A stretch of DNA of 64,000 bases, taken from assembly GCF_001512305.1 (NCBI RefSeq), contig NZ_LNUT01000001.1, positions 199,245 to 263,244 on the forward strand, read 5' to 3'. The position numbers and the translations under genes are program-made. The notes beneath the pieces were generated by a model. That model worked only from the letters and a program-made list of their open reading frames with translations. It was not told where the DNA came from and did not search any database. Source of the DNA: Arthrobacter sp. EPSL27. Lineage in GTDB: Bacteria; Actinomycetota; Actinomycetes; Actinomycetales; Micrococcaceae. Every line of letters starts with the position of its first letter. Positions within the stretch are counted from its first letter, which is position 1. Shown here piece by piece: positions 1 to 64,000 of this stretch.

Positions 1-175
1 CCCACACCCCCAAAAACCCCGCCAACACGCGGGATCCCACCACAACAACCGCCCACCCGGACCGAAAACCCCTCCACCCCGGTTCTGTGCCGTGCATCAC
101 CCCATGGGACGCCAGCCCGCCGCGCGTCAGTCCATCCCGCAGGGGCGGGCTGCCGCCGTCGGGCGTTAAACGCAG
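1..175. other. Non-coding edge region, nothing recognised
   Basis: C-rich stretch before the rpsN terminator. No open frame with a convincing start, no tRNA and no clear regulatory motif could be seen. It may contain the end of a transcript whose gene lies outside the window. Confidence 0.4.
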
Positions 176-210
176 AAAGGGCCGGCAACCATAATGGTTG
201 CCGGCCCTTT
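176..210 (-). terminator. Terminator of the rpmB-rpmG-rpsN operon
   Basis: A perfect 16-bp inverted repeat (AAAGGGCCGGCAACCA / TGGTTGCCGGCCCTTT) with a 3-nt loop (taa) starts about 30 nt after the rpsN stop. On the minus strand the stem is followed by only a short T-run (the CCCTTT end of the arm, then CTGCG). That is usual for high-GC actinobacterial terminators, which often lack a long U-tract. Confidence 0.8.
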
Positions 211-240
211 CCCTAAGCCACTGGCTTCAGGAGTACTGAA

Positions 241-546
241 TTACCAGGAAGACTTCGTGATGCCCGGGAGCTCACCGCGGTGAGCCATGTCGCGGAAGCG
301 AACACGGGAGATACCGAACTTCTGGAAGGTACCGCGCGGGCGGCCATCGATGATGTCGCGGTTACGCAGACGTACCGGTGAGGCGTTGCGGGGCAGCTTC
401 TGCAGGCCGAGGCGTGCGGCTTCGCGAACTTCGTCGGTCGAGTTGGGGTCAACCAGAGCCTTCTTGAGTTCGAGACGCTTCGCGGCGTAGCGCTCGACGA
501 TGACTTTACGCTGTTCGTTCTTAGCGATCATTGACTTCTTAGCCAT
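241..546 (-). CDS. rpsN: 30S ribosomal protein S14, cysteine-free type
   Basis: A 101-residue S14 protein of the small ribosomal subunit head. It starts [14 protein letters not shown] and ends with the conserved LPGITKSSW. The S14 core ([12 protein letters not shown], then [19 protein letters not shown]) is intact. It has the long form and none of the four cysteines of the zinc-binding short S14, so it should work without zinc. It is the last gene of a three-gene operon, 4 nt after rpmG, and is followed by a strong hairpin. Identification is very secure; whether a zinc-binding paralogue exists elsewhere in the genome cannot be told from here. Confidence 0.97.
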
Positions 547-550
547 GTGT

Positions 551-718
551 TTAGCGCTCCTCTCGGAATTCGACGTGCTTGCGGATGCGGGGGTCGTACT
601 TCTTCAGAACCATACGGTCCGGGTCGTTACGACGGTTCTTGCGCGTCACGTAGGTGTAACCCGTGCCCGCGGTCGACTTGAGCTTGATGATCGGACGTAC
701 GTCCTTGTCCTTTGCCAC
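551..718 (-). CDS. rpmG: 50S ribosomal protein L33, cysteine-free type
   Basis: A 55-residue L33 protein of the large subunit. The protein begins M(V)[17 protein letters not shown], continues with [13 protein letters not shown] and ends [10 protein letters not shown]. The GTG start is chosen because it overlaps the rpmB stop (TAGTG), which implies translational coupling. There is no CxxC pair, so this is the zinc-independent form. In several actinobacteria such C-minus copies of S14, L33 and L28 are grouped and repressed by Zur; here the grouping is seen but no Zur box was found. Confidence 0.95.
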
Positions 719-954
719 TAGAGCTTCACTCCTCGTGCAAGGATGGCGGCGACGACTACGTCGATGCCGCGTACGTCGATGGTCTTGATGCCACGTGCAG
801 AGACCTGCAGCGTGACGTTACGGCGCAGGGACGGAACCCAGTAGCGCTTCTTCTGGATGTTCGGGTCGAACCGGCGCTTGTTGCGACGGTGCGAGTGCGA
901 AATGCTGTGTCCAAAGCCCGGCTCGGCTCCGGTCACCTGGCAGTGTGCTGCCAT
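718..954 (-). CDS. rpmB: 50S ribosomal protein L28
   Basis: A 78-residue L28 protein. It starts [20 protein letters not shown] and contains the family pattern [14 protein letters not shown] and KRYWVP. Longer upstream reading is possible, but the ATG at 954 has a good ribosome binding site (GAGGAGA, complement of 961-967) and gives the standard length. Only one cysteine is present in the N-terminal region, so the zinc-ribbon of C-plus L28 proteins is absent. It is the first gene of the rpmB-rpmG-rpsN operon. Confidence 0.95.
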
Positions 955-1425
955 GACGACTCTCCTCAAAAAATAAACGAAACGGTTGCAGAGTTCCCGC
1001 AGACCGTGCGGCAGGCGGCGTCCGCATCCAGCACCCACAGGCAGGTCCGTAACGATCGGACAGACGGCGTGAACCGGCTGCATTTCACATTTCGGCGAAG
1101 ATTGTGGGCCACGGTTGCCGGGCGGCTGGACCTTTCGGAGAGCCACTGCAAAGCACCGGGATGCTGGGCGAATACAGGAGTGCACGCAACTTGAGCCCCT
1201 AACTACCGGCCTTTGGGGCTGTCATATTGCAGACAGATCCCGCCAACCGGAGCAATTGCACACGCTCCGCGCCACCTAGCGCCTACCAAGTCTACGAGCT
1301 TGACGAATTAAAGGCCAATCCGGTAACTGGGAGTCCGTTGCCGGCGCCCGCGTCCGGCACCAAGTCACATCGGCACCCCAGCCCATTCACAGCCAATTGA
1401 TAGGCCACGGGCGGACGGTGGAGCC
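955..1425. other. Divergent intergenic region between rpmB and the ferric-reductase gene
   Basis: About 470 bases without a supported gene. It must hold the rpmB promoter (reading left) and the promoter of the flavin electron-transfer operon (reading right). An AT-rich stretch lies just upstream of the rpmB ribosome binding site. I looked for an AT-rich Zur-type palindrome and for a DtxR-type box and found neither. Several short open frames on both strands have no homology that I recognise. Confidence 0.5.
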
Positions 1426-2853
1426 ATGAACTCTTCATCCCGGCTAACCATGCCGGCCACCACCCGGCGGACGCCCGTAGAAGGGTTCCGTTCGCAGGCC
1501 CGGAGCCGCTTGCTGCGCGCGGATCTGCTGACGGTGCTCGCATGGTCCTCGGTGTCCTTGGCCGTGGCGCTCTGGCTGGCCGACGGCGGCGCCTCCGGGT
1601 TCTCGACACTCGCCGGCTCGTTCACCGCCCTCGGCATCGTGGCGGGACTGGCAGGCATGGACCTGGTGCTGCTGATGCTGCTCCTGGCGGCACGCATCCC
1701 GTTGATCGACGGCGCTGTGGGCCATGACCGGGCCCTCGGGTTCCACCGGAAACTCGGCAAACCCTCGCTGTACCTGCTGCTGGCTCACGGAATCCTGCTC
1801 GCCATCGGATACGGCATGGCCGAGGGGCTGAACCCGGTGGCTGAGCTTGTGGCCCTGTGGGTCCAGGTGCCCGATATGTGGCTCGCCATCGTGTCCCTGG
1901 GGCTGTTCGTCGCCGTCGTGGCCACGTCTCTGGTTGCCGTCCGACGGCGGCTCCCTTACGAGTTCTGGTACGCAGTCCACCTGCTCACGTACGCCGCCGT
2001 ATTGACTGCGATCCCGCACCAGTTCAGCGCCGGCGGTCTCTTCGCCGAGGGCACCTGGCAGCGCTGGTACTGGCTGGCCATCTGCATTTTCACCGGTGCA
2101 GCGCTGGTCCACTACCGCGTCCTGGAGCCGCTGGTGGCCACGTTCCGGCACCAGCTGAGCGTGAGCCGCGTCGTCCCGGTGGCTCCCGGCGTCGTCAGCA
2201 TTGAACTGGCCGGCCGCCACGTCGACGAACTGTCCGGACACGGCGGGAGGTTTTTCATCTGGAGGTTCCTGTCCCCGGGCGCGTGGTGGCATCCGCACCC
2301 CTTCAGCCTCTCCGCGGAACCGGCATGGTCCGACGCCTCGGGACACGGCACGCTGCGGATCACCGTGCGCAACCTCGGCCGGGGCTCGGCGCAGCTCTCG
2401 CGGCTGAAAGTTGGGACCCGGGTGGCCATCGAAGGTCCTTACGGTCTTTTCAGCACAGCAGCCCGCACCCGAAGCCGGGTTGTGATGATCGGAGCGGGGA
2501 TCGGCATCACGCCCCTCCGGGCGCTGCTGGAACGCACCCCCTTTGAACCGGGCCAGGCAACAGTGCTGCTCCGCGGCCATTCCGACGCTGACCTCTACCT
2601 GGGCGACGAGATCCTGGCCCTGTGCCGGAAGCGCGGCGCCACGCTCTACCACCTCACGGGCCCCCGGAGCGCGGGTTGACTGCCGGAATCGGCGGTCCGA
2701 GCCGGGCACCGGCTCGCCAGCTTCGCGCCGGACATCGCGGACGCCGACGTCTATATCTGCGGCCCCGACGCCTGGGCGCAGAGCGTCATCAGCGAGGCCC
2801 GGGCCTCCGGCGTCCCCAAAGACCAACTCCACTACGAAAGGTTCGACTGGTGA
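1426..2853 (+). pseudogene. Ferric-reductase-like membrane flavoprotein with in-frame TGA
   Basis: The N-terminal half has about six hydrophobic segments with membrane-embedded histidines (FHRKLGKPSLYLLLAHG; YAVHLLTYAAVL). These are typical of heme-binding ferric-reductase-like domains. The C-terminal half is a ferredoxin-reductase module: HPFSLSAEP binds FAD and IGAGIGITPLRALLE binds NAD(P)H. The open frame stops at a TGA (2677-2679) after 417 codons. The same frame then runs on for 57 sense codons (starting LPESAVRAGHRLA, including the CGPDAWAQSV motif, ending HYERFDW) to a TGA at 2851-2853. That stop overlaps the GTG start of the next gene (GTGA). The original codon was probably TGG. The truncated product lacks the last part of the nucleotide-binding domain. 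It may be a recent nonsense mutation, a base-call error or a readthrough site (UGA followed by C). Confidence 0.8.
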
Positions 2854-3320
2854 GAACACGCGCAGCGATATCAGCAGCGCTGGCCTCGGCCGGGATTCTC
2901 CTGGCCGGCTGGCAGTCCGGCGCCCACGTCGCCGGTACGGGGAGCCCGGTAACTGCCGCAGCGTCCGGGTCCAGTTCCTCCAGCGGATCCACCGGCGCCG
3001 GCGGCGCCGCGACGACAGCCGGAGGAGGCGCCGCAGCGCAGGCGGCCGGGACCTACACCGGCACCGCCGTCCAGACCCGGTTCGGGGCGGTCCAGGTGCA
3101 GATCACCGTCAACGCCGGCACCATCACGGATGTCACTGCCCTCCGGCTGACGGACGAGGACCGCAAGTCCGTGCAGATCAGCAACCGGGCCGCGCCCCTG
3201 CTCCGGGCCGCCGTCCTGAAGGCCCAGTCCGCGGATGTCCAGACGATCAGCGGCGCCACCGTCACCAGCGACGCCTACCTCACCTCACTCCAGGCAGCTC
3301 TCGATGCAGCGAACCTCTGA
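2850..3320 (+). CDS. Secreted FMN-binding domain protein
   Basis: A 156-residue protein starting at a GTG that overlaps the upstream stop (GTGA). It has an N-terminal hydrophobic signal segment (AAISAALASAGILLAGW), then a Ser/Gly/Ala-rich linker, then an FMN_bind domain. That domain contains the flavinylation motif SGATVTSDAY near the C terminus. In this family ApbE attaches FMN through a phosphoester bond to the Thr/Ser of S-G-A-T/S. The apbE gene follows directly and overlaps by 17 bases. The likely role is an exported one-electron flavin carrier that accepts electrons from the membrane reductase encoded just upstream. The final acceptor is unknown. Confidence 0.88.
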   Translation: MRTRAAISAALASAGILLAGWQSGAHVAGTGSPVTAAASGSSSSSGSTGAGGAATTAGGGAAAQAAGTYTGTAVQTRFGAVQVQITVNAGTITDVTALRLTDEDRKSVQISNRAAPLLRAAVLKAQSADVQTISGATVTSDAYLTSLQAALDAANL

Positions 3321-4167
3321 ATCCGCGCCCGCCGGGCAGCCGGTGCCGCGCCCTGCCACCCGGCGCAATCCCGCCCTGCGCAGCAGGACGTTCCGGTGCA
3401 TGGGCACCGTCATCAGCCTCGCCCTGCCGGATCGCGGAGCACCGCGCACCGTCCCCGTGCTGGAAGGCGCCACGGCCGCCGTCGAGCGCGTGTTTACCGA
3501 ACTGGATGCCATGTTCAGCCTCTACCGCCCTGATTCGGAGGCCAGCCGGCTGGCCTCCGGCGAGCTGACGCTGCGGGACGCCTCGTCGGCTTTCCGGGCC
3601 CGCTTTGCTGACGCCACCGGCTGGCGGCTGCTGACCGAGGGATTTTTCACCCCGGAGCGGCCCGACGGCGTCCTGGACCTTTCCGGAATCATCAAGGGCC
3701 ACGCGATCGGCCAGGCAGCCGCGGCCCTGGAAGCGGCCGGCGTCGAGGACTGGTGCCTGAACGCCGGGGGCGACGTACTGGTGGGCGGCTCACCCGTGCC
3801 GGGGAGCGGCACCCCCTGGCTTGCCGGGATCGTGGATCCACTGGACCGAGCATCGCTGCTGTCGGCTTTCCCGCTGGGCGGCGGGGGCCGCTTCGAGGCA
3901 CTGGCGACGTCCGGAACCTCGGAGCGAGGGGACCACATCTGGCGGGCCGGGGCGGGCCGCACGGAATTCCGTCGGACCGAATTCCGCCAGGCGTCGGTGG
4001 TGGCGGCGGATATTGTCACCGCGGACGTGCTGGCGACGGCCATCGTTGCCGGCGGGAGGGCCATGGTGGACTGGGCAACGGACAGCTGGGACGTCGAGGT
4101 GCTGGCCGTCCTGGGCAACGGCGAGCTCCTGGCGACGCCCGGGTTCAACGCTGCTAGAGGTGCGTAA
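3304..4167 (+). CDS. apbE: FAD:protein FMN transferase (ApbE family)
   Basis: A 287-residue Mg-dependent flavin transferase that moves FMN from FAD onto Thr/Ser of FMN_bind domains. ApbE hallmarks are present: MGTVISL near residue 33, DLSGIIKG at 125-132, LNAGGDVL at 152-159, ATSGTSERGD at 201-210, and the metal-binding DIVTADVLATA near 237-247. The start at 3304 lies inside the end of the FMN-binding gene, so the pair is probably translationally coupled. No obvious lipoprotein signal is seen, so the site of action is uncertain. A short in-frame duplication (RTEFRRTEFR, near residue 220) is unusual but harmless to the motifs. Confidence 0.93.
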   Translation: MQRTSESAPAGQPVPRPATRRNPALRSRTFRCMGTVISLALPDRGAPRTVPVLEGATAAVERVFTELDAMFSLYRPDSEASRLASGELTLRDASSAFRARFADATGWRLLTEGFFTPERPDGVLDLSGIIKGHAIGQAAAALEAAGVEDWCLNAGGDVLVGGSPVPGSGTPWLAGIVDPLDRASLLSAFPLGGGGRFEALATSGTSERGDHIWRAGAGRTEFRRTEFRQASVVAADIVTADVLATAIVAGGRAMVDWATDSWDVEVLAVLGNGELLATPGFNAARGA

Positions 4168-4915
4168 GGCGCGGGTAGCGCGGGGCCAGCCCGTCTCCTG
4201 AGGACTTTCCTGTCACCCGGCGGACCACCCACGGGCCGGCGAACTCGCGCACCCAGCGGGCGTTGGCCCGGAGCGCCTCGGCCCGGCTGAGCTCCGGAAC
4301 CGGCGTCATGGGCGGGACGTCAATCGAGTGGTCGTGTTCCAGGACCGTGAGGACGCGCTTGGCCATGTTGGCGTGGCCGGCGGCGGACATGTGCATCCGG
4401 TCGGTCGCCCACATTCCCCAGTCGTAGTACTCGCTGAAGCGCCAGTAATCCACCAGGAGGGCGCCGTGGTCTCCGGCGATGCCGCGGACCAGCTCGTTGT
4501 AGATGGCCGTCCTGCCGCGCGTCGTGCCGAAGATCTTCGAGCCGCGGGAGTCGAAGCCGGTGAACATCACAATCGTGGCGCCGGTGGCTTTGAGCTTGCG
4601 GATGCCGGCGTCGTAGTCCACCAGGAGGTCGTCGATGTCGACCTTGGGCCGGAGGATGTCGTTGGCCCCGGCGTAGATGCTCACCAGGGTGGGCTTGAGT
4701 GCGACGGCGGCATCCACCTGCTCGGCCATGATCTGGCGGATCTTCCGTCCGCGGATGGCGAGGTTCGCGTAGCCGAAGCCCGGATCGGCGGCGGAGAGCT
4801 GCTCGGCCACCCTGTCCGCCCAGCCGCGGACGCCGTTGGGGCGGGCGGGATCGTCGTCGCCGACGCCTTCCGTGAAGGAATCGCCGAGGGCAACATAGCG
4901 GGACGTGAAATCCAT
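4154..4915 (-). CDS. SGNH/GDSL hydrolase family protein
   Basis: A 253-residue predicted esterase/lipase of the SGNH superfamily. Block I is YVALGDSFTEG (Ser13 nucleophile). The block with Gly is around NLAIRGRK, Asn lies in YAGANDIL, and the Asp/His pair is in ATDRMHMSAAGH. There is no signal peptide, so it is probably cytoplasmic. The start at 4915 (MDFTSRY) places the GDS motif at the usual distance from the N terminus; a longer frame exists but adds residues with no family match. It converges on apbE with a 14-base overlap. A second closely similar gene lies at 7746-8582. The substrate is unknown. Confidence 0.88.
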   Translation of the reverse strand: MDFTSRYVALGDSFTEGVGDDDPARPNGVRGWADRVAEQLSAADPGFGYANLAIRGRKIRQIMAEQVDAAVALKPTLVSIYAGANDILRPKVDIDDLLVDYDAGIRKLKATGATIVMFTGFDSRGSKIFGTTRGRTAIYNELVRGIAGDHGALLVDYWRFSEYYDWGMWATDRMHMSAAGHANMAKRVLTVLEHDHSIDVPPMTPVPELSRAEALRANARWVREFAGPWVVRRVTGKSSGDGLAPRYPRLTHL

Positions 4916-4962
4916 GGATCCAGTCTGCCAGCAGTTGCCCCAAGCAAACAAAGTGCCGCGCT

Positions 4963-6780
4963 CTACTCCCGGATCCGGACCGCCGACTCACGCAGGTACT
5001 GCTCCACCCGCGTGTAGGCGTCCCGCGTCAGGGCTTTCCAGAGCGCGATGGCGAGGCGCGGATCGTTCCGTTCCAGCGCCGAGATCGCGTCCGCGCTGAG
5101 CACCATCACTTCCACCGGCCCCACGGCTCGGACCGTGGTCTCCTGCCGGCTGCCGCTGCCCAGCGCCAGCTCGCCGAACGTCATGCCGGCGCTGAGGGTG
5201 TTGAGCTGGACCCGCTCCGCGCTGGGGCCGGAGGAGGTGCTGCTGACCTGCCCCGAGGTTATGAAGTAGACCCCGCCGAAGCGCAGCCCGACGCGGCGGA
5301 TGACGTCGCCGTCCGCAAAGGACTTCGGCGTCATCAGCGCCTCCAGCGCCGCCGCGTCAGCTTCGTCCAGCGGCGCCAGGGCGGGCGATGCCGTGACCGG
5401 CACGTGGTCCGGCAGCAGCAGCTGTTCACCGTAGCGTTTCAGCAACCGGTTCTCGCAGTACTCGACGGCGGCGTTCCGGCTTCCGAAGGACGCCACCGGC
5501 CCCTGCTTGGACGAGCCCAGGCTCTCCGCCACCGCACCGCCGGCCTCGATCAGCACCAGTTCGCGGCCGGCGCCGGCCAGTTGCTCCCGCGACCTTTCCA
5601 GCATGCGCACCGCCACGTCGCTGACCTGGTCGGTGCGGCGCAGGTCCAGCACCACCAGTTCGACGTCGTCTTCGAGGTTGCTGAGCTCGCGGACCATGGA
5701 CTCTGTGCCGGCGAACAGCAGGTCACCGTTGAGTTCGATCACCGCGGCCCGATGGCCGTGGGCGCGGAGGACGTCGGCCGCCTCGTCGTTGCGGCGGATG
5801 CCCGACGGCGTCTCGGTCACGTCGTACGCGGCGAGGATAGCCGACCGGCCGGTCCGGGCCGCACGGACGAAGTGCAGTTCCATGTCACGGGACAGCCGCT
5901 GGGCGGTGGCCACGCCGCGGACGCTGCTGCCGTGCTGGTCCAGCGGGGGTGAATAGACGGCCAGGCCCACCTGGCCCGGCAGCACGGCGATGATCCCGCC
6001 GGCCACGCCGCTCTTGCCGGGCATGCCCACGCTGCTGATCCACGCGCCGGCGTCGTCGTACATGCCGGACGTCATCATGACGGACAGGACGCGTTCCACC
6101 GGGCCGATCCCCAGGACCTGTTTGCCGCTGAGCGGGTTCCGGCCGCCGTTGGCGAGGGTCGCGGCCATGATGGACAGGTCGAAACTGTTCACCAGCACGG
6201 AGCACTGGCGGAAGTAGTCCTCCAGGACCGGTTCCGGGTCATCCTCGATGATGTTGAAGGAGCGGAGCAGGTACGCGAGCGCGGTGTTGCGGTGGCCATG
6301 CTTGAGCTCGGACTGGTAGACGTCCTCGCTGACTGAGAGCTGGCGGCCCGCGAAGGCGGAGTAGGTGCTGAGGATCCGTTTGAACCCTGTTTGTCCGCCG
6401 GAGCCGCGGATCAGCGAGGTGGCGGTGAGGGCGCCGGCGTTGATCATGGCGTTGGCAGGCCGGCCCGTTCCCTCGGCCAGGGAGATCTCGTTGAAGGAAT
6501 CGCCGGACGGTTCCACGTCCACTTTTTCGTCCACCGCTTCGGGCCCGAGGTCCTCGAGGGCAAGACCGTACGTGAACGGCTTGGAAATGGACTGGATGGT
6601 GAATTCCTCGCGGGTGTCACCGATCTCGTAGACCGTGCCGTCCACGGTGGCGAGGGCAATGCCGAAGTTGTCCGGATCCACGGCGGCCATGGCCGGAATG
6701 GTGCTGTAGGGCTTGCCGTCCCTGAGCTCGGCGATCTCGGCGTGGATCTGGCGCAGGTAGCTTTCGATCGGCGATTCCAT
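4963..6780 (-). CDS. glsA: Glutaminase fused to STAS and cyclic-nucleotide-binding domains
   Basis: A 605-residue protein. Residues 1 to about 310 form a GlsA-type glutaminase that hydrolyses glutamine to glutamate and ammonia. The beta-lactamase-like S-x-x-K motif is at Ser64-Lys67 (SISK), followed by NAMINAGAL, HGHRNTALAYLL and MPGKSGVAGGI. Residues of about 330-430 form a STAS domain (GDLLFAGTES, LVVLDLRRTDQV). Residues of about 455-590 form a CAP-like cyclic-nucleotide-binding domain (FADGDVIRRVG, TFGELALGS). Plain bacterial GlsA is about 310 residues, so the C-terminal half is an added regulatory module. Its presence suggests control by a nucleotide or by a protein partner, but no ligand can be inferred. 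Confidence 0.93.
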   Translation of the reverse strand: MESPIESYLRQIHAEIAELRDGKPYSTIPAMAAVDPDNFGIALATVDGTVYEIGDTREEFTIQSISKPFTYGLALEDLGPEAVDEKVDVEPSGDSFNEISLAEGTGRPANAMINAGALTATSLIRGSGGQTGFKRILSTYSAFAGRQLSVSEDVYQSELKHGHRNTALAYLLRSFNIIEDDPEPVLEDYFRQCSVLVNSFDLSIMAATLANGGRNPLSGKQVLGIGPVERVLSVMMTSGMYDDAGAWISSVGMPGKSGVAGGIIAVLPGQVGLAVYSPPLDQHGSSVRGVATAQRLSRDMELHFVRAARTGRSAILAAYDVTETPSGIRRNDEAADVLRAHGHRAAVIELNGDLLFAGTESMVRELSNLEDDVELVVLDLRRTDQVSDVAVRMLERSREQLAGAGRELVLIEAGGAVAESLGSSKQGPVASFGSRNAAVEYCENRLLKRYGEQLLLPDHVPVTASPALAPLDEADAAALEALMTPKSFADGDVIRRVGLRFGGVYFITSGQVSSTSSGPSAERVQLNTLSAGMTFGELALGSGSRQETTVRAVGPVEVMVLSADAISALERNDPRLAIALWKALTRDAYTRVEQYLRESAVRIRE

Positions 6781-6834
6781 ACCGCCAACACTAGGCGACA
6801 GGGCGCCGGGCCGACTGCTGTGTGAGCCGTTGTG

Positions 6835-7329
6835 TCAGCTCTTGGGCTGCTGGCCCTCCCGCAGGATCCAGTGGTCCTTGTCCAAGCGGCCCACGATCTT
6901 CTCGCCGATCCGGGCGAGATCGGCGACGTCCTCTTTAGTCAGGGCGTCGAGGAACAGCGACCGGACGGCCTCGACATGGGCCGGGGCGAGTTCCACGATG
7001 GTTTCCATCCCGGCGTCGGTGAGGTGCGCCGTCGTCACCCGGGCATCCCCCGGGTGCGGACGGCGCTCCACCCAGCCGCGGTTCTGCAGTTTGGTGACCA
7101 CGTGGGACAGCCGGGACAGGGACGCGCTGGTGCGTGCGGCCAGCTCGCTCATGGGCAGGAAGCGGCCTTCTGCCTCGGAGAGCATCGCCAGGACGTTGTA
7201 GTCAAAGAGGGACAGCTTGCGCGCGTGGTGGAGCTGGGTGTCCAGGGCCGCCGGAAGGAGGGTGTTGATGCTCACCTGGGCCAGCCAGGCCCGGCGTTCG
7301 TCGGCGTTCAGCCAGCGCGGTTCAGTCAT
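6835..7329 (-). CDS. MarR family transcriptional regulator
   Basis: A 164-residue winged-helix regulator. The MarR core is visible: LFDYNVLAMLSEAEG, then the recognition region LAARTSASLSRLSHVVTKLQ, then the wing (GWVERRPHPGDARVTTAHLT). Dimerisation helices flank it at both ends. It is divergent from the YCII gene at 7432, with about 100 bases between, and an inverted repeat lies in that gap. The gene ends about 55 bases before glsA starts, so it might also be co-transcribed with glsA. The ligand is unknown. Confidence 0.9.
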   Translation of the reverse strand: MTEPRWLNADERRAWLAQVSINTLLPAALDTQLHHARKLSLFDYNVLAMLSEAEGRFLPMSELAARTSASLSRLSHVVTKLQNRGWVERRPHPGDARVTTAHLTDAGMETIVELAPAHVEAVRSLFLDALTKEDVADLARIGEKIVGRLDKDHWILREGQQPKS

Positions 7330-7347
7330 GCGTACAGTTTAGGAGCA

Positions 7348-7366
7348 TTGAAGCTTGACGGTTCAA
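7348..7366. promoter_or_regulatory. Candidate MarR operator (weak)
   Basis: The inverted repeat TTGAA-N9-TTCAA lies in the divergent gap, 18 bases upstream of the MarR start. Its spacing and position suit a MarR autoregulatory site, but arms of only five bases can arise by chance. Confidence 0.3.
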
Positions 7367-7431
7367 CTGCGCCGGATTTCCCGCCCTAAGAATCCGGCCG
7401 GTCTGTGCCGGTCAAACTGTAGGCTGGCCCT

Positions 7432-7719
7432 ATGTATGTAGTCTCCTTGACCTACAGGGTCCCCGAAGAGATCGTTGACTTCCATCTCCCGGCGCACGTG
7501 GCGTGGCTGCAGGACGCCTTCGACCAAGGCATCTTTTTGGTCGCGGGCCGCAAGATTCCGCGCACGGGCGCGCTGCTGCTGTCCACCGCGGACCGCGCCG
7601 CCCTGGACGCCTCGCTGGCCAAGGACCCGTTCTACGTCAATGGGGTGGCAGAGTTCGACGTCGAGGAATTCCACGCGAGCCGCGTCGCCCCGGGATACGA
7701 GAACCTGCTGGACAGCTGA
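7432..7719 (+). CDS. YCII-related domain protein
   Basis: A 95-residue single-domain protein of the YciI/YCII family, which has a ferredoxin-like fold. Conserved features are the N-terminal strand MYVVSLTYRVP, the central HLPAHVAWLQDAFDQGIFLVAG with its His, and KDPFYVNGVAEFDVEEF. The conserved Asp/His pair of the family is thought to be catalytic, but the reaction is unknown in most members. It lies divergently from the MarR gene and may be its target. Confidence 0.85.
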   Translation: MYVVSLTYRVPEEIVDFHLPAHVAWLQDAFDQGIFLVAGRKIPRTGALLLSTADRAALDASLAKDPFYVNGVAEFDVEEFHASRVAPGYENLLDS

Positions 7720-7745
7720 CGCCGGCCGCGCAGCTGCTTCCGTCT

Positions 7746-8582
7746 CTAGCCTGCGGGGATTTTGGCGGCCAGCTTCTTTAGCCCGGCCTTCGGCGGGACC
7801 CTGACCGGCGCAGGCCAGCGCGGGCTGAGCTGGTCCCCCAGGGTGACGCCGCGGATCTTGCGCCCAAACAGGGGCAGCACCCAGTCGTGGACCCAGCGCC
7901 GCTGGCGGCGTTCCCAGTCGCGGAACCCGGCTTTCGGCGCCGGCGCCCATTCCTTGGTCTTGACCTTGTGCGGGACCCCGAGCTGGTCCAGCACCTGGCC
8001 GGCGAGGTACTTGTGGCCCGCCGTCGACATGTGCAGACGGTCCGCGTCCCACATGCGCGGATCGTAGAAGGCATCGAAACACCAGTAATCCACCAGCACG
8101 GCCTCGTACCGTGCCGCCACCTCGCGGACCCGCCGGTTGTAGATGGCGTTGCGCCGCTTGAGCGGTTCCAGCAATGCGGAGACCCTGACGTCGAAGCCGG
8201 TGAAGAGCACCACCGTGGCGCCGCTGGCGGACAGCCGGGCCACGAGGAACTCGTAGTCCTTCATGAGGGCGTGGATGTCGGTCCCGATGTCGAGGATGTC
8301 GTTTCCGCCCGCGTACAGGGTGACCAGCGTCGGCTCCATGGCCAGCGCGGGGTCCAGCTGTTCGGCGATGATGTGCCGCAGCCTCTTGCTGCGGATTGCG
8401 AGGTTGGCGTACTCCCACCCCGGATCCGCCCTGGCCAGCTGCTCCGCCACCCGGTCCGCCCACCCGCGCACCCCGTTGGGCAGCCGCGGACTGTAATCCC
8501 CCACCCCTTCAGTGAAGGAGTCCCCCAGGGCAACATAAACCCGCCGCCCATGAGCCCCCGGAGCCAGAAGATCCTCAACCAT
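7746..8582 (-). CDS. SGNH/GDSL hydrolase family protein (second copy)
   Basis: A 278-residue paralogue of the gene at 4154-4915. Block I is YVALGDSFTEGVG, followed by RLPNGVRGWADRVAEQL (nearly identical to the first copy), then YAGGNDIL and the Asp/His pair in DADRLHMSTAGH. The C-terminal extension is basic (KAGLKKLAAKIPAG). The start at 8582 (MVEDLLAPGAHG) gives a normal distance to the Ser; longer upstream frames are low-complexity. No signal peptide is seen. It converges on the YCII gene with a 26-base gap. The substrate is unknown. Confidence 0.86.
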   Translation of the reverse strand: MVEDLLAPGAHGRRVYVALGDSFTEGVGDYSPRLPNGVRGWADRVAEQLARADPGWEYANLAIRSKRLRHIIAEQLDPALAMEPTLVTLYAGGNDILDIGTDIHALMKDYEFLVARLSASGATVVLFTGFDVRVSALLEPLKRRNAIYNRRVREVAARYEAVLVDYWCFDAFYDPRMWDADRLHMSTAGHKYLAGQVLDQLGVPHKVKTKEWAPAPKAGFRDWERRQRRWVHDWVLPLFGRKIRGVTLGDQLSPRWPAPVRVPPKAGLKKLAAKIPAG

Positions 8583-8978
8583 CCGGCCACAATAAACCCG
8601 CCAAACAACGCCCCGGTTAACAACCCGCACACAACAAAAGACCACCCACAGAGCCGCCGCGGGAGACGGTCAGAGAAACAAGGCGAGGTCACCTCCAGCC
8701 CATCCCGGCGGGGACTATGGGCGGCAACTGACCCCGCGTTGCAGTCGACGAAACCGTATCCCTAAAGGTGACCTGACCACACAGACGGTGACCTAACCCC
8801 AAGGCCGGTGCCGGTGCTTTGCAAAGGAGCGCATCGCCGACCAGAGCCGAAAGAGGCCGCCCGCGGCCGAAGGAGGCGGCGGGAGGTGTCTAAGCGACGG
8901 CAAAGCAGCGGTTGCGGCCGAAACCACGGCAGGAACTGCGGAAGCGTCACAACGAAAGCGACCAAACCTGAGGGAGCG
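8583..8978. other. Intergenic region with repeated GGTGACC boxes
   Basis: About 400 bases with no supported gene. They lie between the start of the SGNH gene and the end of the siderophore-interacting gene. Three copies of an AGGTSACCT-like box are present: AGGTCACCT at 8686-8694, AGGTGACCT at 8766-8774 and GGTGACCT at 8787-8794. The last two are 20 bases apart. They could be a regulator binding array, but no regulator can be named. Confidence 0.35.
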
Positions 8979-10040
8979 TCAGAGTTCGGCCTTTCCCTTC
9001 CTCCAATACCCCATAAAGGCAACCTGCTTCCTATCAATCCCGACGTCCCGCACCAGGTACCGGCGCATCTCCTTGACCACGCCGGCTTCCCCGGCAATCC
9101 AGGCGTAGAACGGCATCGCGCCGGCGGGCTTGTCCGGGTTCCGGCTGGCGCTGATGGCCGCGGCGTCCATCCTGGCCGGGGTTTCCCAGAGGATGTCGCG
9201 GTCCACATTGACCTCTTCCGGTTCGGGGCCGGCGGCCGGCTCCGGGGACGTGAGCCCCACCCAGCCCGGACGCGTAACGGCGGTCCGCACCGCTTCCTGC
9301 AGCAGCTGGCCGTGCGGACGCGACCGGCCGATCGCGGCGCCGCGCGCCAGCCAGGTGATCTCGACGTCGGCGGCGGTGGTGATGCCCTGGAAATCGCCGG
9401 CTTCCGGCACCTCAAGGATCGCGTGGCCGCTCACGTACGGCGGCAGGCTTTCGAGGATGGCGCTGATGGCCGGGACGGCGGTCTCGTCGCCGGCCAGCAG
9501 GACCCGCTGGGCCAGGCCGGGGCGCCATTCGATGCCGGAGTATGTTTCCGCGGTGACGCAGTGCGCGGCCCGGTTGTTGGGCCCGATCAGTGTGAGGGTG
9601 TCCCCTGGTGTGGCGTTGAGGGCCCAGTTGGCGGCGGGGCCGCCGTGGCCGTCGTCGTCGAAGTGCAGCACGAAGTCGACATCGATTTCCGGGTAGACGG
9701 CGTCGAGGCGTTCCTGCCGGACGGTGTAGGTGCGCATGGAACCGCGGGTGTGGGGGTCCATGGCCAGCCATTCGTGGTACCAGCCGCTTTCCTCCATCCG
9801 GAACTCGGGCAGCGGCAGCGCGGTGCCGTCCGCGGCCAGCGAGGGAATCATCAGTTTGATGCGCAGGTCCAGGGTGTTGCCGCTGACGCCGAAGTTCCGC
9901 AGCGAGTAGCCGCCCAGGGTGATCCGCCGGAAGTTGGGGCCCAGCTGCTGGACCGCCGTGACCTGCACCTCGAAGGCCAGGGTCATGGGTTCGGTGCCGG
10001 GGGCAGTCCTGAGGGCCGTGGTGGTTTTCTTGGCAGTCAT
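8979..10040 (-). CDS. Siderophore-interacting protein, FAD-dependent ferric-siderophore reductase
   Basis: A 353-residue cytoplasmic SIP-family flavoprotein that reduces ferric siderophores to release iron. The FAD-binding domain contains MRTYTVRQ (R-x-Y-T/S motif) and DFVLHFDDDGHGGPAANWA. The C-terminal NAD(P)H domain starts VLLAGDETAVPAISAILE and ends with FYAWIAGEAGVVKEMRRYL and AFMGYWRKG, which are strong SIP signatures. It is the last gene of the iron uptake operon and overlaps the ATPase gene by four bases (ATGA). Iron control through the upstream DtxR-type box is inferred. Confidence 0.94.
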   Translation of the reverse strand: MTAKKTTTALRTAPGTEPMTLAFEVQVTAVQQLGPNFRRITLGGYSLRNFGVSGNTLDLRIKLMIPSLAADGTALPLPEFRMEESGWYHEWLAMDPHTRGSMRTYTVRQERLDAVYPEIDVDFVLHFDDDGHGGPAANWALNATPGDTLTLIGPNNRAAHCVTAETYSGIEWRPGLAQRVLLAGDETAVPAISAILESLPPYVSGHAILEVPEAGDFQGITTAADVEITWLARGAAIGRSRPHGQLLQEAVRTAVTRPGWVGLTSPEPAAGPEPEEVNVDRDILWETPARMDAAAISASRNPDKPAGAMPFYAWIAGEAGVVKEMRRYLVRDVGIDRKQVAFMGYWRKGKAEL

Positions 10041-10873
10041 GGGACCAGCTCCAGGGTGGTGGTTGGCGGGGCGTCGGCGTGGTGCCGGCCCAGGGGGATG
10101 ATCAGGGGTGCGCCGGACACCGGGTCCGGGAGCACCCGGGACTCCAGGCCGAACACGTCGCGGACCAGCTCCTCTGTGATCACGGTCCGGGCAGCGCCCT
10201 CGGCCGCGATCTGTCCGCTTTTCATGGCGATGATGTGATCCGCGTACCGCGCGGCGAGGTTGAGGTCGTGCAGGACGATCGTCACGGTGGTGCCGCGCTG
10301 CCGGTTGAGGTCGGTGATGAGGTCCAGGACTTCCACCTGATGGGTGAGATCCAGGTAGGTGGTGGGCTCATCCAGCAGCAGCACGTCCGTTTCCTGGGCG
10401 AGGGCCATCGCGATCCAGACGCGCTGCCGCTGCCCGCCGGAGAGCTCATCCACGTTCCGTTCGGCGAGTTCCAGGGTGTCGGTGGCGGCCATCGCTTCGT
10501 GCACGGCGCGCTCATCGTCCAGGGACCCGCCCGCGGGCCGGGACCGGAAGAAGCCCTGGTGCGGGTAGCGCCCGCGGCCCACCAGGTCCCGGACAGAGAG
10601 GCCGTCCGGCGCCGTCGGATGCTGCGGGAGCAGCCCCAGGGTGCGGGCCACCTCGCGGGCCGGGCGGCTGTGGATGTCCCGCCCGTCGAGGGTGACGGTT
10701 CCGGCCACGGGCTTGAGCAGCCGGGCGAGGCCCCGCAGCAGGGTGGACTTGCCGCAGGCGTTGGCGCCCACGATCATGGTCACCTTGCCCTCGGGGATCT
10801 CCGTGCTGAGGCCCTCGATGACGGTCCGCTGGTCGTACCTCAGCCGCAGGCCGGAGGTCTGGAGTGTCGCCAT
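10037..10873 (-). CDS. Ferric-siderophore ABC transporter, ATP-binding protein
   Basis: A 278-residue ABC ATPase of the FecE/FepC group that powers import of a ferric siderophore. Walker A is GANACGKSTL near residue 37. The signature is LSGGQRQRVWIAMALAQ near residue 141, Walker B is DVLLLDEPTTYLD, and the switch His is in TIVLHDLNLAARY. It sits between the permease gene (1-base gap) and the SIP gene (ATGA overlap), in the common order for actinobacterial siderophore uptake operons. Confidence 0.95.
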   Translation of the reverse strand: MATLQTSGLRLRYDQRTVIEGLSTEIPEGKVTMIVGANACGKSTLLRGLARLLKPVAGTVTLDGRDIHSRPAREVARTLGLLPQHPTAPDGLSVRDLVGRGRYPHQGFFRSRPAGGSLDDERAVHEAMAATDTLELAERNVDELSGGQRQRVWIAMALAQETDVLLLDEPTTYLDLTHQVEVLDLITDLNRQRGTTVTIVLHDLNLAARYADHIIAMKSGQIAAEGAARTVITEELVRDVFGLESRVLPDPVSGAPLIIPLGRHHADAPPTTTLELVP

Positions 10874-10874
10874 C

Positions 10875-12011
10875 TCAGGCGTCCTTTCGGTTGGAGGTCA
10901 CAAGCAGCCACAGCAGGAACGGCGCGCCCAGGGCACCGGTGATGACCCCGACCGGCAGCACGGTTCCATCCAGCAGGAGCGGCGCGATGTTGGCGGCAAC
11001 GAAGTCGGCGGCCAGGACAATAAGCACCCCGGTCAGGGCCGCCGCCGGCAGGCTGGCCCTGCGGACGAAGCGGCGCGCGATCGGCCCGGCGAGGAACGCC
11101 ACGAACGCCACAGGCCCTGCAGCCGCCGTCGCCGCAGCCGCCAGCCCGACGGCGGTGATCACGATGCCCAGCCGCGCCGCCCCGACCCGGACGCCGAGGC
11201 CCGCGGCGGTGTCGTCGCCAAGCTCCAGGATGCGCAGCGGGCCGGAGAGCAGCGCGGCGGCGGGAACCAGCACCAGCAGGGCGGCGCCGAGGACGCCGGC
11301 CCGGTCCCAGTTCGCGGAGTTCAGGGAACCGTTAAGCCAGACCAGGACGTCGGCGGCGGTGCGGATGTCCGTCCTGGTCAGCAGGAAGCTGACCAGGGCC
11401 TGGAGGGCGGCGGAGATGCCCACGCCGGCGAGGATCAGCCGGCTGCCCGCGGCGTCGCCGCGCTGCCCGCCGGAACCCAGCGATCCGCTGCGGGAGATGG
11501 CGTAGATGAGGGCGGCCACGCCCAGGGCCCCGGCGAAGGCGGCGCCCGACACCGCTGCCCCGGTGGCGCCGAAGACGACGATGGCGGTCACTGCCGCGGC
11601 GCTGGCGCCGTAGCTGATGCCGATCACGTCCGGACTGGCCAGCGGGTTGCGGAGCATGGTCTGGAACAGGGCGCCGGACAGCCCGAAAGCAGCGCCGATC
11701 AGGGTCCCCAGGACGGCGCGCGGCAGTTTGTGTTCCATCACGATGAAGCTGGCGCCGGGGATCTTCTCCCCACCGGTGAGGTGCGCGGCCAGGATCCTGA
11801 AGAAATCGGGGATGGTGACGGTGTAGCTGCCCAGGAGCACGCTCACGGCGAAGACCGCGACGGCGGCCAGGGCCAGCGCCGCTGTCCTGTTAAGTAGAGT
11901 CCGGTTGGGCAGCCTCCCGCGAGTTGGCAGATCACGCCAATGCGGGCGCGGATTATTGCCGCGAAGTGCCAACTCGGCGGCGGATGTCCGGGTCTGCAGG
12001 CGGGCATTCAC
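10875..12011 (-). CDS. Ferric-siderophore ABC transporter, FecCD-type permease
   Basis: A 378-residue permease of the FecCD/BtuC family with about nine or ten membrane segments. Typical pieces are RLPRAVLG-like KLPRAVLGTLIGAAFGLSGA, QTMLRNPLASPDVIGISYGA and the C-terminal GPVAFVAFLAGPIARRF. The GTG start at 12011 is chosen because it overlaps the stop of the upstream permease (GTGA). A longer frame to 12044 would overlap more. It pairs with the permease at 12008-13093 to form the heterodimeric channel. Confidence 0.92.
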   Translation of the reverse strand: MNARLQTRTSAAELALRGNNPRPHWRDLPTRGRLPNRTLLNRTAALALAAVAVFAVSVLLGSYTVTIPDFFRILAAHLTGGEKIPGASFIVMEHKLPRAVLGTLIGAAFGLSGALFQTMLRNPLASPDVIGISYGASAAAVTAIVVFGATGAAVSGAAFAGALGVAALIYAISRSGSLGSGGQRGDAAGSRLILAGVGISAALQALVSFLLTRTDIRTAADVLVWLNGSLNSANWDRAGVLGAALLVLVPAAALLSGPLRILELGDDTAAGLGVRVGAARLGIVITAVGLAAAATAAAGPVAFVAFLAGPIARRFVRRASLPAAALTGVLIVLAADFVAANIAPLLLDGTVLPVGVITGALGAPFLLWLLVTSNRKDA

Positions 12012-13093
12012 AGTCCGGCCCCCTTGCTGCGCCGCACTAGCCACACGAATACGGGGGCGCCCACCAGCGCGGTCATGATCCCGGCGGGAACTTCACCCGG
12101 GAGGAGGATCACGCGGCCGGCCACGTCCGCGGCCAGCAGCAGGGCCGGTGCCAGCACCAGCGAGAACGGCAGGATCCAGCGGTAGTCGGGGCCCGTGAGG
12201 AAGCGGACGGCGTGCGGAATGACCAGGCCCACGAACCCGATGGGGCCGGCCAGCGCCGTGGCTGACCCGCAGAGCAGCACGATTCCCAGGGCCGTGGCGG
12301 CGCGGGCCCGTCCCACCCGCTGGCCCAGGCCTCGGGCAATGTCGTCGCCGAGGGCAAGGTTGTTGAGGATGCGTCCGGTGGCGAGCACAATCGCGGCGCC
12401 GAGCAGCAGGAACGGCAGCGCGGGGAGGATCGCGGACCAGTCGCGGCCGGCGATTCCGCCCACCTGCCAGAACCGGAAGCGGTCCAGGGTGTCCCGGCTG
12501 GACACCAGGATCACGTTCATCAGGGAAAACAGCCCCGCGCTCAGGGCCGCACCCGCTAGAGCGAGCTTCACCGGCGTCGCCCCGTCCCTGCCCAGCGACG
12601 CGATCAGGTAGACCACGGCGGCGGCGGCCGCCGAGCCGATGAACGCGAACCAGATGTACCCTGCCAGCGAGGCCACGCCAAAGACGTAGATGCCAGTGAC
12701 GACGGCCAGCGCGGCACCGGCGTTGATGCCGATGATGCCCGGGTCCGCGAGGGGGTTCCGGGCCACGCCCTGCATCGCTGCACCGGCGAGTCCCAGGGCG
12801 CCCCCGGAGAGCAGCCCCAGGGCCGTGCGGGGAATGCGGGAGTGGACCACGGCGTGGTCGCCGTTGGCGGGATCGAACTGGGTCAGCGCCTGCCACACCG
12901 TGTCCAGGCCCAGGCCCCGGGCCCCGATGGCCAGCGATGCCGCGGCCACTAGCGCAAGGACGGCGACGGCGGCCAGCAGCCAGGGCGCGCGGGGACCCCG
13001 GGCGGGGGCGGCAGGACCCGCGGGTGTTGCCGGCGCGGGTGTTGCCGGCGCGGTCTGTGCGGCGGGGGCCGCCGTCGTCGTCAATGGGCTCAT
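12008..13093 (-). CDS. Ferric-siderophore ABC transporter, FecCD-type permease
   Basis: A 361-residue FecCD permease. After an Ala/Pro/Thr-rich N-terminal tail (about 30 residues) it shows IPRTALGLLSGGALGLAGA, MQGVARNPLADPGIIGINAGA and GPIGFVGLVIPHAVRFLTG, the strongest family motif. The C terminus (LPGEVPAGIMTALVGAPVF) is canonical. It begins 28 bases after the binding-protein gene and overlaps the next permease by four bases, so it is translated from the same operon. Confidence 0.94.
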   Translation of the reverse strand: MSPLTTTAAPAAQTAPATPAPATPAGPAAPARGPRAPWLLAAVAVLALVAAASLAIGARGLGLDTVWQALTQFDPANGDHAVVHSRIPRTALGLLSGGALGLAGAAMQGVARNPLADPGIIGINAGAALAVVTGIYVFGVASLAGYIWFAFIGSAAAAAVVYLIASLGRDGATPVKLALAGAALSAGLFSLMNVILVSSRDTLDRFRFWQVGGIAGRDWSAILPALPFLLLGAAIVLATGRILNNLALGDDIARGLGQRVGRARAATALGIVLLCGSATALAGPIGFVGLVIPHAVRFLTGPDYRWILPFSLVLAPALLLAADVAGRVILLPGEVPAGIMTALVGAPVFVWLVRRSKGAGL

Positions 13094-13121
13094 GGTTCTT
13101 CAGCTGCCAGCGCGGCGGCTT

Positions 13122-14210
13122 CTAGGCTGCCTTGTCCGCTGCCGCGGCCAGCTTCGGCAGGAAGGTGTCCAGGGACCAGGGCAGGCTGAGCGGCGAGGAC
13201 GCGGAGATGGACAGCGTGAGCGTGTTGTCGGGATCGGCTACCAGGGCGCCGCTCTTGACTGCCGGGATCTGCGACATCAGCGGGTCGGCCTGGACGGCCT
13301 GGGCCGCGGCCTCGTCGGCCACCCAGGTCACGAAGATGTCCGAATCGAGCTCGTTGGCCTTCTCTGCGGACCACGGGATGAAGAACTCTTTGGATCCCTT
13401 GGAGTTGTCCTCCACCACGGACGCCTGGGTCATGCCGATGGAGCTGAGGAACCGGGGGCGGTTGTCATTGGCCGTGTAAAGGCTGATCTTGTCGGTGGCG
13501 GCGGGGTCCAGGTTGCCGTAGATGAAGGTCTTGCCGGCCAGCTGGGGGTACTCCGCGGCCTTGTCCTGCACGGCGGACTCGGTGTCGGCCACCAGCTTGG
13601 CGGCCTCGGCTTCCTTGCCGAGGGCCTTGCCGATGATGGTGGTGGAGTCCTGCCACGAGGTTCCGTACGCCACCTCGGGGTGGGCCACCACGGGGGCGAT
13701 CTCGCTGAGCTTCTTGTAGTCCTCCTCGGTCAGGCCGGAGTAGGCGCCGAGGATCACGTCGGGGTTCAGCTTGGCGATTTCGGTGAAATTAACCCCGTCG
13801 GCCTCGGAGAACTGGGCGGGTGCCTTGTCCGAACCGAACCCGGCGCCGAGCTTCTCGAGGGCGGCGTCCTTCCAGGGGGTGGAGCCCTGGCTGTTGCCGC
13901 CCCATTCGTTCTTGGGAACCCCCGCCGGGACCACGCCGAGGGCGATCGCCACGTCGTCGTTGACCCAGGACACGGTGACTACCCGCTGCGGCTGCTCCGC
14001 GATGGTGGTCTCGCCGAACGCGTGCTTGAGGGTCACCGGGAAGGCGGAGCTGGCCGACTGGCTGGGGGCATCTGCCGCGGTGGAACTTGCCGGGCCGGTG
14101 GAGCAGGCGGTCAGGGAAAGTGTGACGGCGGCCAGGACGGCAGTCGCTTTGCCTGTGGCGCGGAGGAAGCGGCGCCGGGGCAGGGCGGGGCTCGGGGCAG
14201 GGAGAGGCAT
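13122..14210 (-). CDS. Iron-siderophore ABC transporter substrate-binding lipoprotein
   Basis: A 362-residue class III periplasmic-binding-type protein (FepB/FecB-like). The N terminus has both a twin-arginine pattern (PRRRFLRATG, residues 11-20) and a lipobox (LTAC, Cys36), so it is probably a Tat-exported lipoprotein anchored at the outer face of the membrane. The family motif QPQRVVTVSWVNDDVAIALG occurs at the start of the mature domain. It is the first gene of the operon. A DtxR/IdeR-type box lies 34 bases upstream of the start. The cognate siderophore cannot be told from sequence. Confidence 0.94.
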   Translation of the reverse strand: MPLPAPSPALPRRRFLRATGKATAVLAAVTLSLTACSTGPASSTAADAPSQSASSAFPVTLKHAFGETTIAEQPQRVVTVSWVNDDVAIALGVVPAGVPKNEWGGNSQGSTPWKDAALEKLGAGFGSDKAPAQFSEADGVNFTEIAKLNPDVILGAYSGLTEEDYKKLSEIAPVVAHPEVAYGTSWQDSTTIIGKALGKEAEAAKLVADTESAVQDKAAEYPQLAGKTFIYGNLDPAATDKISLYTANDNRPRFLSSIGMTQASVVEDNSKGSKEFFIPWSAEKANELDSDIFVTWVADEAAAQAVQADPLMSQIPAVKSGALVADPDNTLTLSISASSPLSLPWSLDTFLPKLAAAADKAA

Positions 14211-14243
14211 GGGGATTCCTTAGGTCAATGATGCGAACCTAAG

Positions 14244-14262
14244 TAAGGCTAGCCTATCCTTC
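14244..14262. promoter_or_regulatory. DtxR/IdeR-type iron box
   Basis: TAAGGCTAGCCTATCCTTC matches 14 of 19 positions of the TTAGGTTAGCCTAACCTAA consensus of DtxR/IdeR repressors. It stands just upstream of the siderophore-binding lipoprotein gene. Repression of the five-gene uptake operon by Fe-loaded DtxR/IdeR is therefore likely. Confidence 0.75.
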
Positions 14263-14325
14263 TGATAATTACGCAAGATTTCAGTGCCGTAATTGTTCGC
14301 TGGGCCTGCAGCCCGGAAAACGGCC

Positions 14326-14371
14326 TCGAACTGGACACGGCGTCGAACTGGACAGGCCCTCGAATTGGACA
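14326..14371. repeat. Three 17-bp-spaced copies of TCGAACTGGACA
   Basis: The 12-mer TCGAAYTGGACA occurs at 14326-14337, 14343-14354 and 14360-14371. The period is exactly 17 bases, with variable spacers. It lies in the non-coding stretch upstream of the FBP-domain gene. Too short for a CRISPR; it may be a small tandem duplication or a protein-binding array. Confidence 0.6.
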
Positions 14372-14452
14372 GGGTTCAGCGGGTTTGCAAGGATGGGCCC
14401 GCCGGTGCATTGAAACCGGACGTGGAATTGGAAACCGATAGGGGAAGTGAGC

Positions 14453-14566
14453 ATGCGCATCGCAATGATGACAGCGGCCACGGTCAACGGGGTGGCCTCA
14501 TTGGCCTGCTACGCGGCCGCGCAACTGCCTGCCCTTCCCCGGCAAGACCGTCCCACCGCGGACTGA
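14453..14566 (+). CDS. Possible small protein of 37 residues
   Basis: A short frame starting MRIAMMTAATVNGVASLACY with a plausible ribosome binding site (GGGGAAG, 14441-14447) six bases before the ATG. The N-terminal half is mildly hydrophobic; the C terminus (LPALPRQDRPTAD) is polar. No family is recognised. An in-frame GTG two codons upstream is an alternative start. Codon use is not distinctive, so this may not be a gene. Confidence 0.25.
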   Translation: MRIAMMTAATVNGVASLACYAAAQLPALPRQDRPTAD

Positions 14567-14686
14567 ATCCCCGGGAACACCCGTTCCGAACCGGAGTCGA
14601 AGGCTGGCAGTTTCCTGCCCGCTTGCCGGACTTGGTGCGCTGCCTGCCCGCCGGTCCGGAACCATCCGATTCCGAAAGATTCCGTC

Positions 14687-15181
14687 ATGCAAGAACTCAC
14701 TGCACAGCAGATACGCTCGTCCTTCATCAACGCCAGCCGGTCAGAAGCCGCCAAACTCAACCTGCCCAAGAACTTCGACACCCTGGACTGGGAGAGCCTG
14801 GACTTCCTCGGCTGGCGCGACGGGAAGATGCCGTTGCGCGGCTATCTGGTGCTGCCCGGAGCGAACCGTCCCACCGGGATCATGCTCCGTGCCCCCGAAG
14901 GCGGCGCCAAGAAGAACCGCTCAGTCCTTTGCGAGCTGTGCCGGGACATTTTCTCCGAGGACGACGTGCTGCTCTGGGTGGCCAAGCGTGCCGGGCAGTC
15001 CGGCCGCAACGGCAACACCGTGGGTACCTTGATCTGCGCCGAGTTCGGCTGCTGCCGCAACGTGCGGGTTGAACCTCCGGTAAACGAGATCAACCCGGAC
15101 CCGGCCGCCGTCGTGCTCCGCCAGATCGCCGGCCTGGCCGACCGGACCGCGCAGTTCCTGGACCGGGTCCGGGGAAGCTAG
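14687..15181 (+). CDS. FBP-domain treble-clef zinc-finger protein
   Basis: A 164-residue protein similar to the C-terminal zinc-finger domain of FBP/FusB-type EF-G-binding proteins. The cysteines expected for the treble clef are visible as LCELC (Cys82, Cys85) and ICAEFGCC (Cys117, Cys122/123). The N-terminal sequence MQELTAQQIRSSFINASRSE and FDTLDWESLDFLGWRD are typical of the actinobacterial family. FusB-type proteins bind elongation factor G and help release stalled ribosomes; whether this stand-alone form does so is inference. It converges on the JetC gene with a 24-base gap. Confidence 0.85.
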   Translation: MQELTAQQIRSSFINASRSEAAKLNLPKNFDTLDWESLDFLGWRDGKMPLRGYLVLPGANRPTGIMLRAPEGGAKKNRSVLCELCRDIFSEDDVLLWVAKRAGQSGRNGNTVGTLICAEFGCCRNVRVEPPVNEINPDPAAVVLRQIAGLADRTAQFLDRVRGS

Positions 15182-15205
15182 CTCAGGCAGGTCAACGCGC
15201 GAACG

Positions 15206-18200
15206 TCAGCGCAGGACGATGTCCACCGGGTTCGCCTCGGAGCGCCACGTGCCCTCCGGGGCGGACCCGGGGGAGATGACCGGGGCCGTCAGCACTCCGG
15301 AACGGTTGGTGCGCTTGTCGCGCAGGATCTCGGTGACGGAGCCGAGGTGCCGGGACAGGTCGATCACGTTTTCCGGAGCCGCCAGCAGCAGCTGGAAGCC
15401 GAACTCATGGAGGGCCTTGATGCCGGCGCCGGCGAATTCCTCCGAGGCCAGCACAAAGGCCTCGTCCATCATCACGGTGCCGTAGGTGGTGAAGCCCTGC
15501 TCGGCGATGCCCAGCTGGTAGCTCAGCGCCGCGGCCATGATGAACGCGGTGAACCGCTGCCGCTCGCCGCCGGACATCGAACCGGTGTCCGCGTGCATAA
15601 AGACCTCGGTTTTGACCGCGCCGGCCTTGCCGGCTCCGTTCTTGCCGGCCTGGCCGGCCTGGCCGGCCTTGGCCGATTGGACCTCGCGGTGCTCCTTGCA
15701 CTGGATGAAGAGGTGCCCGCGGACGTCCAGGACTTCGGCGCGCCAGCGCCGGTCCTCCGGAGTCTGCGAACCGAGCCGCTTCACCAGCGTTTCGAGGGAC
15801 TTGTAGCGGTTGGTGAGCTCGGCGTCGTCGTCCGCCTCAGCCCCGGGAGCCGGGGGGCTGGCCGTCTTGCCCGGGCGCGTGTGCCGCACCTTGAGCGCGT
15901 TCTGGATGGCGTCCTTGAACTGCTTGGCGGTGGCGGGCAGCGTCTGCTTGATGTCGAGTTCCAGGAAGCTGCCCTCATGGAAGTTCACCTCGGAGAGGAT
16001 CCCGTTGAGCGGGAGGATCCGGCTGGTGATGGAGCGGCGTTCCTCGTCCAGCAGGTGCAGCAGGGTGCTGAACGACTCGTGGGTGCGCTGGTTGAAGAAC
16101 TGCCGGAACTCGGCCTCCTGCGCGGGCAGGCCGTCGCTGACAATGGCGTGGTAGCGGGCTTCGAACTCCCCTGCGGCGCCGATCGAGGTGCCGTGGTCCG
16201 CGGAGATCGAGGTGCCCCACTCGCGCACAAAGCCCTCGAAAATCCGGGTGAGCCGCTCCGAGGTGGCCTGGCCGCGGGATTCGGCGGTGTGCAGCTCGGC
16301 GAGGAGCCGGGCGCGGACCTGGTTGGCCAGGTTGTCCAGCTCGTGCATTTCCGTGACGTCGCCGACGCCGCCGAAATCCGCAAAGTACTGTTCCAGCGCC
16401 GTGGCGGTGGCGTCCGACGGCGGCGACTGGGCCAGGCGGGCCCGCGCGGCGTCCAGCAGCGAGTCCGCAGCCGACAGCTGCGAGTCGAGGGCCTTGTATT
16501 CGCTCTGCAGCACGGCCGCGGCTTCGGTGCTGGACTGGTGCTTGGAACGGGCCGCCTCGATGCCGGCACGCAGCGGTTCGAGGTCCGCCTGCGCGGCGAG
16601 GGCGTCCTTGAGGCGCTGCTCGATCCGGGCCAGTTCGTCCGCGGCCACAGCGGCCGAGACCTGCTCCCAGGGCCGGTGGTCCTCGGCCACCCGGCGCAGG
16701 GCCTCCAGCTGCCGGGTCATCCCCTGGTGCGATTCCTCCCGGCTCTGGGCAAGTTCGGCGGCCTTCGCCAGTTCCTGCTGCAGGTCCTCCACCTGGGCCG
16801 CGACGAGCTCCAGCTTGGCGGCGTTGTCGAAGCCGAGGACGTAGTCCTGCCGGCTGGTGAAACGGTCGTCCTTTTCCACCGTGTGGCGGTTCCGCTTGAC
16901 CACTCCGCCCAGGCTCAGGCCCTTGTCCAGGCCGGCGAGCTGGTCCGGGTCTTCGACGCACGGGTACGCGAAGTCCAGGGCGATCCGCTCCCGGATCCAC
17001 TCGCCGGCGTCGGCGCTGGGCCCGGTGCTGAGGATGTCCAGTTTGGTGAGCAGGTCGCCGTCGGCCACATCCTCCACGGCCAGCGCCCCGCCGGCCAGGG
17101 GCTTGGAGACGTCCACGGCGCGCAGGGCGCCGCGCACCGAGTGGTCGTTGAGGTACCGGGTGACGGCGGCGAAGTGCTCGCCCGGGACCAGCAGTGTGGT
17201 GGCGAGGCTGCGCAGCGCGCGCTCGGCGGCCGGGCGCCACTGCTCCTGCCCCTCGGCGAGGTCGATCAGCTCGCCGCCGAACGGCATCCGTTCCTCGGGA
17301 ATCCCGGTGGCCGCCGCGATGGCGCTGCGGTTTTCAATGCTCGACGGCGGCAGCAGGGACTTGCGTGTTTTCAGCGAGACGAGTTCCTGCTGGGCCGCCG
17401 CGAGCTCACGCTTCCGGGTCGCGTGGCCGTCGAAGGCCTCGAACCGCAGCTCCTTGAGGGCCTCCGAGTCGTCCTGCAGTTCGGCCGAGCGGGCGGCCGC
17501 GTGCTCGTGCGCCAGCTCCCAGCCGGCCGCGGTCCACTCCAGTTCCAGGCCGGCGTCGGAGAGCGCCTTGCGGGCGGATTCCTCCACCTGCTGGCGGAGC
17601 TTCAGCCCCACCCGGGCGTTCTCCAGCGACTGTTCGATCGCGGAGATGGCGTTGCCGCCCTGGTTGTTGTAGTCCGCCTCGAGCTGGCGCAGCTCCTTCG
17701 CCAGGCCGTCGCGGATGCCGCGCTCGGCGCCGAGCTCCCTGGCCTTGGCCTGGGCGAGGTCCTTGAACCGGGCCAGCGTCTTCTCGTGGACGGTGACCGC
17801 CAGCTGCTGCCGGTAGGCCTCGAACTCCTCGCCGGCCAGCTCCCGGAGCCGGTTCGCGTCAAGGAGGGACTGGGCATAGTCCTTGTTCAGCCCGGGAACC
17901 GGCGCCAGCTGGTCGCGCTGCTGCCGGACGTCCTCCAGGCGCTGCCGGATGGACATGAGGTTGCTGAATTCCTCGACGACGTCGTCCGCGGCGGCCAGCG
18001 TGGCGGGCGCGTCCAGGACCTGGTCGCGGAAAAAGTTGTTGACGCTGCCGCCGAGGCCCTTGCCGGCCTGGATGACGCGCAGCAGTGGAAGGGCCTGGTC
18101 CGAGTTGATGCCCAGCAGCCGCCGGAAGCGTTCCGCGAAGGCCTTGTGCACGTCAAAGACCTGCGCGTCCGGGAAAATCGCGTCCAGCGCCGCCTTGGTG

Positions 18201-18718
18201 AAGCGCTTCTCCGCGATGCCCTCCAGCGCCGCCAGGTCCAGCGGCTTGTTGTCGATCAGGTAGTACCGCCCGACGCTGGACTCCGTGCCGTTCTTGGGCA
18301 GGTCGAACAGCGCCGACACAGTCACCCGCGTGCCCGCGGCGTTGTCGAAGGTCAGGGCGACGGCGGACCAGGTGGCGCCGGGGCGCTGGAACGCGCTGGC
18401 CGAGCCCTCGCCCACCGCCTTGTCCCCCACCTTGCCGCGCATGTACGTGAACGTGGTGCGCTTGTCCTCCACAGCGCCGCCGGCGCGCTGGGCCGCGGCC
18501 TCGTTGGAGCGCGGCCGCGCATCGAAGACCCGCAGCATGGCGTCGAACAGCGTGGACTTGCCGACGCCGGAGTTGCCCGTCAGCAGGGTGCCGTTGCGGT
18601 CCACGTGCATCGTGTGGGCGCCGTGGAATGTGCCCCAGTTGACCACCTGGACCAGGGCGAGCCGCATCTGGCCGGGGTTGGCGAGGTCTCCCATGGGGAG
18701 CATTGAAGCGATGCTCAC
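15206..18718 (-). CDS. jetC: JetC/MksB-like SMC-family ATPase (Wadjet type I core)
   Basis: A 1170-residue SMC-like ATPase. The N-terminal head has [20 protein letters not shown] and Walker [10 protein letters not shown] (residues 48-56). A long coiled-coil middle of about 700 residues follows (many Glu/Lys/Ala heptads, for example [10 protein letters not shown]). The C-terminal head carries the ABC signature SGGERQR (about 1049-1055) and Walker B TVMMDEAF (about 1081-1088). An Ala/Gly/Lys linker ([18 protein letters not shown]) lies near residue 1020. In Wadjet this ATPase extrudes DNA loops and, with JetD, cuts plasmids. The GTG start overlaps the jetB stop (GTGA). The usual next gene, jetD, is absent: the FBP gene converges 24 bases downstream. 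Confidence 0.92.
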
Positions 18719-19599
18719 TTGGTGTCCTCCGCTTCCGTGGTTGCGTTCGACGCCGACGGCGATGCCGCCCCGGCGTCGTCGTCCGTGTCATCGTCAGCCG
18801 GAGTTGTCGCGTCGCCGTCGAGTTCCAGCAGGGGTTCCGTTCCTGACTGGTCGGTGGAGGCTGCGACGAGGGCTTCGATTTGGGCCGGGATGTCGCCGAT
18901 GTTGTCGAAGGGCAGGGCCAAGGGAAGGGCGTTGGAGATCGTGTAGACCTCGTCCAGCCCGGTGGCGAGGAGGAGCTGGCGGGCCAGGAGCTTGGTGATG
19001 GCGCGGTTGACCACGTCGGAATCTCGCAGGGCGTCCTGGTGGCCGGCGGGCTGGTAGTGGGCCACCAGGTCGGCGATCTCCTCGCGGGTGATGGTGGGGT
19101 CGGTCTGGGCCGTGACGTGGCGGTCCAGGAGCAGCCGGAGGCGCAGCAGCACGATCGTCTCCACCCGGCTGAGCGCCCGCTGCTGGCGCAGGATGCTGGA
19201 GCGGGTGTTGCCGCCGATGGCCTCGGGGTCCACCGGGCGCAGCACTGCCACCTTGCGGTCGTGGTCCAGCTGCAGGGTCAGGAAAAGCTCGGACAGGCGG
19301 CTGCGCAGGATCAGCTGGTTGTCCAGCAGGGTGGTCCAGAGCTTTTCGTCCCGGCCGCCGTCAATGTACGGGCCCTTGAGGAGCTTCACCAGGGCCTGCC
19401 GGACTTTCATCGGGAGCACGCCGGTGTCCCCCGGGAACAGGGCTGCGCCGTCGACGAAGGTGTCCCGCGGGGTGACCGTGAACGGGTCGCTGTGGATGTG
19501 GCCGACCTGCTGGGGCCCCGCGGGCTGCGCCGCGCCGTCGGCTGCCTGGTCCGCGTCTTCCACGGTGCTCTCCGCCGTGTCGTGGGAAAGTTCAGTCAT
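18715..19599 (-). CDS. jetB: JetB/MksE-like DUF4194 protein
   Basis: A 294-residue accessory (kite-like) subunit with a DUF4194 domain. The core runs from [20 protein letters not shown] to about residue 230 and includes [18 protein letters not shown] and [19 protein letters not shown]. The N terminus (about 40 residues) and the Asp/Ala-rich C terminus ([15 protein letters not shown]) look disordered. In the family it bridges the kleisin-like JetA and the SMC ATPase JetC. It starts two bases after the jetA stop and its own stop overlaps jetC. Confidence 0.9.
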
Positions 19600-19601
19600 C
19601 T

Positions 19602-21050
19602 TCAGTCCTTCTTGAGCGTGACCACTGGCAGGTACGCGGTGCGCGTGGAGCCGTCGATCTGTTCGAACTCGACGGTGTCCCAGGCGGCGCGGTCAAAGCC
19701 GGCGCCGCCGTGCAGGGCGTGGGACAGCAGGGCCCGGATCGAGTTGATGTGGCGTTCTTCGGCCGGAAGCTGTTCCCAGGCCTCGGGCAGTGTCGTGGCG
19801 CCGGCGAGGGCCGCGCGGATGGCCTCGGGCCGGGCCTTGCCGGTCCGCGGCGAGCGCACCCGGTCCGAGTCGCTGAACGCGATCGGGTCGGCCAGTTTGG
19901 GCGGGGCCGCGAATTCGTCCGGGTCGAACAGCTTGACCATGGCCAGGGACTCGAAGCCGGCATTGAACAGGACAGGACCGCGGACCAGGCCGGGGCGTTC
20001 CCGTTCGTACGGCAGTGACCGGATGGCCTGTTCCGCCTCCCGGAGGACCTTGCGGAGCCGCACCGACTGGCGGAAGTCGTCGCTCTGGACGTAGGTGTTC
20101 AGGCTTTCGCTGAGCTTGCCGTAGATCCGCTGGATCTGGCTGTGCTGGGCGCGCAGTTCCGCCACCAAGTTCTTCAGGGTCTCGCGTTCCTCATGGCTGA
20201 GGTCGTCCGCGAACTGACGGCTCAGCACCTCGCCGATCGCCGACCGGAACCGCAGCTGCTGCTGCGGGTCTTCCAGGAACGCCGTGAAGGAACGGAAGGT
20301 CCTGCCCTCGGGGCTCTGCCGGAGGCGTTTGTCCGCGTCCAGCACCTGGGCCATTGTGGCGCCCTTGCTCAGGGATTCCTCGATGATCTGGTTCCGGAGC
20401 TCTCCCACCAGCTCCTCGATCCGGTCGCGCATCTTTTTGTAGTCCGCGGGCAGGCTGGCGGCGAGGTCCAGGATGTTTCCGGCGGCTTCGACGGCTTCCT
20501 CGTCGTCGAGCAGGCCGTCGAAATCACCGGAGCTGATGTCCTCGATCAGCTGGCGCCGCTCGCCGATTTCCTCTTCGAGTGACTCCAGCCGGGCACTCTG
20601 GTCCGGGTTGGTCTCGTTGGCCAGCTTCTCGACGTCGCCCAGCAGCGTGCCCAGGCGCGAGCCGTTGAGCGTGGAACGTTCGCTGGAGAGGCTGTCCAGG
20701 AAGGCCAGCACGCGCGCCGCCGGTTCGGTGACCTCATACACGATCTGCCCGGACTGGTTCCGTCGGGTCAGGAAGTTCTTCCGGGTCCATTCGTCACCAA
20801 ACGATTTCCCGTTCGCCGAGCCGCCCAGCCCCGGGTCTTGGCGGCGGAGCTGCTCCAGGAAGGCGTCGACGTCGGCGTGGAACTGTTCCAGCGGCAGCTG
20901 CGGCCGGGTCCGGGTGAAGGACGCCTGCAGCACGGCGATCACCCAGGGCGCAGAGCGCGTCAGCGCCCAGGCGGGCCCCTTGGTGAGGAGTTCGAGGTCC
21001 CGCAGCCGGGCGCTGATGGCGTCGGCGGAGGACAGGGCGGAGCGGGACAC
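19602..21050 (-). CDS. jetA: JetA/MksF-like DUF3375 protein
   Basis: A 482-residue kleisin-like subunit with DUF3375. Features include the winged-helix N terminus ([21 protein letters not shown]), [13 protein letters not shown], the long central helices, then [21 protein letters not shown] and the C-terminal [15 protein letters not shown]. The GTG start at 21050 has a strong ribosome binding site (AAGGAGA); the longer frame to 21116 adds a non-family leader. It is the first gene of jetABC and no gene lies between it and the divergent gene at 21311. Confidence 0.9.
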
Positions 21051-21310
21051 GCACTCTCCTTCAGCTGCCGTGGGGTGTGGATGGGGCAGCGGATAGGTAA
21101 AAACTGCCAGGTACAAGGTTAACGCAGGCCCCGGGTGTCCCCGCAGTCCGGGCAGGTGAGGTTTCCGCGACCACGCCGTGACCTACGCCCCGGTAGCATT
21201 TCGATCCCATATCAAGGGGCGCGGCGCGCGTGTCCGGCGCTGGCTGGCCCAATCCCCGCACCCTACGCTCGGGCTACTGATTCAACCGAAGCGATGTTGC
21301 AGGGGGAAGA

Positions 21311-21637
21311 ATGCAGTTCGACCTAAGCGCAGTGGAAACCGCCACGCTGGTGTTCATCGGAACGCTGGTGTTTGCCCTGGTAATCACAGTCTTTCTGATG
21401 ACGGCGTCGTTCCTCGCCCTGGTGCTGGTGGGCGTCGGCCGCCTCGCCTGGATCGTGGCGTCGAATGTCCTGCTGGGGCTGGTGCACGGCATCAATTACG
21501 CGTGGGACCGGCTGGTCCACCACGCCTCGTCCGTGGAGCTTTCCGGTGACTTCGCCGGGGACATCGCGGCCGAAATTATGGGCCAACCGGCCCCTAGTAC
21601 AGGCACTTACCCGCGGGTAGTATTGCGGGACAGCTGA
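21311..21637 (+). CDS. Small membrane protein, unknown function
   Basis: A 108-residue protein with one or two long hydrophobic segments in the first 60 residues (TLVFIGTLVFALVITVFLM; ALVLVGVGRLAWIVASNVLL). A polar C-terminal tail follows. The N-terminal arrangement matches the protein at 25299-25937 (TLVFIGTL/TFFGTLAVALV, then VLVGVGRL/VIAGLGRL), so the two appear to be distant paralogues. No enzyme motif is seen. It is divergent from jetA; whether it is related to that system is unknown. Confidence 0.7.
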   Translation: MQFDLSAVETATLVFIGTLVFALVITVFLMTASFLALVLVGVGRLAWIVASNVLLGLVHGINYAWDRLVHHASSVELSGDFAGDIAAEIMGQPAPSTGTYPRVVLRDS

Positions 21638-21701
21638 AGGGTCCTCCACCCGCGGCGGATCCAGGGCTCGAGCCGGTAACCCCGGTCAGAGGAGATGCCC
21701 G

Positions 21702-23726
21702 ATGAGCTCCGCCGTTGAAAACCCAGCCACCGACAACTCAGCCGGCGCCGCGTCCGGCGGCACCGCTACCGAGGTTCCCGTCCCGCCCGAGGCGCTGGGT
21801 CCCGACGCCACCGCCGCCGACGCCCGGGCCCTGAGCGAGGCAGCCCGTGAGACCAGCTGGGACCGGCCCAGCTTCGCCAAGGGCCTGTACCTTGGCAGCT
21901 TCGACCTCAGCCTGATCCACCCGTGGCCGGAAGCCCCGGCGGACGACGTCGAGCGCGGCGAGGCGTTCATGGCCCGCCTCACCGACTACTGCCGCACCTT
22001 GTCCGGGCGCACCATTGAGCGCGATGCCCGCATTCCGGATGAATACATCCGCGGGCTGGCCGCGCTGGGAGTTTTTGGGATGAAGATCCCCCGCGACTAC
22101 GGCGGACTGGGCCTCTCGCTGGTGTACTACGGCCGGGCCCTGTCGCTCCTGGGTTCCGTCCACCCCAGCCTCGGCGCCCTGGTCTCCGCCCACTTGTCCA
22201 TCGGAGTTCCGGAGCCGGTCAAGGTCTTTGGCACCCCCGCGCAGAAACAGGAGTACCTGCCGCGCTGCGCCGCCGGGGCCATCACCGCGTTCCTGCTGAC
22301 CGAGCCCGACGTCGGCAGCGACCCCGCCCGGATGGGAGCCACCGCTGTCCCGTCCGAGGACGGCGAGTCCTATGTGCTGGACGGCGTGAAGCTCTGGACC
22401 ACCAACGGTGTGATCGCCGAACTGGTGGTGGTCATGGCCGTGGTTCCGTCCCGTACGGATGCGGACGGTACGGTCCATAAGGGCGGGGTCAGCGCCTTTG
22501 TGGTTGAGATGGATTCCCCCGGCATCACCGTGGAGAACCGCAACGCCTTTATGGGCCTGCGCGGCATCGAGAACGGCGTCACCCGCTTCCACCAGGTCCG
22601 CGTGCCCGCGGCGAACCGGCTGGGCAGGGAGGGGCAGGGCCTGAAGATTGCCCTCACCACGCTCAACACCGGCCGGCTGGCGCTGCCCGCGCTCTGCGTC
22701 GGTTCCGGGCGGTGGAGCCTGAAGATCGCCCGCCAGTGGTCGAACGCCCGCACCCAGTGGGGCCGCCCTGTGGGCCGGCACGAAGCCGTGGGCAAGAAGA
22801 TCGCGTTCATCGCGGCCAGCGCCTTCGCGCTGGACGCCGTGTTTGAGCTGTCCGCCGAAATGGCCGACGCCGGCCAGAAGGACGTCCGGATCGAGGCGGC
22901 CCTGGCCAAGCTGTGGTCCACCGAGATCAGTTGCCGGATCGCCGACGAACTGGTCCAGATCCGCGGCGGACGCGGCTTCGAGACGGCGGATTCGCTGGAG
23001 GCCCGCGGCGAGCGTGCCGTGCCGGCCGAACAGCAGCTCCGCGACCTGCGCATCAACCGGATTTTTGAGGGCTCCTCGGAAATCATGAAGCTGCTCATCG
23101 CCCGCGAAGCCGTGGACGCGCACCTCGCGGCCGCCGGGGACCTCGCCTCGGAGGATGCCACCCTGTCGGACAAGGCCCGGGCCGCCGTGGGCGCGTCCGG
23201 TTTCTACGCGCGGTGGCTGCCCAAGCTTGTGGCCGGGGCCGGCCTGGACCCGCGGTCCTACAGCGACTTCGGCCGGCTCGCGAAGCAGCTGCGTTTCGTT
23301 GAACGGTCCTCCCGGCGGCTGGCCCGCCAGACCTTCTACGGGATGGGGCGCTGGCAGGCGAAACTGGAGCACAAACAGGCGTTCCTGGGCAGGATTGTGG
23401 ACATCGGCGCCGAACTATTCGCCATGGCCGCAGCCTGCTCCCGGGCTGAAATGCTGCTGCGCACCTCCCCCGAGCGGGGCGCCTCCGCCTACGAACTTGC
23501 TGAGGCGTTCTGCGAGCAGGCCCGCGTGCGTGTGGATGAGTACTTCGACCAGCTCTGGCGCAACACCGACGACGGCGACCATGTGCTCGCGCGCAACGTC
23601 CTGGCCGGAGACTACGAATGGCTGGAGGCCGGCGTCCTGGACCAGTCCGAGGGCACGGGCCCTTGGATTGCCGATGCCAGCCCCCGCGCCTCGGTCAAGG
23701 AGAACCTGCACCGCAAGTACCGCTGA
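21702..23726 (+). CDS. Acyl-CoA dehydrogenase, large form
   Basis: A 674-residue flavoenzyme that introduces the alpha-beta double bond in acyl-CoA during beta-oxidation. Signature pieces are FGMKIPRDYGGLGLS, TEPDVGSDPARMGATA, LDGVKLWTTNGVIAELVVV (FAD site), MGLRGIENGVTRF and the RINRIFEGSSEIMKLLIAREAV segment with the catalytic Glu. Ordinary members have about 380 residues; the extra 200 at the C terminus resemble the helical extension of very-long-chain enzymes. The ribosome binding site GAGGAGA precedes the ATG at 21702. It is probably transcribed with 21311. Confidence 0.9.
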   Translation: MSSAVENPATDNSAGAASGGTATEVPVPPEALGPDATAADARALSEAARETSWDRPSFAKGLYLGSFDLSLIHPWPEAPADDVERGEAFMARLTDYCRTLSGRTIERDARIPDEYIRGLAALGVFGMKIPRDYGGLGLSLVYYGRALSLLGSVHPSLGALVSAHLSIGVPEPVKVFGTPAQKQEYLPRCAAGAITAFLLTEPDVGSDPARMGATAVPSEDGESYVLDGVKLWTTNGVIAELVVVMAVVPSRTDADGTVHKGGVSAFVVEMDSPGITVENRNAFMGLRGIENGVTRFHQVRVPAANRLGREGQGLKIALTTLNTGRLALPALCVGSGRWSLKIARQWSNARTQWGRPVGRHEAVGKKIAFIAASAFALDAVFELSAEMADAGQKDVRIEAALAKLWSTEISCRIADELVQIRGGRGFETADSLEARGERAVPAEQQLRDLRINRIFEGSSEIMKLLIAREAVDAHLAAAGDLASEDATLSDKARAAVGASGFYARWLPKLVAGAGLDPRSYSDFGRLAKQLRFVERSSRRLARQTFYGMGRWQAKLEHKQAFLGRIVDIGAELFAMAAACSRAEMLLRTSPERGASAYELAEAFCEQARVRVDEYFDQLWRNTDDGDHVLARNVLAGDYEWLEAGVLDQSEGTGPWIADASPRASVKENLHRKYR

Positions 23727-23804
23727 GCAGCGCTCGGCGGGGCGCGACCAAACACATAGTAAGCATCCTTGCTACCTTGTGGTGCCCGTGGTTATGTGTA
23801 CCTC

Positions 23805-24644
23805 ATGAGCACCCCAGCAGGTCCTGAGGACCGCACCCCCCGATCCCCCGCCGGCACCAACGCCGACAGCCAGAACGCACGGATCCACGACGCCCGGCAG
23901 GACACAGCACACACCGACACGGCGCACACGGATACTGTCCGCCCGGACACCGCGCGCACCGATGCCGTCCGTACCGACACGGTCCGCACGGAACCGACGC
24001 GCAGCCAGCCGGTGACGGCCGTGCGCCATGAGGAACCGGTGCGTGAGACGGTCGTCGAGGAGGTCCCCACCCGGGAAACCGTAGTGGCCCGGGAGAAGGA
24101 GCAGTTCGGCGGCATCAAGGTCGGCTCTGCGTTCTTCGGCTGGCTCGCCGCCACCGGCATGGCCGTGCTGCTGACCGCGCTGGTCGCGGCCGCCGGCACC
24201 GCCGTCGGCCTCGCCACCAACACGGACGTCAACGAGGCTGTGAACTCCGCCGATCAGACGGTGGGAATGGCCGGGATCATCGTGCTGCTGGTCATCCTGT
24301 TCGTGTCGTACTTCTCCGGCGGTTACGTGGCGGGCCGGATGGCGCGCTTCAACGGAGCCAAACAGGGCTTTATGGTGTGGGTCTGGGCACTCATCGCCGC
24401 GGTGGTCGTCGCCATTCTCGGCCTCGTGGCCGGCCAGCAGTACAACATCCTGGCCCAGCTCAACAGCTTCCCGCGCATCCCGGTCAACGAGGGCGAGCTG
24501 ACCACCACCAGCATCATCGCCGCGGTGGTGGTAGCCGCCGTCGCCCTGGTGGGCGCGGTCCTCGGCGGAACGGCGGGCATGCGCTTCCACCGCAAGGTGG
24601 ACCGTGCAGGCTTCACCCCGGTGGACACTGTCGAGGAACGCTAG
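23805..24644 (+). CDS. Membrane protein with disordered repeat N terminus
   Basis: A 279-residue protein of unknown function. The first about 95 residues are charged and low-complexity, including six units of the pentapeptide D-T-A/V-H/R-T/P (residues 33-62). Four hydrophobic segments follow: GWLAATGMAVLLTALVAAAG, AGIIVLLVILFVSYFSGGYV, VWVWALIAAVVVAILGLVAG and TSIIAAVVVAAVALVGAVLG. The four-helix part resembles small actinobacterial integral membrane proteins that contain a GGYVAGRMAR motif. The start at 23805 follows an untypical leader with no strong ribosome binding site, so a leaderless transcript is possible. Confidence 0.7.
   Translation: MSTPAGPEDRTPRSPAGTNADSQNARIHDARQDTAHTDTAHTDTVRPDTARTDAVRTDTVRTEPTRSQPVTAVRHEEPVRETVVEEVPTRETVVAREKEQFGGIKVGSAFFGWLAATGMAVLLTALVAAAGTAVGLATNTDVNEAVNSADQTVGMAGIIVLLVILFVSYFSGGYVAGRMARFNGAKQGFMVWVWALIAAVVVAILGLVAGQQYNILAQLNSFPRIPVNEGELTTTSIIAAVVVAAVALVGAVLGGTAGMRFHRKVDRAGFTPVDTVEER
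23901..23990 (+). repeat. Six degenerate 15-bp coding repeats (DTAHT-like)
   Basis: Six tandem 15-base units encode DTAHT, DTAHT, DTVRP, DTART, DAVRT and DTVRT inside the membrane protein at 23805. The units differ mainly at synonymous or third positions, as expected for an old slippage-derived repeat under relaxed constraint. Confidence 0.8.
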
Positions 24645-25075
24645 GCGGCTTCATCCAGGTAGTACCAGCGGCGGCTGACACGCCGGAAGCGGCTGGTCTC
24701 GTGGTGGACTCCGCGTTCGCCGTTATGCCGGAAGTGGGCTTTGAACTCCACGGTGCCCTCGGTGTCCAGCGGGCCGCCGCGCACGGTGGAAAGGATGTCC
24801 AGGCGCCGCCACTGCATGTCCGGGTCCAGTTCCAGTGAGGCCGGCCGGGTGTCCGGGTGCCAGGTGCGCAGCAGGTAGCCGGCGTCCAGCACCACGAAGG
24901 CGCTGTACCGGGACCGCATCAGCTGCTCCGCCGTCGGGGCGTCCGCTGCGCCGGAGTGGAATCGGCCGCAGCAGTCCGCGTACTGCTCCCCGGACAGGCA
25001 GGGACAGTTGCCGCGGAACGGCGGCTGGTCCGGCCGGGCATCCGGGCCGGGACCGGAAACAGATCGGGGCGTCAC
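24641..25075 (-). CDS. YchJ/UPF0225 family SEC-C motif protein
   Basis: A 144-residue protein of the YchJ family. It has the zinc-binding SEC-C motif near the N terminus (CPCLSGEQYADCC) followed by LMRSRYSAFVVLDAGYLLRTWHP, the main family signature. The C terminus (FKAHFRHNGERGVHHETSRF, WYYLDEA) also matches. The GTG at 25075 is the best start (AAAGGACA upstream, usual length); the open frame extends much further upstream but without family match. Its stop overlaps that of the convergent gene. The biochemical function is unknown. Confidence 0.88.
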   Translation of the reverse strand: MTPRSVSGPGPDARPDQPPFRGNCPCLSGEQYADCCGRFHSGAADAPTAEQLMRSRYSAFVVLDAGYLLRTWHPDTRPASLELDPDMQWRRLDILSTVRGGPLDTEGTVEFKAHFRHNGERGVHHETSRFRRVSRRWYYLDEAA

Positions 25076-25298
25076 AATTGTCCTTTCAGCGGGCCGGGCT
25101 TCCCCGGCGGCGTTCTTCCAGACTATAGGCGCAGGGCCCGGCGGGCCGGGGCTCCGGAGCCCCGGCCCGAGGCAACATGCCCCGGCGTGGACACCCGATG
25201 GCGGCACGGCGGCGGAAAAAGTCCGTATGGTTAAGGGGTGCTGTTGCCCGCCGCTCGTGGCGGGCGGCGTCGCTGCAAGGCCGGCCAGGAGAGGTGAA

Positions 25299-25937
25299 AT
25301 GGAAGATCCGACAACCATTGCCCTCAACCTGACCTTCTTTGGCACCCTCGCAGTGGCGCTGGTCATGTTCTTCGGTCTTTTCCTGGTCTTTGTGGCCACG
25401 CTGGTGATCGCCGGCCTCGGCCGGCTCGCCGCCGTGATCATCATGGCCGCGGGGCGTGTGCTGCTGAAGGCCACCGGCCGTTCAGCGCGGCCCGCCCGGC
25501 CCGCCCCCGTGGCGGCGACGCCCGCGCCGGCCGTGAAGGCTGCGAAGCCCGGGAAGCCGGCGAAACCCGCCAAAAAGGAGCCGGCGCTGTCCCCGGACTG
25601 GGCCGCCGCCGTCGCGCAGGCCGATGCCCGCGCCGCCGCACGGGCCAAGGCGGAGGCGGCCCCCGCCGTCAATGTGTCCGTCCGCGAACTCCCCAGCCCC
25701 ACCGTTCCCGCGCGGGACGTGACCGCGGTGGCGCCCCTCGTTGAGTCGGCCACGGACCGCAACGGCCAGCTCGGAACAGTCCCGCCCGCCTTCAAAAAGG
25801 CCGCGATGCCCGCCGCACAATCCCTGCTGGACACGGGCTCGCTGGTCTCCCTTCCCGGCCGGTTGCCGCTGCCGCAGAAGCCGCACCAGACCCAGCAGCG
25901 GCCCGCAGCCCAGGCCCAGGAACGCAAAGCGGGCTGA
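25299..25937 (+). CDS. Membrane-anchored Ala/Pro/Lys-rich protein
   Basis: A 212-residue protein with one or two N-terminal membrane segments (LAVALVMFFGLFLVFVATLV, then LAAVIIMAAGRVLL). A long low-complexity tail rich in Ala, Pro and Lys follows, for example KPGKPAKPAKKEPALSPDWA. The N-terminal organisation parallels the 108-residue protein at 21311. A good ribosome binding site (AGGAGAGG) precedes the ATG. The basic tail might contact nucleic acid or the cell wall, but nothing proves this. Confidence 0.7.
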   Translation: MEDPTTIALNLTFFGTLAVALVMFFGLFLVFVATLVIAGLGRLAAVIIMAAGRVLLKATGRSARPARPAPVAATPAPAVKAAKPGKPAKPAKKEPALSPDWAAAVAQADARAAARAKAEAAPAVNVSVRELPSPTVPARDVTAVAPLVESATDRNGQLGTVPPAFKKAAMPAAQSLLDTGSLVSLPGRLPLPQKPHQTQQRPAAQAQERKAG

Positions 25938-25977
25938 ACCCTTACCCCGGGCAAGCATGTCGGCTACGTTGGAACCC

Positions 25978-26982
25978 ATGGAATTCAGATACCTCGGGAA
26001 CAGCGGCTTCAAAATTTCGGAAATCACGTTCGGCAACTGGCTGACGCACGGCTCCCAGGTGGAGAACGACGTCGCCACCCAGTGCGTCCGGGCCGCGCTC
26101 GACGCCGGGATCAGCACCTTCGATACCGCGGACGTCTACGCCAACACTGCCGCGGAGACCGTCCTCGGCAAGGCCCTCAAGGACGAGCGGCGCGAGTCGC
26201 TGGAGATTTTCACGAAGGTCTTCGGCCCCACCGGACCCAAGGGCCACAATGACCTGGGCCTGTCCCGCAAGCACATCATGGAGGCCATCAACGGCTCACT
26301 GACCCGGCTCCAGACGGACTATGTGGACCTGTACCAGGCCCACCGCTACGACTACGAGACGCCGCTGGAGGAAACCATGCAGGCGTTCGCCGACATCGTG
26401 CGGCAGGGCAAGGCCCTCTACATCGGCGTCAGCGAATGGACCGCTGCCCAGATCCGCGACGGGCACGCCCTCGCCAAGGAACTGGGTTTCCAGCTGATCT
26501 CCAACCAGCCGCAGTACTCCATGCTGTGGCGCGTCATCGAAGCCGAAGTGGTGCCGACGTCCGAGGAGCTGGGACTCTCCCAGATTGTGTGGTCGCCCAT
26601 TGCCCAGGGTGTGCTGAGCGGCAAGTACCACCCCGGCAAGCCTGCCCCGGAGGGCAGCCGGGCCACGGACGCCAAGGGCGGCTCGAAGATGATCGAGCGC
26701 TGGATGTCCGATGAGGTCCTTACCGGCGTGCAGAAGCTCAAGCCGATCGCCGACGAGGCCGGGCTCACCATGGCCCAGCTGAGCATTGCCTGGGTGCTGC
26801 AGAACCCGAACGTGGCCTCGGCCATCATGGGGGCGTCCCGGCCCGAGCAGATCGAGAAGAACGTGGCGGCCGCCGGCGTGAAGCTGGACGCCGGGATCAT
26901 GGCGAAGATTGACGACGTGATCGGCCCGCTCGCGGAACGGGACCCGGCCCAGACCAAGTCTCCCGCTTCCCGGGAGGCGTAG
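25978..26982 (+). CDS. Aldo/keto reductase family oxidoreductase
   Basis: A 334-residue NADPH-dependent reductase resembling the potassium-channel beta-subunit subgroup. The AKR catalytic set is visible: Asp49 and Tyr54 in FDTADVYANTAAE, Lys in IFTKVFGP, and His in DLYQAHRYDYETPLEE. The cofactor region is IVWSPIAQGVLSGKY and ASRPEQIEKN. The start at 25978 (MEFRYLGNSGFKISEI) is the standard AKR N terminus. It is three bases from the NmrA-type gene, so the two probably form a unit. The physiological substrate is unknown. Confidence 0.92.
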   Translation: MEFRYLGNSGFKISEITFGNWLTHGSQVENDVATQCVRAALDAGISTFDTADVYANTAAETVLGKALKDERRESLEIFTKVFGPTGPKGHNDLGLSRKHIMEAINGSLTRLQTDYVDLYQAHRYDYETPLEETMQAFADIVRQGKALYIGVSEWTAAQIRDGHALAKELGFQLISNQPQYSMLWRVIEAEVVPTSEELGLSQIVWSPIAQGVLSGKYHPGKPAPEGSRATDAKGGSKMIERWMSDEVLTGVQKLKPIADEAGLTMAQLSIAWVLQNPNVASAIMGASRPEQIEKNVAAAGVKLDAGIMAKIDDVIGPLAERDPAQTKSPASREA

Positions 26983-26985
26983 GGC

Positions 26986-27840
26986 ATGGCTGCGGCGCCC
27001 GCACTCGCCGTCACCGGGTCCACCGGCCATCTGGGCGGCATGGTGGCCCGGCTGCTGGTCGAGGCGGGCAGCCCGCAGCGGCTGCTGGTCCGCGACGCCG
27101 GCCGCGCGCCGGAACTGGAGGGCGCCGTCCCGGCGGTCTGCAGCTACGCCGACGCGGTGCTGGCCAAGGGGGCACTGGAGGGGGTGAAGACGCTGTTTAT
27201 GGTCTCCGCTTCCGAGGCGGAGGACCGCCTGCAGCAGCACTACTCTTTTGTGGACACCGCGATGGCCGCCGGCGTGCAGCACATCGTGTACACGTCCTTC
27301 TTCGGGGCCGCGCCCGATGCCACCTTCACCCTGGCCCGGGACCATTACGCCACGGAGGAATGGATCAAGGCCTCCGGCATGGATTACACCTTCCTGCGGA
27401 ACGACTTCTATCTCGATTTCCTGCCCCTGCTGGCCGGTGCGGACGGCGTCATCCGCGGGCCGGCCGGAGACGGTGTGATGGCGGCCGTCGCCCGGGAGGA
27501 CATCGCCCGCTCCGCCGTGACCGTGCTGCGGGACCCCGCCCTGCACGTCGGCCGGACGTACAACCTCACCGGCCCCGAGGACCTCTCCCTGGCCACGGCC
27601 GCCGCCCTCCTCACCGCCGGGACCGGGCGGACCATCTCCTTCCACAACGAGACCGTTGAAGAGGCCTACGCCTCCCGCGCGTCGTATGGCGCCCCGCCGT
27701 GGCAGGTGGACGCCTGGGTGAGCACGTACACCGCGATCGCCGCCGGCGAACTGGCGGGGCCGACGTCGGCCGTGCACGAACTCACGGGCCGCGAACCCCT
27801 CAGTCTTGCCGAGTTCCTGGCCGCGTCGCACACCATCTAG
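26986..27840 (+). CDS. NmrA-like NAD(P)-binding protein
   Basis: A 284-residue atypical SDR of the NmrA/QorB type. The dinucleotide fold begins VTGSTGHLGGMVARLLVEAG (GxxGxxG). It continues with LFMVSASEAEDRLQQHYSFV and YTSFFGAAPDATFTLARDHY. Proteins of this group act as redox sensors or quinone/NADPH oxidoreductases. It starts three bases after the aldo/keto reductase stop, which suggests co-translation. The enzyme activity cannot be decided from sequence. Confidence 0.88.
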   Translation: MAAAPALAVTGSTGHLGGMVARLLVEAGSPQRLLVRDAGRAPELEGAVPAVCSYADAVLAKGALEGVKTLFMVSASEAEDRLQQHYSFVDTAMAAGVQHIVYTSFFGAAPDATFTLARDHYATEEWIKASGMDYTFLRNDFYLDFLPLLAGADGVIRGPAGDGVMAAVAREDIARSAVTVLRDPALHVGRTYNLTGPEDLSLATAAALLTAGTGRTISFHNETVEEAYASRASYGAPPWQVDAWVSTYTAIAAGELAGPTSAVHELTGREPLSLAEFLAASHTI

Positions 27841-27970
27841 CCCGGGCGCACACGATCCAGCCCGGGCACTGCCGGGTCTGGTGTTGACGGTTTCCGGGCC
27901 GCGGCGTAGACCTGATTAAAGGTCACACCGGTCCACCACCGGGCTGGTCCTTCAGGAGAATCGCAGTGCC

Positions 27971-29101
27971 ATGCCCAAGCAGATGTCCCGCCACTCCACC
28001 ATCCTTAAAAGCCCCCGCCACGGCCGGACACCCGCGCCGCACGCCGGGGAACCGAGCCACGGCCCGCTGACGGCGGAGGAACTCCAGCTCGCGGCGCGGA
28101 ACCACTCCATGCCGCTGGAAGCGCTGCAGAGTGACACCACCCCTGCCGGGCTGCACTACCTGCTGAACCACTTCGACATCCCGTTCATCGACGCCGAGCA
28201 CTGGCACCTGCGGATCGGCGGCGCCGTGCAGCGGTCCCTGGAACTGAACCTCAAGGCGCTCCGCCGGGCGCCGCGGATCAGCATCCCCGTGACCCTCGAA
28301 TGCGCCGGCAACGGCCGCTCGCTGCTGCGGCCCCGGCCGCTGAGCCAGCCCTGGCGGCTGGAAGCGGTCGGCACGGCCGTGTGGACGGGGGTCCCGCTCG
28401 CCTACCTGCTGGCGCAGGCCGGGGTGGAGGACGACGCCGTCGAGGTGGTCTTCACCGGCGCGGACAGCGGGCTGCAGGGCGGCGTCCGGCAGCAGTTCGC
28501 CCGCAGCCTCCCGATCAGTGAGGCGCTGCGGCCGGACATCGTCCTGGCCTACCGGATGAACGGCAATGACCTGCCCCCGCAGCACGGCTACCCGCTGCGG
28601 CTGGTGGTCCCCGGCTGGTACGGCATGGCCAGCGTGAAGTGGCTGTCCTCCATCAACGTGCTGACCCGGCCGTTCGACGGTTTCCAGCAGGCGGTGGCCT
28701 ACCGCTACCAGCGGGACGCGGACGACGCCGGCACTCCGGTCACGTGGATCAAGGTCCGCTCGCTGATGGTCCCGCCGGGCGTGCCGGACTTTTTCACGCG
28801 CAGCCGGGTGCTGCCGGCCGGGCCGGTGATGCTGACCGGCCGGGCCTGGTCCGGGGAGGGTGCCGTGGAGCGCGTCGACGTGGGGATCGACGGCCAGTGG
28901 ACCCCGGCGCACGTGGAGCATCCGGCCGGACCGTTCGCCTGGTGCGCGTGGTCCCTGCCGTGGGTGGCCGACGCCGGCGAGCATGAGCTGGCCTGCCGGG
29001 CCACGGACGCCACCGGTTCCGTCCAGCCGCTGGAGCAGGCCTGGAACTACCAGGGCATGGGCAACAACGTGGTGCAGCGGATCAAGGTGACGGTGGAATA
29101 G
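27971..29101 (+). CDS. Sulfite-oxidase-like molybdopterin oxidoreductase
   Basis: A 376-residue protein with the oxidoreductase molybdopterin-binding domain of sulfite oxidases (SoxC/YedY superfamily). The Mo-ligating Cys lies in TLECAGNGRSLLRP. A second conserved block is YPLRLVVPGWYGMASVKWL, and a C-terminal Mo-co dimerisation domain follows (VRSLMVPPG, WNYQGMGNNVVQRIKV). No Tat signal is present and the N terminus is basic, so it is probably cytoplasmic or lacks a normal export path, which is unusual for this family. No heme or cytochrome partner gene is adjacent. Confidence 0.9.
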   Translation: MPKQMSRHSTILKSPRHGRTPAPHAGEPSHGPLTAEELQLAARNHSMPLEALQSDTTPAGLHYLLNHFDIPFIDAEHWHLRIGGAVQRSLELNLKALRRAPRISIPVTLECAGNGRSLLRPRPLSQPWRLEAVGTAVWTGVPLAYLLAQAGVEDDAVEVVFTGADSGLQGGVRQQFARSLPISEALRPDIVLAYRMNGNDLPPQHGYPLRLVVPGWYGMASVKWLSSINVLTRPFDGFQQAVAYRYQRDADDAGTPVTWIKVRSLMVPPGVPDFFTRSRVLPAGPVMLTGRAWSGEGAVERVDVGIDGQWTPAHVEHPAGPFAWCAWSLPWVADAGEHELACRATDATGSVQPLEQAWNYQGMGNNVVQRIKVTVE

Positions 29102-29107
29102 CCCAGC

Positions 29108-29584
29108 TCAGCACCCCTCGAAGTCCGTGAGCACCCTGACCTTGTCCGCCGACGCCGACGCCGGGTCGAAGGTGTACCCCAGCCATTCCCGGGCGAGACG
29201 GCGGGCCAGTTCCAGTCCCACCACCCGCTGGCCCATCGTCAGGACCTGGCAGTCATTGGACAGCACCGACCGTTCCACGCTGAAGGAGTCGTGGGCGGTA
29301 GTGGCCCGGATGCCGTCCACTTTGTTGGCCGCAATGGCCACACCGATTCCCGTGCCGCAGAAGAGGATGGCCCGGTCGGCGTGGCCGTCCCGGATCAGTT
29401 CCCCGGCCGCGATGCCCACGTACGGGTAGGGCCGGGTGAACTGCTCGGGCGCGTCACTGCGGTTGACGCCGATGTCGATGATCTCGCCCACCCGCGGATC
29501 GGAGCGCAGGTCCTCGAGGATGCGGTTTTTGTAGTCGACGCCGGCCTCGTCCGCGCCGAGGACCAGGCGGATGCCGGCGCTCAT
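29108..29584 (-). CDS. RpiB/LacAB-type sugar-phosphate isomerase
   Basis: A 158-residue isomerase of the ribose-5-phosphate isomerase B family. The N-terminal GADEAG, the active-site Cys76 in ILFCGTGIGVAIAANK, and the TAHDSFSVERSVLSNDCQVLTMG block are clear. It interconverts aldose and ketose phosphates. The ATG at 29584 overlaps the stop of the fused DhaK-DhaL gene (ATGA). In mycobacterial tetritol pathways an RpiB-type enzyme of this kind isomerises D-erythrulose 4-phosphate to D-erythrose 4-phosphate; that assignment here is inference from context. Confidence 0.9.
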   Translation of the reverse strand: MSAGIRLVLGADEAGVDYKNRILEDLRSDPRVGEIIDIGVNRSDAPEQFTRPYPYVGIAAGELIRDGHADRAILFCGTGIGVAIAANKVDGIRATTAHDSFSVERSVLSNDCQVLTMGQRVVGLELARRLAREWLGYTFDPASASADKVRVLTDFEGC

Positions 29585-31323
29585 GCCCGTGCCCCGGCCG
29601 GCTGGCGGACGGCGGCCAGGTGCGGGCCCACCACATCGAAAACCATCGCCAGGGACGTGGCTCCCGGATCCGGGGTCCCCAGGCTCTTTTCCGCCAGGGG
29701 ACGGGCGCGTCCCTTGCGGGGGCGCAGGGCGGCGGTGCCTTCCGCCGCGGCGGCGGCCGCGGCGGCCGCCTCCGCCCACGCCTGCGCGGGCGGTGACCCG
29801 GCGGAGGCCAGCAGGCCGAAGGATTCGGCGAACGGAACCAGCGCATCCACCATGGTCTTGTCCCCCACCTCGGCCCCGCCCAGTTCGACGATCCGGGCGG
29901 CGAAAGACCGCACCCCGGCCACGAGGTCCTCCGTGCCGGGCGCGTCCTCGTCGCCGAGGGATTCTCCGAGGGCCCGCAGTCCGGCGCCCCAGAGCACGCC
30001 GGATGTTCCGCCGGCCCTGTCCGCCCAGGCGTCACCCGCCGCGGCCAGCACGGACCCGGCCCCGGCCCCGCGGGCCAGCGCGTCGGCGGCGGCCGCGTGG
30101 GCCGCATCGATTCCCCGGACCATCCCCCGGCCGTGGTCGCCGTCCCCGGCGACGGCGTCTAGGTCGCCCAGCCGCTGCTCGGCGTCGTGCAGGGCGGTGC
30201 GTGCGGCCCCCAGGGCGGCGACGCAGCTGTCCGCATAGGCGCGCGAGCCCTGCCCGGCGTCGAAAGTCGCGGCGCCGGCGTCGTCCTTCGGCGCCTGCTC
30301 GGCGGCGGTGTCCCCCGCGGGCAGGGCTGCCGTGCCGCGCCGGTAGGCCGGCGTCTCGGCCGGGGCCGTCCAAAGCGGCTCCAGCTCCTCATCCAGCCAG
30401 GTGACGGTCAGCGAAACGCCGGCCATGTCCAGGCTGGTGACCAGTTCCCCGACTTCCGGCATGACCAGCGTGTAGCCCGCCTCCCGCAGCAGCGGGGCCA
30501 CGGCCAGCCACAGGACAAAGAGCTCCTCGTGCTTGGTGGAGCCGAGGCCGTTGAGGAGCACGGCGATCCGGCGGCGGGCGCCCGGCGGCGTCTCCGCGAG
30601 CACGCGGGACACCAGTTCCTGGCCCAGTTCCCGGGCCGGGGGCAGTTCGGTGTCGAAAAGCCCGGGTTCGCCGTGGATTCCCAGGCCAAGGCCCATTTTG
30701 CGGTCATCGAGGGTGAACAGCGGCGACTCTGCGCCCGGGAAGGTGCAGCCGTGGAAGGCGCTTCCGATGCTTCGGGTCAGCCCGTTCGCCTTCCGGCCGA
30801 GCCGGACGACGTCGGCCAGGCCGGCCCCCGCCTCGGCGGCGGCCCCCATGATCTTGAAGACGGTGAAGTCCCCGGCAATGCCGCGGCGTTTGGCGGATTC
30901 CGACGGCGGGGCGCTGGCGATGTCGTCCGTCACCAGGACGTTCTCCACGGCGATCCCCTCCGCGGCCAGCCGTTCGCTGGCCATGCCGAAGTTCATGACG
31001 TCACCGGCGTAGTTGCCGTAGGCGAAGACGACGCCGGCGCCGTTTTCCGCGGCCTTCGCCACGGAGTAGGCCTGCTGCGCCGAGGGCGAGGTGAAGATGT
31101 TACCCACCACGGCGCCGTCGGCCAGCCCTGCACCAATGAGCCCGGCGAAGGCCGGGTAGTGGCCCGAGCCGCCGCCGGCCAGCACGGCAACCTTGGGGCG
31201 GGCGGACCGGCGGCGGCGGACGGCCCCGCCCGGCACCTGCCGGACCAGGCCGGAGTGGAGGTCGCAGAACCCGGCGAGGGCTTCCTCGGCGAAGTCGGAC
31301 GGGTCGTTGAATATTCTGGTCAT
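29581..31323 (-). CDS. Fused DhaK-DhaL dihydroxyacetone/tetrulose kinase
   Basis: A 580-residue ATP-dependent ketose kinase. The DhaK part (about 1-330) has GGGSGHYPAF with His55 and SAFHGCTFPGAESP, where His191 is a candidate for substrate binding. The DhaL part (about 370-580) has the metal/ATP motif GDGDHGRGM and GGTSGVLWGAGL, then GDKTMVDALVP. Motif GGGSGHYP rather than GGGSGHEP is typical of the branch that includes erythrulose kinases, which makes a C4 ketose a plausible substrate. The start at 31323 gives the family length; the longer frame adds a Pro/Ser-rich shadow. A 28-base gap separates it from the SDR upstream. Confidence 0.92.
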   Translation of the reverse strand: MTRIFNDPSDFAEEALAGFCDLHSGLVRQVPGGAVRRRRSARPKVAVLAGGGSGHYPAFAGLIGAGLADGAVVGNIFTSPSAQQAYSVAKAAENGAGVVFAYGNYAGDVMNFGMASERLAAEGIAVENVLVTDDIASAPPSESAKRRGIAGDFTVFKIMGAAAEAGAGLADVVRLGRKANGLTRSIGSAFHGCTFPGAESPLFTLDDRKMGLGLGIHGEPGLFDTELPPARELGQELVSRVLAETPPGARRRIAVLLNGLGSTKHEELFVLWLAVAPLLREAGYTLVMPEVGELVTSLDMAGVSLTVTWLDEELEPLWTAPAETPAYRRGTAALPAGDTAAEQAPKDDAGAATFDAGQGSRAYADSCVAALGAARTALHDAEQRLGDLDAVAGDGDHGRGMVRGIDAAHAAAADALARGAGAGSVLAAAGDAWADRAGGTSGVLWGAGLRALGESLGDEDAPGTEDLVAGVRSFAARIVELGGAEVGDKTMVDALVPFAESFGLLASAGSPPAQAWAEAAAAAAAAAEGTAALRPRKGRARPLAEKSLGTPDPGATSLAMVFDVVGPHLAAVRQPAGARA

Positions 31324-31351
31324 GGTGGGCTCTCTCGGCTGTGGCGGGCTG

Positions 31352-32128
31352 CTAGTGGAGGTGGCTTCCGCCGTTGATGTCGATGGTGGTTCCGGTGAGG
31401 TACGCGGATCCCTCCGAGGACAGGAAGGCGATGACGGAGGCGATCTCCTCGGTGGTGGCGTTCCGGCCCAGCGGGATGCCGGCGTTGATGGCCGCTTCCT
31501 GCTCTTCGGTGCTGCCGACGCGGATGTTGGTGTCCACGGCGCCGGGGGTGATGGCATTGACGGTCACGCCGCTGTCGCCCAGTTCGCGGGCCAAGGCCTT
31601 GGTGAAGCCCAGGATTGCGGCCTTGGCGGCGGAGTAGGGGACCTTGCCGAAGACGCCGCCGCCGCGCTGAGCCGAAACGGAGGACATGTTAACGATCCGG
31701 CCCCAGCCGCTGGCGATCATGTCCGGGAGGAAGGCCTTGGTGACGAGGTAGGTGCCGGTGGCATTCACTGCCATCACCTTGTTCCACAGATCCAGCGTGG
31801 TTTCCAGGAACGGCACCGGCGAAGTGATCCCGGCGATATTGGCCACGGCACCCACCGGAGGAAGGTTGCCGGAGCGGACTTCGGTGGCCACGGCCTGGTA
31901 GGCGGCGTTGACGGAGTCCTCGTTCGCGACGTCCACCTCGTGGCCGAAGGCCGGGACGTTGAACTCGTTGCCGATCTCTGCGGCGACCTTGGCGGACTTC
32001 TCGCCGTCGAGGTCCAGGATCACCACCGCCCAGCCGTCATTGGCGAAGCGGCGGGCGGTGGTGATGCCGATGCCCCGGTCCGAAGTGGCTCCGGTGAGGA
32101 CGGCGGTGCGCTGGATGGTGGTGCTCAT
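31352..32128 (-). CDS. SDR family oxidoreductase (catabolic island)
   Basis: A 258-residue classical short-chain dehydrogenase. The cofactor motif is TGATSDRGIG, NAG is in IANIAGITSP-like ANIAGITSP, the catalytic Ser is in NMSSVSAQ, and Tyr/Lys are in PYSAAKAA. The C terminus TGTTIDINGGSHL is typical. In related loci an SDR oxidises a tetritol to a tetrulose, so it could be the first catabolic step. It lies between the TIM-barrel isomerase gene and the kinase gene on the same strand. Confidence 0.9.
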   Translation of the reverse strand: MSTTIQRTAVLTGATSDRGIGITTARRFANDGWAVVILDLDGEKSAKVAAEIGNEFNVPAFGHEVDVANEDSVNAAYQAVATEVRSGNLPPVGAVANIAGITSPVPFLETTLDLWNKVMAVNATGTYLVTKAFLPDMIASGWGRIVNMSSVSAQRGGGVFGKVPYSAAKAAILGFTKALARELGDSGVTVNAITPGAVDTNIRVGSTEEQEAAINAGIPLGRNATTEEIASVIAFLSSEGSAYLTGTTIDINGGSHLH

Positions 32129-32166
32129 GATGCTCCTAGGGTGTGCGGGGTGTGACTGTTGGCTGG

Positions 32167-32991
32167 TCAGATGAGGTCGGTGATGAAACTGGCGGCCTTC
32201 GCGGCCGCGGCCGGGCGTTCGTCGTGGGTGACGTCCCGGGTCTCGAGTTCGAGGGAGAAGTGTCCGGTGTAGCCCTGCGCCGCCAGGCCGCGAAGTCCCG
32301 CGGCGAAGTCCGCCTGGCCGTTGCCGATGCTGAGGTTGATGTTGCCCGGCACCGCGTCGCGCAGGTGGACGTGCGAGATCCGCCCCTCGTGCCGCCGGAG
32401 GTACTCGAGCGGGTCCTCGCCGGCGGCCACGATGTGGCTGAAGTCCATAACAATCCCGACGCCGGACCCTGCCAGCCGCCGGGCGAGCTGTTCGGCCCGC
32501 TCAAGGTTCCAGCAGAACCGGAGGAAGTGCAGCGACTCGGTCCAGACCTCGACGCCGAACTCCGCTGCCCGGGCCGCGGCGTGGATCAGTCCGGCAGCGA
32601 CGGCGTCGAGGTCCTCCTCAACGCTCCGCACCGGATCGTGGTCCAGCGCGCCGCAGGGAAGGACCAAGGCTTTCGCCCCGGTGGCGGCCGTCAGGGTGAG
32701 CAGCGCGGTGAGGTGGCGTTCGCGGGCCGCCTCCGCACCGGCGTCGAGCACGGCGTTGAGGTCCCCGATGTCCCCGTTGACCGAGCGCACCCGGAGGCCC
32801 GAGGCCGCGACCTGCCCCGCCACAACATCGACGGCGGCCAGGTCCAGCTCGTACGGGACATGGTCGCAGACCCCGGGGAGGGCGCCAAGGTCTATTTCCT
32901 CGAAGCCGAGGCCGGCCATGGTGCGGAGCGCCGCGGGCAGGTCCTGGTGCCGGAAGCTGATGGATGAGCAGCCGAGCCGTGGGTTGAACAT
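32167..32991 (-). CDS. TIM-barrel sugar-phosphate isomerase/epimerase
   Basis: A 274-residue AP-endonuclease-2-like TIM-barrel protein. The start is MFNPRLGCSSISFRHQDLP and the strand-end acidic/His residues are visible: GFEEIDLGAL, VWTESLHFLRF, GIVMDFSHIV, ISHVHLRDAV and HFSLELETRD. These metal-dependent enzymes isomerise or epimerise sugars or sugar phosphates. Mycobacterial LerI (L-erythrulose 1-phosphate isomerase) belongs to this broad family, but assignment by sequence alone is not possible. It is the first minus-strand gene, divergent from the transporter, with four operator-like motifs between them. Confidence 0.88.
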   Translation of the reverse strand: MFNPRLGCSSISFRHQDLPAALRTMAGLGFEEIDLGALPGVCDHVPYELDLAAVDVVAGQVAASGLRVRSVNGDIGDLNAVLDAGAEAARERHLTALLTLTAATGAKALVLPCGALDHDPVRSVEEDLDAVAAGLIHAAARAAEFGVEVWTESLHFLRFCWNLERAEQLARRLAGSGVGIVMDFSHIVAAGEDPLEYLRRHEGRISHVHLRDAVPGNINLSIGNGQADFAAGLRGLAAQGYTGHFSLELETRDVTHDERPAAAAKAASFITDLI

Positions 32992-33080
32992 CGTCGTTGA
33001 TCCTCTGGTTGCGCCTGATGCGGTAATGATGCAGTGCGGTGGTGATGCGGTGCGGTGGTGATGCACGCCACACTACTCAC

Positions 33081-33170
33081 GTCGACTGTCAACAGTCAAC
33101 CTTTGAAGTTGACTGTTGACATTGGGCTATGGCGCGGGTCACACTGGCGTATCATTTGTTAACAGTCGAC
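33081..33170. promoter_or_regulatory. Four GTYRACWGTYRAC operator motifs
   Basis: In the divergent gap between the TIM-barrel gene and the transporter gene, the 13-mer GTYRAC-W-GTYRAC occurs at 33081-33093, 33088-33100, 33108-33120 and 33158-33170. The second and third form a perfect inverted repeat (13-base arms, 7-base spacer). The same motif family occurs before the GntR gene at 36529-36570. This strongly suggests that the GntR regulator controls both arms of the island. Confidence 0.8.
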
Positions 33171-33214
33171 AGTGATGGCGTTGCGGCGCCAGCCACTCTT
33201 CGAAAGGGATTCAC

Positions 33215-34552
33215 ATGAGCAACGAAGCTCTGAGCATGCGGGGGCCGGTGCATGGCACCAAGGACGCTAAGCGGGTCGCCATCGGCTCCGGCGTCGGCGC
33301 AGTGATCGAGACCTACGACTTTATTGGTTTCGGCACAGCTGCCGCCCTGTATTTCGGCACCGCATTCTTCCCCACGGGCGACCCCGTCACGGGCACCCTC
33401 GCCGCCTTCGCCACCCTCGGCGTCGGCTTTGCTGCCCGGCCCATCGGCGGCATCATCGGCGGCCACCTGGGTGACAAGCTCGGCCGCAAGCCCGTCCTCG
33501 TGGCATCACTGATCCTCATGGGCGTGGCCACCTTCATGATCGGTCTGCTCCCCACCTACAGCCAGGTGGGCCTGCTGGCCCCGGCGCTGCTCGTCTTCGT
33601 CCGCATCGTCCAGGGCCTGGCCTTCGGCGCGGAATGGGGCGGCGCCATCCTGATGAGCTACGAGCACGCCCCGTGGAAGGCCAAGGGCAAGTACACCGGC
33701 ATCGTCCAGGCCGGCTTCCCGGTAGGGCTCCTGCTGGCCAACCTCGTGTTCCTGTTCAGCGTCCAGCTCGGCGGCGAACTTGCCTGGCGCATCCCGTTCC
33801 TGGCCAGCATCGTGCTGGTCGTCGTCGGCCTGATCATCCGCTCCAAGGTCCCCGAGTCTCCCGTTTTCGACGAGGTCAAGGACAGCGGCACCATCGTGAA
33901 GTCCCCGATCGTCGAGGTCATCAAGACCGACTGGCGGAACATCGTCAAGGGCATCGGCCTCCGCATTGCCGAGACTGCGGGCTACGCCGTCTCCATCACC
34001 TACATGATTTCCTACCTCCACACACAGGAACTGGCGGACAAGTCCCAGACCCTGATCGCGCTCTGCATCGCGTCGGCGGTCGGCATTTTTGCCACCATGG
34101 CCTGGGCCCGCCTGACGGACCGGGTGGGCCGCCGCCCCCTCTACGTCTGGTCCTGCGCCTTCGCGGCCTTGTTCGGCATCCCCATGTTCCTGCTGGTCAA
34201 CACCGGACTGTTCGTCCTGATCATCGCCACGCTGGTGATCTCCTACGCCGTATGCCAGAACTCCCTCGCCGGCGCCCAGGGCGCCTGGTTCCCGGAACTG
34301 TTCCAGGCCAAGACCCGCGCATCGGGCGCCTCGCTTGCCTACCAGATTTCGGCCATGGTCTCCGGATTCACCCCCTTCATCACCACCCTGCTGTTCGTCA
34401 GCTTCGGCTGGATGGGCCCGGCCCTGCTCTTCAGCCTCTACGCCGCAATCGGCCTCTGGGCTGCGATCGCCACCCGGGAAACCTGGGGCAAGCGCGAGCG
34501 CCGGCTCGCGGACGAAGCCAGCAAGAACACCGCCGAGTCGGTGAACGTCTGA
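33215..34552 (+). CDS. MHS-type MFS transporter
   Basis: A 445-residue permease with about 12 membrane segments. The loop 2-3 motif GHLGDKLGRK (residues 83-92) and RIVQGLAFGAEWGGAILMSYEHAP place it in the metabolite:proton symporter (MHS) branch. Relatives carry shikimate, alpha-ketoglutarate, proline/betaine or other organic acids, so the imported compound may be an acid or a polyol. A good ribosome binding site (GAAAGG) precedes the ATG. Its stop overlaps the transketolase N-subunit start, and the gene follows four operator motifs. Confidence 0.93.
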   Translation: MSNEALSMRGPVHGTKDAKRVAIGSGVGAVIETYDFIGFGTAAALYFGTAFFPTGDPVTGTLAAFATLGVGFAARPIGGIIGGHLGDKLGRKPVLVASLILMGVATFMIGLLPTYSQVGLLAPALLVFVRIVQGLAFGAEWGGAILMSYEHAPWKAKGKYTGIVQAGFPVGLLLANLVFLFSVQLGGELAWRIPFLASIVLVVVGLIIRSKVPESPVFDEVKDSGTIVKSPIVEVIKTDWRNIVKGIGLRIAETAGYAVSITYMISYLHTQELADKSQTLIALCIASAVGIFATMAWARLTDRVGRRPLYVWSCAFAALFGIPMFLLVNTGLFVLIIATLVISYAVCQNSLAGAQGAWFPELFQAKTRASGASLAYQISAMVSGFTPFITTLLFVSFGWMGPALLFSLYAAIGLWAAIATRETWGKRERRLADEASKNTAESVNV

Positions 34553-35454
34553 TGGCAGCCACCGACGCACTGCAGACGGCCGGCCGCACCGCCGTCGAAA
34601 CCTCGGCCGAGCGGAACGAGCGGGTAAGCGCCGCCGCCTACCGGATCCGGCATCACGCCCTGAACATGGGCGAGGTCCAGGGCCAGGGCTATGTGGGCCA
34701 GGCCCTGGGCGCGGCGGACATGCTGGCCGCGGTCTACGCAGACCAGCTCCGGTTCCGCGCGGCGGACCCGCACTGGGAAGCCCGTGACCGGTTCCTGCTC
34801 TCCACCGGCCACTACGCGATCGGGCACTACGCAGCCCTGGCCGAAGCCGGGATCATCCCGGTCGAGGAACTCGACACCTACGGCTCGGACGATTCCCGGC
34901 TGCCGATGTCCGGGATGTCCACCTACACCCCCGGCATGGAAATCTCCGGCGGTTCACTGGGCCACGGGCTGTCCATCGCCGTCGGCATCGCCCTGGGCCT
35001 GCGGCATCAGGGCTCCGCGGCGCGGGTCTACAACTTCCTCTCCGACGGCGAACTCGATGAGGGATCCACCTGGGAGGCCGCGATGGGCGCCCACCATCAC
35101 CAACTGGGAAACCTCACCGCGATGGTGGACATCAACGCCCTGCAGGCTGATGGCAAGACCGACACCGTGCTCCGCACCGAGCCCGTCACCCAGAAGTGGG
35201 AGGCCTTTGGCTGGTACGCCCAGCGTGTGGACGGCAACGACGTCGGCGCGCTGCTGGCAGCGTTCGACAACGCCGCCGCCCAGGCCGCCGTCACCGGGAA
35301 GCCCTCGGTGATCCTGTGCGACACGAAGGTGGGCCGCGGCGTTCCGCTGCTGGAAGACCGGGAAAAGGCGCACTTCATGCGCATCGAGGAACACGAATGG
35401 CAGACCTGCCGCGAGCAGCTCACCGCCGGCTACGAAGGAAAGGCTTCAGCATGA
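34552..35454 (+). CDS. Transketolase, N-terminal subunit
   Basis: A 300-residue thiamine-diphosphate-binding subunit of a two-gene transketolase. The ThDP/Mg motif is SDGELDEGSTWEAAMGAHHH ending in VDINALQ, and upstream are GQGYVGQALGAADMLAAVY and LSTGHYAIGHYAAL with the catalytic His. It also has ISGGSLGHGLSIAVG. It overlaps the transporter stop and the C-subunit start (ATGA), so expression is tightly coupled. Split transketolases move a two-carbon ketol unit between sugar phosphates; the donor and acceptor here are not known. Confidence 0.93.
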   Translation: MAATDALQTAGRTAVETSAERNERVSAAAYRIRHHALNMGEVQGQGYVGQALGAADMLAAVYADQLRFRAADPHWEARDRFLLSTGHYAIGHYAALAEAGIIPVEELDTYGSDDSRLPMSGMSTYTPGMEISGGSLGHGLSIAVGIALGLRHQGSAARVYNFLSDGELDEGSTWEAAMGAHHHQLGNLTAMVDINALQADGKTDTVLRTEPVTQKWEAFGWYAQRVDGNDVGALLAAFDNAAAQAAVTGKPSVILCDTKVGRGVPLLEDREKAHFMRIEEHEWQTCREQLTAGYEGKASA

Positions 35455-36470
35455 GCACCACCACCGAGGCCCCGGACACTGCGGCGGCCGCGAAGCCGAA
35501 ACTGAAGACCTCGGCCATGATCGCGTCCTTCGCGGACCCCGGCCAGAAAACCGCGTCCGCCCCGTTCGGGCACGCCCTGGTCAAGGCAGCGCAGGAGAAC
35601 GACAAGATCGTGGGCCTGACCGCGGACCTGGGCAAATACACCGACATGCACATCTTCGCCCAGGCCTATCCGGAACGGTTTTTCCAGATGGGAATGGCCG
35701 AGCAGCTGCTCTTCGGCGCCGCGGCCGGCCTGGCCGAGACGGGGCTGGTGCCGTTCGCGTCCACCTATTCGGTGTTCGCCGCCCGGCGCGCCTACGACTT
35801 CCTCTGCCTGGACGCCGCCGAGCCCAACCTCAACGTCAACATCGTGGGCGGGCTCCCCGGCCTGACCACCGGCTACGGACCCAGCCACCAGGCCACCGAG
35901 GACATGGCAATCTTCCGAGGCATGCCCAACCTGACCATCGTGGACCCCTGCGACTCGCTCGACATCGAGCAGGCCGTGCCGCAGCTCGCTGCCAGCGCAG
36001 GGCCCAGCTACCTGCGCCTGCTGCGCGGCAACGTCCCCACGGTCCTGGACGAATACGACTACACGTTCGAGCTGGGCAAGGCGAAGGTGCTGCGCGGCGG
36101 CAACGACGTCGTGTTCATCTCCAGCGGCCTGATGACCATGCGGGCCTTGCAGGCCGCCACGGCCCTCGCGGCCCATCACGTGGACGTCGCCGTCGTGCAC
36201 ACGCCCACCATCAAACCGTTCGACGCCGAGACCGTCCTCGCTGAGATCAACACGGACCGCCTCGCCGTCACCCTGGAGAACCACTCCGTGGTGGGCGGGC
36301 TCTTCGAAACCGTTGCCTCCGCCGTCGTGGGTGCTGGCCTCGGCAAGCGGGTGGTCCCGGTCGCGCTGCCCGACGAGTTCCTGGACGCCGGCGCCCTGCC
36401 CACCCTCCACGACCGCTACGGACTCACCGTCGACAAAATCGTCGCGAAGGTCCTCGCCGAACTCGGCTAG
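35451..36470 (+). CDS. Transketolase, C-terminal subunit
   Basis: A 339-residue partner that supplies the pyrimidine-binding and C-terminal domains. The catalytic Glu of the ThDP cofactor is in MGMAEQLLFGAAAGLAETG, and GLTTGYGPSHQATEDMAIFR is characteristic. The last 140 residues form the ligand-binding domain (LENHSVVGGLFETVASAVVG). It overlaps the N-subunit stop by ATGA. A strong hairpin follows the stop, then the regulator's own operator region. Confidence 0.93.
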   Translation: MSTTTEAPDTAAAAKPKLKTSAMIASFADPGQKTASAPFGHALVKAAQENDKIVGLTADLGKYTDMHIFAQAYPERFFQMGMAEQLLFGAAAGLAETGLVPFASTYSVFAARRAYDFLCLDAAEPNLNVNIVGGLPGLTTGYGPSHQATEDMAIFRGMPNLTIVDPCDSLDIEQAVPQLAASAGPSYLRLLRGNVPTVLDEYDYTFELGKAKVLRGGNDVVFISSGLMTMRALQAATALAAHHVDVAVVHTPTIKPFDAETVLAEINTDRLAVTLENHSVVGGLFETVASAVVGAGLGKRVVPVALPDEFLDAGALPTLHDRYGLTVDKIVAKVLAELG

Positions 36471-36480
36471 AGCGCCCAAG

Positions 36481-36522
36481 GCAGAAGCGCGGCGCAGGCA
36501 CCGGCCTGCGCCGCGCTTCTGC
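36481..36522 (+). terminator. Terminator after the transketolase operon
   Basis: A perfect 18-bp inverted repeat (GCAGAAGCGCGGCGCAGG / CCTGCGCCGCGCTTCTGC) with a 6-base loop starts 11 bases after the transketolase C-subunit stop. No U-tract follows, as is common in high-GC actinobacteria. Confidence 0.8.
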
Positions 36523-36528
36523 CGTAAG

Positions 36529-36572
36529 ATCAACAGTTAACACGCCAACGGTTGACAGTAGATTGTCAACCG
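36529..36572 (+). promoter_or_regulatory. GntR autoregulatory operator region
   Basis: One close match to GTYRACWGTYRAC (ATCAACAGTTAAC, 36529-36541, 12 of 13) is followed by an overlapping pair at 36551-36563 and 36558-36570 (11 of 13 each). The pair sits inside the inverted repeat CGGTTGACA-N6-TGTCAACCG (36549-36572). The GntR start codon is 28 bases downstream, so the repressor probably controls its own synthesis. Confidence 0.75.
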
Positions 36573-36599
36573 GAGCCCGCAATATTGAGGACACACGCC

Positions 36600-37259
36600 A
36601 TGGCCGGACTGACAGCACCGTTGCTGGGACTCGAAAAGAAGAGTCTCCGTGAGCAGGCCTTGTCCGCGCTGCGCACCGCCATTACCAGCGGCGAACTCGA
36701 GCCCGGACGCCATCTGGTGGAGACCGAACTCTCGGACATGCTGCAGATCAGCCGCGGCACCCTGCGTGAGGCCCTGCGCCAGCTGGAGCAGGAAGGCCTC
36801 CTCGCCGCCGGTCCGCGCGGCAGGCTCTCGGTGCGCCACCTGGACGCGAAGGAAATCCGGGACATCTTTGCGGTGCGGGCCGCGCTCGAATCGCTCGCGG
36901 CCCGGTCGCTCTGCGAGCTCCCCGACCGGGCGCATGTCACCTCCTCGCTGCGCTCCGCGATCGAGGCCATGGCCGCCGCAGCCGAGGGAAGCCTGGAGGG
37001 CCGGATCGAATCCGACCTCGAGTTCCACCGGACCCTGTGCCGGCTCACCGGCAACGAGACCCTGCTGCACTCGTGGGAGTCCCTGGAAGGTTCCATCCGC
37101 ATGTCCATCATGTACGCGGGCGTGGAGCGGGCCGTCAGCAACATGAGTGTCGACAGGCACTACGACATTGTGCGGGCCATCGAGTCCGGGGACGCCACCC
37201 TCGCCCGGCAGACCATCCTGGAACACATGGATGGCGCCGCCGCGAACCTGGTGGCCTAG
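36600..37259 (+). CDS. GntR family regulator (FadR/FCD type) of the catabolic island
   Basis: A 219-residue regulator. The N-terminal winged helix spans about residues 15-80 (LREQALSALRTAITSGELEPG, TELSDMLQISRGTLREALRQLEQEGLL). The helical FCD ligand domain follows (IRDIFAVRAALESLAARSL, LEFHRTLCRLTGNETLLHSW). FCD domains bind small carboxylates or related metabolites with metal. It sits between the plus-strand transport/transketolase genes and the second SDR gene. Operator-like motifs before it and before the transporter make it the likely local regulator. Confidence 0.92.
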   Translation: MAGLTAPLLGLEKKSLREQALSALRTAITSGELEPGRHLVETELSDMLQISRGTLREALRQLEQEGLLAAGPRGRLSVRHLDAKEIRDIFAVRAALESLAARSLCELPDRAHVTSSLRSAIEAMAAAAEGSLEGRIESDLEFHRTLCRLTGNETLLHSWESLEGSIRMSIMYAGVERAVSNMSVDRHYDIVRAIESGDATLARQTILEHMDGAAANLVA

Positions 37260-37278
37260 CCCCTTTGGGTTTTCGCGT

Positions 37279-38058
37279 TCAGTAGTCCACGATCGCGCCG
37301 GCGGAGATGTTGACCGTGGCGTCCGTGATGGCACCGGCCTTGTCCGAGGCCACAAAACAGGCAACGTTGCCGACGTCGGCCAGCGTTGCGGTGCGGTTCA
37401 GATGGGCTGCCCGGGCGATCTCGACGACGATTTCCTCCCGCCCCTCGGCCTGCCACGGAATGGTTTCAATGATCCCCCCGGACACCAGGGTGACCACGCG
37501 GATGCCGCTTTTTCCCAGCTCCAGCGCCCACTGCCGGCGCAGCCCCTCCATGGCATCGAGGGCCACCTTGAACCCGCCAAGCCCGGGCACTGTCTGCGGG
37601 CCGGAGCCGCCGAACATCAGCACCACCCCGGAGCGTTGCTTGACCATATGCGCCGCCGCCGCCCGGGTGGTGAGGAAATGGGTGCGCGTGGCCAGGGTGA
37701 TGGGCTGGGTGAAATCGTTGACATCGATCTCCATGAGCGGCTGCTGGATGTCGCCAAAGGAGATCACATTGAAGGAGATGTCGATCCGCTTCGATTTCTT
37801 GGCCACCCGGTCCACGAAGGCGTCTACCTGTTCCTCGTCCAGGGCATCAACGACGGCGGTCTCGGCCCGGCCGCCCTCCTCCTCGATGTCGCGGGCAACC
37901 TTTTCCAGCCGCGACTCCGTGCGCCCGGCGAGGTGGACAAAGGCGCCCTCCGCGGCGAAGGCCCTGGCAACGGCGCCGCCGATCGAGCCGCCCGCGCCAT
38001 AGATCAGCGCCGTCTTGCCCTGCAACAGGCCGTTTCCCGGCACCTCATTGTTCAGCAT
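37279..38058 (-). CDS. SDR family protein lacking the catalytic tyrosine
   Basis: A 259-residue short-chain dehydrogenase-like protein. The cofactor motif is IYGAGGSIGGAVARAF and the central strand has VLMFGGSGPQ. At the usual Y-x-x-x-K position the sequence reads GLGGFKVALDAMEG: the Lys is present but a Leu stands where the Tyr is expected. The protein may therefore use another residue, or may have lost activity. The C terminus (GAITDATVNISAGAIVDY) also deviates from NGG. It converges on the GntR gene with a 19-base gap and may or may not belong to the island. Confidence 0.85.
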   Translation of the reverse strand: MLNNEVPGNGLLQGKTALIYGAGGSIGGAVARAFAAEGAFVHLAGRTESRLEKVARDIEEEGGRAETAVVDALDEEQVDAFVDRVAKKSKRIDISFNVISFGDIQQPLMEIDVNDFTQPITLATRTHFLTTRAAAAHMVKQRSGVVLMFGGSGPQTVPGLGGFKVALDAMEGLRRQWALELGKSGIRVVTLVSGGIIETIPWQAEGREEIVVEIARAAHLNRTATLADVGNVACFVASDKAGAITDATVNISAGAIVDY

Positions 38059-38160
38059 GGTCGCCTGCCTCCTGCCGTGGAGTGGTGAATTCCCTCAACT
38101 ATGTTCTTGCCGGGGGTTACTGGCAAGAGGCCTGGTTCGGTTCAGGAGGCATGGATCAGT

Positions 38161-38967
38161 TCAGGTGGCGAGGGTTCCGCGGACAATGCTCACGCTGGAG
38201 TGCGCGGGGTTGCCGTCCACCGGCTCGTCGGACACGTCCACAATCGGGTACTCGGACAGATCCAGTCCGGCCGGGAGCGCGAACGTGCCGGACTCCGAGG
38301 TCATAACGCCCAGGCTCACCAGCCGGGACAGATCCGGTGCAATCAGCCAGACCTCCTGGTAACCGCGGGCCTCGTTCTTGTCCACCTGGACCTCCAGTGT
38401 GCGCTGCCCGTCCGCGGCTTCCACGACCCGGGCCGAACCGGTGGCGGAGTGCTGGTCCACGGGAGCGAGTGCGGCCTGGGCCAGCGGGGTCACCGCAGGC
38501 TGGTTCTGCTGCACGGACCACACCACGCCTGCCGCCAGCAGGACCGTGGCCGCCGCGGCCGCCAGCCACACGCCGGGCCGCCGGATCCAGCCGGCGCCGC
38601 CGCTGCGGTCCTGCTTCTTGCGTCCCTCTTTCCAGCGCGCCCCCGCGTCCGGGGCCGGGAGTTCGGCCGGGACCCCGGAGGGCGACGGTGCCGCCGGCCG
38701 GAAGGGCGATTCCGGCGGAGGGCCCAGCGGGTCGGCGGCAACGGCGCTGCCCAGCCCCAGGGCACTGTGGATTCCGGCCCAGACGTGCGGCCCGGGCTGT
38801 GCCAGGGCAGCGTCCTCCGGTCCGGGCCGCGCCGCCACCACAACCCGGCGCAGGCCCTCAAGTTCCGCTGCGCAGTCGGCACAGGAACGGAGGTGGTCCG
38901 CGGCGTCGTCTCCGAGGTCTTCGCCAAGGGCCAGCAAGCTCAAGGACTCCTCGTCAAGATGTTGCAC
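38161..38967 (-). CDS. rskA: Anti-sigma-K factor, RskA type
   Basis: A 268-residue membrane anti-sigma factor. The N-terminal zinc anti-sigma motif is HLRSCADC (residues 25-32) after LDEESLSLLALGEDLG. One membrane segment (PGVWLAAAAATVLLAAGVVW) lies near the middle. The C-terminal RskA domain outside the membrane includes VDKNEARGYQEVWLIAPD and VDVSDEPVDGNPAHSSVSIVRGTL. It should hold SigK inactive until regulated proteolysis. Its GTG start overlaps the sigma gene by 14 bases. Confidence 0.93.
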   Translation of the reverse strand: MQHLDEESLSLLALGEDLGDDAADHLRSCADCAAELEGLRRVVVAARPGPEDAALAQPGPHVWAGIHSALGLGSAVAADPLGPPPESPFRPAAPSPSGVPAELPAPDAGARWKEGRKKQDRSGGAGWIRRPGVWLAAAAATVLLAAGVVWSVQQNQPAVTPLAQAALAPVDQHSATGSARVVEAADGQRTLEVQVDKNEARGYQEVWLIAPDLSRLVSLGVMTSESGTFALPAGLDLSEYPIVDVSDEPVDGNPAHSSVSIVRGTLAT

Positions 38968-39583
38968 GGTCTACCTCCAATCGGCTTCTGAGCTGGGACA
39001 GGCTGCGGCGGATATGGCTTTTGACCGTACCCAGCGGCAAGTCCAGTTTTTGGGAAATCTGCGAATGCGTCAGGTCATCGTAAAAGGCGAGCTTCAGGAT
39101 GGATCCCTGCGGCTCGCCCAGCTTCTCCAGTTCACCGTCGAGCAGCAGGCGGTCGGCCAGTTCCTCTGCGGTTGCGTGCCCGGCGGATACTTCCGGGGCC
39201 GGGGCGAGCTCGACGGCGGCCAGCACCTTCCGGGTTTCCCGCGTCGAAGCCGCCTGGGCGTCCGTGACCACGTTCCGGGTGATCCCGACGATCCACGCCG
39301 GGAGCCGCGCCTTGGCCGGGTCGAACGCGGACCGCGAGCGCCACACCCGGATGAACACCTCCTGGGTGACGTCGTCGGCCGCGGAACTGTCGCGCAGCGT
39401 GCGCAGGGCGAGCGTGTGCACCAACGGCGAGAACTGCCGGTACGCCTCTGCCAGCGCGGTTTCGTCGCCGGCCGCGAAGGACTCGTTGAGCTGCGCGTCC
39501 CACGCGGAGGAGTCCGTGAAAGGTGCCAAGCCCGGCTCCTTCCCGCTGCTGGAGGCGACGATGAGCGCTGCATCCTGCATCAT
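38954..39583 (-). CDS. sigK: ECF sigma factor, SigK type
   Basis: A 209-residue extracytoplasmic-function sigma factor. Region 2 is recognised in YRQFSPLVHTLALRTLRDS, DDVTQEVFIRVWR and ARLPAWIVGITRNVVTDA. Region 4 is LTHSQISQKLDLPLGTVKSHIRR. The ATG at 39583 overlaps the sortase stop (ATGA). RskA, encoded next, is its likely partner. The gene order sortase-sigma-anti-sigma suggests that the stimulus relates to the envelope. Confidence 0.92.
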   Translation of the reverse strand: MMQDAALIVASSSGKEPGLAPFTDSSAWDAQLNESFAAGDETALAEAYRQFSPLVHTLALRTLRDSSAADDVTQEVFIRVWRSRSAFDPAKARLPAWIVGITRNVVTDAQAASTRETRKVLAAVELAPAPEVSAGHATAEELADRLLLDGELEKLGEPQGSILKLAFYDDLTHSQISQKLDLPLGTVKSHIRRSLSQLRSRLEVDRATS

Positions 39584-40341
39584 GCAGGCACCGCCGTGAC
39601 AATGACATTGTCGCCGTAGTCCTGCTGTTCGTCCAGCCATCGGCCGCCGCAGGTCACCAGCTTCAGCTGGGGCGGGCCGTCACGCCGGAAGAGGGACGCG
39701 CCGTCGAACGCGTCCTTGGCCATCAGTTCGACGCCGGTCACGCGGAAGGTGGCGGGACCCGCCCCTTCCCGCTGCACCGTCACCAGGGTGCCTGGCGTGA
39801 GCGATTTGAGCTGGGAAAAGGGCGCCGAATCGGACGTTGTGTCCACGTGCGCCGCGATCACGGCAGTTCCGGCAGCCGCTCCTGGCGCCGGTCCGAACCG
39901 GTACCAGCCGGCCTCCTCAAAGGGTTCCGGGATCTCCATCTGCCCGTCCGGACTGACTCCCACCTCGACAACCGGCATGTTGATGGTGGTCCCCTCCACG
40001 GTGAGGTTCCGCGGGGCGGGGTCCCGGGGTGTCGGTGCCAGCGGCGTTGCCGGCCGGACCGGGATAGAGGAGGCCCCGGCCTGGGCCGGCCGTTGCGGGG
40101 CCGCCGTGTCCTGCGGGGCGGCAACCTCCGGGCTGGAGGTGACTTGAGGTGCACTGTCCTGGGAGGCGGTGTTCTGGGGAGCGGTGTTTTGGGGGGCCGT
40201 GCAGCCTGCGACCAGCAGCGCTGTTGCCAGGGCGGCAGCGAAGCGTGCCGCGGAGCTGCTGGCGGAGCTCCGCGAGCTCGTCCGCGGACCGGCGGACGAG
40301 CACACAGGGTTCCGGCCTGCCGGCGCCGTCGTGATCTTCAT
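39580..40341 (-). CDS. Class F sortase with lipoprotein signal
   Basis: A 253-residue protein with the lipobox LLVAGC at the end of the signal peptide. A Thr/Pro/Gln linker follows, containing repeats such as APQNT. Then comes a sortase domain with catalytic His in VIAAHVDTT and Cys in KLVTCGG. Sortases cleave sorting signals and join proteins to the cell wall. A lipid anchor instead of the usual transmembrane helix is unusual. The sigma gene overlaps its stop, and the DUF4397 gene lies 78 bases upstream. Confidence 0.85.
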   Translation of the reverse strand: MKITTAPAGRNPVCSSAGPRTSSRSSASSSAARFAAALATALLVAGCTAPQNTAPQNTASQDSAPQVTSSPEVAAPQDTAAPQRPAQAGASSIPVRPATPLAPTPRDPAPRNLTVEGTTINMPVVEVGVSPDGQMEIPEPFEEAGWYRFGPAPGAAAGTAVIAAHVDTTSDSAPFSQLKSLTPGTLVTVQREGAGPATFRVTGVELMAKDAFDGASLFRRDGPPQLKLVTCGGRWLDEQQDYGDNVIVTAVPA

Positions 40342-40419
40342 GCCTGACCTCCTCCTGTGGACCAGCCCAGGGCCCGGCCGCCCGGCGGGATGCCGGGCGG
40401 CCGGGCTAGGGGTTATTGC

Positions 40420-41256
40420 CTAGCGGATGCGGCGGAGTGCCGGCCGCCTGCGGGACGCGGCGATCCCGCCGGCCAGGAGCAGGAGAGCCGCGGCCCCGAT
40501 GCCCGCTGCGGCGGCCGTCTGGCCGTTGAGGCCGGCCCCGGCGTCAGCGGCGCCGGACCGTGCGCCGGGAACACCGGCGGGTGCGGAGTGCAGGCCCTCA
40601 ATGTTCTGCACAGCCACCTGCAGGTTGTTGTCCGCGAGGCTGCCCCAGGCGTACACCACGGTGTGCGTGCCCTCGGCGACCGTCACATCGGCCGGGCCGA
40701 TCACCGGGTCCGTGGTACCTGCGGCGGCAACCGCAACGGACAGGGTGCCGGGATCAAGCGTGAGCGTCTCCTCGTTGGGGTTGGCCAGGCCGGAGATGAC
40801 GGGCGAACCGCCGGCGAGGACGTCCACGGCCGGAGCCGCAGCCGTGTGGCGCACGGTCAGTTTGCCCTTGCCTGCGTCAATCTGCGAAACGTCGTTGGTG
40901 AAGAAGTTGGCGGTCGGCTTGCCCTCTGCGTCGAGGTTGGCCACGGCGGTGTAGTTGCCGCTGGCCGCGAGCGTGACCGTCACCGGTCCGATCACGGGGG
41001 CCGAGGCATCTGCGGCGTCGGCGGCTGTAATGGCCAGGTCGTAGCTTCCGGCGGGCAGGGCCAGGGGGCCGGCCAGGGTGCCGGGGGTGAAGTCGTCGAG
41101 GGTGCGTTCGCCGTTGACCCAGACATCGACCGTGAGTCCGGGAACGCCATGGAGGACGGACAGTTGGGCGTCTGATTCGGCCGCTTGGGCGGGGCCGGCA
41201 AGGGCGAGGGAGGCCGCGATTGCCACGGCGCCTGCGGTGAAAAGGCTGGTACGCAT
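40420..41256 (-). CDS. DUF4397 surface protein with sorting-signal-like tail
   Basis: A 278-residue exported protein with a signal peptide (AVAIAASLALAGPAQAA). It contains two DUF4397-like repeats: LSVLHGVPGLTVDVWVNGE near the start and LTVRHTAAAPAVDVLAGG in the middle. The C terminus has a hydrophobic stretch (AAAAGIGAAALLLLAGGIAA) followed by SRRRPALRRIR, the layout of a cell wall sorting signal. No LPxTG or LAxTG motif precedes it; the nearest sequence is GLNGQT. It is the likely client of the adjacent sortase or a plain membrane-anchored protein. Confidence 0.82.
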   Translation of the reverse strand: MRTSLFTAGAVAIAASLALAGPAQAAESDAQLSVLHGVPGLTVDVWVNGERTLDDFTPGTLAGPLALPAGSYDLAITAADAADASAPVIGPVTVTLAASGNYTAVANLDAEGKPTANFFTNDVSQIDAGKGKLTVRHTAAAPAVDVLAGGSPVISGLANPNEETLTLDPGTLSVAVAAAGTTDPVIGPADVTVAEGTHTVVYAWGSLADNNLQVAVQNIEGLHSAPAGVPGARSGAADAGAGLNGQTAAAAGIGAAALLLLAGGIAASRRRPALRRIR

Positions 41257-41308
41257 TTACATCTCCTTCAACGGCCCGCCATGCGGGCGATTTTTGCTGA
41301 CACCCCTA

Positions 41309-41336
41309 CTACCGGCGGGGCATAGCATTTGGATGC
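41309..41336 (-). promoter_or_regulatory. Candidate SigK-type promoter upstream of DUF4397 gene
   Basis: On the minus strand GCATCC (-35-like, 41331-41336) and CGGTAG (-10-like, 41309-41314) are separated by 16 bases. That resembles the mycobacterial SigK pattern CCATCC/CGAAT only loosely. It lies 53 bases upstream of the DUF4397 start, so the sigma factor could control its own operon. It is a weak match. Confidence 0.3.
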
Positions 41337-41447
41337 AAATGCATGAAGAAAAGTTTTTTGGGTGCAGGCAGCGGGACGTTCGGGCACCCTCTGGGGGCAG
41401 CCCGGCCTTCCTGCCCGGTCAGGGTTGGATGGCTTGCGCTGCTGGTC

Positions 41448-43280
41448 CTAGGTGCGCGGCGGGGTATCCGGGCCCGGCGGGTTGTCCGGGCCCGGCGGGT
41501 TGTCCGGGCCCGGCGGGTTGTCCGGGCTGCCCGTGCCCGGCGCGGGCTCCTGCGCACCCTGGCCCGACGCTGCCGGCCCGCCGATCCCGTAGAAACCCGG
41601 CCGGCCGGCTTCGCCTTGCGGCGGGCTTCCGGGGAGCACAGGGTAGCCGGGACCCGGCGGTGCCAGGGCGGGACGGGCGGAGAGGTCTCCAGGGTCCTGC
41701 GGGCCCATGTCGAGGTGGAACGGCGGGTACTCGTCACGCATCAGTGCCACATAGGCGCTGACCCGATAGATCCAGCGGTTCAAGCCCATCAGGAAGTTGA
41801 AGAGGCCCCTCGAGTACACGCCGGTGAACAGCAGGATGACCCCAGCGATGAAGACCAGCAGCCCGAACAGGGACATCCCGGTGCCCACCTGCACCCATTC
41901 GTCGTCGTGGTACACCCAGGTCTGGGCGGTGCCGGTCAGCAGCGCGATGATCAGCAGGTGCGGAAAGGCCAGCAGCCAGGATTTCACCAGCACCAGGCCG
42001 TGGGAGAGCTTCTCGGGGTAGTCGACGTCGAAGTCGGCCGGGTATTCGGTGCGCTCCAGCGTAAAGGGCGGGTAGCGGTCGGTGCCGAGCGCGGCGTAGC
42101 AGTAGAACGCCACCCGCCAGCTCCAGCGCATGACCCCCACGTTGAAGTTGAACAGCGAGCGCGGGTAGTGCCCGGTGAACAGGATGGCAAACCACGCCAC
42201 GATGGTGACCACGCCGAAGGCGAACCACAGGAAGAAGAGCACGATGAAGTGCGGGATGGCCAGGAACCACTTGACCAGCCACTTCCAGCGGGACAGCTCA
42301 GGGTCCAGGTAGCCGCTGAGCCGGGCCGGATACACAACACCCCCGTCCGGCGGTGCTCCCGCCACGGTGCCGGCCGCATAGGGCTGGGCAAGGGAGGTCT
42401 GCTGGCCCGGACCGGGCTGGCCTGGATAAGGCTGGGCGGGATACGGCTGGCCAGGTCCAGCCACGCCGCCGGGCCCGGCAGCGCCTGCCGGACCTTGGAT
42501 GCCGGGGCCCGGCGGTCCGTAGCCCTGCGCCGGATAACCGGGTCCGGCCGGCGGCACGCCCTGCTGCTGCGCCGGGTAACCGGGCCCCGCCGGCGGTCCG
42601 CCCTTGCCGCGGCCCAGCCCGGCGGCGCCGAACACGATCAGGGGAACACCAATGACCAGGAACAGGATTCCGCCGACCAGGAGACCAATAAAAACGGGCC
42701 ACAGGAGATCGGAACGGGCTCCGGCCCGCAGGTCCACGGCCACCGGCGTGGCGGGCTCGGCATTCATGATGACCACGGCCCACGAGCCCGGCCGCAGGTC
42801 CCACTGCAGTTCCTGGGTGCCCGGCCCGGTGGCCACGGCGGTCCAGAATGTCTGGTCCGCAGGCGGTGCCGGAGCCGCCGTGCCGGGAATATCCCGGTAC
42901 TGCGCCCTGAACGGCGCGAATCTGACGTCGACGATCTCGGAGTGGTTGACGCCGGCGAGGTATGCCGACACCTCGGACTGCGGGGCGATCCCGATGAAGA
43001 TTGCCTGCGCCGGGTCGGCTGCAGAACCTCGGATCAGGATGCTTCCGGGCACCACCACGGGGGCCGTTTCCGGGAAACTGCGTTCCGTCATGATGTCGAG
43101 TTGCGGCGAGGTGAGGGCATAGGAATCCGCGGTGAAGCGCTCCACGGGGGTGGTGAAGAATCCGTTGTCGCGCTGCTGGTAGTTTGCCCAGCCCACGGCC
43201 CCGGCACCGGCCAGCAGCCCCAGGCCAAGGAGTGCGCTGAGCGTGCCTAAGACGAGCATTACGATCCGGCCTGGTCGCAT
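41448..43280 (-). CDS. DUF4389 membrane protein
   Basis: A 610-residue protein with an N-terminal membrane segment (VMLVLGTLSALLGLGLLAGA), an extracytoplasmic part of about 150 residues, and a second membrane segment (FIGLLVGGILFLVIGVPLIV). A Gly/Pro/Tyr-rich linker follows, then two DUF4389 units. Each begins with a conserved stretch (WFLAIPHFIVLFFLWF; SWLLAFPHLLIIALLTG) and contains YPRSLFNFNVGVMRW or YSRGLFNFLMGLNRW. The C terminus has tandem DNPPGP units. DUF4389 has no known activity. The protein may be an envelope component related to the SigK locus. Confidence 0.85.
   Translation of the reverse strand: MRPGRIVMLVLGTLSALLGLGLLAGAGAVGWANYQQRDNGFFTTPVERFTADSYALTSPQLDIMTERSFPETAPVVVPGSILIRGSAADPAQAIFIGIAPQSEVSAYLAGVNHSEIVDVRFAPFRAQYRDIPGTAAPAPPADQTFWTAVATGPGTQELQWDLRPGSWAVVIMNAEPATPVAVDLRAGARSDLLWPVFIGLLVGGILFLVIGVPLIVFGAAGLGRGKGGPPAGPGYPAQQQGVPPAGPGYPAQGYGPPGPGIQGPAGAAGPGGVAGPGQPYPAQPYPGQPGPGQQTSLAQPYAAGTVAGAPPDGGVVYPARLSGYLDPELSRWKWLVKWFLAIPHFIVLFFLWFAFGVVTIVAWFAILFTGHYPRSLFNFNVGVMRWSWRVAFYCYAALGTDRYPPFTLERTEYPADFDVDYPEKLSHGLVLVKSWLLAFPHLLIIALLTGTAQTWVYHDDEWVQVGTGMSLFGLLVFIAGVILLFTGVYSRGLFNFLMGLNRWIYRVSAYVALMRDEYPPFHLDMGPQDPGDLSARPALAPPGPGYPVLPGSPPQGEAGRPGFYGIGGPAASGQGAQEPAPGTGSPDNPPGPDNPPGPDNPPGPDTPPRT
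41470..41523. repeat. Three tandem 18-bp repeats encoding DNPPGP
   Basis: The unit GGGCCCGGCGGGTTGTCC is repeated exactly three times within the 3' end of the DUF4389 gene. It is a recent slippage expansion, because the copies are identical at the DNA level. Confidence 0.85.
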
Positions 43281-43338
43281 GAGCGCCGTCCTTTCACATG
43301 GTCCCGGTCAGGACCTCCGGTTCAACGTGGCCGCCGGG

Positions 43339-43785
43339 TCAGCGTCCCAGCGAGGTCAAAAGGCTCTGGGCCCAGCTCTCGGCCTTCTCGATTTCGCCGT
43401 CGCGTAGTGGCCCTTCGCTGCCTTTGACGTAGAACGGCATGGGTTCGGCGATGATGTCCGCGCCGCCGGCTTTGAGCGCATGGGATATCTTTTTCGCGGC
43501 GTCGCCGTGGATGAACATCCGGACGCGGGTGTCGAACGCCGCTGCGTTCACGCCCCGGAGGGAACCGCTGCCCAGGGACGAAAGCAGCGTGGTGATTTTC
43601 GGCGTCGGGCGCCAGCCGTTGATGGGGCTGCCCACCACCAGGAGGTCCCCCGCCGCGAGCGCCTCGGGTTTGAATTCGCCCACGGGCACGGGTGTCGCCT
43701 CGAGCCCGTCGAGCGAGCCGGCGATCGCTTCGGCGACGGATTTGGTGTTGCCGTAGGCCGAATCGTAGACAACCACAGCTTTCAC
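43339..43785 (-). CDS. Flavodoxin domain protein
   Basis: A 148-residue flavodoxin-like protein. FMN phosphate binding is indicated by VVYDSAYGNTKSVAEAIAG at the N terminus. A second motif is LLVVGSPINGWRPTPKI. The protein lacks the long insertion of large flavodoxins. The GTG start at 43785 overlaps the ADH stop (GTGA), so both are translated together. It may carry electrons for the dehydrogenase, or act in an unrelated redox step. Confidence 0.88.
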   Translation of the reverse strand: MKAVVVYDSAYGNTKSVAEAIAGSLDGLEATPVPVGEFKPEALAAGDLLVVGSPINGWRPTPKITTLLSSLGSGSLRGVNAAAFDTRVRMFIHGDAAKKISHALKAGGADIIAEPMPFYVKGSEGPLRDGEIEKAESWAQSLLTSLGR

Positions 43786-44837
43786 GCCGTGATCACCACC
43801 TTGAGCGCTTTGGTCTCGGCTGCCCGGGCGAAGGTGTCGTACGCCTCCAGGAACTGGTCGAAGCTGAAGTGGTGGGTGGCGAACTTCTCCGCGGGCACCT
43901 TGTTCTGGGCCACGAGCTTGAGCAGCATCGAGGTGGTGTTGGCATTCACCAGGCCCATGCTGATGTTGATGTTCTGGATCCAGAGATTTTCCACATGCAG
44001 CTCGACGGGCTTGCCGTGCACACCCACGTTGGCCACGTTGCCGCCGGGGCGCACCACCTCCGTGCACATGCTGAAGGTCGCCGGGATGCCCACCGCCTCG
44101 ATGGCCACGTCCACGCCCTGCCCGTCGGTCAGCGCCAGCACCTGGTCCTTCCAGTCGGCGTCGCTGGAGAGGACGACGTCGGTGGCCCCGAACTCGCGCG
44201 ATTTCTCCAGCCGGTTCGCGTCAAGGTCGACGGCGATGATGGTGGCCGCTCCGTAGAGGCCGGCCGTGGCGATCGCGGCGAGACCCACCGGGCCTGCACC
44301 CACGACGGCGACTGTGTCACCGGGCTTTACGCGGCCGTACTGCACCCCGATCTCGAAGCCGGTGGGCAGAATGTCGGAGAGCATCACCGCCCGTTCGTCG
44401 GGAACGCCCTCGGGGAGCAGATGGAGCGAATTCTCGGCGTACGGCACCCGCACATACTCGGCCTGGGTGCCGTCTATCAGGTGGCCGAAGACCCAGCCGA
44501 TGCCGGAAGCCCCTTCGTCGCCCATGCAGTGCGAGTAGAGCCCGGTCTTGCAGTTGGCACAGTGGCCGCAGGACTTGATGCAGGAGATGATGACGCGGTC
44601 GCCCACTTTCAGGCTGGTCACCGAGGAGCCGACTTCGGTAATGGTCCCGACGCCTTCATGGCCCAGGATCCGCCCCTTCGTCACGGCGGGAACATCCCCC
44701 TTGAGGATGTGGAGATCCGTGCCGCAGATGGTGGTGGTGTCCACTTTCACGATCGCGTCGCTGGGGTTTTGGATCTTCGGGTCGGGGACGTCTGTCCAGG
44801 ATTTCTCTCCGGGACCGCCGTAGACGAGCGCTTTCAT
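43782..44837 (-). CDS. Zinc-dependent alcohol dehydrogenase
   Basis: A 351-residue medium-chain dehydrogenase. Catalytic zinc ligands are Cys in TICGTDLHILKGD, His in ILGHEGVGTI and a later site; structural zinc Cys are in SCGHCANCKTGLYSHC. The dinucleotide fold is VVGAGPVGLAAIATAGLYGA. It resembles alcohol/threonine dehydrogenases of the glutathione-independent type; the exact substrate is unknown. It overlaps both the STAS-like gene (ATGA) and the flavodoxin gene (GTGA), forming a tight three-gene operon. Confidence 0.92.
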   Translation of the reverse strand: MKALVYGGPGEKSWTDVPDPKIQNPSDAIVKVDTTTICGTDLHILKGDVPAVTKGRILGHEGVGTITEVGSSVTSLKVGDRVIISCIKSCGHCANCKTGLYSHCMGDEGASGIGWVFGHLIDGTQAEYVRVPYAENSLHLLPEGVPDERAVMLSDILPTGFEIGVQYGRVKPGDTVAVVGAGPVGLAAIATAGLYGAATIIAVDLDANRLEKSREFGATDVVLSSDADWKDQVLALTDGQGVDVAIEAVGIPATFSMCTEVVRPGGNVANVGVHGKPVELHVENLWIQNINISMGLVNANTTSMLLKLVAQNKVPAEKFATHHFSFDQFLEAYDTFARAAETKALKVVITA

Positions 44838-45205
44838 GCGTGCTCCTTGACTCTGAGGATGGTGGGCGGGTCTACGATGCGCAGCCGGCAGGGCGTCACG
44901 GAGGCGTCGATGCCGGAGGACATGACGGACCGGCGGGCGTGCTCGTGGAGTTCTTCGATGGCGTCCGCTGTCACGCGGGCGTGGGTTAGGTCCACTACGA
45001 TTTCGTAGCCGGGCAGTTTGGCGGCCACCCGCCGGCACACGACGTAGAGGGCGCGGATGTTGGCGGGCGTGACCACTCCCCTGACGTCCACCCGGGCCTG
45101 CTCCGCCAGGGTGTCGATGCGGATGAGCACTTTGATCTTGGGATCACCGTGTGAGGGATGGGCGTAGTAGGCGCTGCTCCGGGTGCCGTGGTGTCGGTGG
45201 GTCAC
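44834..45205 (-). CDS. STAS-like small protein
   Basis: A 123-residue protein whose middle resembles a STAS domain: DVRGVVTPANIRALYVVCRR, then YEIVVDLTHARVTADAIEEL. The charged N terminus is His/Ser-rich. The start is a GTG at 45205, the only start in the frame near the domain edge. It precedes the alcohol dehydrogenase gene with an ATGA overlap, so its product is probably made in fixed ratio with the enzyme. Assignment as a STAS domain is moderate. Confidence 0.6.
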   Translation of the reverse strand: MTHRHHGTRSSAYYAHPSHGDPKIKVLIRIDTLAEQARVDVRGVVTPANIRALYVVCRRVAAKLPGYEIVVDLTHARVTADAIEELHEHARRSVMSSGIDASVTPCRLRIVDPPTILRVKEHA

Positions 45206-45534
45206 AGGGCATCAGAGCTCCCGTTGTGCCCGTGGGCGGCCTGTGGAGTGTACAAATCGCTGTGGACAGTCATGGTGGCTGCGGTCTCCCGCCCTGGGCC
45301 CGCAGACGCGGGCCAGCGCAGGATGCCCTTTTCCTTCCCCAAGGTTCGAGCGAGACCGTACATCTGATCAAACAGGCGATTCATCCCCCAATGGCGTGCA
45401 GGAACCGCCCCAGAATTTAGCTTGGATGGTGTGCGTTGCCGGGGCAAGGGGCGAAAGTCCCGGGTGGGGCGGCCGGCCGCTGCTCCGGCGCGTCCGGATT
45501 GGCGCTGCAGCTGCCGGCCCCTAGCCTGTTTCGT
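45206..45534. other. Intergenic region, nothing recognised
   Basis: About 330 bases separating the divergent STAS-like gene and the amidohydrolase gene. It must hold two promoters. I see no convincing inverted repeat, RNA gene or open frame of family origin in it. Confidence 0.4.
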
Positions 45535-47037
45535 ATGCCTGCGACTGATGCCGATCCTGCGAACCACCTCCTGCTCGCCTCAGTGCGGCTGCCCGGCGGG
45601 ACTGCCCTGTACGACGTGCACGTGGTGGACGGCGTGGTGGCGCGGATCGCGACGGCGGGTGAGGCGGCGGGCACGGCGGCGCCGGGCGCGCAGGTGCTGG
45701 ACCTTGACGGCCGGTACCTCATTCCGGGTCTGTGGGATGAGCATGTCCACATGACGCAGTGGGCCCTCGCCGCCAACCGGATCGATCTCTCCGGCGCCGG
45801 ATCGGCGGGCGAGGCGGCCGCCGTCGTACATTCCCAGATGGCGGGGCGCGACGGCGGCGACGGACTGACAGTGGTGGGCGTCGGCTTCCGGGACGCTGTC
45901 TGGGCCGATGTTCCCAGCCTGGCGCTGCTCGACGGCGCCACCGGCGGGGTGCCGACGGCGCTGCTGAGCCATGACCTGCACTGCGTCTGGCTCAACAGCG
46001 CGGCCGCCTCGCGGTACGGCGTGGCAGTGGATTCCTCCGGGCTGCTGCGCGAGGAACCGGCCTTTGCTCTGACCCGGGAGCTGGGAAAACTTCCGGACGA
46101 AGTGGTGGACGAATGGGTGCAGGAGTCCGCGCAAACGGCCGCCGCCCGCGGGATCGTGGGGATTGTCGATTTCGAAATGACATGGAACCGCGACGTGTGG
46201 CTGCGCCGCGTGGCTGGCGGCTTCGAGGCCTTCCGTGTGGAGGCAGGGGTCTACCCGCAGGACCTGGACCGCGCCGTTGCGGCCGGCATGCGGACCGGTC
46301 AGGAGCTCGACGGCGGGGCGGGGCTGCTGCGGGTGGGGCCGCTCAAGGTGCTGATCGACGGCTCGCTGAACACCCGCACGGCGTATTGCGTGGACCCGTA
46401 TCCGCATGGCGGCCGCGGCCTGCTCACTGTCAGTGAGGCGGACCTCCTGGAGCTGCTGGTCCGGGCCCGGGAGTCCGGCTTCGTGCCGGCGGTACATGCG
46501 ATCGGCGACGCCGCCAACGAGGTGGCGCTGGATGCGTTTGCGGAGGCGGGGATCGCCGGCCGGATTGAGCATGCCCAGTTTGTCCGGAGCGAGGACTTCG
46601 CCCGTTTTGGCCAGCTGGGCCTGACCGCCAGCGTCCAGCCCGCCCACGCCCTGGACGACCGCGATGCCGCCGATTCCAATTGGGCGGGCCGCACGGACCG
46701 GGCGTTCCCGCTGCGGTCGCTGCTGGCGGCCGGGGCGACACTGGCGCTGGGCTCCGATGCGCCCGTGGCGCCGCTGGAGCCGTGGACTGCGATGTCGGCG
46801 GCCACCACCCGGTCGCGCCAGGACGGGCGCGGGCCCTGGCACCCGGAGCAGGCCCTCACCCGGCAGGAAGCCTTGACGGCGTCAACGCGCGGGCGGGGCA
46901 CAGTCCGGGCGGGCGATCCGGCGGACCTCGCCGTGCTCGACGCCGACCCGCTGGCAGTTTCGGACGCACGGTTCGCGGCTATGCCGGTGGCCGCCACGCT
47001 GGTGGCGGGGCGGTTTACGTTCCGGGGCGGACTCTAA
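45535..47037 (+). CDS. Amidohydrolase family protein (YtcJ-like)
   Basis: A 500-residue metal-dependent hydrolase. The HxH metal site is in LWDEHVHMTQW (His70, His72), preceded by the composite-domain strand LDLDGRYLIPGLWD. Later motifs are VLIDGSLNTRTAYCVDPYP, PAVHAIGDAANEVALDAF, RIEHAQFVRSEDF and ALGSDAPVAPLEPW. These match the YtcJ/amidohydrolase-3 subgroup. The start at 45535 gives MPATDADPANHLLL; an upstream in-frame extension lacks family support. The substrate is unknown. Confidence 0.88.
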   Translation: MPATDADPANHLLLASVRLPGGTALYDVHVVDGVVARIATAGEAAGTAAPGAQVLDLDGRYLIPGLWDEHVHMTQWALAANRIDLSGAGSAGEAAAVVHSQMAGRDGGDGLTVVGVGFRDAVWADVPSLALLDGATGGVPTALLSHDLHCVWLNSAAASRYGVAVDSSGLLREEPAFALTRELGKLPDEVVDEWVQESAQTAAARGIVGIVDFEMTWNRDVWLRRVAGGFEAFRVEAGVYPQDLDRAVAAGMRTGQELDGGAGLLRVGPLKVLIDGSLNTRTAYCVDPYPHGGRGLLTVSEADLLELLVRARESGFVPAVHAIGDAANEVALDAFAEAGIAGRIEHAQFVRSEDFARFGQLGLTASVQPAHALDDRDAADSNWAGRTDRAFPLRSLLAAGATLALGSDAPVAPLEPWTAMSAATTRSRQDGRGPWHPEQALTRQEALTASTRGRGTVRAGDPADLAVLDADPLAVSDARFAAMPVAATLVAGRFTFRGGL

Positions 47038-47044
47038 GCCGTAC

Positions 47045-47554
47045 CTAGCTGCCTTTGATCCGCGCTTGGACAAGGTTGGCAAACGGCAGCCTGCCGTACT
47101 CCTCCACGAACGCTGCGTGGCAGCCGGCTTCGGCCGCGTTCAGCTGCTCGACGGGCAGTTCTTTCCACGCGATGACCAGCTTGTTGGCGGCGGCGAGCTG
47201 CCAGATGAGCCGGCCGTCCCAGTGGCCGGGCGGCTTGCCCTGGCCGAAGTCGACGAATTCCTGGATCTGGCGGCGGAGGCCGCGGTTGCCCTTGCTGCCC
47301 GGGCCTGCCTTGCCCACGTAGAGGATGTCGGCGCCGTCGACCCATTCAGCGGCGAGGATATCCGGCTTGAGGGTGGGATCCTTTTTCTTGAAGACGCCGG
47401 CTGTGCTCCGGGCCAGGAACTGCGGCTGGAAACCCTCGGGCTGCAGCACGGCGAAAATCCCTGGCTTCTGCGGGATCCGGTTGATCTCCAGGTCCCCGAG
47501 CGCCCGGAATCCGGTAAACCCGTCCTGTTTCAGCGACAGTCTGTTGATGGGCAT
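47045..47554 (-). CDS. GIY-YIG-like domain protein
   Basis: A 169-residue protein. PGIFAVLQPEGF followed by ILYVGKAGPGSKGNRGLRRQI resembles the two strands and helix of a GIY-YIG nuclease, with GIF/LYVGK replacing GIY/YIG and the Arg in the helix. A later Glu in WKELPVEQLNAAEAGC could be the metal ligand. Such a fold occurs in nucleases, but a catalytic role is unproven here. It starts at 47554 and converges on the amidohydrolase gene. Confidence 0.55.
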   Translation of the reverse strand: MPINRLSLKQDGFTGFRALGDLEINRIPQKPGIFAVLQPEGFQPQFLARSTAGVFKKKDPTLKPDILAAEWVDGADILYVGKAGPGSKGNRGLRRQIQEFVDFGQGKPPGHWDGRLIWQLAAANKLVIAWKELPVEQLNAAEAGCHAAFVEEYGRLPFANLVQARIKGS

Positions 47555-47652
47555 GGGGTCCTTGGGTCGAGCGGAGCGTTCCTACAAAGCTTACGGAAGA
47601 ACCGGTTCCGGCGGCCGCGAAAAATGTCGGTGGTGCCCGATAGTTTGAATCC

Positions 47653-49269
47653 ATGAACGGCGAGCAGGAGCCCGGATTGGCTCCCCGAGCGGTACCAGAT
47701 ACGGCGATCGCGGACGTGCCGGGGGTGGCCGTCATCCGTCCGGACCCGACGGGTCCGGGAGCGGGCGAGCCAAGCGGGGTTTGGCCGGAAGACCCTCAGC
47801 TGCCGGGGCTGGAAGGGGCCCAGTCGTCCGGGGCTGGGTTGATTGCTGAGATCCGCGAACTCGAGGATGAGAAGTCTGCCCTGTCGGCCCGGCAGGCGCG
47901 GCTGTCTGTCGAGTTTGACCTGCTCCAGCGCCGCGAACAGGCCGCCGCCGGGATGCCGGCGGACGAACTCGGCGCCGGAGTCGCGGCACAGATTGCGCTG
48001 GCCCGGCGCGAATCCCCGGCCAAGGGCGGCCGGCTCCTGGGCCTGGCCAAAGCCATGGTCACCGAAATGCCCCGCACGTTGGCGGCGCTGGAGACCGGGC
48101 AGGTCAACGAATGGCGCGCCACCCTGATCGTGAAGGAAACAGCGGCGCTGACCGCGGCGGACCGGGCCGCCGTCGATGAGGAACTCGCCGCGGACACGGG
48201 CACGTTCGACGGCGCCGGTGACCGGACGATCATCGCCGCGGCCCGGGCTGCGGCGTACCGGCGGGACCCGCGCACCGTCACCCAGCGTGCCGCCCACGCC
48301 GCGACCGAACGGACCGTGACCCTCCGCCCGGCCCCGGACACCATGTGCTACCTCACCGCCCTGCTGCCCGCCGCCGCCGGGGTCGCCGTGTACGCCGCCC
48401 TGACCCGGCATGCCGACAGCGCCCGCGCCGCGGGAGACCCCCGCACCCGCGGGCAGCTCAAAGCCGACGCCCTCGTCGAACGGACCACCGGCACCCCCGG
48501 CGGGATCACCGGCATCGAAATCCAGCTCATCATGACCGACCGCACCCTCCTGAAGGGAGACGCGGAACCCGCCCGCCTCCCCGGCTACGGCATCGTCCCC
48601 GCCGGCTGGACCCGAAAACTCCTCGCCGGCGCCCAACCGGAAGCGGGACCCAACGCTGCACCCCCACCGGGAACGGAAACAGGAACCGAGGCGGGACCGG
48701 AAGCCGGAACCGACGCGGGACCGCCGACGCAAAACGGCGCGGACCTGACCCTCTGGCTCCGGCGACTCTACACCGCGCCCGGCACCGGGGAACTTGTCGC
48801 CCTCGACTCCCGGGCCCGGCTCTTCCCGCCAGGGCTCCGCCGCTTCATCACCGCCCGGGACGACACCTGCCGCACCCCCTACTGCGACGCGCCCATCCGG
48901 CACCTGGACCACATCGTCCCCTGGCACAACGGCGGCCCCACCAACGCCGGCAACGGCGCCGGACTCTGCGAAGCCTGCAACCACACCAAAGAAACCCCCC
49001 GCTGGACCGTCAGGCCACGCCCCGGCCCCAGACACACCCTTCAAGTCACCACCCCCACCGGCCACACCTACCACTCCACCGCACCACCCCTCCCCGGCAC
49101 ACCCCTGACCGGCACCCCACACACCGGCCCGGCCCTGCCTGACACGGCTGCGCCGATGCCAGGCACCGGAGATACGAGCCGTCACCGACGCAGACTCCGG
49201 CACCGCGCCAAGGCACGCTACCTCCCGAACCACTTCTCCGGCAGGGTCACGTCGGCCTCTAAGGCGTAG
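47653..49269 (+). CDS. DUF222 / HNH endonuclease-signature protein
   Basis: A 538-residue 13E12-like protein. DUF222 lies in the N-terminal 300 residues ([40 protein letters not shown]). The HNH part has Cys pair CRTPYC, then [18 protein letters not shown] and [10 protein letters not shown] Gly/Thr/Glu linker ([17 protein letters not shown]) separates the two. Such genes are multi-copy and frequent in actinobacteria. Its last 52 bases overlap the 3' end of the GH3 gene on the other strand. Confidence 0.9.
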
Positions 49270-51350
49270 TTGCCGGCGGAGTGGCCCAGCGCCAGGCGGT
49301 AGCTGCCGGCGGAGATGTGCCATTGCCCGCGGTCCGTGTCGAAGGAAGCCGGCAGCCTCGGATCAACATCCAGCGTGACGGTCCGTGATTCGCCGGGCTC
49401 AAGGTCCACGCGTTCAAAGCCGAGCAGGCGCATCCGGGGACCGGCAGGTTCCTCAAGGAGATACAGCTGCGGAACGTCGGCCCCACGCCGTTGGCCCGCA
49501 TTGGTTATGGTGAACTCAGCCCGCACCACACCCCGGTGTGTCACCGACAGGTCTGCGTACTCGAAGCGGGTGTAGCTGAGTCCGTGGCCGAACGCGAAGA
49601 GCGGCCGGTGCCCCGTCCTGGCGAACCAGCGGTAACCGACGTCGGATCCCTCGTTGTAGGTGATGGTCGTCGGAGTCCCCCACGGCGTGCCGAGCCCCGG
49701 CAGCTCCGGCCGGGGTGTCTGGTCCAGGCCTACAGGGAAGGTCAGCGGGAGTTTCCCGGACGGGTTGACGGCTCCGGTGAGGATTTCCGCGATGGCCCGC
49801 CCGCCGCACTGGCCGGGATACCAGGCCGCGAGAACGGCGCGGACCTTCGGAAGCCACGGCATCGCGACGGGATTGCCGGTCTCGAGGACCACCACGGTGG
49901 CCGGGTTGGCGTCCGCGACGGCCTCGATCACGGCATCCTGGCCCCATGGCAGGGACAGGTCCGCGTTGTCGTAGCCTTCACCCTCCAATCGGATACCGAA
50001 AACAAGGGCCACGTCGCAGCGCCGCGCCAGCAATGCTGCCTCGGCCGGGCTCATCCCGGGGTCGTATTCAATCGCGGCATCGGGCAGCAGCCGCTGCAGT
50101 TCTGCCAGCGGCGAGGACGGCAGCAGGTAGAGGTTCCGCATGCTGCCCATGATGCCCGGGCCGCCCACTGTGTGGACTTCGGCGTAGCCGCCTGGCGGCG
50201 CCACGGCACTTGATCCGGCCCCGATCGGAACTCCCAGCTGGGCATGTCCTCCGATCACCGCGATCTTGAGGGGCGCACCCCCGGCAGACGGCGGCTGCAG
50301 CGGGAGCACGCCGTCGTTCTTCAGCAAAACGATCCCCTGCCGTGCCGTCTCAAGCGCAATGTCGGCGTGGGCAGCCAGGTCGACGTCGGGCGTTCCCTCC
50401 CAGCGGTCAATGCCGACGTCGAAGATGGCGTAGAGAATGCGCCGCACCATCCCGGAGAGACGTTCCTTGGGGAATTCCCCTGCGGCGTAGGCGTCGCGCA
50501 GCGGGGAGGTGAATGGCTCCTTCCCCCACATCATGACGTCGATCTGGGCGCCGGATTCCTGGTCCTGGCCCTGCAGCGCGAAGTCCCAGCCCGGCGTCGC
50601 GCCCCAATCGGACATTACCCAGCCGGGGAAGCCCCAGGCGCCCTTCAGGATGTCCTGGAGCAGTGTCCTGTTGCCGCCGGCGTAGGTGCCGTTGACCTTG
50701 TTGTACCCCGTCATGACCGAGCCGGGCCGGGCACGCTCGATGGCGATCTCGAACGCGAGCAGGTCGGATTCCCGGTGCGCGGCGGGATCGATGACGGCGT
50801 CCAGCCAGTGCCGGTTCGTTTCGTTGCAGTTCAGGGAGAAGTGCTTGACCGTGGAGATGACCTGTTCGCCCTGGATGCCTTTGACCGACTCCGCGCCCAG
50901 CACCCCGGTGAGCCAGGGGTCCTCGGACAGGTACTCGAAATTCCGGCCGTTGCGCGGGTCGCGGTGCAGGTTGAGGCCGCCGGCCAGCTGGACGTTGAGT
51001 CCTTTGCTGCGGGCCTCCCGGCCCACCAGTCGCCCGGACCGGCGGGCGAGTTCAGGGTTGAAGGTGGCCCCAAGGGCAATCGACGCCGGGAGCGCGGTGG
51101 CGGTGTCTCCCTCCCGGTAACCGGGGTTGGTCACGCCCAGGCTCGCATCGCTCATCAGCAGCGCGGGGATGCCCAGGCGCGGGATGCCGGGCGTATAGCC
51201 GGCGCTCATCGGGACACCGTCGGGGATGCGCGGGTCCTTGTCTTTGAGGACCTCGTTGGTGCCCATGACACTGATGAGAAGCGAGAAACGCTCATCGTCC
51301 GTCAACTGGGCTTCGACAGCCCGGGCCCGTTCCATCGCTTCAGAGTTCAC
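49218..51350 (-). CDS. Glycoside hydrolase family 3 (beta-glucosidase-like)
   Basis: A 710-residue GH3 enzyme. The N-terminal barrel has [20 protein letters not shown] and [12 protein letters not shown]. The nucleophile Asp is in [12 protein letters not shown], about residue 250. The second domain follows ([32 protein letters not shown]), with a C-terminal fibronectin-like domain ([27 protein letters not shown]). No signal peptide is seen, so it is likely cytoplasmic and acts on imported oligosaccharides. I prefer the GTG at 51350 (AAGGCAGG upstream) to the GTG at 51383; an ATG at 51335 is also possible. Confidence 0.9.
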
Positions 51351-51511
51351 GCCTGGCCTGCCTTCGGGCAATTGTCCGCGCACACAAAGCCTGCAGGTAC
51401 CTTCGCGATCTCGCTATGAGCTGGCCCGGACAACTGAATGTCCTGAACGACCCGAGCAAATCTGACGGCTACCTGCAGGCGCTTTAAGCGTACGCCCGGG
51501 CGGCGGACATG

Positions 51512-51552
51512 GGTAGGGCAAAGGTCCCGGTTTCCGGGACCTTTGCCCTACC
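51512..51552. terminator. Terminator between the ABC operon and the GH3 gene
   Basis: A perfect 19-bp inverted repeat (GGTAGGGCAAAGGTCCCGG / CCGGGACCTTTGCCCTACC) with a 3-base TTT loop lies about 30 bases downstream of the ABC permease stop. It is symmetric and should end the leftward ABC transcript before the GH3 promoter. Confidence 0.8.
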
Positions 51553-51581
51553 GCGGACCTGCCGGCCCCGGCCCGATCCTG

Positions 51582-52271
51582 TCAGGGGGTTGCCCGGCGC
51601 AGGGTCAGGTACGAGCCCACAGCGAGCGCTGCGCAGAGGAGCGCCGTCCAGCCGCTGACGCTCAGTGGCGTCTGGGCCGCGAACCAGGCACCCACCTGCG
51701 GCCACCAGCCCTGCCAGCCAGCGAGTGCGATCAGGCCCACCAGCACTACCGCGATGATGCTCCAGGCCACCAGCATCCCCGTGGCCCGCCACCGCTTGTA
51801 CACGGTGGCAAACCAGAAACCGGTCATGTAGAGGGCCAGCATCACGAGGAAATTGAACAGGATTTGGACGGCGGCCGGGCTCTCAGCCGCCCACCCCAGG
51901 AAATAGAGCTGCCCGTTCTGGCCCCAGCCGTTGGTCGCCAGTTCCACACGGCCCAGCACAAAGTAGAGCAGGCTGATGCCCAGGGCCACGACGGCGAACA
52001 GCCCGGTGGTGCCGATGAAGAACGTGCGGCGGCTGACGCTCATGGCCTGCGAGAAGGGGAACGTGTAGGTCAGCGACTGGATGCCGAGCGCCAGGAAGTA
52101 CCAGACCACTGACTGCGCGGCTCCGGAAACGCGGGTGTCCGCATCGCTCGGAAGTATGAGCCAGATGGCATATGTCAGGGCAAAGCTGCCGGCGATGATC
52201 AGCGCCGGGATCCCCAGGAACGTCCACTTGTTGATCAGCTGCATGCGGGCGACACTCACGGCGCGGTTCAT
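51582..52271 (-). CDS. ABC transporter permease subunit
   Basis: A 229-residue membrane protein with about six hydrophobic segments (for example LGIPALIIAGSFALTYAIWL, LFAVVALGISLLYFVLG, WSIIAVVLVGLIALAGW). It overlaps the upstream ATPase gene by ATGA and is the last gene of the operon. The arrangement GntR-ATPase-permease is typical of YtrA-regulated transporters that often export antibiotics or peptides. The substrate is unknown. Confidence 0.85.
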   Translation of the reverse strand: MNRAVSVARMQLINKWTFLGIPALIIAGSFALTYAIWLILPSDADTRVSGAAQSVVWYFLALGIQSLTYTFPFSQAMSVSRRTFFIGTTGLFAVVALGISLLYFVLGRVELATNGWGQNGQLYFLGWAAESPAAVQILFNFLVMLALYMTGFWFATVYKRWRATGMLVAWSIIAVVLVGLIALAGWQGWWPQVGAWFAAQTPLSVSGWTALLCAALAVGSYLTLRRATP

Positions 52272-53215
52272 GGCGCCACCTCCAGTTCTGATGGCTCCGT
52301 TACTGTGCGGGGTTCGACGCCGGCTCGGCCGGCCGCCGCGGTCGTCTTCCGGACGACGAACTGCTGCAGGGACACCGGGGACAGTTCCAGTCCCAGATCC
52401 GCGGCCCGGGCACGGTCCGCGCTGCCGAGACGCGCCTCCATGGTCACGGACGCCAGCGATCCCAGCCGCTCCCGGTGCAGCACAGTCCGCCCGGCGGTGA
52501 ACGCGGCCACGTTTGTCTCCTCGCCGGTGACGGTGACGGCCGAGCCGCGGATGTTCTCGGCGTCGTCGTCCAGGATGATCCGCCCCTGGTCAATCAGGAG
52601 GACGTGTTCGAGCAGGTTGGCCACCTCGTCGATGAGGTGCGAGGAAAGGATGATGGTGCGCGGGTGGCGCGAGTAGTCCTCGACCAGCCGGTCATAGAAG
52701 ATCTGCCGGGCGAAGGCGTCGAGCCCCAGATATGGCTCATCGAAGAATGTCAGCTCGGCACGCGCCGCGAGTCCGATAACGACGCCGACGGCGGACAACT
52801 GCCCGCGGGAGAGCTTCTTGATGCGGCGCTTGAGCGGCAGGGCGAATTCCTCCACCAAACGGTCCGCGAAATCCTGGTCCCAGTTGGCGAAGAACAGGGA
52901 CGCCGACTTGAACGCCTGGGCGGGTGTGAAGTCCCCGGGGTACTTCTGCGATTCCCTGATGAAGCACATCCGCGACAGGACGGCGTCGTTTTCGTAGGGG
53001 TGCTGGCCGAAGACCCGGACGGTGCCCGACGTCTCCGGGTCCTGGGCGGTAAGAATGGACATCAGGGTTGTCTTGCCGGCGCCGTTCCGCCCCAGCAGGC
53101 CGTAGATCTTGCCTCCGTCGATGCGGAGGGTGACTCCGTCAACGGCCTTTGTGTCTTTGTAGCGTTTGGTGACGCCCGTCAGTTCGATGACCGGCGGCAA
53201 CGTTAGTGCATCCAC
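52268..53215 (-). CDS. ABC transporter ATP-binding protein
   Basis: A 315-residue ABC ATPase. Walker A is LLGRNGAGKTTLMSIL, the signature is LSRGQLSAVGVVIGLA and Walker B is LTFFDEPYLGLDAF (the Asp-Glu pair is present). The signature has Arg instead of the second Gly (LSRGQ), as in YtrB-like proteins. The C-terminal 90 residues (VTVTGEETNVAAF onward) form an extra domain. A GTG at 53215 with AAAGGAG upstream is preferred; it lies inside the end of the GntR gene. Confidence 0.9.
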   Translation of the reverse strand: MDALTLPPVIELTGVTKRYKDTKAVDGVTLRIDGGKIYGLLGRNGAGKTTLMSILTAQDPETSGTVRVFGQHPYENDAVLSRMCFIRESQKYPGDFTPAQAFKSASLFFANWDQDFADRLVEEFALPLKRRIKKLSRGQLSAVGVVIGLAARAELTFFDEPYLGLDAFARQIFYDRLVEDYSRHPRTIILSSHLIDEVANLLEHVLLIDQGRIILDDDAENIRGSAVTVTGEETNVAAFTAGRTVLHRERLGSLASVTMEARLGSADRARAADLGLELSPVSLQQFVVRKTTAAAGRAGVEPRTVTEPSELEVAP

Positions 53216-53658
53216 CGTCCCGCGCTCCTTTCCGTTAGTACGGGATCTGAGTTACTGCGGTTGATCATGTCGGCCAGCGCGTCGGCGCTGATGCCGAGCC
53301 TGCGCGCTTCCCGGGTGAGCGGCTGGACGAAGTCGTGGAAGAACTCTTCCCGCCGCCGTTCCAGCAACCGGGTCCGTGCTCCTGTGGCCACGAACATGCC
53401 GATCCCCCTTTTCTTGTAAAGAATTCCCTCGTCGACGAGTTTGTTGATCCCCTTGGCCGCAGTGGCGGGGTTGATCCGGTAGAACGCGGCGAATTCGTTG
53501 GTGGACGGCGCCTGGGCCTCTTCCGCCAGGGCGCCGGCCACGATGTCACCCTCAATCAGCTCTGCGATCTGAAGAAAAATCGGACGGGAGTCGTCAAGCA
53601 CCGCGGGCCGCCCTTTCGTGGATGGCCGGGCAACCCGGCCTGTTGGTTCATTACTCAT
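53203..53658 (-). CDS. GntR family regulator, YtrA type
   Basis: A 151-residue regulator with a short helix-rich tail instead of a ligand domain. The winged helix is RPIFLQIAELIEGDIVAGAL, then APSTNEFAAFYRINPATAAK and GILYKKRGIGMFVATGAR. YtrA regulators usually repress their own operon with an adjacent ABC transporter and respond to cell-wall-active compounds. It overlaps the ATPase gene by 13 bases, so it is the first gene of the three-gene operon. Confidence 0.9.
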   Translation of the reverse strand: MSNEPTGRVARPSTKGRPAVLDDSRPIFLQIAELIEGDIVAGALAEEAQAPSTNEFAAFYRINPATAAKGINKLVDEGILYKKRGIGMFVATGARTRLLERRREEFFHDFVQPLTREARRLGISADALADMINRSNSDPVLTERSAGRWMH

Positions 53659-53805
53659 GTAGCTAACCACATAAGCCAGCTGTCCGCAAGGATCCGGACC
53701 CCAGACCCAGCGCCGCAATCCGACGCCGAAAAACGCCGTCCCGGCCGGAAGCGTAGAGTGGAACGAGACGCCTGATTCTGGACGCCAAGTGCTGAGGGAG
53801 AAATC

Positions 53806-54423
53806 GTGACGATTGACTGGGACGAGAAGAAGACGCTGCTGCAGGAACCGAACATCGCCGCCGTAACGCAGCTTTGCGACGAACTGATGGAAAAGAAGCC
53901 GGGGTCGGTTGTTCCGTACATCGATCCCGTCCATGACGAGGACGAATGCCGGATCGTCAGCCTGCACATCGCCCCGGGCAAGGGCTGCGAGTCGGGCTTT
54001 GTCTCCCACTTCAACGAGGACGAGACTGCCCGCCGTGCCACCTCAATCTACGAGGCGGTGGAGCTGGACCCCCGCTACGTGATGCCGTGGAACGCCTACC
54101 CCTGGGTCCGCGACGCCGATCTTCCCTCCGCCCTGAACGTGCAGGAAAAGACCGACGGCCTGCGGCCCTTCCGCCAGTTCCTCAAGATCAACAAGCGGGT
54201 GTCCGCCATCATCGCCCACGGCGCCGACGCCCACTCCTTCCTCACGCTCTTCGAGAAGACGTACCACTCCTCCCTGAAGAACCGCGGCGTGAAGATCTAC
54301 AAGGCCACCGCCCTGGGCGGCCGCGCTTTCGCCGTCTCCCCCGCCAAGCAGGAGGAACTCCTCGGCAAGAACGTCGAGGTCTACAAGGACGCCATGCAGC
54401 GGGCGGGCATCCAGCACCTCTGA
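53806..54423 (+). CDS. Uracil-DNA glycosylase-like protein
   Basis: A 205-residue protein that resembles the UDG superfamily. RIVSLHIAPGKGCESG may be the motif-I region, FNEDETARRA resembles the NDPTA-like turn, MPWNAYPWV resembles the W-N-x-P-W segment, and VSAIIAHGADAHSFL resembles a later strand. The uracil-specific Asp or Asn and the final H-P-S motif are not clear. A role in DNA repair is plausible. It starts at a GTG with GAGGGAGA upstream. Confidence 0.55.
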   Translation: MTIDWDEKKTLLQEPNIAAVTQLCDELMEKKPGSVVPYIDPVHDEDECRIVSLHIAPGKGCESGFVSHFNEDETARRATSIYEAVELDPRYVMPWNAYPWVRDADLPSALNVQEKTDGLRPFRQFLKINKRVSAIIAHGADAHSFLTLFEKTYHSSLKNRGVKIYKATALGGRAFAVSPAKQEELLGKNVEVYKDAMQRAGIQHL

Positions 54424-54590
54424 CCTGATGCACGCACGACGGCGGCTGCCAGGCCGCCATCGTGCTGTCCGGCCTGGAGCTACCCCGTAGGGTCCAACGG
54501 CCCTGCCCAAGCCCCGCTGTCCTTGGTGAGCTTGGAGCCGAGCCCGGACGTCCGCGTCCCCAGGCAGGCTCGCTCCCGAGAGGACCCGCG

Positions 54591-55334
54591 ATGGGACGGT
54601 TGGACGGCAAGGTGGCACTGGTCAGCGGCGGTGCGCGCGGCATCGGCGCCGCCATTGCGCGGCGGTTCCTCGAAGAAGGTGCCAACGTTGTCGCCGGGGA
54701 TGTACTGGACGACGACGGCCGTCAGCTGGCTGCCCGGCTCGGCGACGGAGTGCGCTACGTCCACCTCGACGTGACCAGGCCTGCGGACTGGGATGCGGCG
54801 GTGAGCGAGGCAGTCTCGGCTTTCGGCGGCCTCAGCATCCTGGTCAACAACGCCGGCATTGTGAACTTCGGCCGGATCGACGAGTTTCCGCACGAGGACT
54901 GGGCCCGGATCATCGATGTGAACCTCACCGGCGTCTTCAACGGCATCAAGGCGGCCGCGCCGGCGATGGCAAAGGCGGGCACCGCATCCATCATCAACGT
55001 CTCCTCGATCGCGGGCCTCCGCGGTTACGAGAACCTCTCCGGCTACACGGCGTCGAAATTCGGCGTCCGGGGCCTGACTAAGAGTGCCGCCCTGGACCTC
55101 GGCGGCTCCGGGATCCGGGTCAACTCGGTGCACCCCGGCGTCATCGAAACGCCTATGACCGCCGGCATGACCTTCGACACCGGACATGTCCCCCTGCACC
55201 GGACCGGACAGCCCACGGAGATCGCGGACCTGGCGGTGTACCTGGCAGCCGACGAATCCTCGTTTGTCACGGGCGCCGAGTTCGTAATTGACGGCGGCGA
55301 GACGGCCGGCTCCGTTGCCCCGCCCCCGGCCTGA
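54591..55334 (+). CDS. SDR family oxidoreductase
   Basis: A 247-residue classical SDR. TGxxxGxG appears as [19 protein letters not shown] as [11 protein letters not shown], Ser in [11 protein letters not shown], and Tyr/Lys in [19 protein letters not shown]. The [15 protein letters not shown] and [12 protein letters not shown] blocks complete the fold. It resembles steroid-type dehydrogenases, for example 3-alpha/beta or 20-beta hydroxysteroid enzymes, but the substrate is uncertain. It starts 17 bases before the lactate dehydrogenase gene region on the same strand, so the two may be co-transcribed. Confidence 0.92.
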
Positions 55335-55351
55335 CAAGAAAGCACAAGCCC

Positions 55352-56308
55352 ATGTCCCAGAATCCCGGCTCAAAACTGGCCATCGTCGGCGCCGGCAGCG
55401 TGGGCTCGTCCCTCGCCTACGCGGCCCTGATCCGCGGCTCCGCCAGCAGCGTCGCCCTCTTTGACGTCAACGCGGCCAAAGCCGAAGCGGAGGTTCTCGA
55501 CCTCGCGCACGGCACCCAGTTCTCGGCCGCGGCGGCCACTGTCACCGGCGGCGGGGACATCGCCGCGACGGAAGGGGCCGACGTCGTTGTCATCACCGCC
55601 GGGGCCAAACAGGCGCCGGGCCAGACGCGCCTGGACCTTGCCGGAACCAACGTCCGCATTCTCGAGCAGCTCATGCCGCAACTGCTCAAGCACGCACCGG
55701 ACGCCGTCTACGTGCTGGTGACCAACCCCTGCGACGTGCTGACCGTTGCCGCGCAGAAGATCTCCGGGCTGCCGCCGTCGCGGATTTTTTCCTCCGGCAC
55801 GGTGCTCGATACGTCGCGGCTGCGCTGGCTGCTGGCGCACAGGGCAGGAGTCTCCCTCGCCAGCGTGCACGCCAGCATGGTGGGCGAGCACGGCGACACC
55901 GAGTTCCCGGTCTGGTCCGGCGCCACGATCGGCCCGGTCCCCATCCGCAACTGGACGGTGGACGGCGAGCGCGTCTTCACGCCCGAATACCTCGCCGACA
56001 CCGCGCGGGAAGTGACGCAGGCGGCCTACAAGGTGATCGCCGGCAAAGGCGCCACGAATTATGCGATCGGCCTCTCCGGTGCCCGCATCGTGGAGGCGCT
56101 GCTGCGCGGTGAAAACGCGGTGCTGCCGGTTTCCACCGTGCTTGACGGACAGTACGGAATCACCGGCACAGCCCTGTCCCTCCCCAGCATCGTGGGCCAC
56201 GGCGGCGTCCGGGCAGTGCTGTACACCCCCATGGACGACGGCGAACTGGCCTCCCTGCACCACTCGGCGGAGACGCTGCGGCAGAGCCTTGCGACGCTGG
56301 GCATCTAG
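55352..56308 (+). CDS. ldh: L-lactate dehydrogenase
   Basis: A 318-residue NAD-dependent dehydrogenase that interconverts L-lactate and pyruvate. The fold motif is [17 protein letters not shown] and NAD specificity is indicated by Asp in [16 protein letters not shown]. The active-site His is in [16 protein letters not shown] and Arg is in [14 protein letters not shown]. Gln in the loop KQAPGQTR favours lactate over malate. It lies downstream of an SDR gene on the same strand. Confidence 0.94.
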
Positions 56309-56329
56309 AGGGGCTCGTGGCGCCTGCCG

Positions 56330-57193
56330 TTACGCGCTGATCTTGCTCAAGGCGCGCTGGACGTCGGAGGCGGTGGGCCGCCGGGCAGGGTCTGGCTCTG
56401 TCATGGAGTGGAGCAGCCGGGACCAGCGGCGCAGGACGGTGTCGGGCAGCCGCGGGGACCGGAGGGTGCGGGCTACCATGGATTCAAGAGCCGGGCCGGG
56501 GAATGCCTTGATCCCCGTCAGCATTTCGAAGATCACCAGTCCCAAGGCGTAGATGTCGCTGGAACTTGTCGTGTGGAGCCCGTGGACGGCTTCCGGGCTG
56601 AGGTAATGCGGCGTGCCGGAGGAAGCGGCGTTCGGCCGGTGCCACGAACTGGTGGCGATGCCGAAGTCGATAAGTTTCGCACTGCCGCGCGGTGAGGATT
56701 CCCCGGCCGGGCTGACGATGATGTTGGCGGGTTTGACGTCATTGTGGACGATGCCCCGGCGGTGGATGTGTGCCAACGCCGCGGTGACACCCTTCATCCA
56801 GTCGAGGCTGACCGCGCTGGTGGCCTTGCCCTCGTGGATGGCCCGGCGGAGGTCCGTCCCCGCCGCCAGCTCGGTGGCAAGGTAGTTCCGGCCTGAACCT
56901 GGTCCCCCGTCGGCGGGCATCCGCCCGCGGCCCTTCATTTTGGCCAGGTTGCCGTGGTTCAGCCATCCGCGCAGCTCGACCTCGCGGTCAAACGGCGACG
57001 ACGGCGCTCCTGTCTCGGACCGAAAGACCTTGACGGCAGCGGTGCCGCCTTTCGCCAGGTCTGTCGCCTGATAGACATCGGCCTCCGCCCCGCGCCCGAC
57101 CAGGGCGCCCATCACGTAGCGCCGGTCGATGATGCGGGCGTCGGAGGCAGCCCCGCACTCAAGTGTCAGATGCTGACGGATACCAGCTTTCAC
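56330..57193 (-). CDS. Soluble serine/threonine protein kinase
   Basis: A 287-residue kinase without a membrane segment. The Gly loop is VGRGAEADVYQATD, the Lys is in TAAVKVFRSE, the catalytic loop is HNDVKPANIIV (HND in place of HRD) and DFG is in LIDFGIATSSW. The activation segment ends SGTPHYLSPEAVHGL. It is short of the usual PASTA or NHL extension and appears cytoplasmic. The GTG start overlaps the upstream gene's stop (GTGA), so it is probably co-expressed with it. The substrates are not known. Confidence 0.93.
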   Translation of the reverse strand: MKAGIRQHLTLECGAASDARIIDRRYVMGALVGRGAEADVYQATDLAKGGTAAVKVFRSETGAPSSPFDREVELRGWLNHGNLAKMKGRGRMPADGGPGSGRNYLATELAAGTDLRRAIHEGKATSAVSLDWMKGVTAALAHIHRRGIVHNDVKPANIIVSPAGESSPRGSAKLIDFGIATSSWHRPNAASSGTPHYLSPEAVHGLHTTSSSDIYALGLVIFEMLTGIKAFPGPALESMVARTLRSPRLPDTVLRRWSRLLHSMTEPDPARRPTASDVQRALSKISA

Positions 57194-57654
57194 TGCAGGA
57201 TTTCGAGAATCTCTATCGACGTCAGGCCGGTCTCCAGGCTCAGGGCCTTTGTACCGACACCTGCCGAAGCGGCGCCCCGGACGGCGGAAGCGAAGGCGGA
57301 CTCAGCTGCATCCAGCTCCCACTGCAAAGATTCGAGTCGCGCCCCTGCTGCGCGAACCGCGGCCAAGGGGTCTCCCCGGAAATCTGCGTTCTGCCGGAAC
57401 CCGCAGGTGCAAACCCACTCGTCTTCTCCGGTGTGGAACTGGGTGAAGGGCAAGGAGGACACGGGAACAGGTGCGGAAACCATCGAAGTCCCGCAGTGCA
57501 CCGGCGCAAGGCTGCCGGCCGTGCCGCGAAGGCTCTCCCCGGTGCCAGCCCGGGGGGATTCGAGATAAGTGCCCATCTGGTTCTCGACCATGGAGCCCTG
57601 GGCGTGCAGCGCGCCGGAGGAACGGGACGTGGTGCGATCAACTACTGCTGTCAT
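57190..57654 (-). CDS. Unknown protein with a CxC motif, kinase partner gene
   Basis: A 154-residue protein that I do not recognise. The first 60 residues are Ser/Gly/Thr-rich and may be disordered. A possible zinc-type segment WVCTCGFRQNADF follows, then a helical C-terminal region (AAVRAAGARLESLQWELDAA, TGLTSIEILEIL). It overlaps the kinase gene by four bases. A plausible role is a substrate or regulator of the kinase, but there is no direct evidence. Confidence 0.6.
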   Translation of the reverse strand: MTAVVDRTTSRSSGALHAQGSMVENQMGTYLESPRAGTGESLRGTAGSLAPVHCGTSMVSAPVPVSSLPFTQFHTGEDEWVCTCGFRQNADFRGDPLAAVRAAGARLESLQWELDAAESAFASAVRGAASAGVGTKALSLETGLTSIEILEILQ

Positions 57655-57682
57655 TTCCGGCTCATCTCGCTAGTTAGGTTAG

Positions 57683-57704
57683 TACCTAGCTAGACTACCT
57701 AGCT
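57683..57704. repeat. Two TACCTAGCT repeats before the unknown/kinase genes
   Basis: TACCTAGCT occurs at 57683-57691 and 57696-57704, a 13-base period, with GTTAGGTT just upstream. The site lies across the MarR stop codon and the 40-base gap before the gene at 57654. It could be a binding site for the MarR-type repressor or part of the promoter of the kinase operon. Confidence 0.4.
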
Positions 57705-58234
57705 TTATGGAAATGTCCAGCACCTACCAGTTCCTGGGGCATGTCGATCTGGTCAACCGCGTCGCGCATGGACTGAAGGAACTCCGTGACCGCCTGGGCC
57801 TGCTCCGGCGTGAGTGACTCTGCCACCTCGATCATGCGCGCGTGCATGTTCCCAAGGGTATGGCGGACTTCCGCATCGGCGCCCGTCGTCGGCTTCAAGA
57901 TCACGGCCCGGCGGTCCGTCGGGTGCGGCTCGCGGGTGATGTGGCCGGACGACACGAGGCGGTCAACGAGCGCTGTCATGGACGCCGACGTCATGCCCAG
58001 CCTCGCCGCAAGTTCCTTGGGCTGGACGGCAGCTCCGGACCTTTCGGCCTCTAGGAGGAGCCGCAGGGCGAGCAGGTCCGACTCCCCCATTTCCATGGAT
58101 GAACGGGTCCGGCGCCTCATTGCAGACTCTGAGGCGCGGTACTCCCGAAGGGCATTGAGGACGCTGACCGCAGTGGCTCGGTGCTCCCGGGATGGTGGGT
58201 ACCAATAGCCCTCGCCAGCACCGTGCGCGTTCAT
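57695..58234 (-). CDS. MarR family transcriptional regulator
   Basis: A 179-residue MarR protein. The winged helix includes LALRLLLEAERSGAAVQPKEL, LAARLGMTSASMTALVDRLV and HITREPHPTDRRAVILKPT. The start at 58234 (MNAHGAGEGYWYPPS) is preferred because AAGGA lies at the right distance; an ATG two codons upstream sits too close. The upstream extension includes residues with no family match. It is followed by an unknown gene and a kinase gene on the same strand. The effector is unknown. Confidence 0.88.
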   Translation of the reverse strand: MNAHGAGEGYWYPPSREHRATAVSVLNALREYRASESAMRRRTRSSMEMGESDLLALRLLLEAERSGAAVQPKELAARLGMTSASMTALVDRLVSSGHITREPHPTDRRAVILKPTTGADAEVRHTLGNMHARMIEVAESLTPEQAQAVTEFLQSMRDAVDQIDMPQELVGAGHFHKAR

Positions 58235-58440
58235 CGCCATTTCCTTCGATCGTCTAGTAGCATGCCGTTCTAAGTAGAAAATGGTAGCACTATGCTCCGC
58301 CTCCCGCCGAAGAGGGTTTCTTCGCTGCTGCGGCTGCCCCCACACCCGGAACACAGCTCCGGCGGCAGGCGTTGACTACGGGTAGCCTTAGGAATTCTGG
58401 AAACTGCCCGGACCACAGTCACGCGGAAGGAGTGCGCCTG

Positions 58441-58962
58441 ATGCCCGCTGCCACTGCAGCCCGCCACGCCGCCCTGCTCCGCCACGCTTTCCTGCTGGCC
58501 GCAGTCCTTGCCGTCATCCTGGGATTCCTGGGGATGCATGTCCTTGCCAGCTCCCACGGGACGCATGCCTCCGCCGCGGCCGCCGTTGAAGGCAGCCACG
58601 CAGCCGAACACGGCACCCGCCCAGCCGGCCACCATCCGGCCCCGCCGGCGGACGCCCGCTCCGCCGAACACCACCAAGCAGACCACCCGGCAGAACATCC
58701 ATCAGCCGCCCCGGCCGCCGCGGCCGGGAGCGGAACCGCCGTGCCGCCGTCGTGCGACTGCCAGAACGGCTGCACGGAGCAGCCCGGCGCGCACGTCGAC
58801 TGCACCCCGTCGCAGGCTGGCGCTGCCCTCAGCGCCCCGCAGCCGGGGGCCACGCTGGTGACCGCCCGGCCTCACGCTGACGGGCATTCCGACCTCCTCC
58901 CCCGCTCCACGTATCTCCCGGGGACACCCACACCCGGGGACCTGTCCATCAGCCGGACGTAA
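58441..58962 (+). CDS. DUF6153-like membrane protein
   Basis: A 173-residue protein with one N-terminal membrane segment (LLAAVLAVILGFLGMHVLAS) and a His-rich linker (HGTHAS, HHPAPPADA, EHHQADHPAEH). A Cys cluster follows (CDCQNGC, HVDC), with a polar tail. The arrangement resembles DUF6153-like proteins that are often found next to copper-related or DUF305 proteins. The metal-rich linker suggests metal contact, but this is inference. AAGGAG precedes the ATG. Confidence 0.65.
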   Translation: MPAATAARHAALLRHAFLLAAVLAVILGFLGMHVLASSHGTHASAAAAVEGSHAAEHGTRPAGHHPAPPADARSAEHHQADHPAEHPSAAPAAAAGSGTAVPPSCDCQNGCTEQPGAHVDCTPSQAGAALSAPQPGATLVTARPHADGHSDLLPRSTYLPGTPTPGDLSISRT

Positions 58963-59073
58963 GACTGGACATGTGCCGTGAAGCCGCCGGCACATCGCCC
59001 GCTCCGGCGCCGGCCGCCGCACGGTGGCCCCTGTGCGCCATCCCCAGATTCCACCCAAAGGACGCGATTTTCC

Positions 59074-59679
59074 ATGAACAAAATCCTGACGATTTCCGCC
59101 ACCGCCGTGGCCGCCGCCATTGCCCTGGCAGGCTGCTCCGCCAGTGCAGACAGCAGCATGCCCGGCATGAACCACAGCACGGGCCAGTCCATGCCCGGCA
59201 CCAGCGCCGCCCCTGCGGCGGCGGACCACAACGGCTCGGACACGATGTTTGCCCAGGGCATGATTCCGCACCACGCCCAGGCCGTGGAGATGAGCGGCAT
59301 CATCCTCAAGAAGCAGGGCATCGATGCCCGGGTCACCGCGCTGGCGACGCAGATCAAAGAAGCCCAGGCGCCCGAGATCGAGAAGATGACCGGCTGGCTC
59401 ACGGTCTGGAACGAAGCCACCCAGGCCCCCGGCGGCCACTCCATGAGCGGCATGATGAGCGGCGACGATCTCAGTAAACTCGACGCCGCCGAGGGCGCGG
59501 AGGCTGCAAAGCTGTTCCTGAGCCAGATGATTGCGCACCACGAGGGCGCCGTCGAGATGGCGAACTCCGAGGTCCGCTCCGGCAAGAACGCCGAGGCCAT
59601 CCAACTGGGCAAGGACATCGCGGCCTCCCAGACGGAAGAGATCCAGGCCATGAAGGACCTGCTCGCCGCCCTGCGGTAA
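59074..59679 (+). CDS. DUF305 lipoprotein
   Basis: A 201-residue lipoprotein with signal and lipobox (IALAGCS). Met/His-rich segments follow (SSMPGMNHSTGQSMPG). It has two HH-containing DUF305 halves: FAQGMIPHHAQAVEMSG and FLSQMIAHHEGAVEMAN. DUF305 proteins are ferritin-like helical bundles found in copper and other metal stress loci. The Met/His-rich spacer would suit Cu(I) binding. It lies 111 bases after the DUF6153-like gene on the same strand. Confidence 0.9.
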   Translation: MNKILTISATAVAAAIALAGCSASADSSMPGMNHSTGQSMPGTSAAPAAADHNGSDTMFAQGMIPHHAQAVEMSGIILKKQGIDARVTALATQIKEAQAPEIEKMTGWLTVWNEATQAPGGHSMSGMMSGDDLSKLDAAEGAEAAKLFLSQMIAHHEGAVEMANSEVRSGKNAEAIQLGKDIAASQTEEIQAMKDLLAALR

Positions 59680-59750
59680 GCGGAGATCACGGCCCGCTGT
59701 GACGGCGGCCTCCGCACTAGGCGTACTGGGCCATCAGGCCGCCGTCACAG

Positions 59751-59788
59751 TTGACACCCGGTGTGACCTCTGCCATATTTCAAATATG
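59751..59788 (+). promoter_or_regulatory. Leaderless GntR promoter with palindromic operator
   Basis: A perfect -35 (TTGACA, 59751-59756) is separated by 17 bases from CATATT (59774-59779, -10). The perfect palindrome CATATTTCAAATATG (59774-59788) covers the -10 and the ATG of the regulator (59786-59788). Transcription would start at or within a base or two of the ATG, giving a leaderless mRNA. Repressor binding to the palindrome would block RNA polymerase directly. Confidence 0.75.
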
Positions 59789-60493
59789 AACCTGTCAGAC
59801 AGCCGGACAGCAGGACAGCCTCTCGCCCGCCTTAGCGCGGCCGAAGCGGTCTTCAGTGTCCTCCGCTCCGAAATCGAATCCGGCAAGCTCGCTGTCGGGG
59901 CCAAGCTGAACTCCGAGGCCACTCTCGCCCAGCAGTACGGAGTGAGCCGCTCTGTGGTCCGCGAGGCCTTGCGTTCCTGCACCGCATTGGGGCTGACCGT
60001 CACCAGGACCGGGCGGGGCACGTTCGTTGTCTCCGACCACGTGGCCAAGGACCTGGTCCTTGGCCAATACTCGGCCCGCGACCTCACCGAGGCGCGCCCC
60101 CATATCGAGGTTCCTGCCGCCGCACTGGCGGCAGAACGCCGTTCGCCCGAGGAACTGGACACCATGCGGGACATTGTTGCCGCGATGTCCGCCGAGGACG
60201 ACCCCGAAGTGTGGGTAGGCCTGGACTCCAGCTTCCACGCGCTGATCGCCAGGGCCAGCCGCAACAAGGTCTTCGAAAATGTCGTCTCCGACATCCGGGA
60301 GGCCCTTGCCCACCAGTCCGAGACCCTGAATATGGTGACGGACCGGCGGCACGCGTCCAACGAGGAACACGGGCGCATCCTGGCCGCCATCGAGGCCGGC
60401 GACGCTGCAACGGCGGGCATCGCCATGAGCCAGCACCTGCATGCCGTGGGCGTTGCCCTCGATTCGATTTTCCACGCCACTGAAGGCGCTTGA
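59786..60493 (+). CDS. GntR family regulator of the asparagine/aspartate operon
   Basis: A 235-residue FadR-type regulator. The N-terminal winged helix covers about residues 15-85 (AEAVFSVLRSEIESGKLAVG, ATLAQQYGVSRSVVREALRS, GLTVTRTGRGTFVVS). An FCD ligand domain follows (DSSFHALIARASRNKVFENV, ASNEEHGRILAAIEAGDAA). Its start codon lies within an operator palindrome. The next genes encode asparaginase, aspartase and an amino-acid permease, so the ligand may be asparagine, aspartate or a product. Confidence 0.92.
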   Translation: MNLSDSRTAGQPLARLSAAEAVFSVLRSEIESGKLAVGAKLNSEATLAQQYGVSRSVVREALRSCTALGLTVTRTGRGTFVVSDHVAKDLVLGQYSARDLTEARPHIEVPAAALAAERRSPEELDTMRDIVAAMSAEDDPEVWVGLDSSFHALIARASRNKVFENVVSDIREALAHQSETLNMVTDRRHASNEEHGRILAAIEAGDAATAGIAMSQHLHAVGVALDSIFHATEGA

Positions 60494-60564
60494 ATCCGGC
60501 ACCGTGAAGTGCGGATTCAGCAAGGCTTGACCCGCGACAACCAACCCCACCGTCAAAGGACGCA

Positions 60565-61605
60565 ATGATTTCTCCCGCCCTCGCGCACCTCCCCACCCCG
60601 CTGGCCCCCGAGGCGCTCCCGCAGCACGCGCCGCTCGCGGTCCAGACCCGCGACGGCCTCGTCGAGAGCGTCCACTACGGCTCCGCAATCGCCACCACGG
60701 CGGACGGCCTGACCCTGCTGGCCGCCGGCGAGCCCCTCGCCCCGTTCTACCCGCGCTCCGCCCTCAAACCCCTGCAGGCTGTCGCCATGGTCCGCGCCGG
60801 CCTGAAGCTCCCGGACCATCTCCTCTCCCTCGCATCCGCCAGCCACTCCGGGGCCGCCGCCCACCGCGACGGCGCACAGCGCATCCTGGACATGCACGGG
60901 CTGACCCCCGCCGACCTCGAGAACAGCACCGACCTGCCCTACGGCGTCCGCGAGCGCCAGGAATGGGTCGCCGGCGGCGGGAAAGCCACCCGGCTGGCGC
61001 AGAACTGCTCCGGAAAGCACGCGGCCATGGCCGCCACCTGCGTCGTCGCCGGCTGGCCGGTCCAGGGATACCTGGACCCGACTCACCCGCTCCAGCAGCT
61101 CGTGGCCCGGACGGTCGCGGACCTGACCGGCGAGGGACCGGAGCGCACGTCCACTGACGGCTGCGGCACCCCACTGTTCGCCCTTACCCTGCGAGGCATG
61201 GCCCGGGCCTTCGGCAGGCTGGCCTCGGCAACCGGGCCCGGCAGCGCGGAAGCCGCCGTCGCCGGAGCCATGCGCCGCCACCCCATGATGGCGGCCGGCG
61301 AGGACCGGGATGTCACCGCGCTGATGCGCCTGGTGCCCGGACTCCTGGCCAAGGACGGATTCGAAGGCGTCCAACTGGCGGGACTGCCGGACGGCCGTGC
61401 TGTTGCCGTGAAGATCTCGGACGGCGGAGACCGCGCCCGGATGCCTGTCACTGTGCACCTGCTGGCCGCCCTCGACGTCGATACGTCTGCATTGGCGGGC
61501 ATTGCCCCGGCACCCGTGCTCGGCGGTGGCCGGCCCGTCGGGCTGCTGCAAGCCGTCGATTTCCTTGCCTCCCCCAAGCCCGCCAACTCCCCCGACGCAC
61601 TCTAA
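60565..61605 (+). CDS. Asparaginase (type II-like, L-asparaginase family)
   Basis: A 346-residue hydrolase of the Asparaginase_II group that converts asparagine to aspartate and ammonia. Signature segments are LKPLQAVAMVRAGLKLPDH, SASHSGAAAHRDGAQRIL, QNCSGKHAAMAATCV and STDGCGTPLFALTLRGMAR. The mechanism in this group differs from the classical E. coli enzymes, so the catalytic residue is not called. It starts 71 bases after the GntR stop with AAAGGA upstream. Confidence 0.92.
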   Translation: MISPALAHLPTPLAPEALPQHAPLAVQTRDGLVESVHYGSAIATTADGLTLLAAGEPLAPFYPRSALKPLQAVAMVRAGLKLPDHLLSLASASHSGAAAHRDGAQRILDMHGLTPADLENSTDLPYGVRERQEWVAGGGKATRLAQNCSGKHAAMAATCVVAGWPVQGYLDPTHPLQQLVARTVADLTGEGPERTSTDGCGTPLFALTLRGMARAFGRLASATGPGSAEAAVAGAMRRHPMMAAGEDRDVTALMRLVPGLLAKDGFEGVQLAGLPDGRAVAVKISDGGDRARMPVTVHLLAALDVDTSALAGIAPAPVLGGGRPVGLLQAVDFLASPKPANSPDAL

Positions 61606-61613
61606 GGACCGCT

Positions 61614-63029
61614 ATGACATCCCTCGACGGACTTTCAGACTTCCGCTCCGAACACGACCTCTTGGGCGACCGGGACATCCCCGCCGACGCCTACTGGGGT
61701 GTCCACACCCTCCGGGCCGTGGAAAACTTCCCCATCACCGGCCAGCCCCTCGCCTCCAACATGTACTTGGTCCGCGGGCTGGCAGCCGTCAAAATGGCCG
61801 CCGCCCGCACCAATAACGAACTCGGGCTGCTCGACGCCGGGCGCGCCGCTGCCATCGAGGAAGCCTGCACCGACGTGATGAAAGGCAAACTCAGCGAGCA
61901 GTTCGTGGTGGACGTCATCCAGGGCGGTGCCGGGACGTCATCGAACATGAACGCCAACGAGGTCATCGCCAACCGTGCCCTGGAAATCCTCGGACACCCG
62001 AAGGGCGACTATGCGCGGCTGCACCCGAACGACCACGTCAACCTCAGCCAGTCCACCAACGACGTCTACCCCACGGCGGTTAAGCTCGGCACGATCTTCG
62101 CCGTCCGGGAACTGCTCGCTGCCCTCACCGAGCTCGAAGACGCTTTCGCCGCCAAAGCCCTCGAATTCCGCACGGTGGTGAAGATGGGTCGCACCCAACT
62201 GCAGGACGCCGTCCCCATGACCCTCGGCCAGGAATTTGGCACCTACGCCGTCACGATCGGCGAGGACCGGCTCCGCCTGGCCGAAGCCGACCTGCTGATC
62301 CACGAAATCAACCTGGGCGCCACGGCGATCGGTACCGGGCTCAACGCACCGGCAGGCTACGCCGCGGCCGCCTGCCGGCACCTGGCCGACATCACGGGCC
62401 TGCCGCTCGTCACGGCAGTAGACCTGATCGAGGCCACCCAGGACGTTGGCGCCTTCGTGCACCTCTCCGGCGTCCTCAAGCGGGTCGCCGTGAAACTGTC
62501 CAAGATCTGCAACGACCTCCGGCTGCTCTCCTCCGGCCCGCGCGCCGGCCTCGGCGAAATCAACCTCCCGGCCGTGCAGTCCGGTTCCTCGATCATGCCG
62601 GGCAAGATCAACCCCGTCATCCCCGAAGTGGTCAGCCAAGTGGCCTATGAGGTGATCGGCAACGACGTCACCATCACCATGGCGGCCGAAGCCGGGCAGC
62701 TGCAGCTCAACGCCTTCGAACCCATCATCGTCCACAGCCTCCACAAGAGCATCTCCCACCTGGAATCCGCCTGCCGCACCCTTACGGCCCGCTGCGTCCG
62801 CGGCATCACCGCCAACACCGAACACCTACGCCTCACGGTGGAACAGTCAATCGGACTTGTCACCGCACTCAACCCGCACCTGGGCTACGCCACGGCCACG
62901 GCCATCGCGCAGGAAGCCCTCGCCACCGGCAAGGGCGTCGCGGAACTCGTACTCGAACACGGGCTGCTCACCGCCGAGCAGCTCACCGACCTCCTCAGCC
63001 CGCAGCGCCTGGCCAATCTGAGCAAATAG
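61614..63029 (+). CDS. aspA: Aspartate ammonia-lyase
   Basis: A 471-residue enzyme that deaminates L-aspartate to fumarate. The SS loop signature GSSIMPGKINPV with the catalytic Ser, TNDVYPTAVKLG-like STNDVYPTAVKLG and QLQDAVPMTLGQEF-like TQLQDAVPMTLGQEF are all typical. Fumarase-type alternatives are less likely because the gene follows an asparaginase gene by eight bases. TAAGGA precedes the ATG. Together with the asparaginase it channels asparagine to fumarate. Confidence 0.94.
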   Translation: MTSLDGLSDFRSEHDLLGDRDIPADAYWGVHTLRAVENFPITGQPLASNMYLVRGLAAVKMAAARTNNELGLLDAGRAAAIEEACTDVMKGKLSEQFVVDVIQGGAGTSSNMNANEVIANRALEILGHPKGDYARLHPNDHVNLSQSTNDVYPTAVKLGTIFAVRELLAALTELEDAFAAKALEFRTVVKMGRTQLQDAVPMTLGQEFGTYAVTIGEDRLRLAEADLLIHEINLGATAIGTGLNAPAGYAAAACRHLADITGLPLVTAVDLIEATQDVGAFVHLSGVLKRVAVKLSKICNDLRLLSSGPRAGLGEINLPAVQSGSSIMPGKINPVIPEVVSQVAYEVIGNDVTITMAAEAGQLQLNAFEPIIVHSLHKSISHLESACRTLTARCVRGITANTEHLRLTVEQSIGLVTALNPHLGYATATAIAQEALATGKGVAELVLEHGLLTAEQLTDLLSPQRLANLSK

Positions 63030-63056
63030 CGCACTCCCGAACCCCGAAGGACCCTC

Positions 63057-64000
63057 ATGACTTATCCCGAAACTGCCCGCGCCCAAAAACAGGCGGCCCA
63101 GCAGCAGCCAGCTATCTCCGACCACACCATTCCCGCGCATGCCCACGCCTCCGAGGCGGCGCTCCACGCCGAGGACCAGGGTTACCACAAGGGCCTGAAA
63201 CCCCGGCAGGTGCAGATGATCGCGATCGGGGGCGCCATCGGCACTGGCCTGTTCATGGGCGCGGGCGGCCGCCTCGCCGCCGCCGGGCCCGCCCTGATCA
63301 TCAGCTATGCAGTCTGCGGGTTCTTCGCCTTCATGATCCTGCGCGCCCTCGGGGAACTCGTGATGCACCGGCCGTCGTCGGGCTCGTTTGTCTCCTATGC
63401 CCGCGAGTTCTTCGGCGAGAAGGCCGCGTTCGTCACCGGCTGGCTGTACTGGCTGAACTGGGCCATGACGGCGATCGTGGACATTACCGCCGTCGCGCTG
63501 TACATGAACTTCTTCAAGAAGTACTGGGCTCCGATCGCGGACGTACCGCAGTGGGCCTGGGCGCTGGCCGCCCTGATCCTGGTACTGGGCCTCAACCTCA
63601 TCAGCGTCAAAGTGTTCGGTGAGCTCGAATTCTGGTTCGCGCTGATCAAGGTTGTGGCGCTCGTATCCTTCCTGCTTATCGGCATCTACTTCGTCATCTT
63701 CGGCACCCCCGTTGCCGGCCAGGAGGTCGGCTTCACCCTCATTGCGGACAACGGCGGCATGTTCCCCAACGGTCTGCTCCCCGCAGTCGTGGTGATGCAG
63801 GGCGTCGTGTTCGCCTACGCCTCGATCGAGCTGATCGGCACCGCCGCCGGCGAGACGGAGAACCCGGAAAAGATCATGCCGCGGGCCATCAACACGGTGA
63901 TCGTCCGTATCGCGGTGTTCTACGTCGGCTCGCTGGTACTGCTCTCGCTGCTGCTGCCCTATAACGCCTACAAGGCCGGCGAAAGCCCGTTCGTCACGTT
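63057..64000 (+). CDS. Amino-acid permease, probable asparagine transporter (partial, runs off the window)
   Basis: The first 314 codons of an APC-superfamily permease. The N-terminal signature is [20 protein letters not shown], followed by [20 protein letters not shown] and [20 protein letters not shown]. About seven membrane segments are visible before the window ends. [19 protein letters not shown] is the usual eighth-region motif. Position after asparaginase and aspartase genes suggests asparagine or aspartate as substrate (AnsP-like). The C-terminal part lies outside the window. Confidence 0.9.

Follow-up and report, generated by a model that had tools for sequence, protein, structure and literature searches.

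The jetABC locus

The window analyzed here, a stretch of 64,000 nucleotides of Arthrobacter sp. EPSL27 DNA, contains homologs of JetA, JetB, and JetC in one operon-like array, with a gap of 2 bases between jetA and jetB and a 4-base overlap between jetB and jetC (Table 1). The GTG start of jetA is preceded, just 5′ of it, by a good ribosome-binding site, AAGGAGAG, and an alternative TTG start at 21116 would give a protein of 504 aa (19602–21116).

Table 1 Features of the jetABC locus (positions in the window).
Feature	Position	Strand	Details
jetA / mksF-like kleisin	19602–21050	−	482 aa from GTG at 21050; DUF3375, E = 4.9e-88
jetB / mksE-like KITE subunit	18715–19599	−	294 aa; DUF4194, E = 5e-29
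jetC / mksB-like SMC ATPase	15206–18718	−	1170 aa; PADLOC JetC1, 1154 bits
JetC Walker A, GNSGVGKS	18554–18577	−	residues 48–55
JetC ABC signature, SGGERQRF	15551–15574	−	residues 1049–1056
JetC Walker B, TVMMDEAF	15455–15478	−	residues 1081–1088
FBP_C zinc-finger gene	14687–15181	+	FBP_C, E = 7e-57; convergent neighbor, not part of the system

JetA matched the PADLOC JetA1 model (867 bits) and matched the JetA chains in the PDB (E = 2e-22). JetB matched JetB1 (521 bits), fell under the cut-off of the MksE Pfam model, and had no match among PDB sequences at E ≤ 0.1. JetC carries the Pfam domains AAA_29 and SbcC_Walker_B, and it matched the JetC of the Wadjet structures in the PDB (E = 3e-57). 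The SMC ATPase motifs of JetC are all intact: in an alignment of 11 JetC sequences, one per genus, the G, GVGKS, and T of Walker A, SGGE-QRF of the ABC signature, and TVM-DEAF of Walker B were invariant. The first-pass annotation, made from the letters alone, had described the three genes as intact and coupled, which the PADLOC and Pfam matches, the motifs, and the gene spacing confirmed. Its boundary for the locus at 21050 coincides with the GTG start of jetA. The G+C content of the genes (0.68–0.70, against 0.684 for the window) gives no hint of a recent import.

The FBP_C gene occupies the usual position of jetD, 24 bases from the end of jetC, as the same annotation had noted and as Pfam and the coordinates agree. 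It was rejected as a replacement effector: it is convergent, and an FBP_C homolog was found in the examined flank of just 13 of 24 genus-group loci (13 of 79 loci in a larger set).

Searches for JetD at the locus and in the genome

The JetD subunit of Wadjet type I (DUF3322 with Toprim/DUF2220) was found neither at this locus nor elsewhere in the genome (4.18 Mb, 99.99% complete, 8 contigs). Whole-genome searches with JetD_C (PF09983) and DUF3322 (PF11795) gave no matches; as a control for both, Corynebacterium glutamicum was the sole match among 14 control genomes. A 13-sequence JetD profile built for this analysis likewise gave no matches at E ≤ 1. Its control was weak, the three other genomes that all matched strongly having each supplied a sequence to the profile. 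The claim of the first-pass annotation that no JetD adjoins jetABC thus held, and extends to the whole genome as searched with PF09983, PF11795, and the JetD profile.

The same was seen at related loci. No JetD lay beside jetABC in 20 loci, all with jetABC, examined over ~8 kb on each side where the contig allowed, nor in the examined flanks of 79 loci of a larger, partly overlapping set, 67 of which had at least 3 kb downstream and 78 of which had all three jetABC genes. The missing jetD is not a local deletion, because the core JetC occurs throughout the genus without a JetD near it.

Distribution and selection

Core JetC was present in 120 of 121 genomes of the genus, including all 115 of good quality; the single genome without it is a 68%-complete assembly. 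Identity was 83–95%, over full or partial matches, and JetC was in pieces in a few assemblies. A jetD elsewhere with matching co-occurrence, which would have pointed to a normal but split Wadjet system, was looked for and did not emerge: JetD_C matched in 50 of the 121 genus genomes, against 120 for core JetC, and the remaining 71 had no match. The JetD was never near core JetC, being on another contig in 27 of the 50 genomes and at least 0.95 Mb away in 23, and in the seven such loci that were fetched it adjoins its own divergent jetC (27–29% identity).

Across the family, orthologs were found in 116 of 245 genomes and 11 of 32 genera. The other 21 genera had no match at E ≤ 1e-110, and six of them fall within the same clade of the Smc tree; jetABC is therefore dispensable over longer times. 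Strong purifying selection acts on the genes where they are present, with a median dN/dS of 0.077 for jetA, 0.063 for jetB, and 0.085 for jetC (253 pairs each). No fourth gene was conserved across genera, the jetA, jetB, and jetC clusters alone being common to all 11.

In a quick, unrooted JetC tree with long-branch warnings, which does not set the direction of change (loss of JetD or its late gain), 21 family JetC sequences were set apart by a branch with an SH-aLRT of 100, and no JetD-bearing member fell on their side of it. Elsewhere in the order, too, JetC is commonly found with no JetD, and further groups of this kind were seen in other families; a second group also had no conserved fourth gene, some neighbors recurring only within a single family or in a small number of loci. 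A JetC ortholog is also present on two records classed as Arthrobacter plasmids (1.35 Mb, 86.6% identity; 754 kb, 40.6%). The genome also encodes an ordinary Smc (contig C1, 139723–143346).

Comparison with known SMC systems

The JetA1, JetB1, and JetC1 models of Wadjet type I match jetABC over nearly the full length, and among solved structures, JetC and JetA of the PDB come closest in sequence. However, no JetD was found in this genome, and jetABC belongs to the core of the genus instead of being sporadic. MksBEFG of C. glutamicum, the characterized actinobacterial relative, shares all three subunit types, and its host is likewise an actinobacterium with an ordinary Smc. The complex includes MksG, however, and, in excerpts of PMC7083940 and PMC10123090, controls plasmids with no role in chromosome folding (the former) or in the chromosome more generally.

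The functional precedent for a chromosomal role is MksBEF of Pseudomonas aeruginosa, a second, MukB-like condensin that serves the chromosome beside Smc, where the combined loss of MksB, Smc, and ParB is lethal (both from excerpts of PMC7485682). This complex comes, however, from a distant phylum. MukBEF of Escherichia coli is not known to include a nuclease. It shares the SMC–kleisin–KITE plan (PMC10512200, excerpt), but no MukB was among the four PDB matches of JetC at E ≤ 0.01, and MukBEF replaces Smc in E. coli (PMC10586767, excerpt) whereas jetABC coexists with it here.

A nuclease-free condensin as the favored reading

The first-pass annotation had offered three readings: a condensin, a set served by a distant jetD, and one with another effector. 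A condensin-like role is the best supported of them, on conservation and precedent, since a distant jetD was not found and no linked effector gene is shared across the 11 genera. With moderate confidence, we infer that jetABC encodes a housekeeping, nuclease-free condensin of the MksBEF type, separate from the accessory JetABCD systems and presumably acting on the chromosome. The genome has the MksBEF make-up, a MukB-like SMC, a kleisin, and a KITE subunit beside an ordinary Smc. Also in favor are the genus-wide core JetC, the lack of a linked JetD, the purifying selection, the JetC branch without JetD, and the native-like G+C; the C. glutamicum precedent, the 21 genera without a match, the orthologs on records filed as plasmids, and a possible unlinked effector count against it.

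Such a complex would be a three-subunit SMC motor, composed of the SMC-like JetC/MksB, the kleisin JetA/MksF, and the KITE protein JetB/MksE, that belongs to the core gene set of the Arthrobacter group and has no dedicated nuclease. In the manner of Wadjet JetABC and MukBEF, ATP-driven JetC dimers would extrude DNA loops or bridge them, and with no JetD to cut, the cell's own DNA would be folded or segregated in parallel to Smc, as by P. aeruginosa MksBEF. Plasmid cutting would be left to the accessory JetABCD systems that some of the same genomes carry.

An unlikely alternative is that JetABC still targets plasmids or other extrachromosomal circles, through entrapment, silencing, or partition instead of cutting. 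Its closest characterized relatives are anti-plasmid complexes in which the JetABC part senses DNA shape and size (PMC10586767, excerpt), and the C. glutamicum complex acts on plasmids only (PMC7083940, excerpt). Yet the nuclease MksG is the part named as executing plasmid defense in C. glutamicum (PMC10123090, excerpt), and Wadjet is sporadic according to excerpts of a review, in contrast to a core JetC in 120 of 121 genomes. Less probable still is a partnership with a nuclease encoded elsewhere, such as a TM0106-type RecB-like nuclease-helicase, which lies upstream of jetA in some genera. A homolog precedes jetA, in the same orientation, in 24 of 79 loci, in four of which its alignment ends ~140 bases or less from that of jetA, and it occurred in 9 of 11 representative genomes with JetC but in 5 of 19 without it (Fisher p = 0.007). 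Within the Smc-tree clade, however, the association failed to reach significance (9 of 11 with JetC, 2 of 6 without; p = 0.11), and shared descent can therefore explain it; moreover, the gene was absent at E ≤ 1e-60 from two of the 11 JetC-bearing representatives (g5 and g87), and the present genome carries it on contig C4, a different contig from jetABC. As an effector of JetABC, it is an unproven candidate.

That JetABC relies on a JetD supplied by a different Wadjet system is highly improbable, even with JetD in 50 genus genomes: 71 have no JetD_C match, each JetD fetched adjoins its own divergent jetC, and a distant jetD is contradicted for this genome by the searches with PF09983, PF11795, and the JetD profile, which gave no match. 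The missing nuclease gene and the fragmented JetC of a few assemblies would also fit a decaying Wadjet remnant, an explanation that is barely credible given the intact motifs, the near-universal presence in the genus, and a dN/dS of 0.06–0.085, which contradicts decay.

Implications for Wadjet counts and the origin of condensins

PADLOC models score the present JetABC as Wadjet. In a paper on Paenarthrobacter, a JetABC set likewise appears as a Wadjet defense system, with no comment. A genus-wide JetABC with no nuclease is probably not a cutting defense system, and Wadjet counts that do not require JetD may for this reason run too high in actinobacteria.

More tentatively, a Wadjet-type defense motor might have taken on the role of a housekeeping condensin by dispensing with its nuclease, and more than once, since JetC groups lacking JetD are also seen in further families of the order. 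A defense-to-housekeeping route was proposed for MukBEF in a review, and if the same is true here, Arthrobacter cells that hold core JetABC together with accessory JetABCD would exemplify it today. In 50 of the 121 genus genomes, about two fifths, a JetD gene and core JetABC are found in one cell, and the group offers a direct test of how defense SMC complexes and housekeeping condensins relate.

Motifs of JetB

An N-terminal IFDR motif of JetB contacts JetD, as judged by cross-linking (PMC10586767, excerpt). IFDR is absent from the JetB of the window, but an N-terminal IFDR was also not seen in JetD-bearing actinobacterial JetB, making the motif uninformative as a diagnostic of JetD binding in actinobacteria. 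The single loose match to the pattern, in the JetB of locus L163, is not N-terminal. The start of the JetB domain differs between an LW and an LF form, a difference that seems to follow the tree, as the JetD-bearing locus L164 has the LF form.

An intact jetABC array without jetD

As the first-pass annotation had proposed, the three core subunits are intact and coupled: jetA, jetB and jetC match the type I Wadjet models and their Pfam families, they are spaced by one 2-base gap and one 4-base overlap, and window JetC keeps its Walker A, signature and Walker B motifs. The convergent FBP gene described 24 bases from the end of jetC was confirmed as an FBP_C gene at that spacing. By sequence, the closest solved structures to JetC and JetA are Wadjet JetC (E 3e-57) and Wadjet JetA (E 2e-22); the fifth JetA match, a sulfotransferase (E 0.07), looks like chance. 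Median dN/dS values of 0.077 for jetA, 0.063 for jetB and 0.085 for jetC (23 genus-group loci, 253 pairs per gene) show that these genes are under selection to work.

The jetABC genes and the downstream neighbor in the window
Feature	Position	Strand	Remarks
jetA	19602-21050 (to 21116 with alternative start)	-	DUF3375; strong match to type I Wadjet model
jetB	18715-19599	-	DUF4194; strong match to type I Wadjet model
jetC	15206-18718	-	AAA_29/SbcC_Walker_B; strong match to type I Wadjet model
FBP_C gene	downstream side of jetC	convergent with jetC	24 bases between gene ends

The absence of JetD beside jetABC, also noted at first pass, extends to the whole window genome (99.99% complete), where neither JetD_C (PF09983) nor DUF3322 (PF11795) gave a match; among 14 control genomes, C. 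glutamicum was the matching control in both searches. A profile of 13 JetD sequences likewise found nothing in this genome at E<=1, and it matched three of three other genomes, which had supplied profile sequences and thus only prove that the search works.

JetD belongs to a different system in the genus

Core JetC, the Arthrobacter-group orthologue of the window protein, was found in 120 of the 121 genus genomes drawn, the lone exception being a genome that is 68% complete. It is in pieces in six assemblies (G026, G030, G033, G053, G096 and G102), and in G096 and G033 it is broken near residue 490-500, by either an assembly error or a real frameshift. JetD_C was present in only 50 of the 121, which speaks against a normal but split Wadjet with a jetD elsewhere of matching co-occurrence. 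Every JetD match lies off the contig of core JetC in 27 of these 50 genomes, and in the other 23 JetD shares that contig at a distance of at least 0.95 Mb in contig coordinates. Since core JetC is carried by nearly all genus genomes and JetD is never near it, the missing JetD is not a local loss. Many genus genomes also hold a second, divergent JetC (27-31% identity among the matches listed), and JetD adjoins it in all seven retrieved loci (L148-L154). Because JetD sits there, far from core JetC, the core JetABC set is distinct from the accessory JetABCD system.

Distribution across the family and order

At E<=1e-110, a JetC orthologue was detected in 116 of the 245 Micrococcaceae genomes drawn, from 11 of 32 genera and with 39-94% identity to that of the window; JetD_C occurs in 61 of the 245. 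All 20 loci retrieved from the 11 genera contain jetA, jetB and jetC and lack JetD (~8 kb either side where the contig allowed), and clustering of all reading frames revealed no further gene common to the 11 genera. A set of 79 loci from named genomes, taken from the best 80 of 395 confirmed candidates and including Arthrobacter, Pseudarthrobacter, Paenarthrobacter, Paeniglutamicibacter, Glutamicibacter, Zhihengliuella and Zafaria, overlaps the family loci by at least four identical members. All three genes are present in 78 of the 79, the exception lacking jetA in a stretch that ends early upstream. JetD was found in none within the stretch examined, which in 67 extended 3 kb or more beyond jetC on the downstream side. 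In L116, from one genome of genus g90, ~5 kb with other reading frames separates jetA and jetB. Two records, titled Sporosarcina beigongshangi (L221) and Kocuria polaris (L230), hold an Arthrobacter-group JetC, and these labels are probably wrong.

In the order, JetC matches at E<=1e-40, some covering only part of the protein, were found in 72 of 198 genomes and JetD_C in 39 (33 with both, 39 with JetC without JetD_C, 6 with JetD_C only). Twenty loci were taken for JetC without nearby JetD, 18 from genomes without JetD_C and two from genomes that encode it at another site (G237, G220); none showed JetD within the stretch examined. Fifteen of them (L133-L147; families f8, f13, f14, f15 and f19) carry the full jetABC set, with no additional gene shared by all 15. 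The JetC of 14 of these cluster together in the tree, and the cluster also includes one JetD-bearing sequence, L164. In the remaining five, from family f11, the layout differs: jetA and jetB both lie apart from jetC in L131, jetA lies apart while jetB abuts jetC in L132, and neither was found within the stretch examined in L128-L130.

JetC and Smc phylogenies

All 21 family sequences share the same side of a branch with SH-aLRT 100 in a rapid maximum-likelihood tree built from 61 JetC, and no JetD-bearing sequence lies on that side. JetD presence takes four changes on this tree, which is unrooted and carries a long-branch warning and so does not distinguish loss of JetD from its gain. For ordinary Smc, a tree was built from 26 family genomes, one per genus, leaving out two of the 32 genera and four of 30 genomes without a match at the strict limit (E<=1e-150; G175, G323, G329 and G336, none of which has core JetC); in those four the gene is either split or truly absent. 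The 11 JetC-bearing genera fall within one 17-genus clade (support 99), mixed with six that lack JetC, and JetC presence takes six changes. Because the JetC and Smc trees agree only in part, with genus g78 holding two JetC types on different branches, some exchange has probably happened.

Possible role

JetABC probably loads on DNA and extrudes or bridges loops in the manner of its relatives; with no nuclease to cut, it would thereby fold or segregate the cell's own DNA. The basis for this is an intact motor with its partners, no nuclease found, a core and conserved distribution, and an ordinary Smc also present in the window genome. Pseudomonas aeruginosa MksBEF offers a precedent for a chromosomal role, the combined loss of MksB, Smc and ParB being reported as lethal (PMC7485682). 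Against this reading, C. glutamicum MksBEFG is reported to act on plasmids without a role in chromosome folding (PMC7083940, PMC10123090). A review speculates that MukBEF arose from Wadjet (PMC10586767).

Table 6 of the Paenarthrobacter lasiusi genome paper lists one Wadjet as JetA, JetB and JetC beside a type I system that includes JetD1, and the available portion of that paper carries no remark on a missing JetD gene (PMC11719660). According to an actinobacterial defence survey, 42% of actinobacterial genomes have Wadjet; its main text, searched by term, yielded no mention of JetD (PMC10482375). Titles and abstract openings, among which subscription papers and preprints were few, yielded no description of the core JetABC set.

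A candidate effector upstream of jetA

In four genera, the region upstream of jetA encodes, on the same strand, a RecB-like nuclease of the TM0106 family that also has a helicase part (~1200 aa). Its homologue occurs in the examined flank of 24 of the 79 named loci, and in four of those its alignment ends within ~140 bases of that of jetA; it is close upstream in L112, L206, L209, L213 and L214 and at a greater distance elsewhere. It is present in representatives of 9 of 11 JetC-bearing genera versus 5 of 19 JetC-lacking genera (Fisher p 0.007; p 0.11 inside the Smc clade). As it was not found in the other two JetC-bearing representatives, and in the window genome lies on a contig other than that of jetABC, it was rejected as a required linked partner; it is a candidate partner or old neighbor.

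Any JetC match was rare among plasmid records (15 of 72,556); an orthologue is carried by two large replicons deposited as plasmids of Arthrobacter. The 754 kb circular replicon NZ_CP012477.1 (L276), a recorded plasmid of Arthrobacter sp. ERGS1:01, carries a jetABC orthologue with an annotated RecB family nuclease/helicase gene directly upstream.
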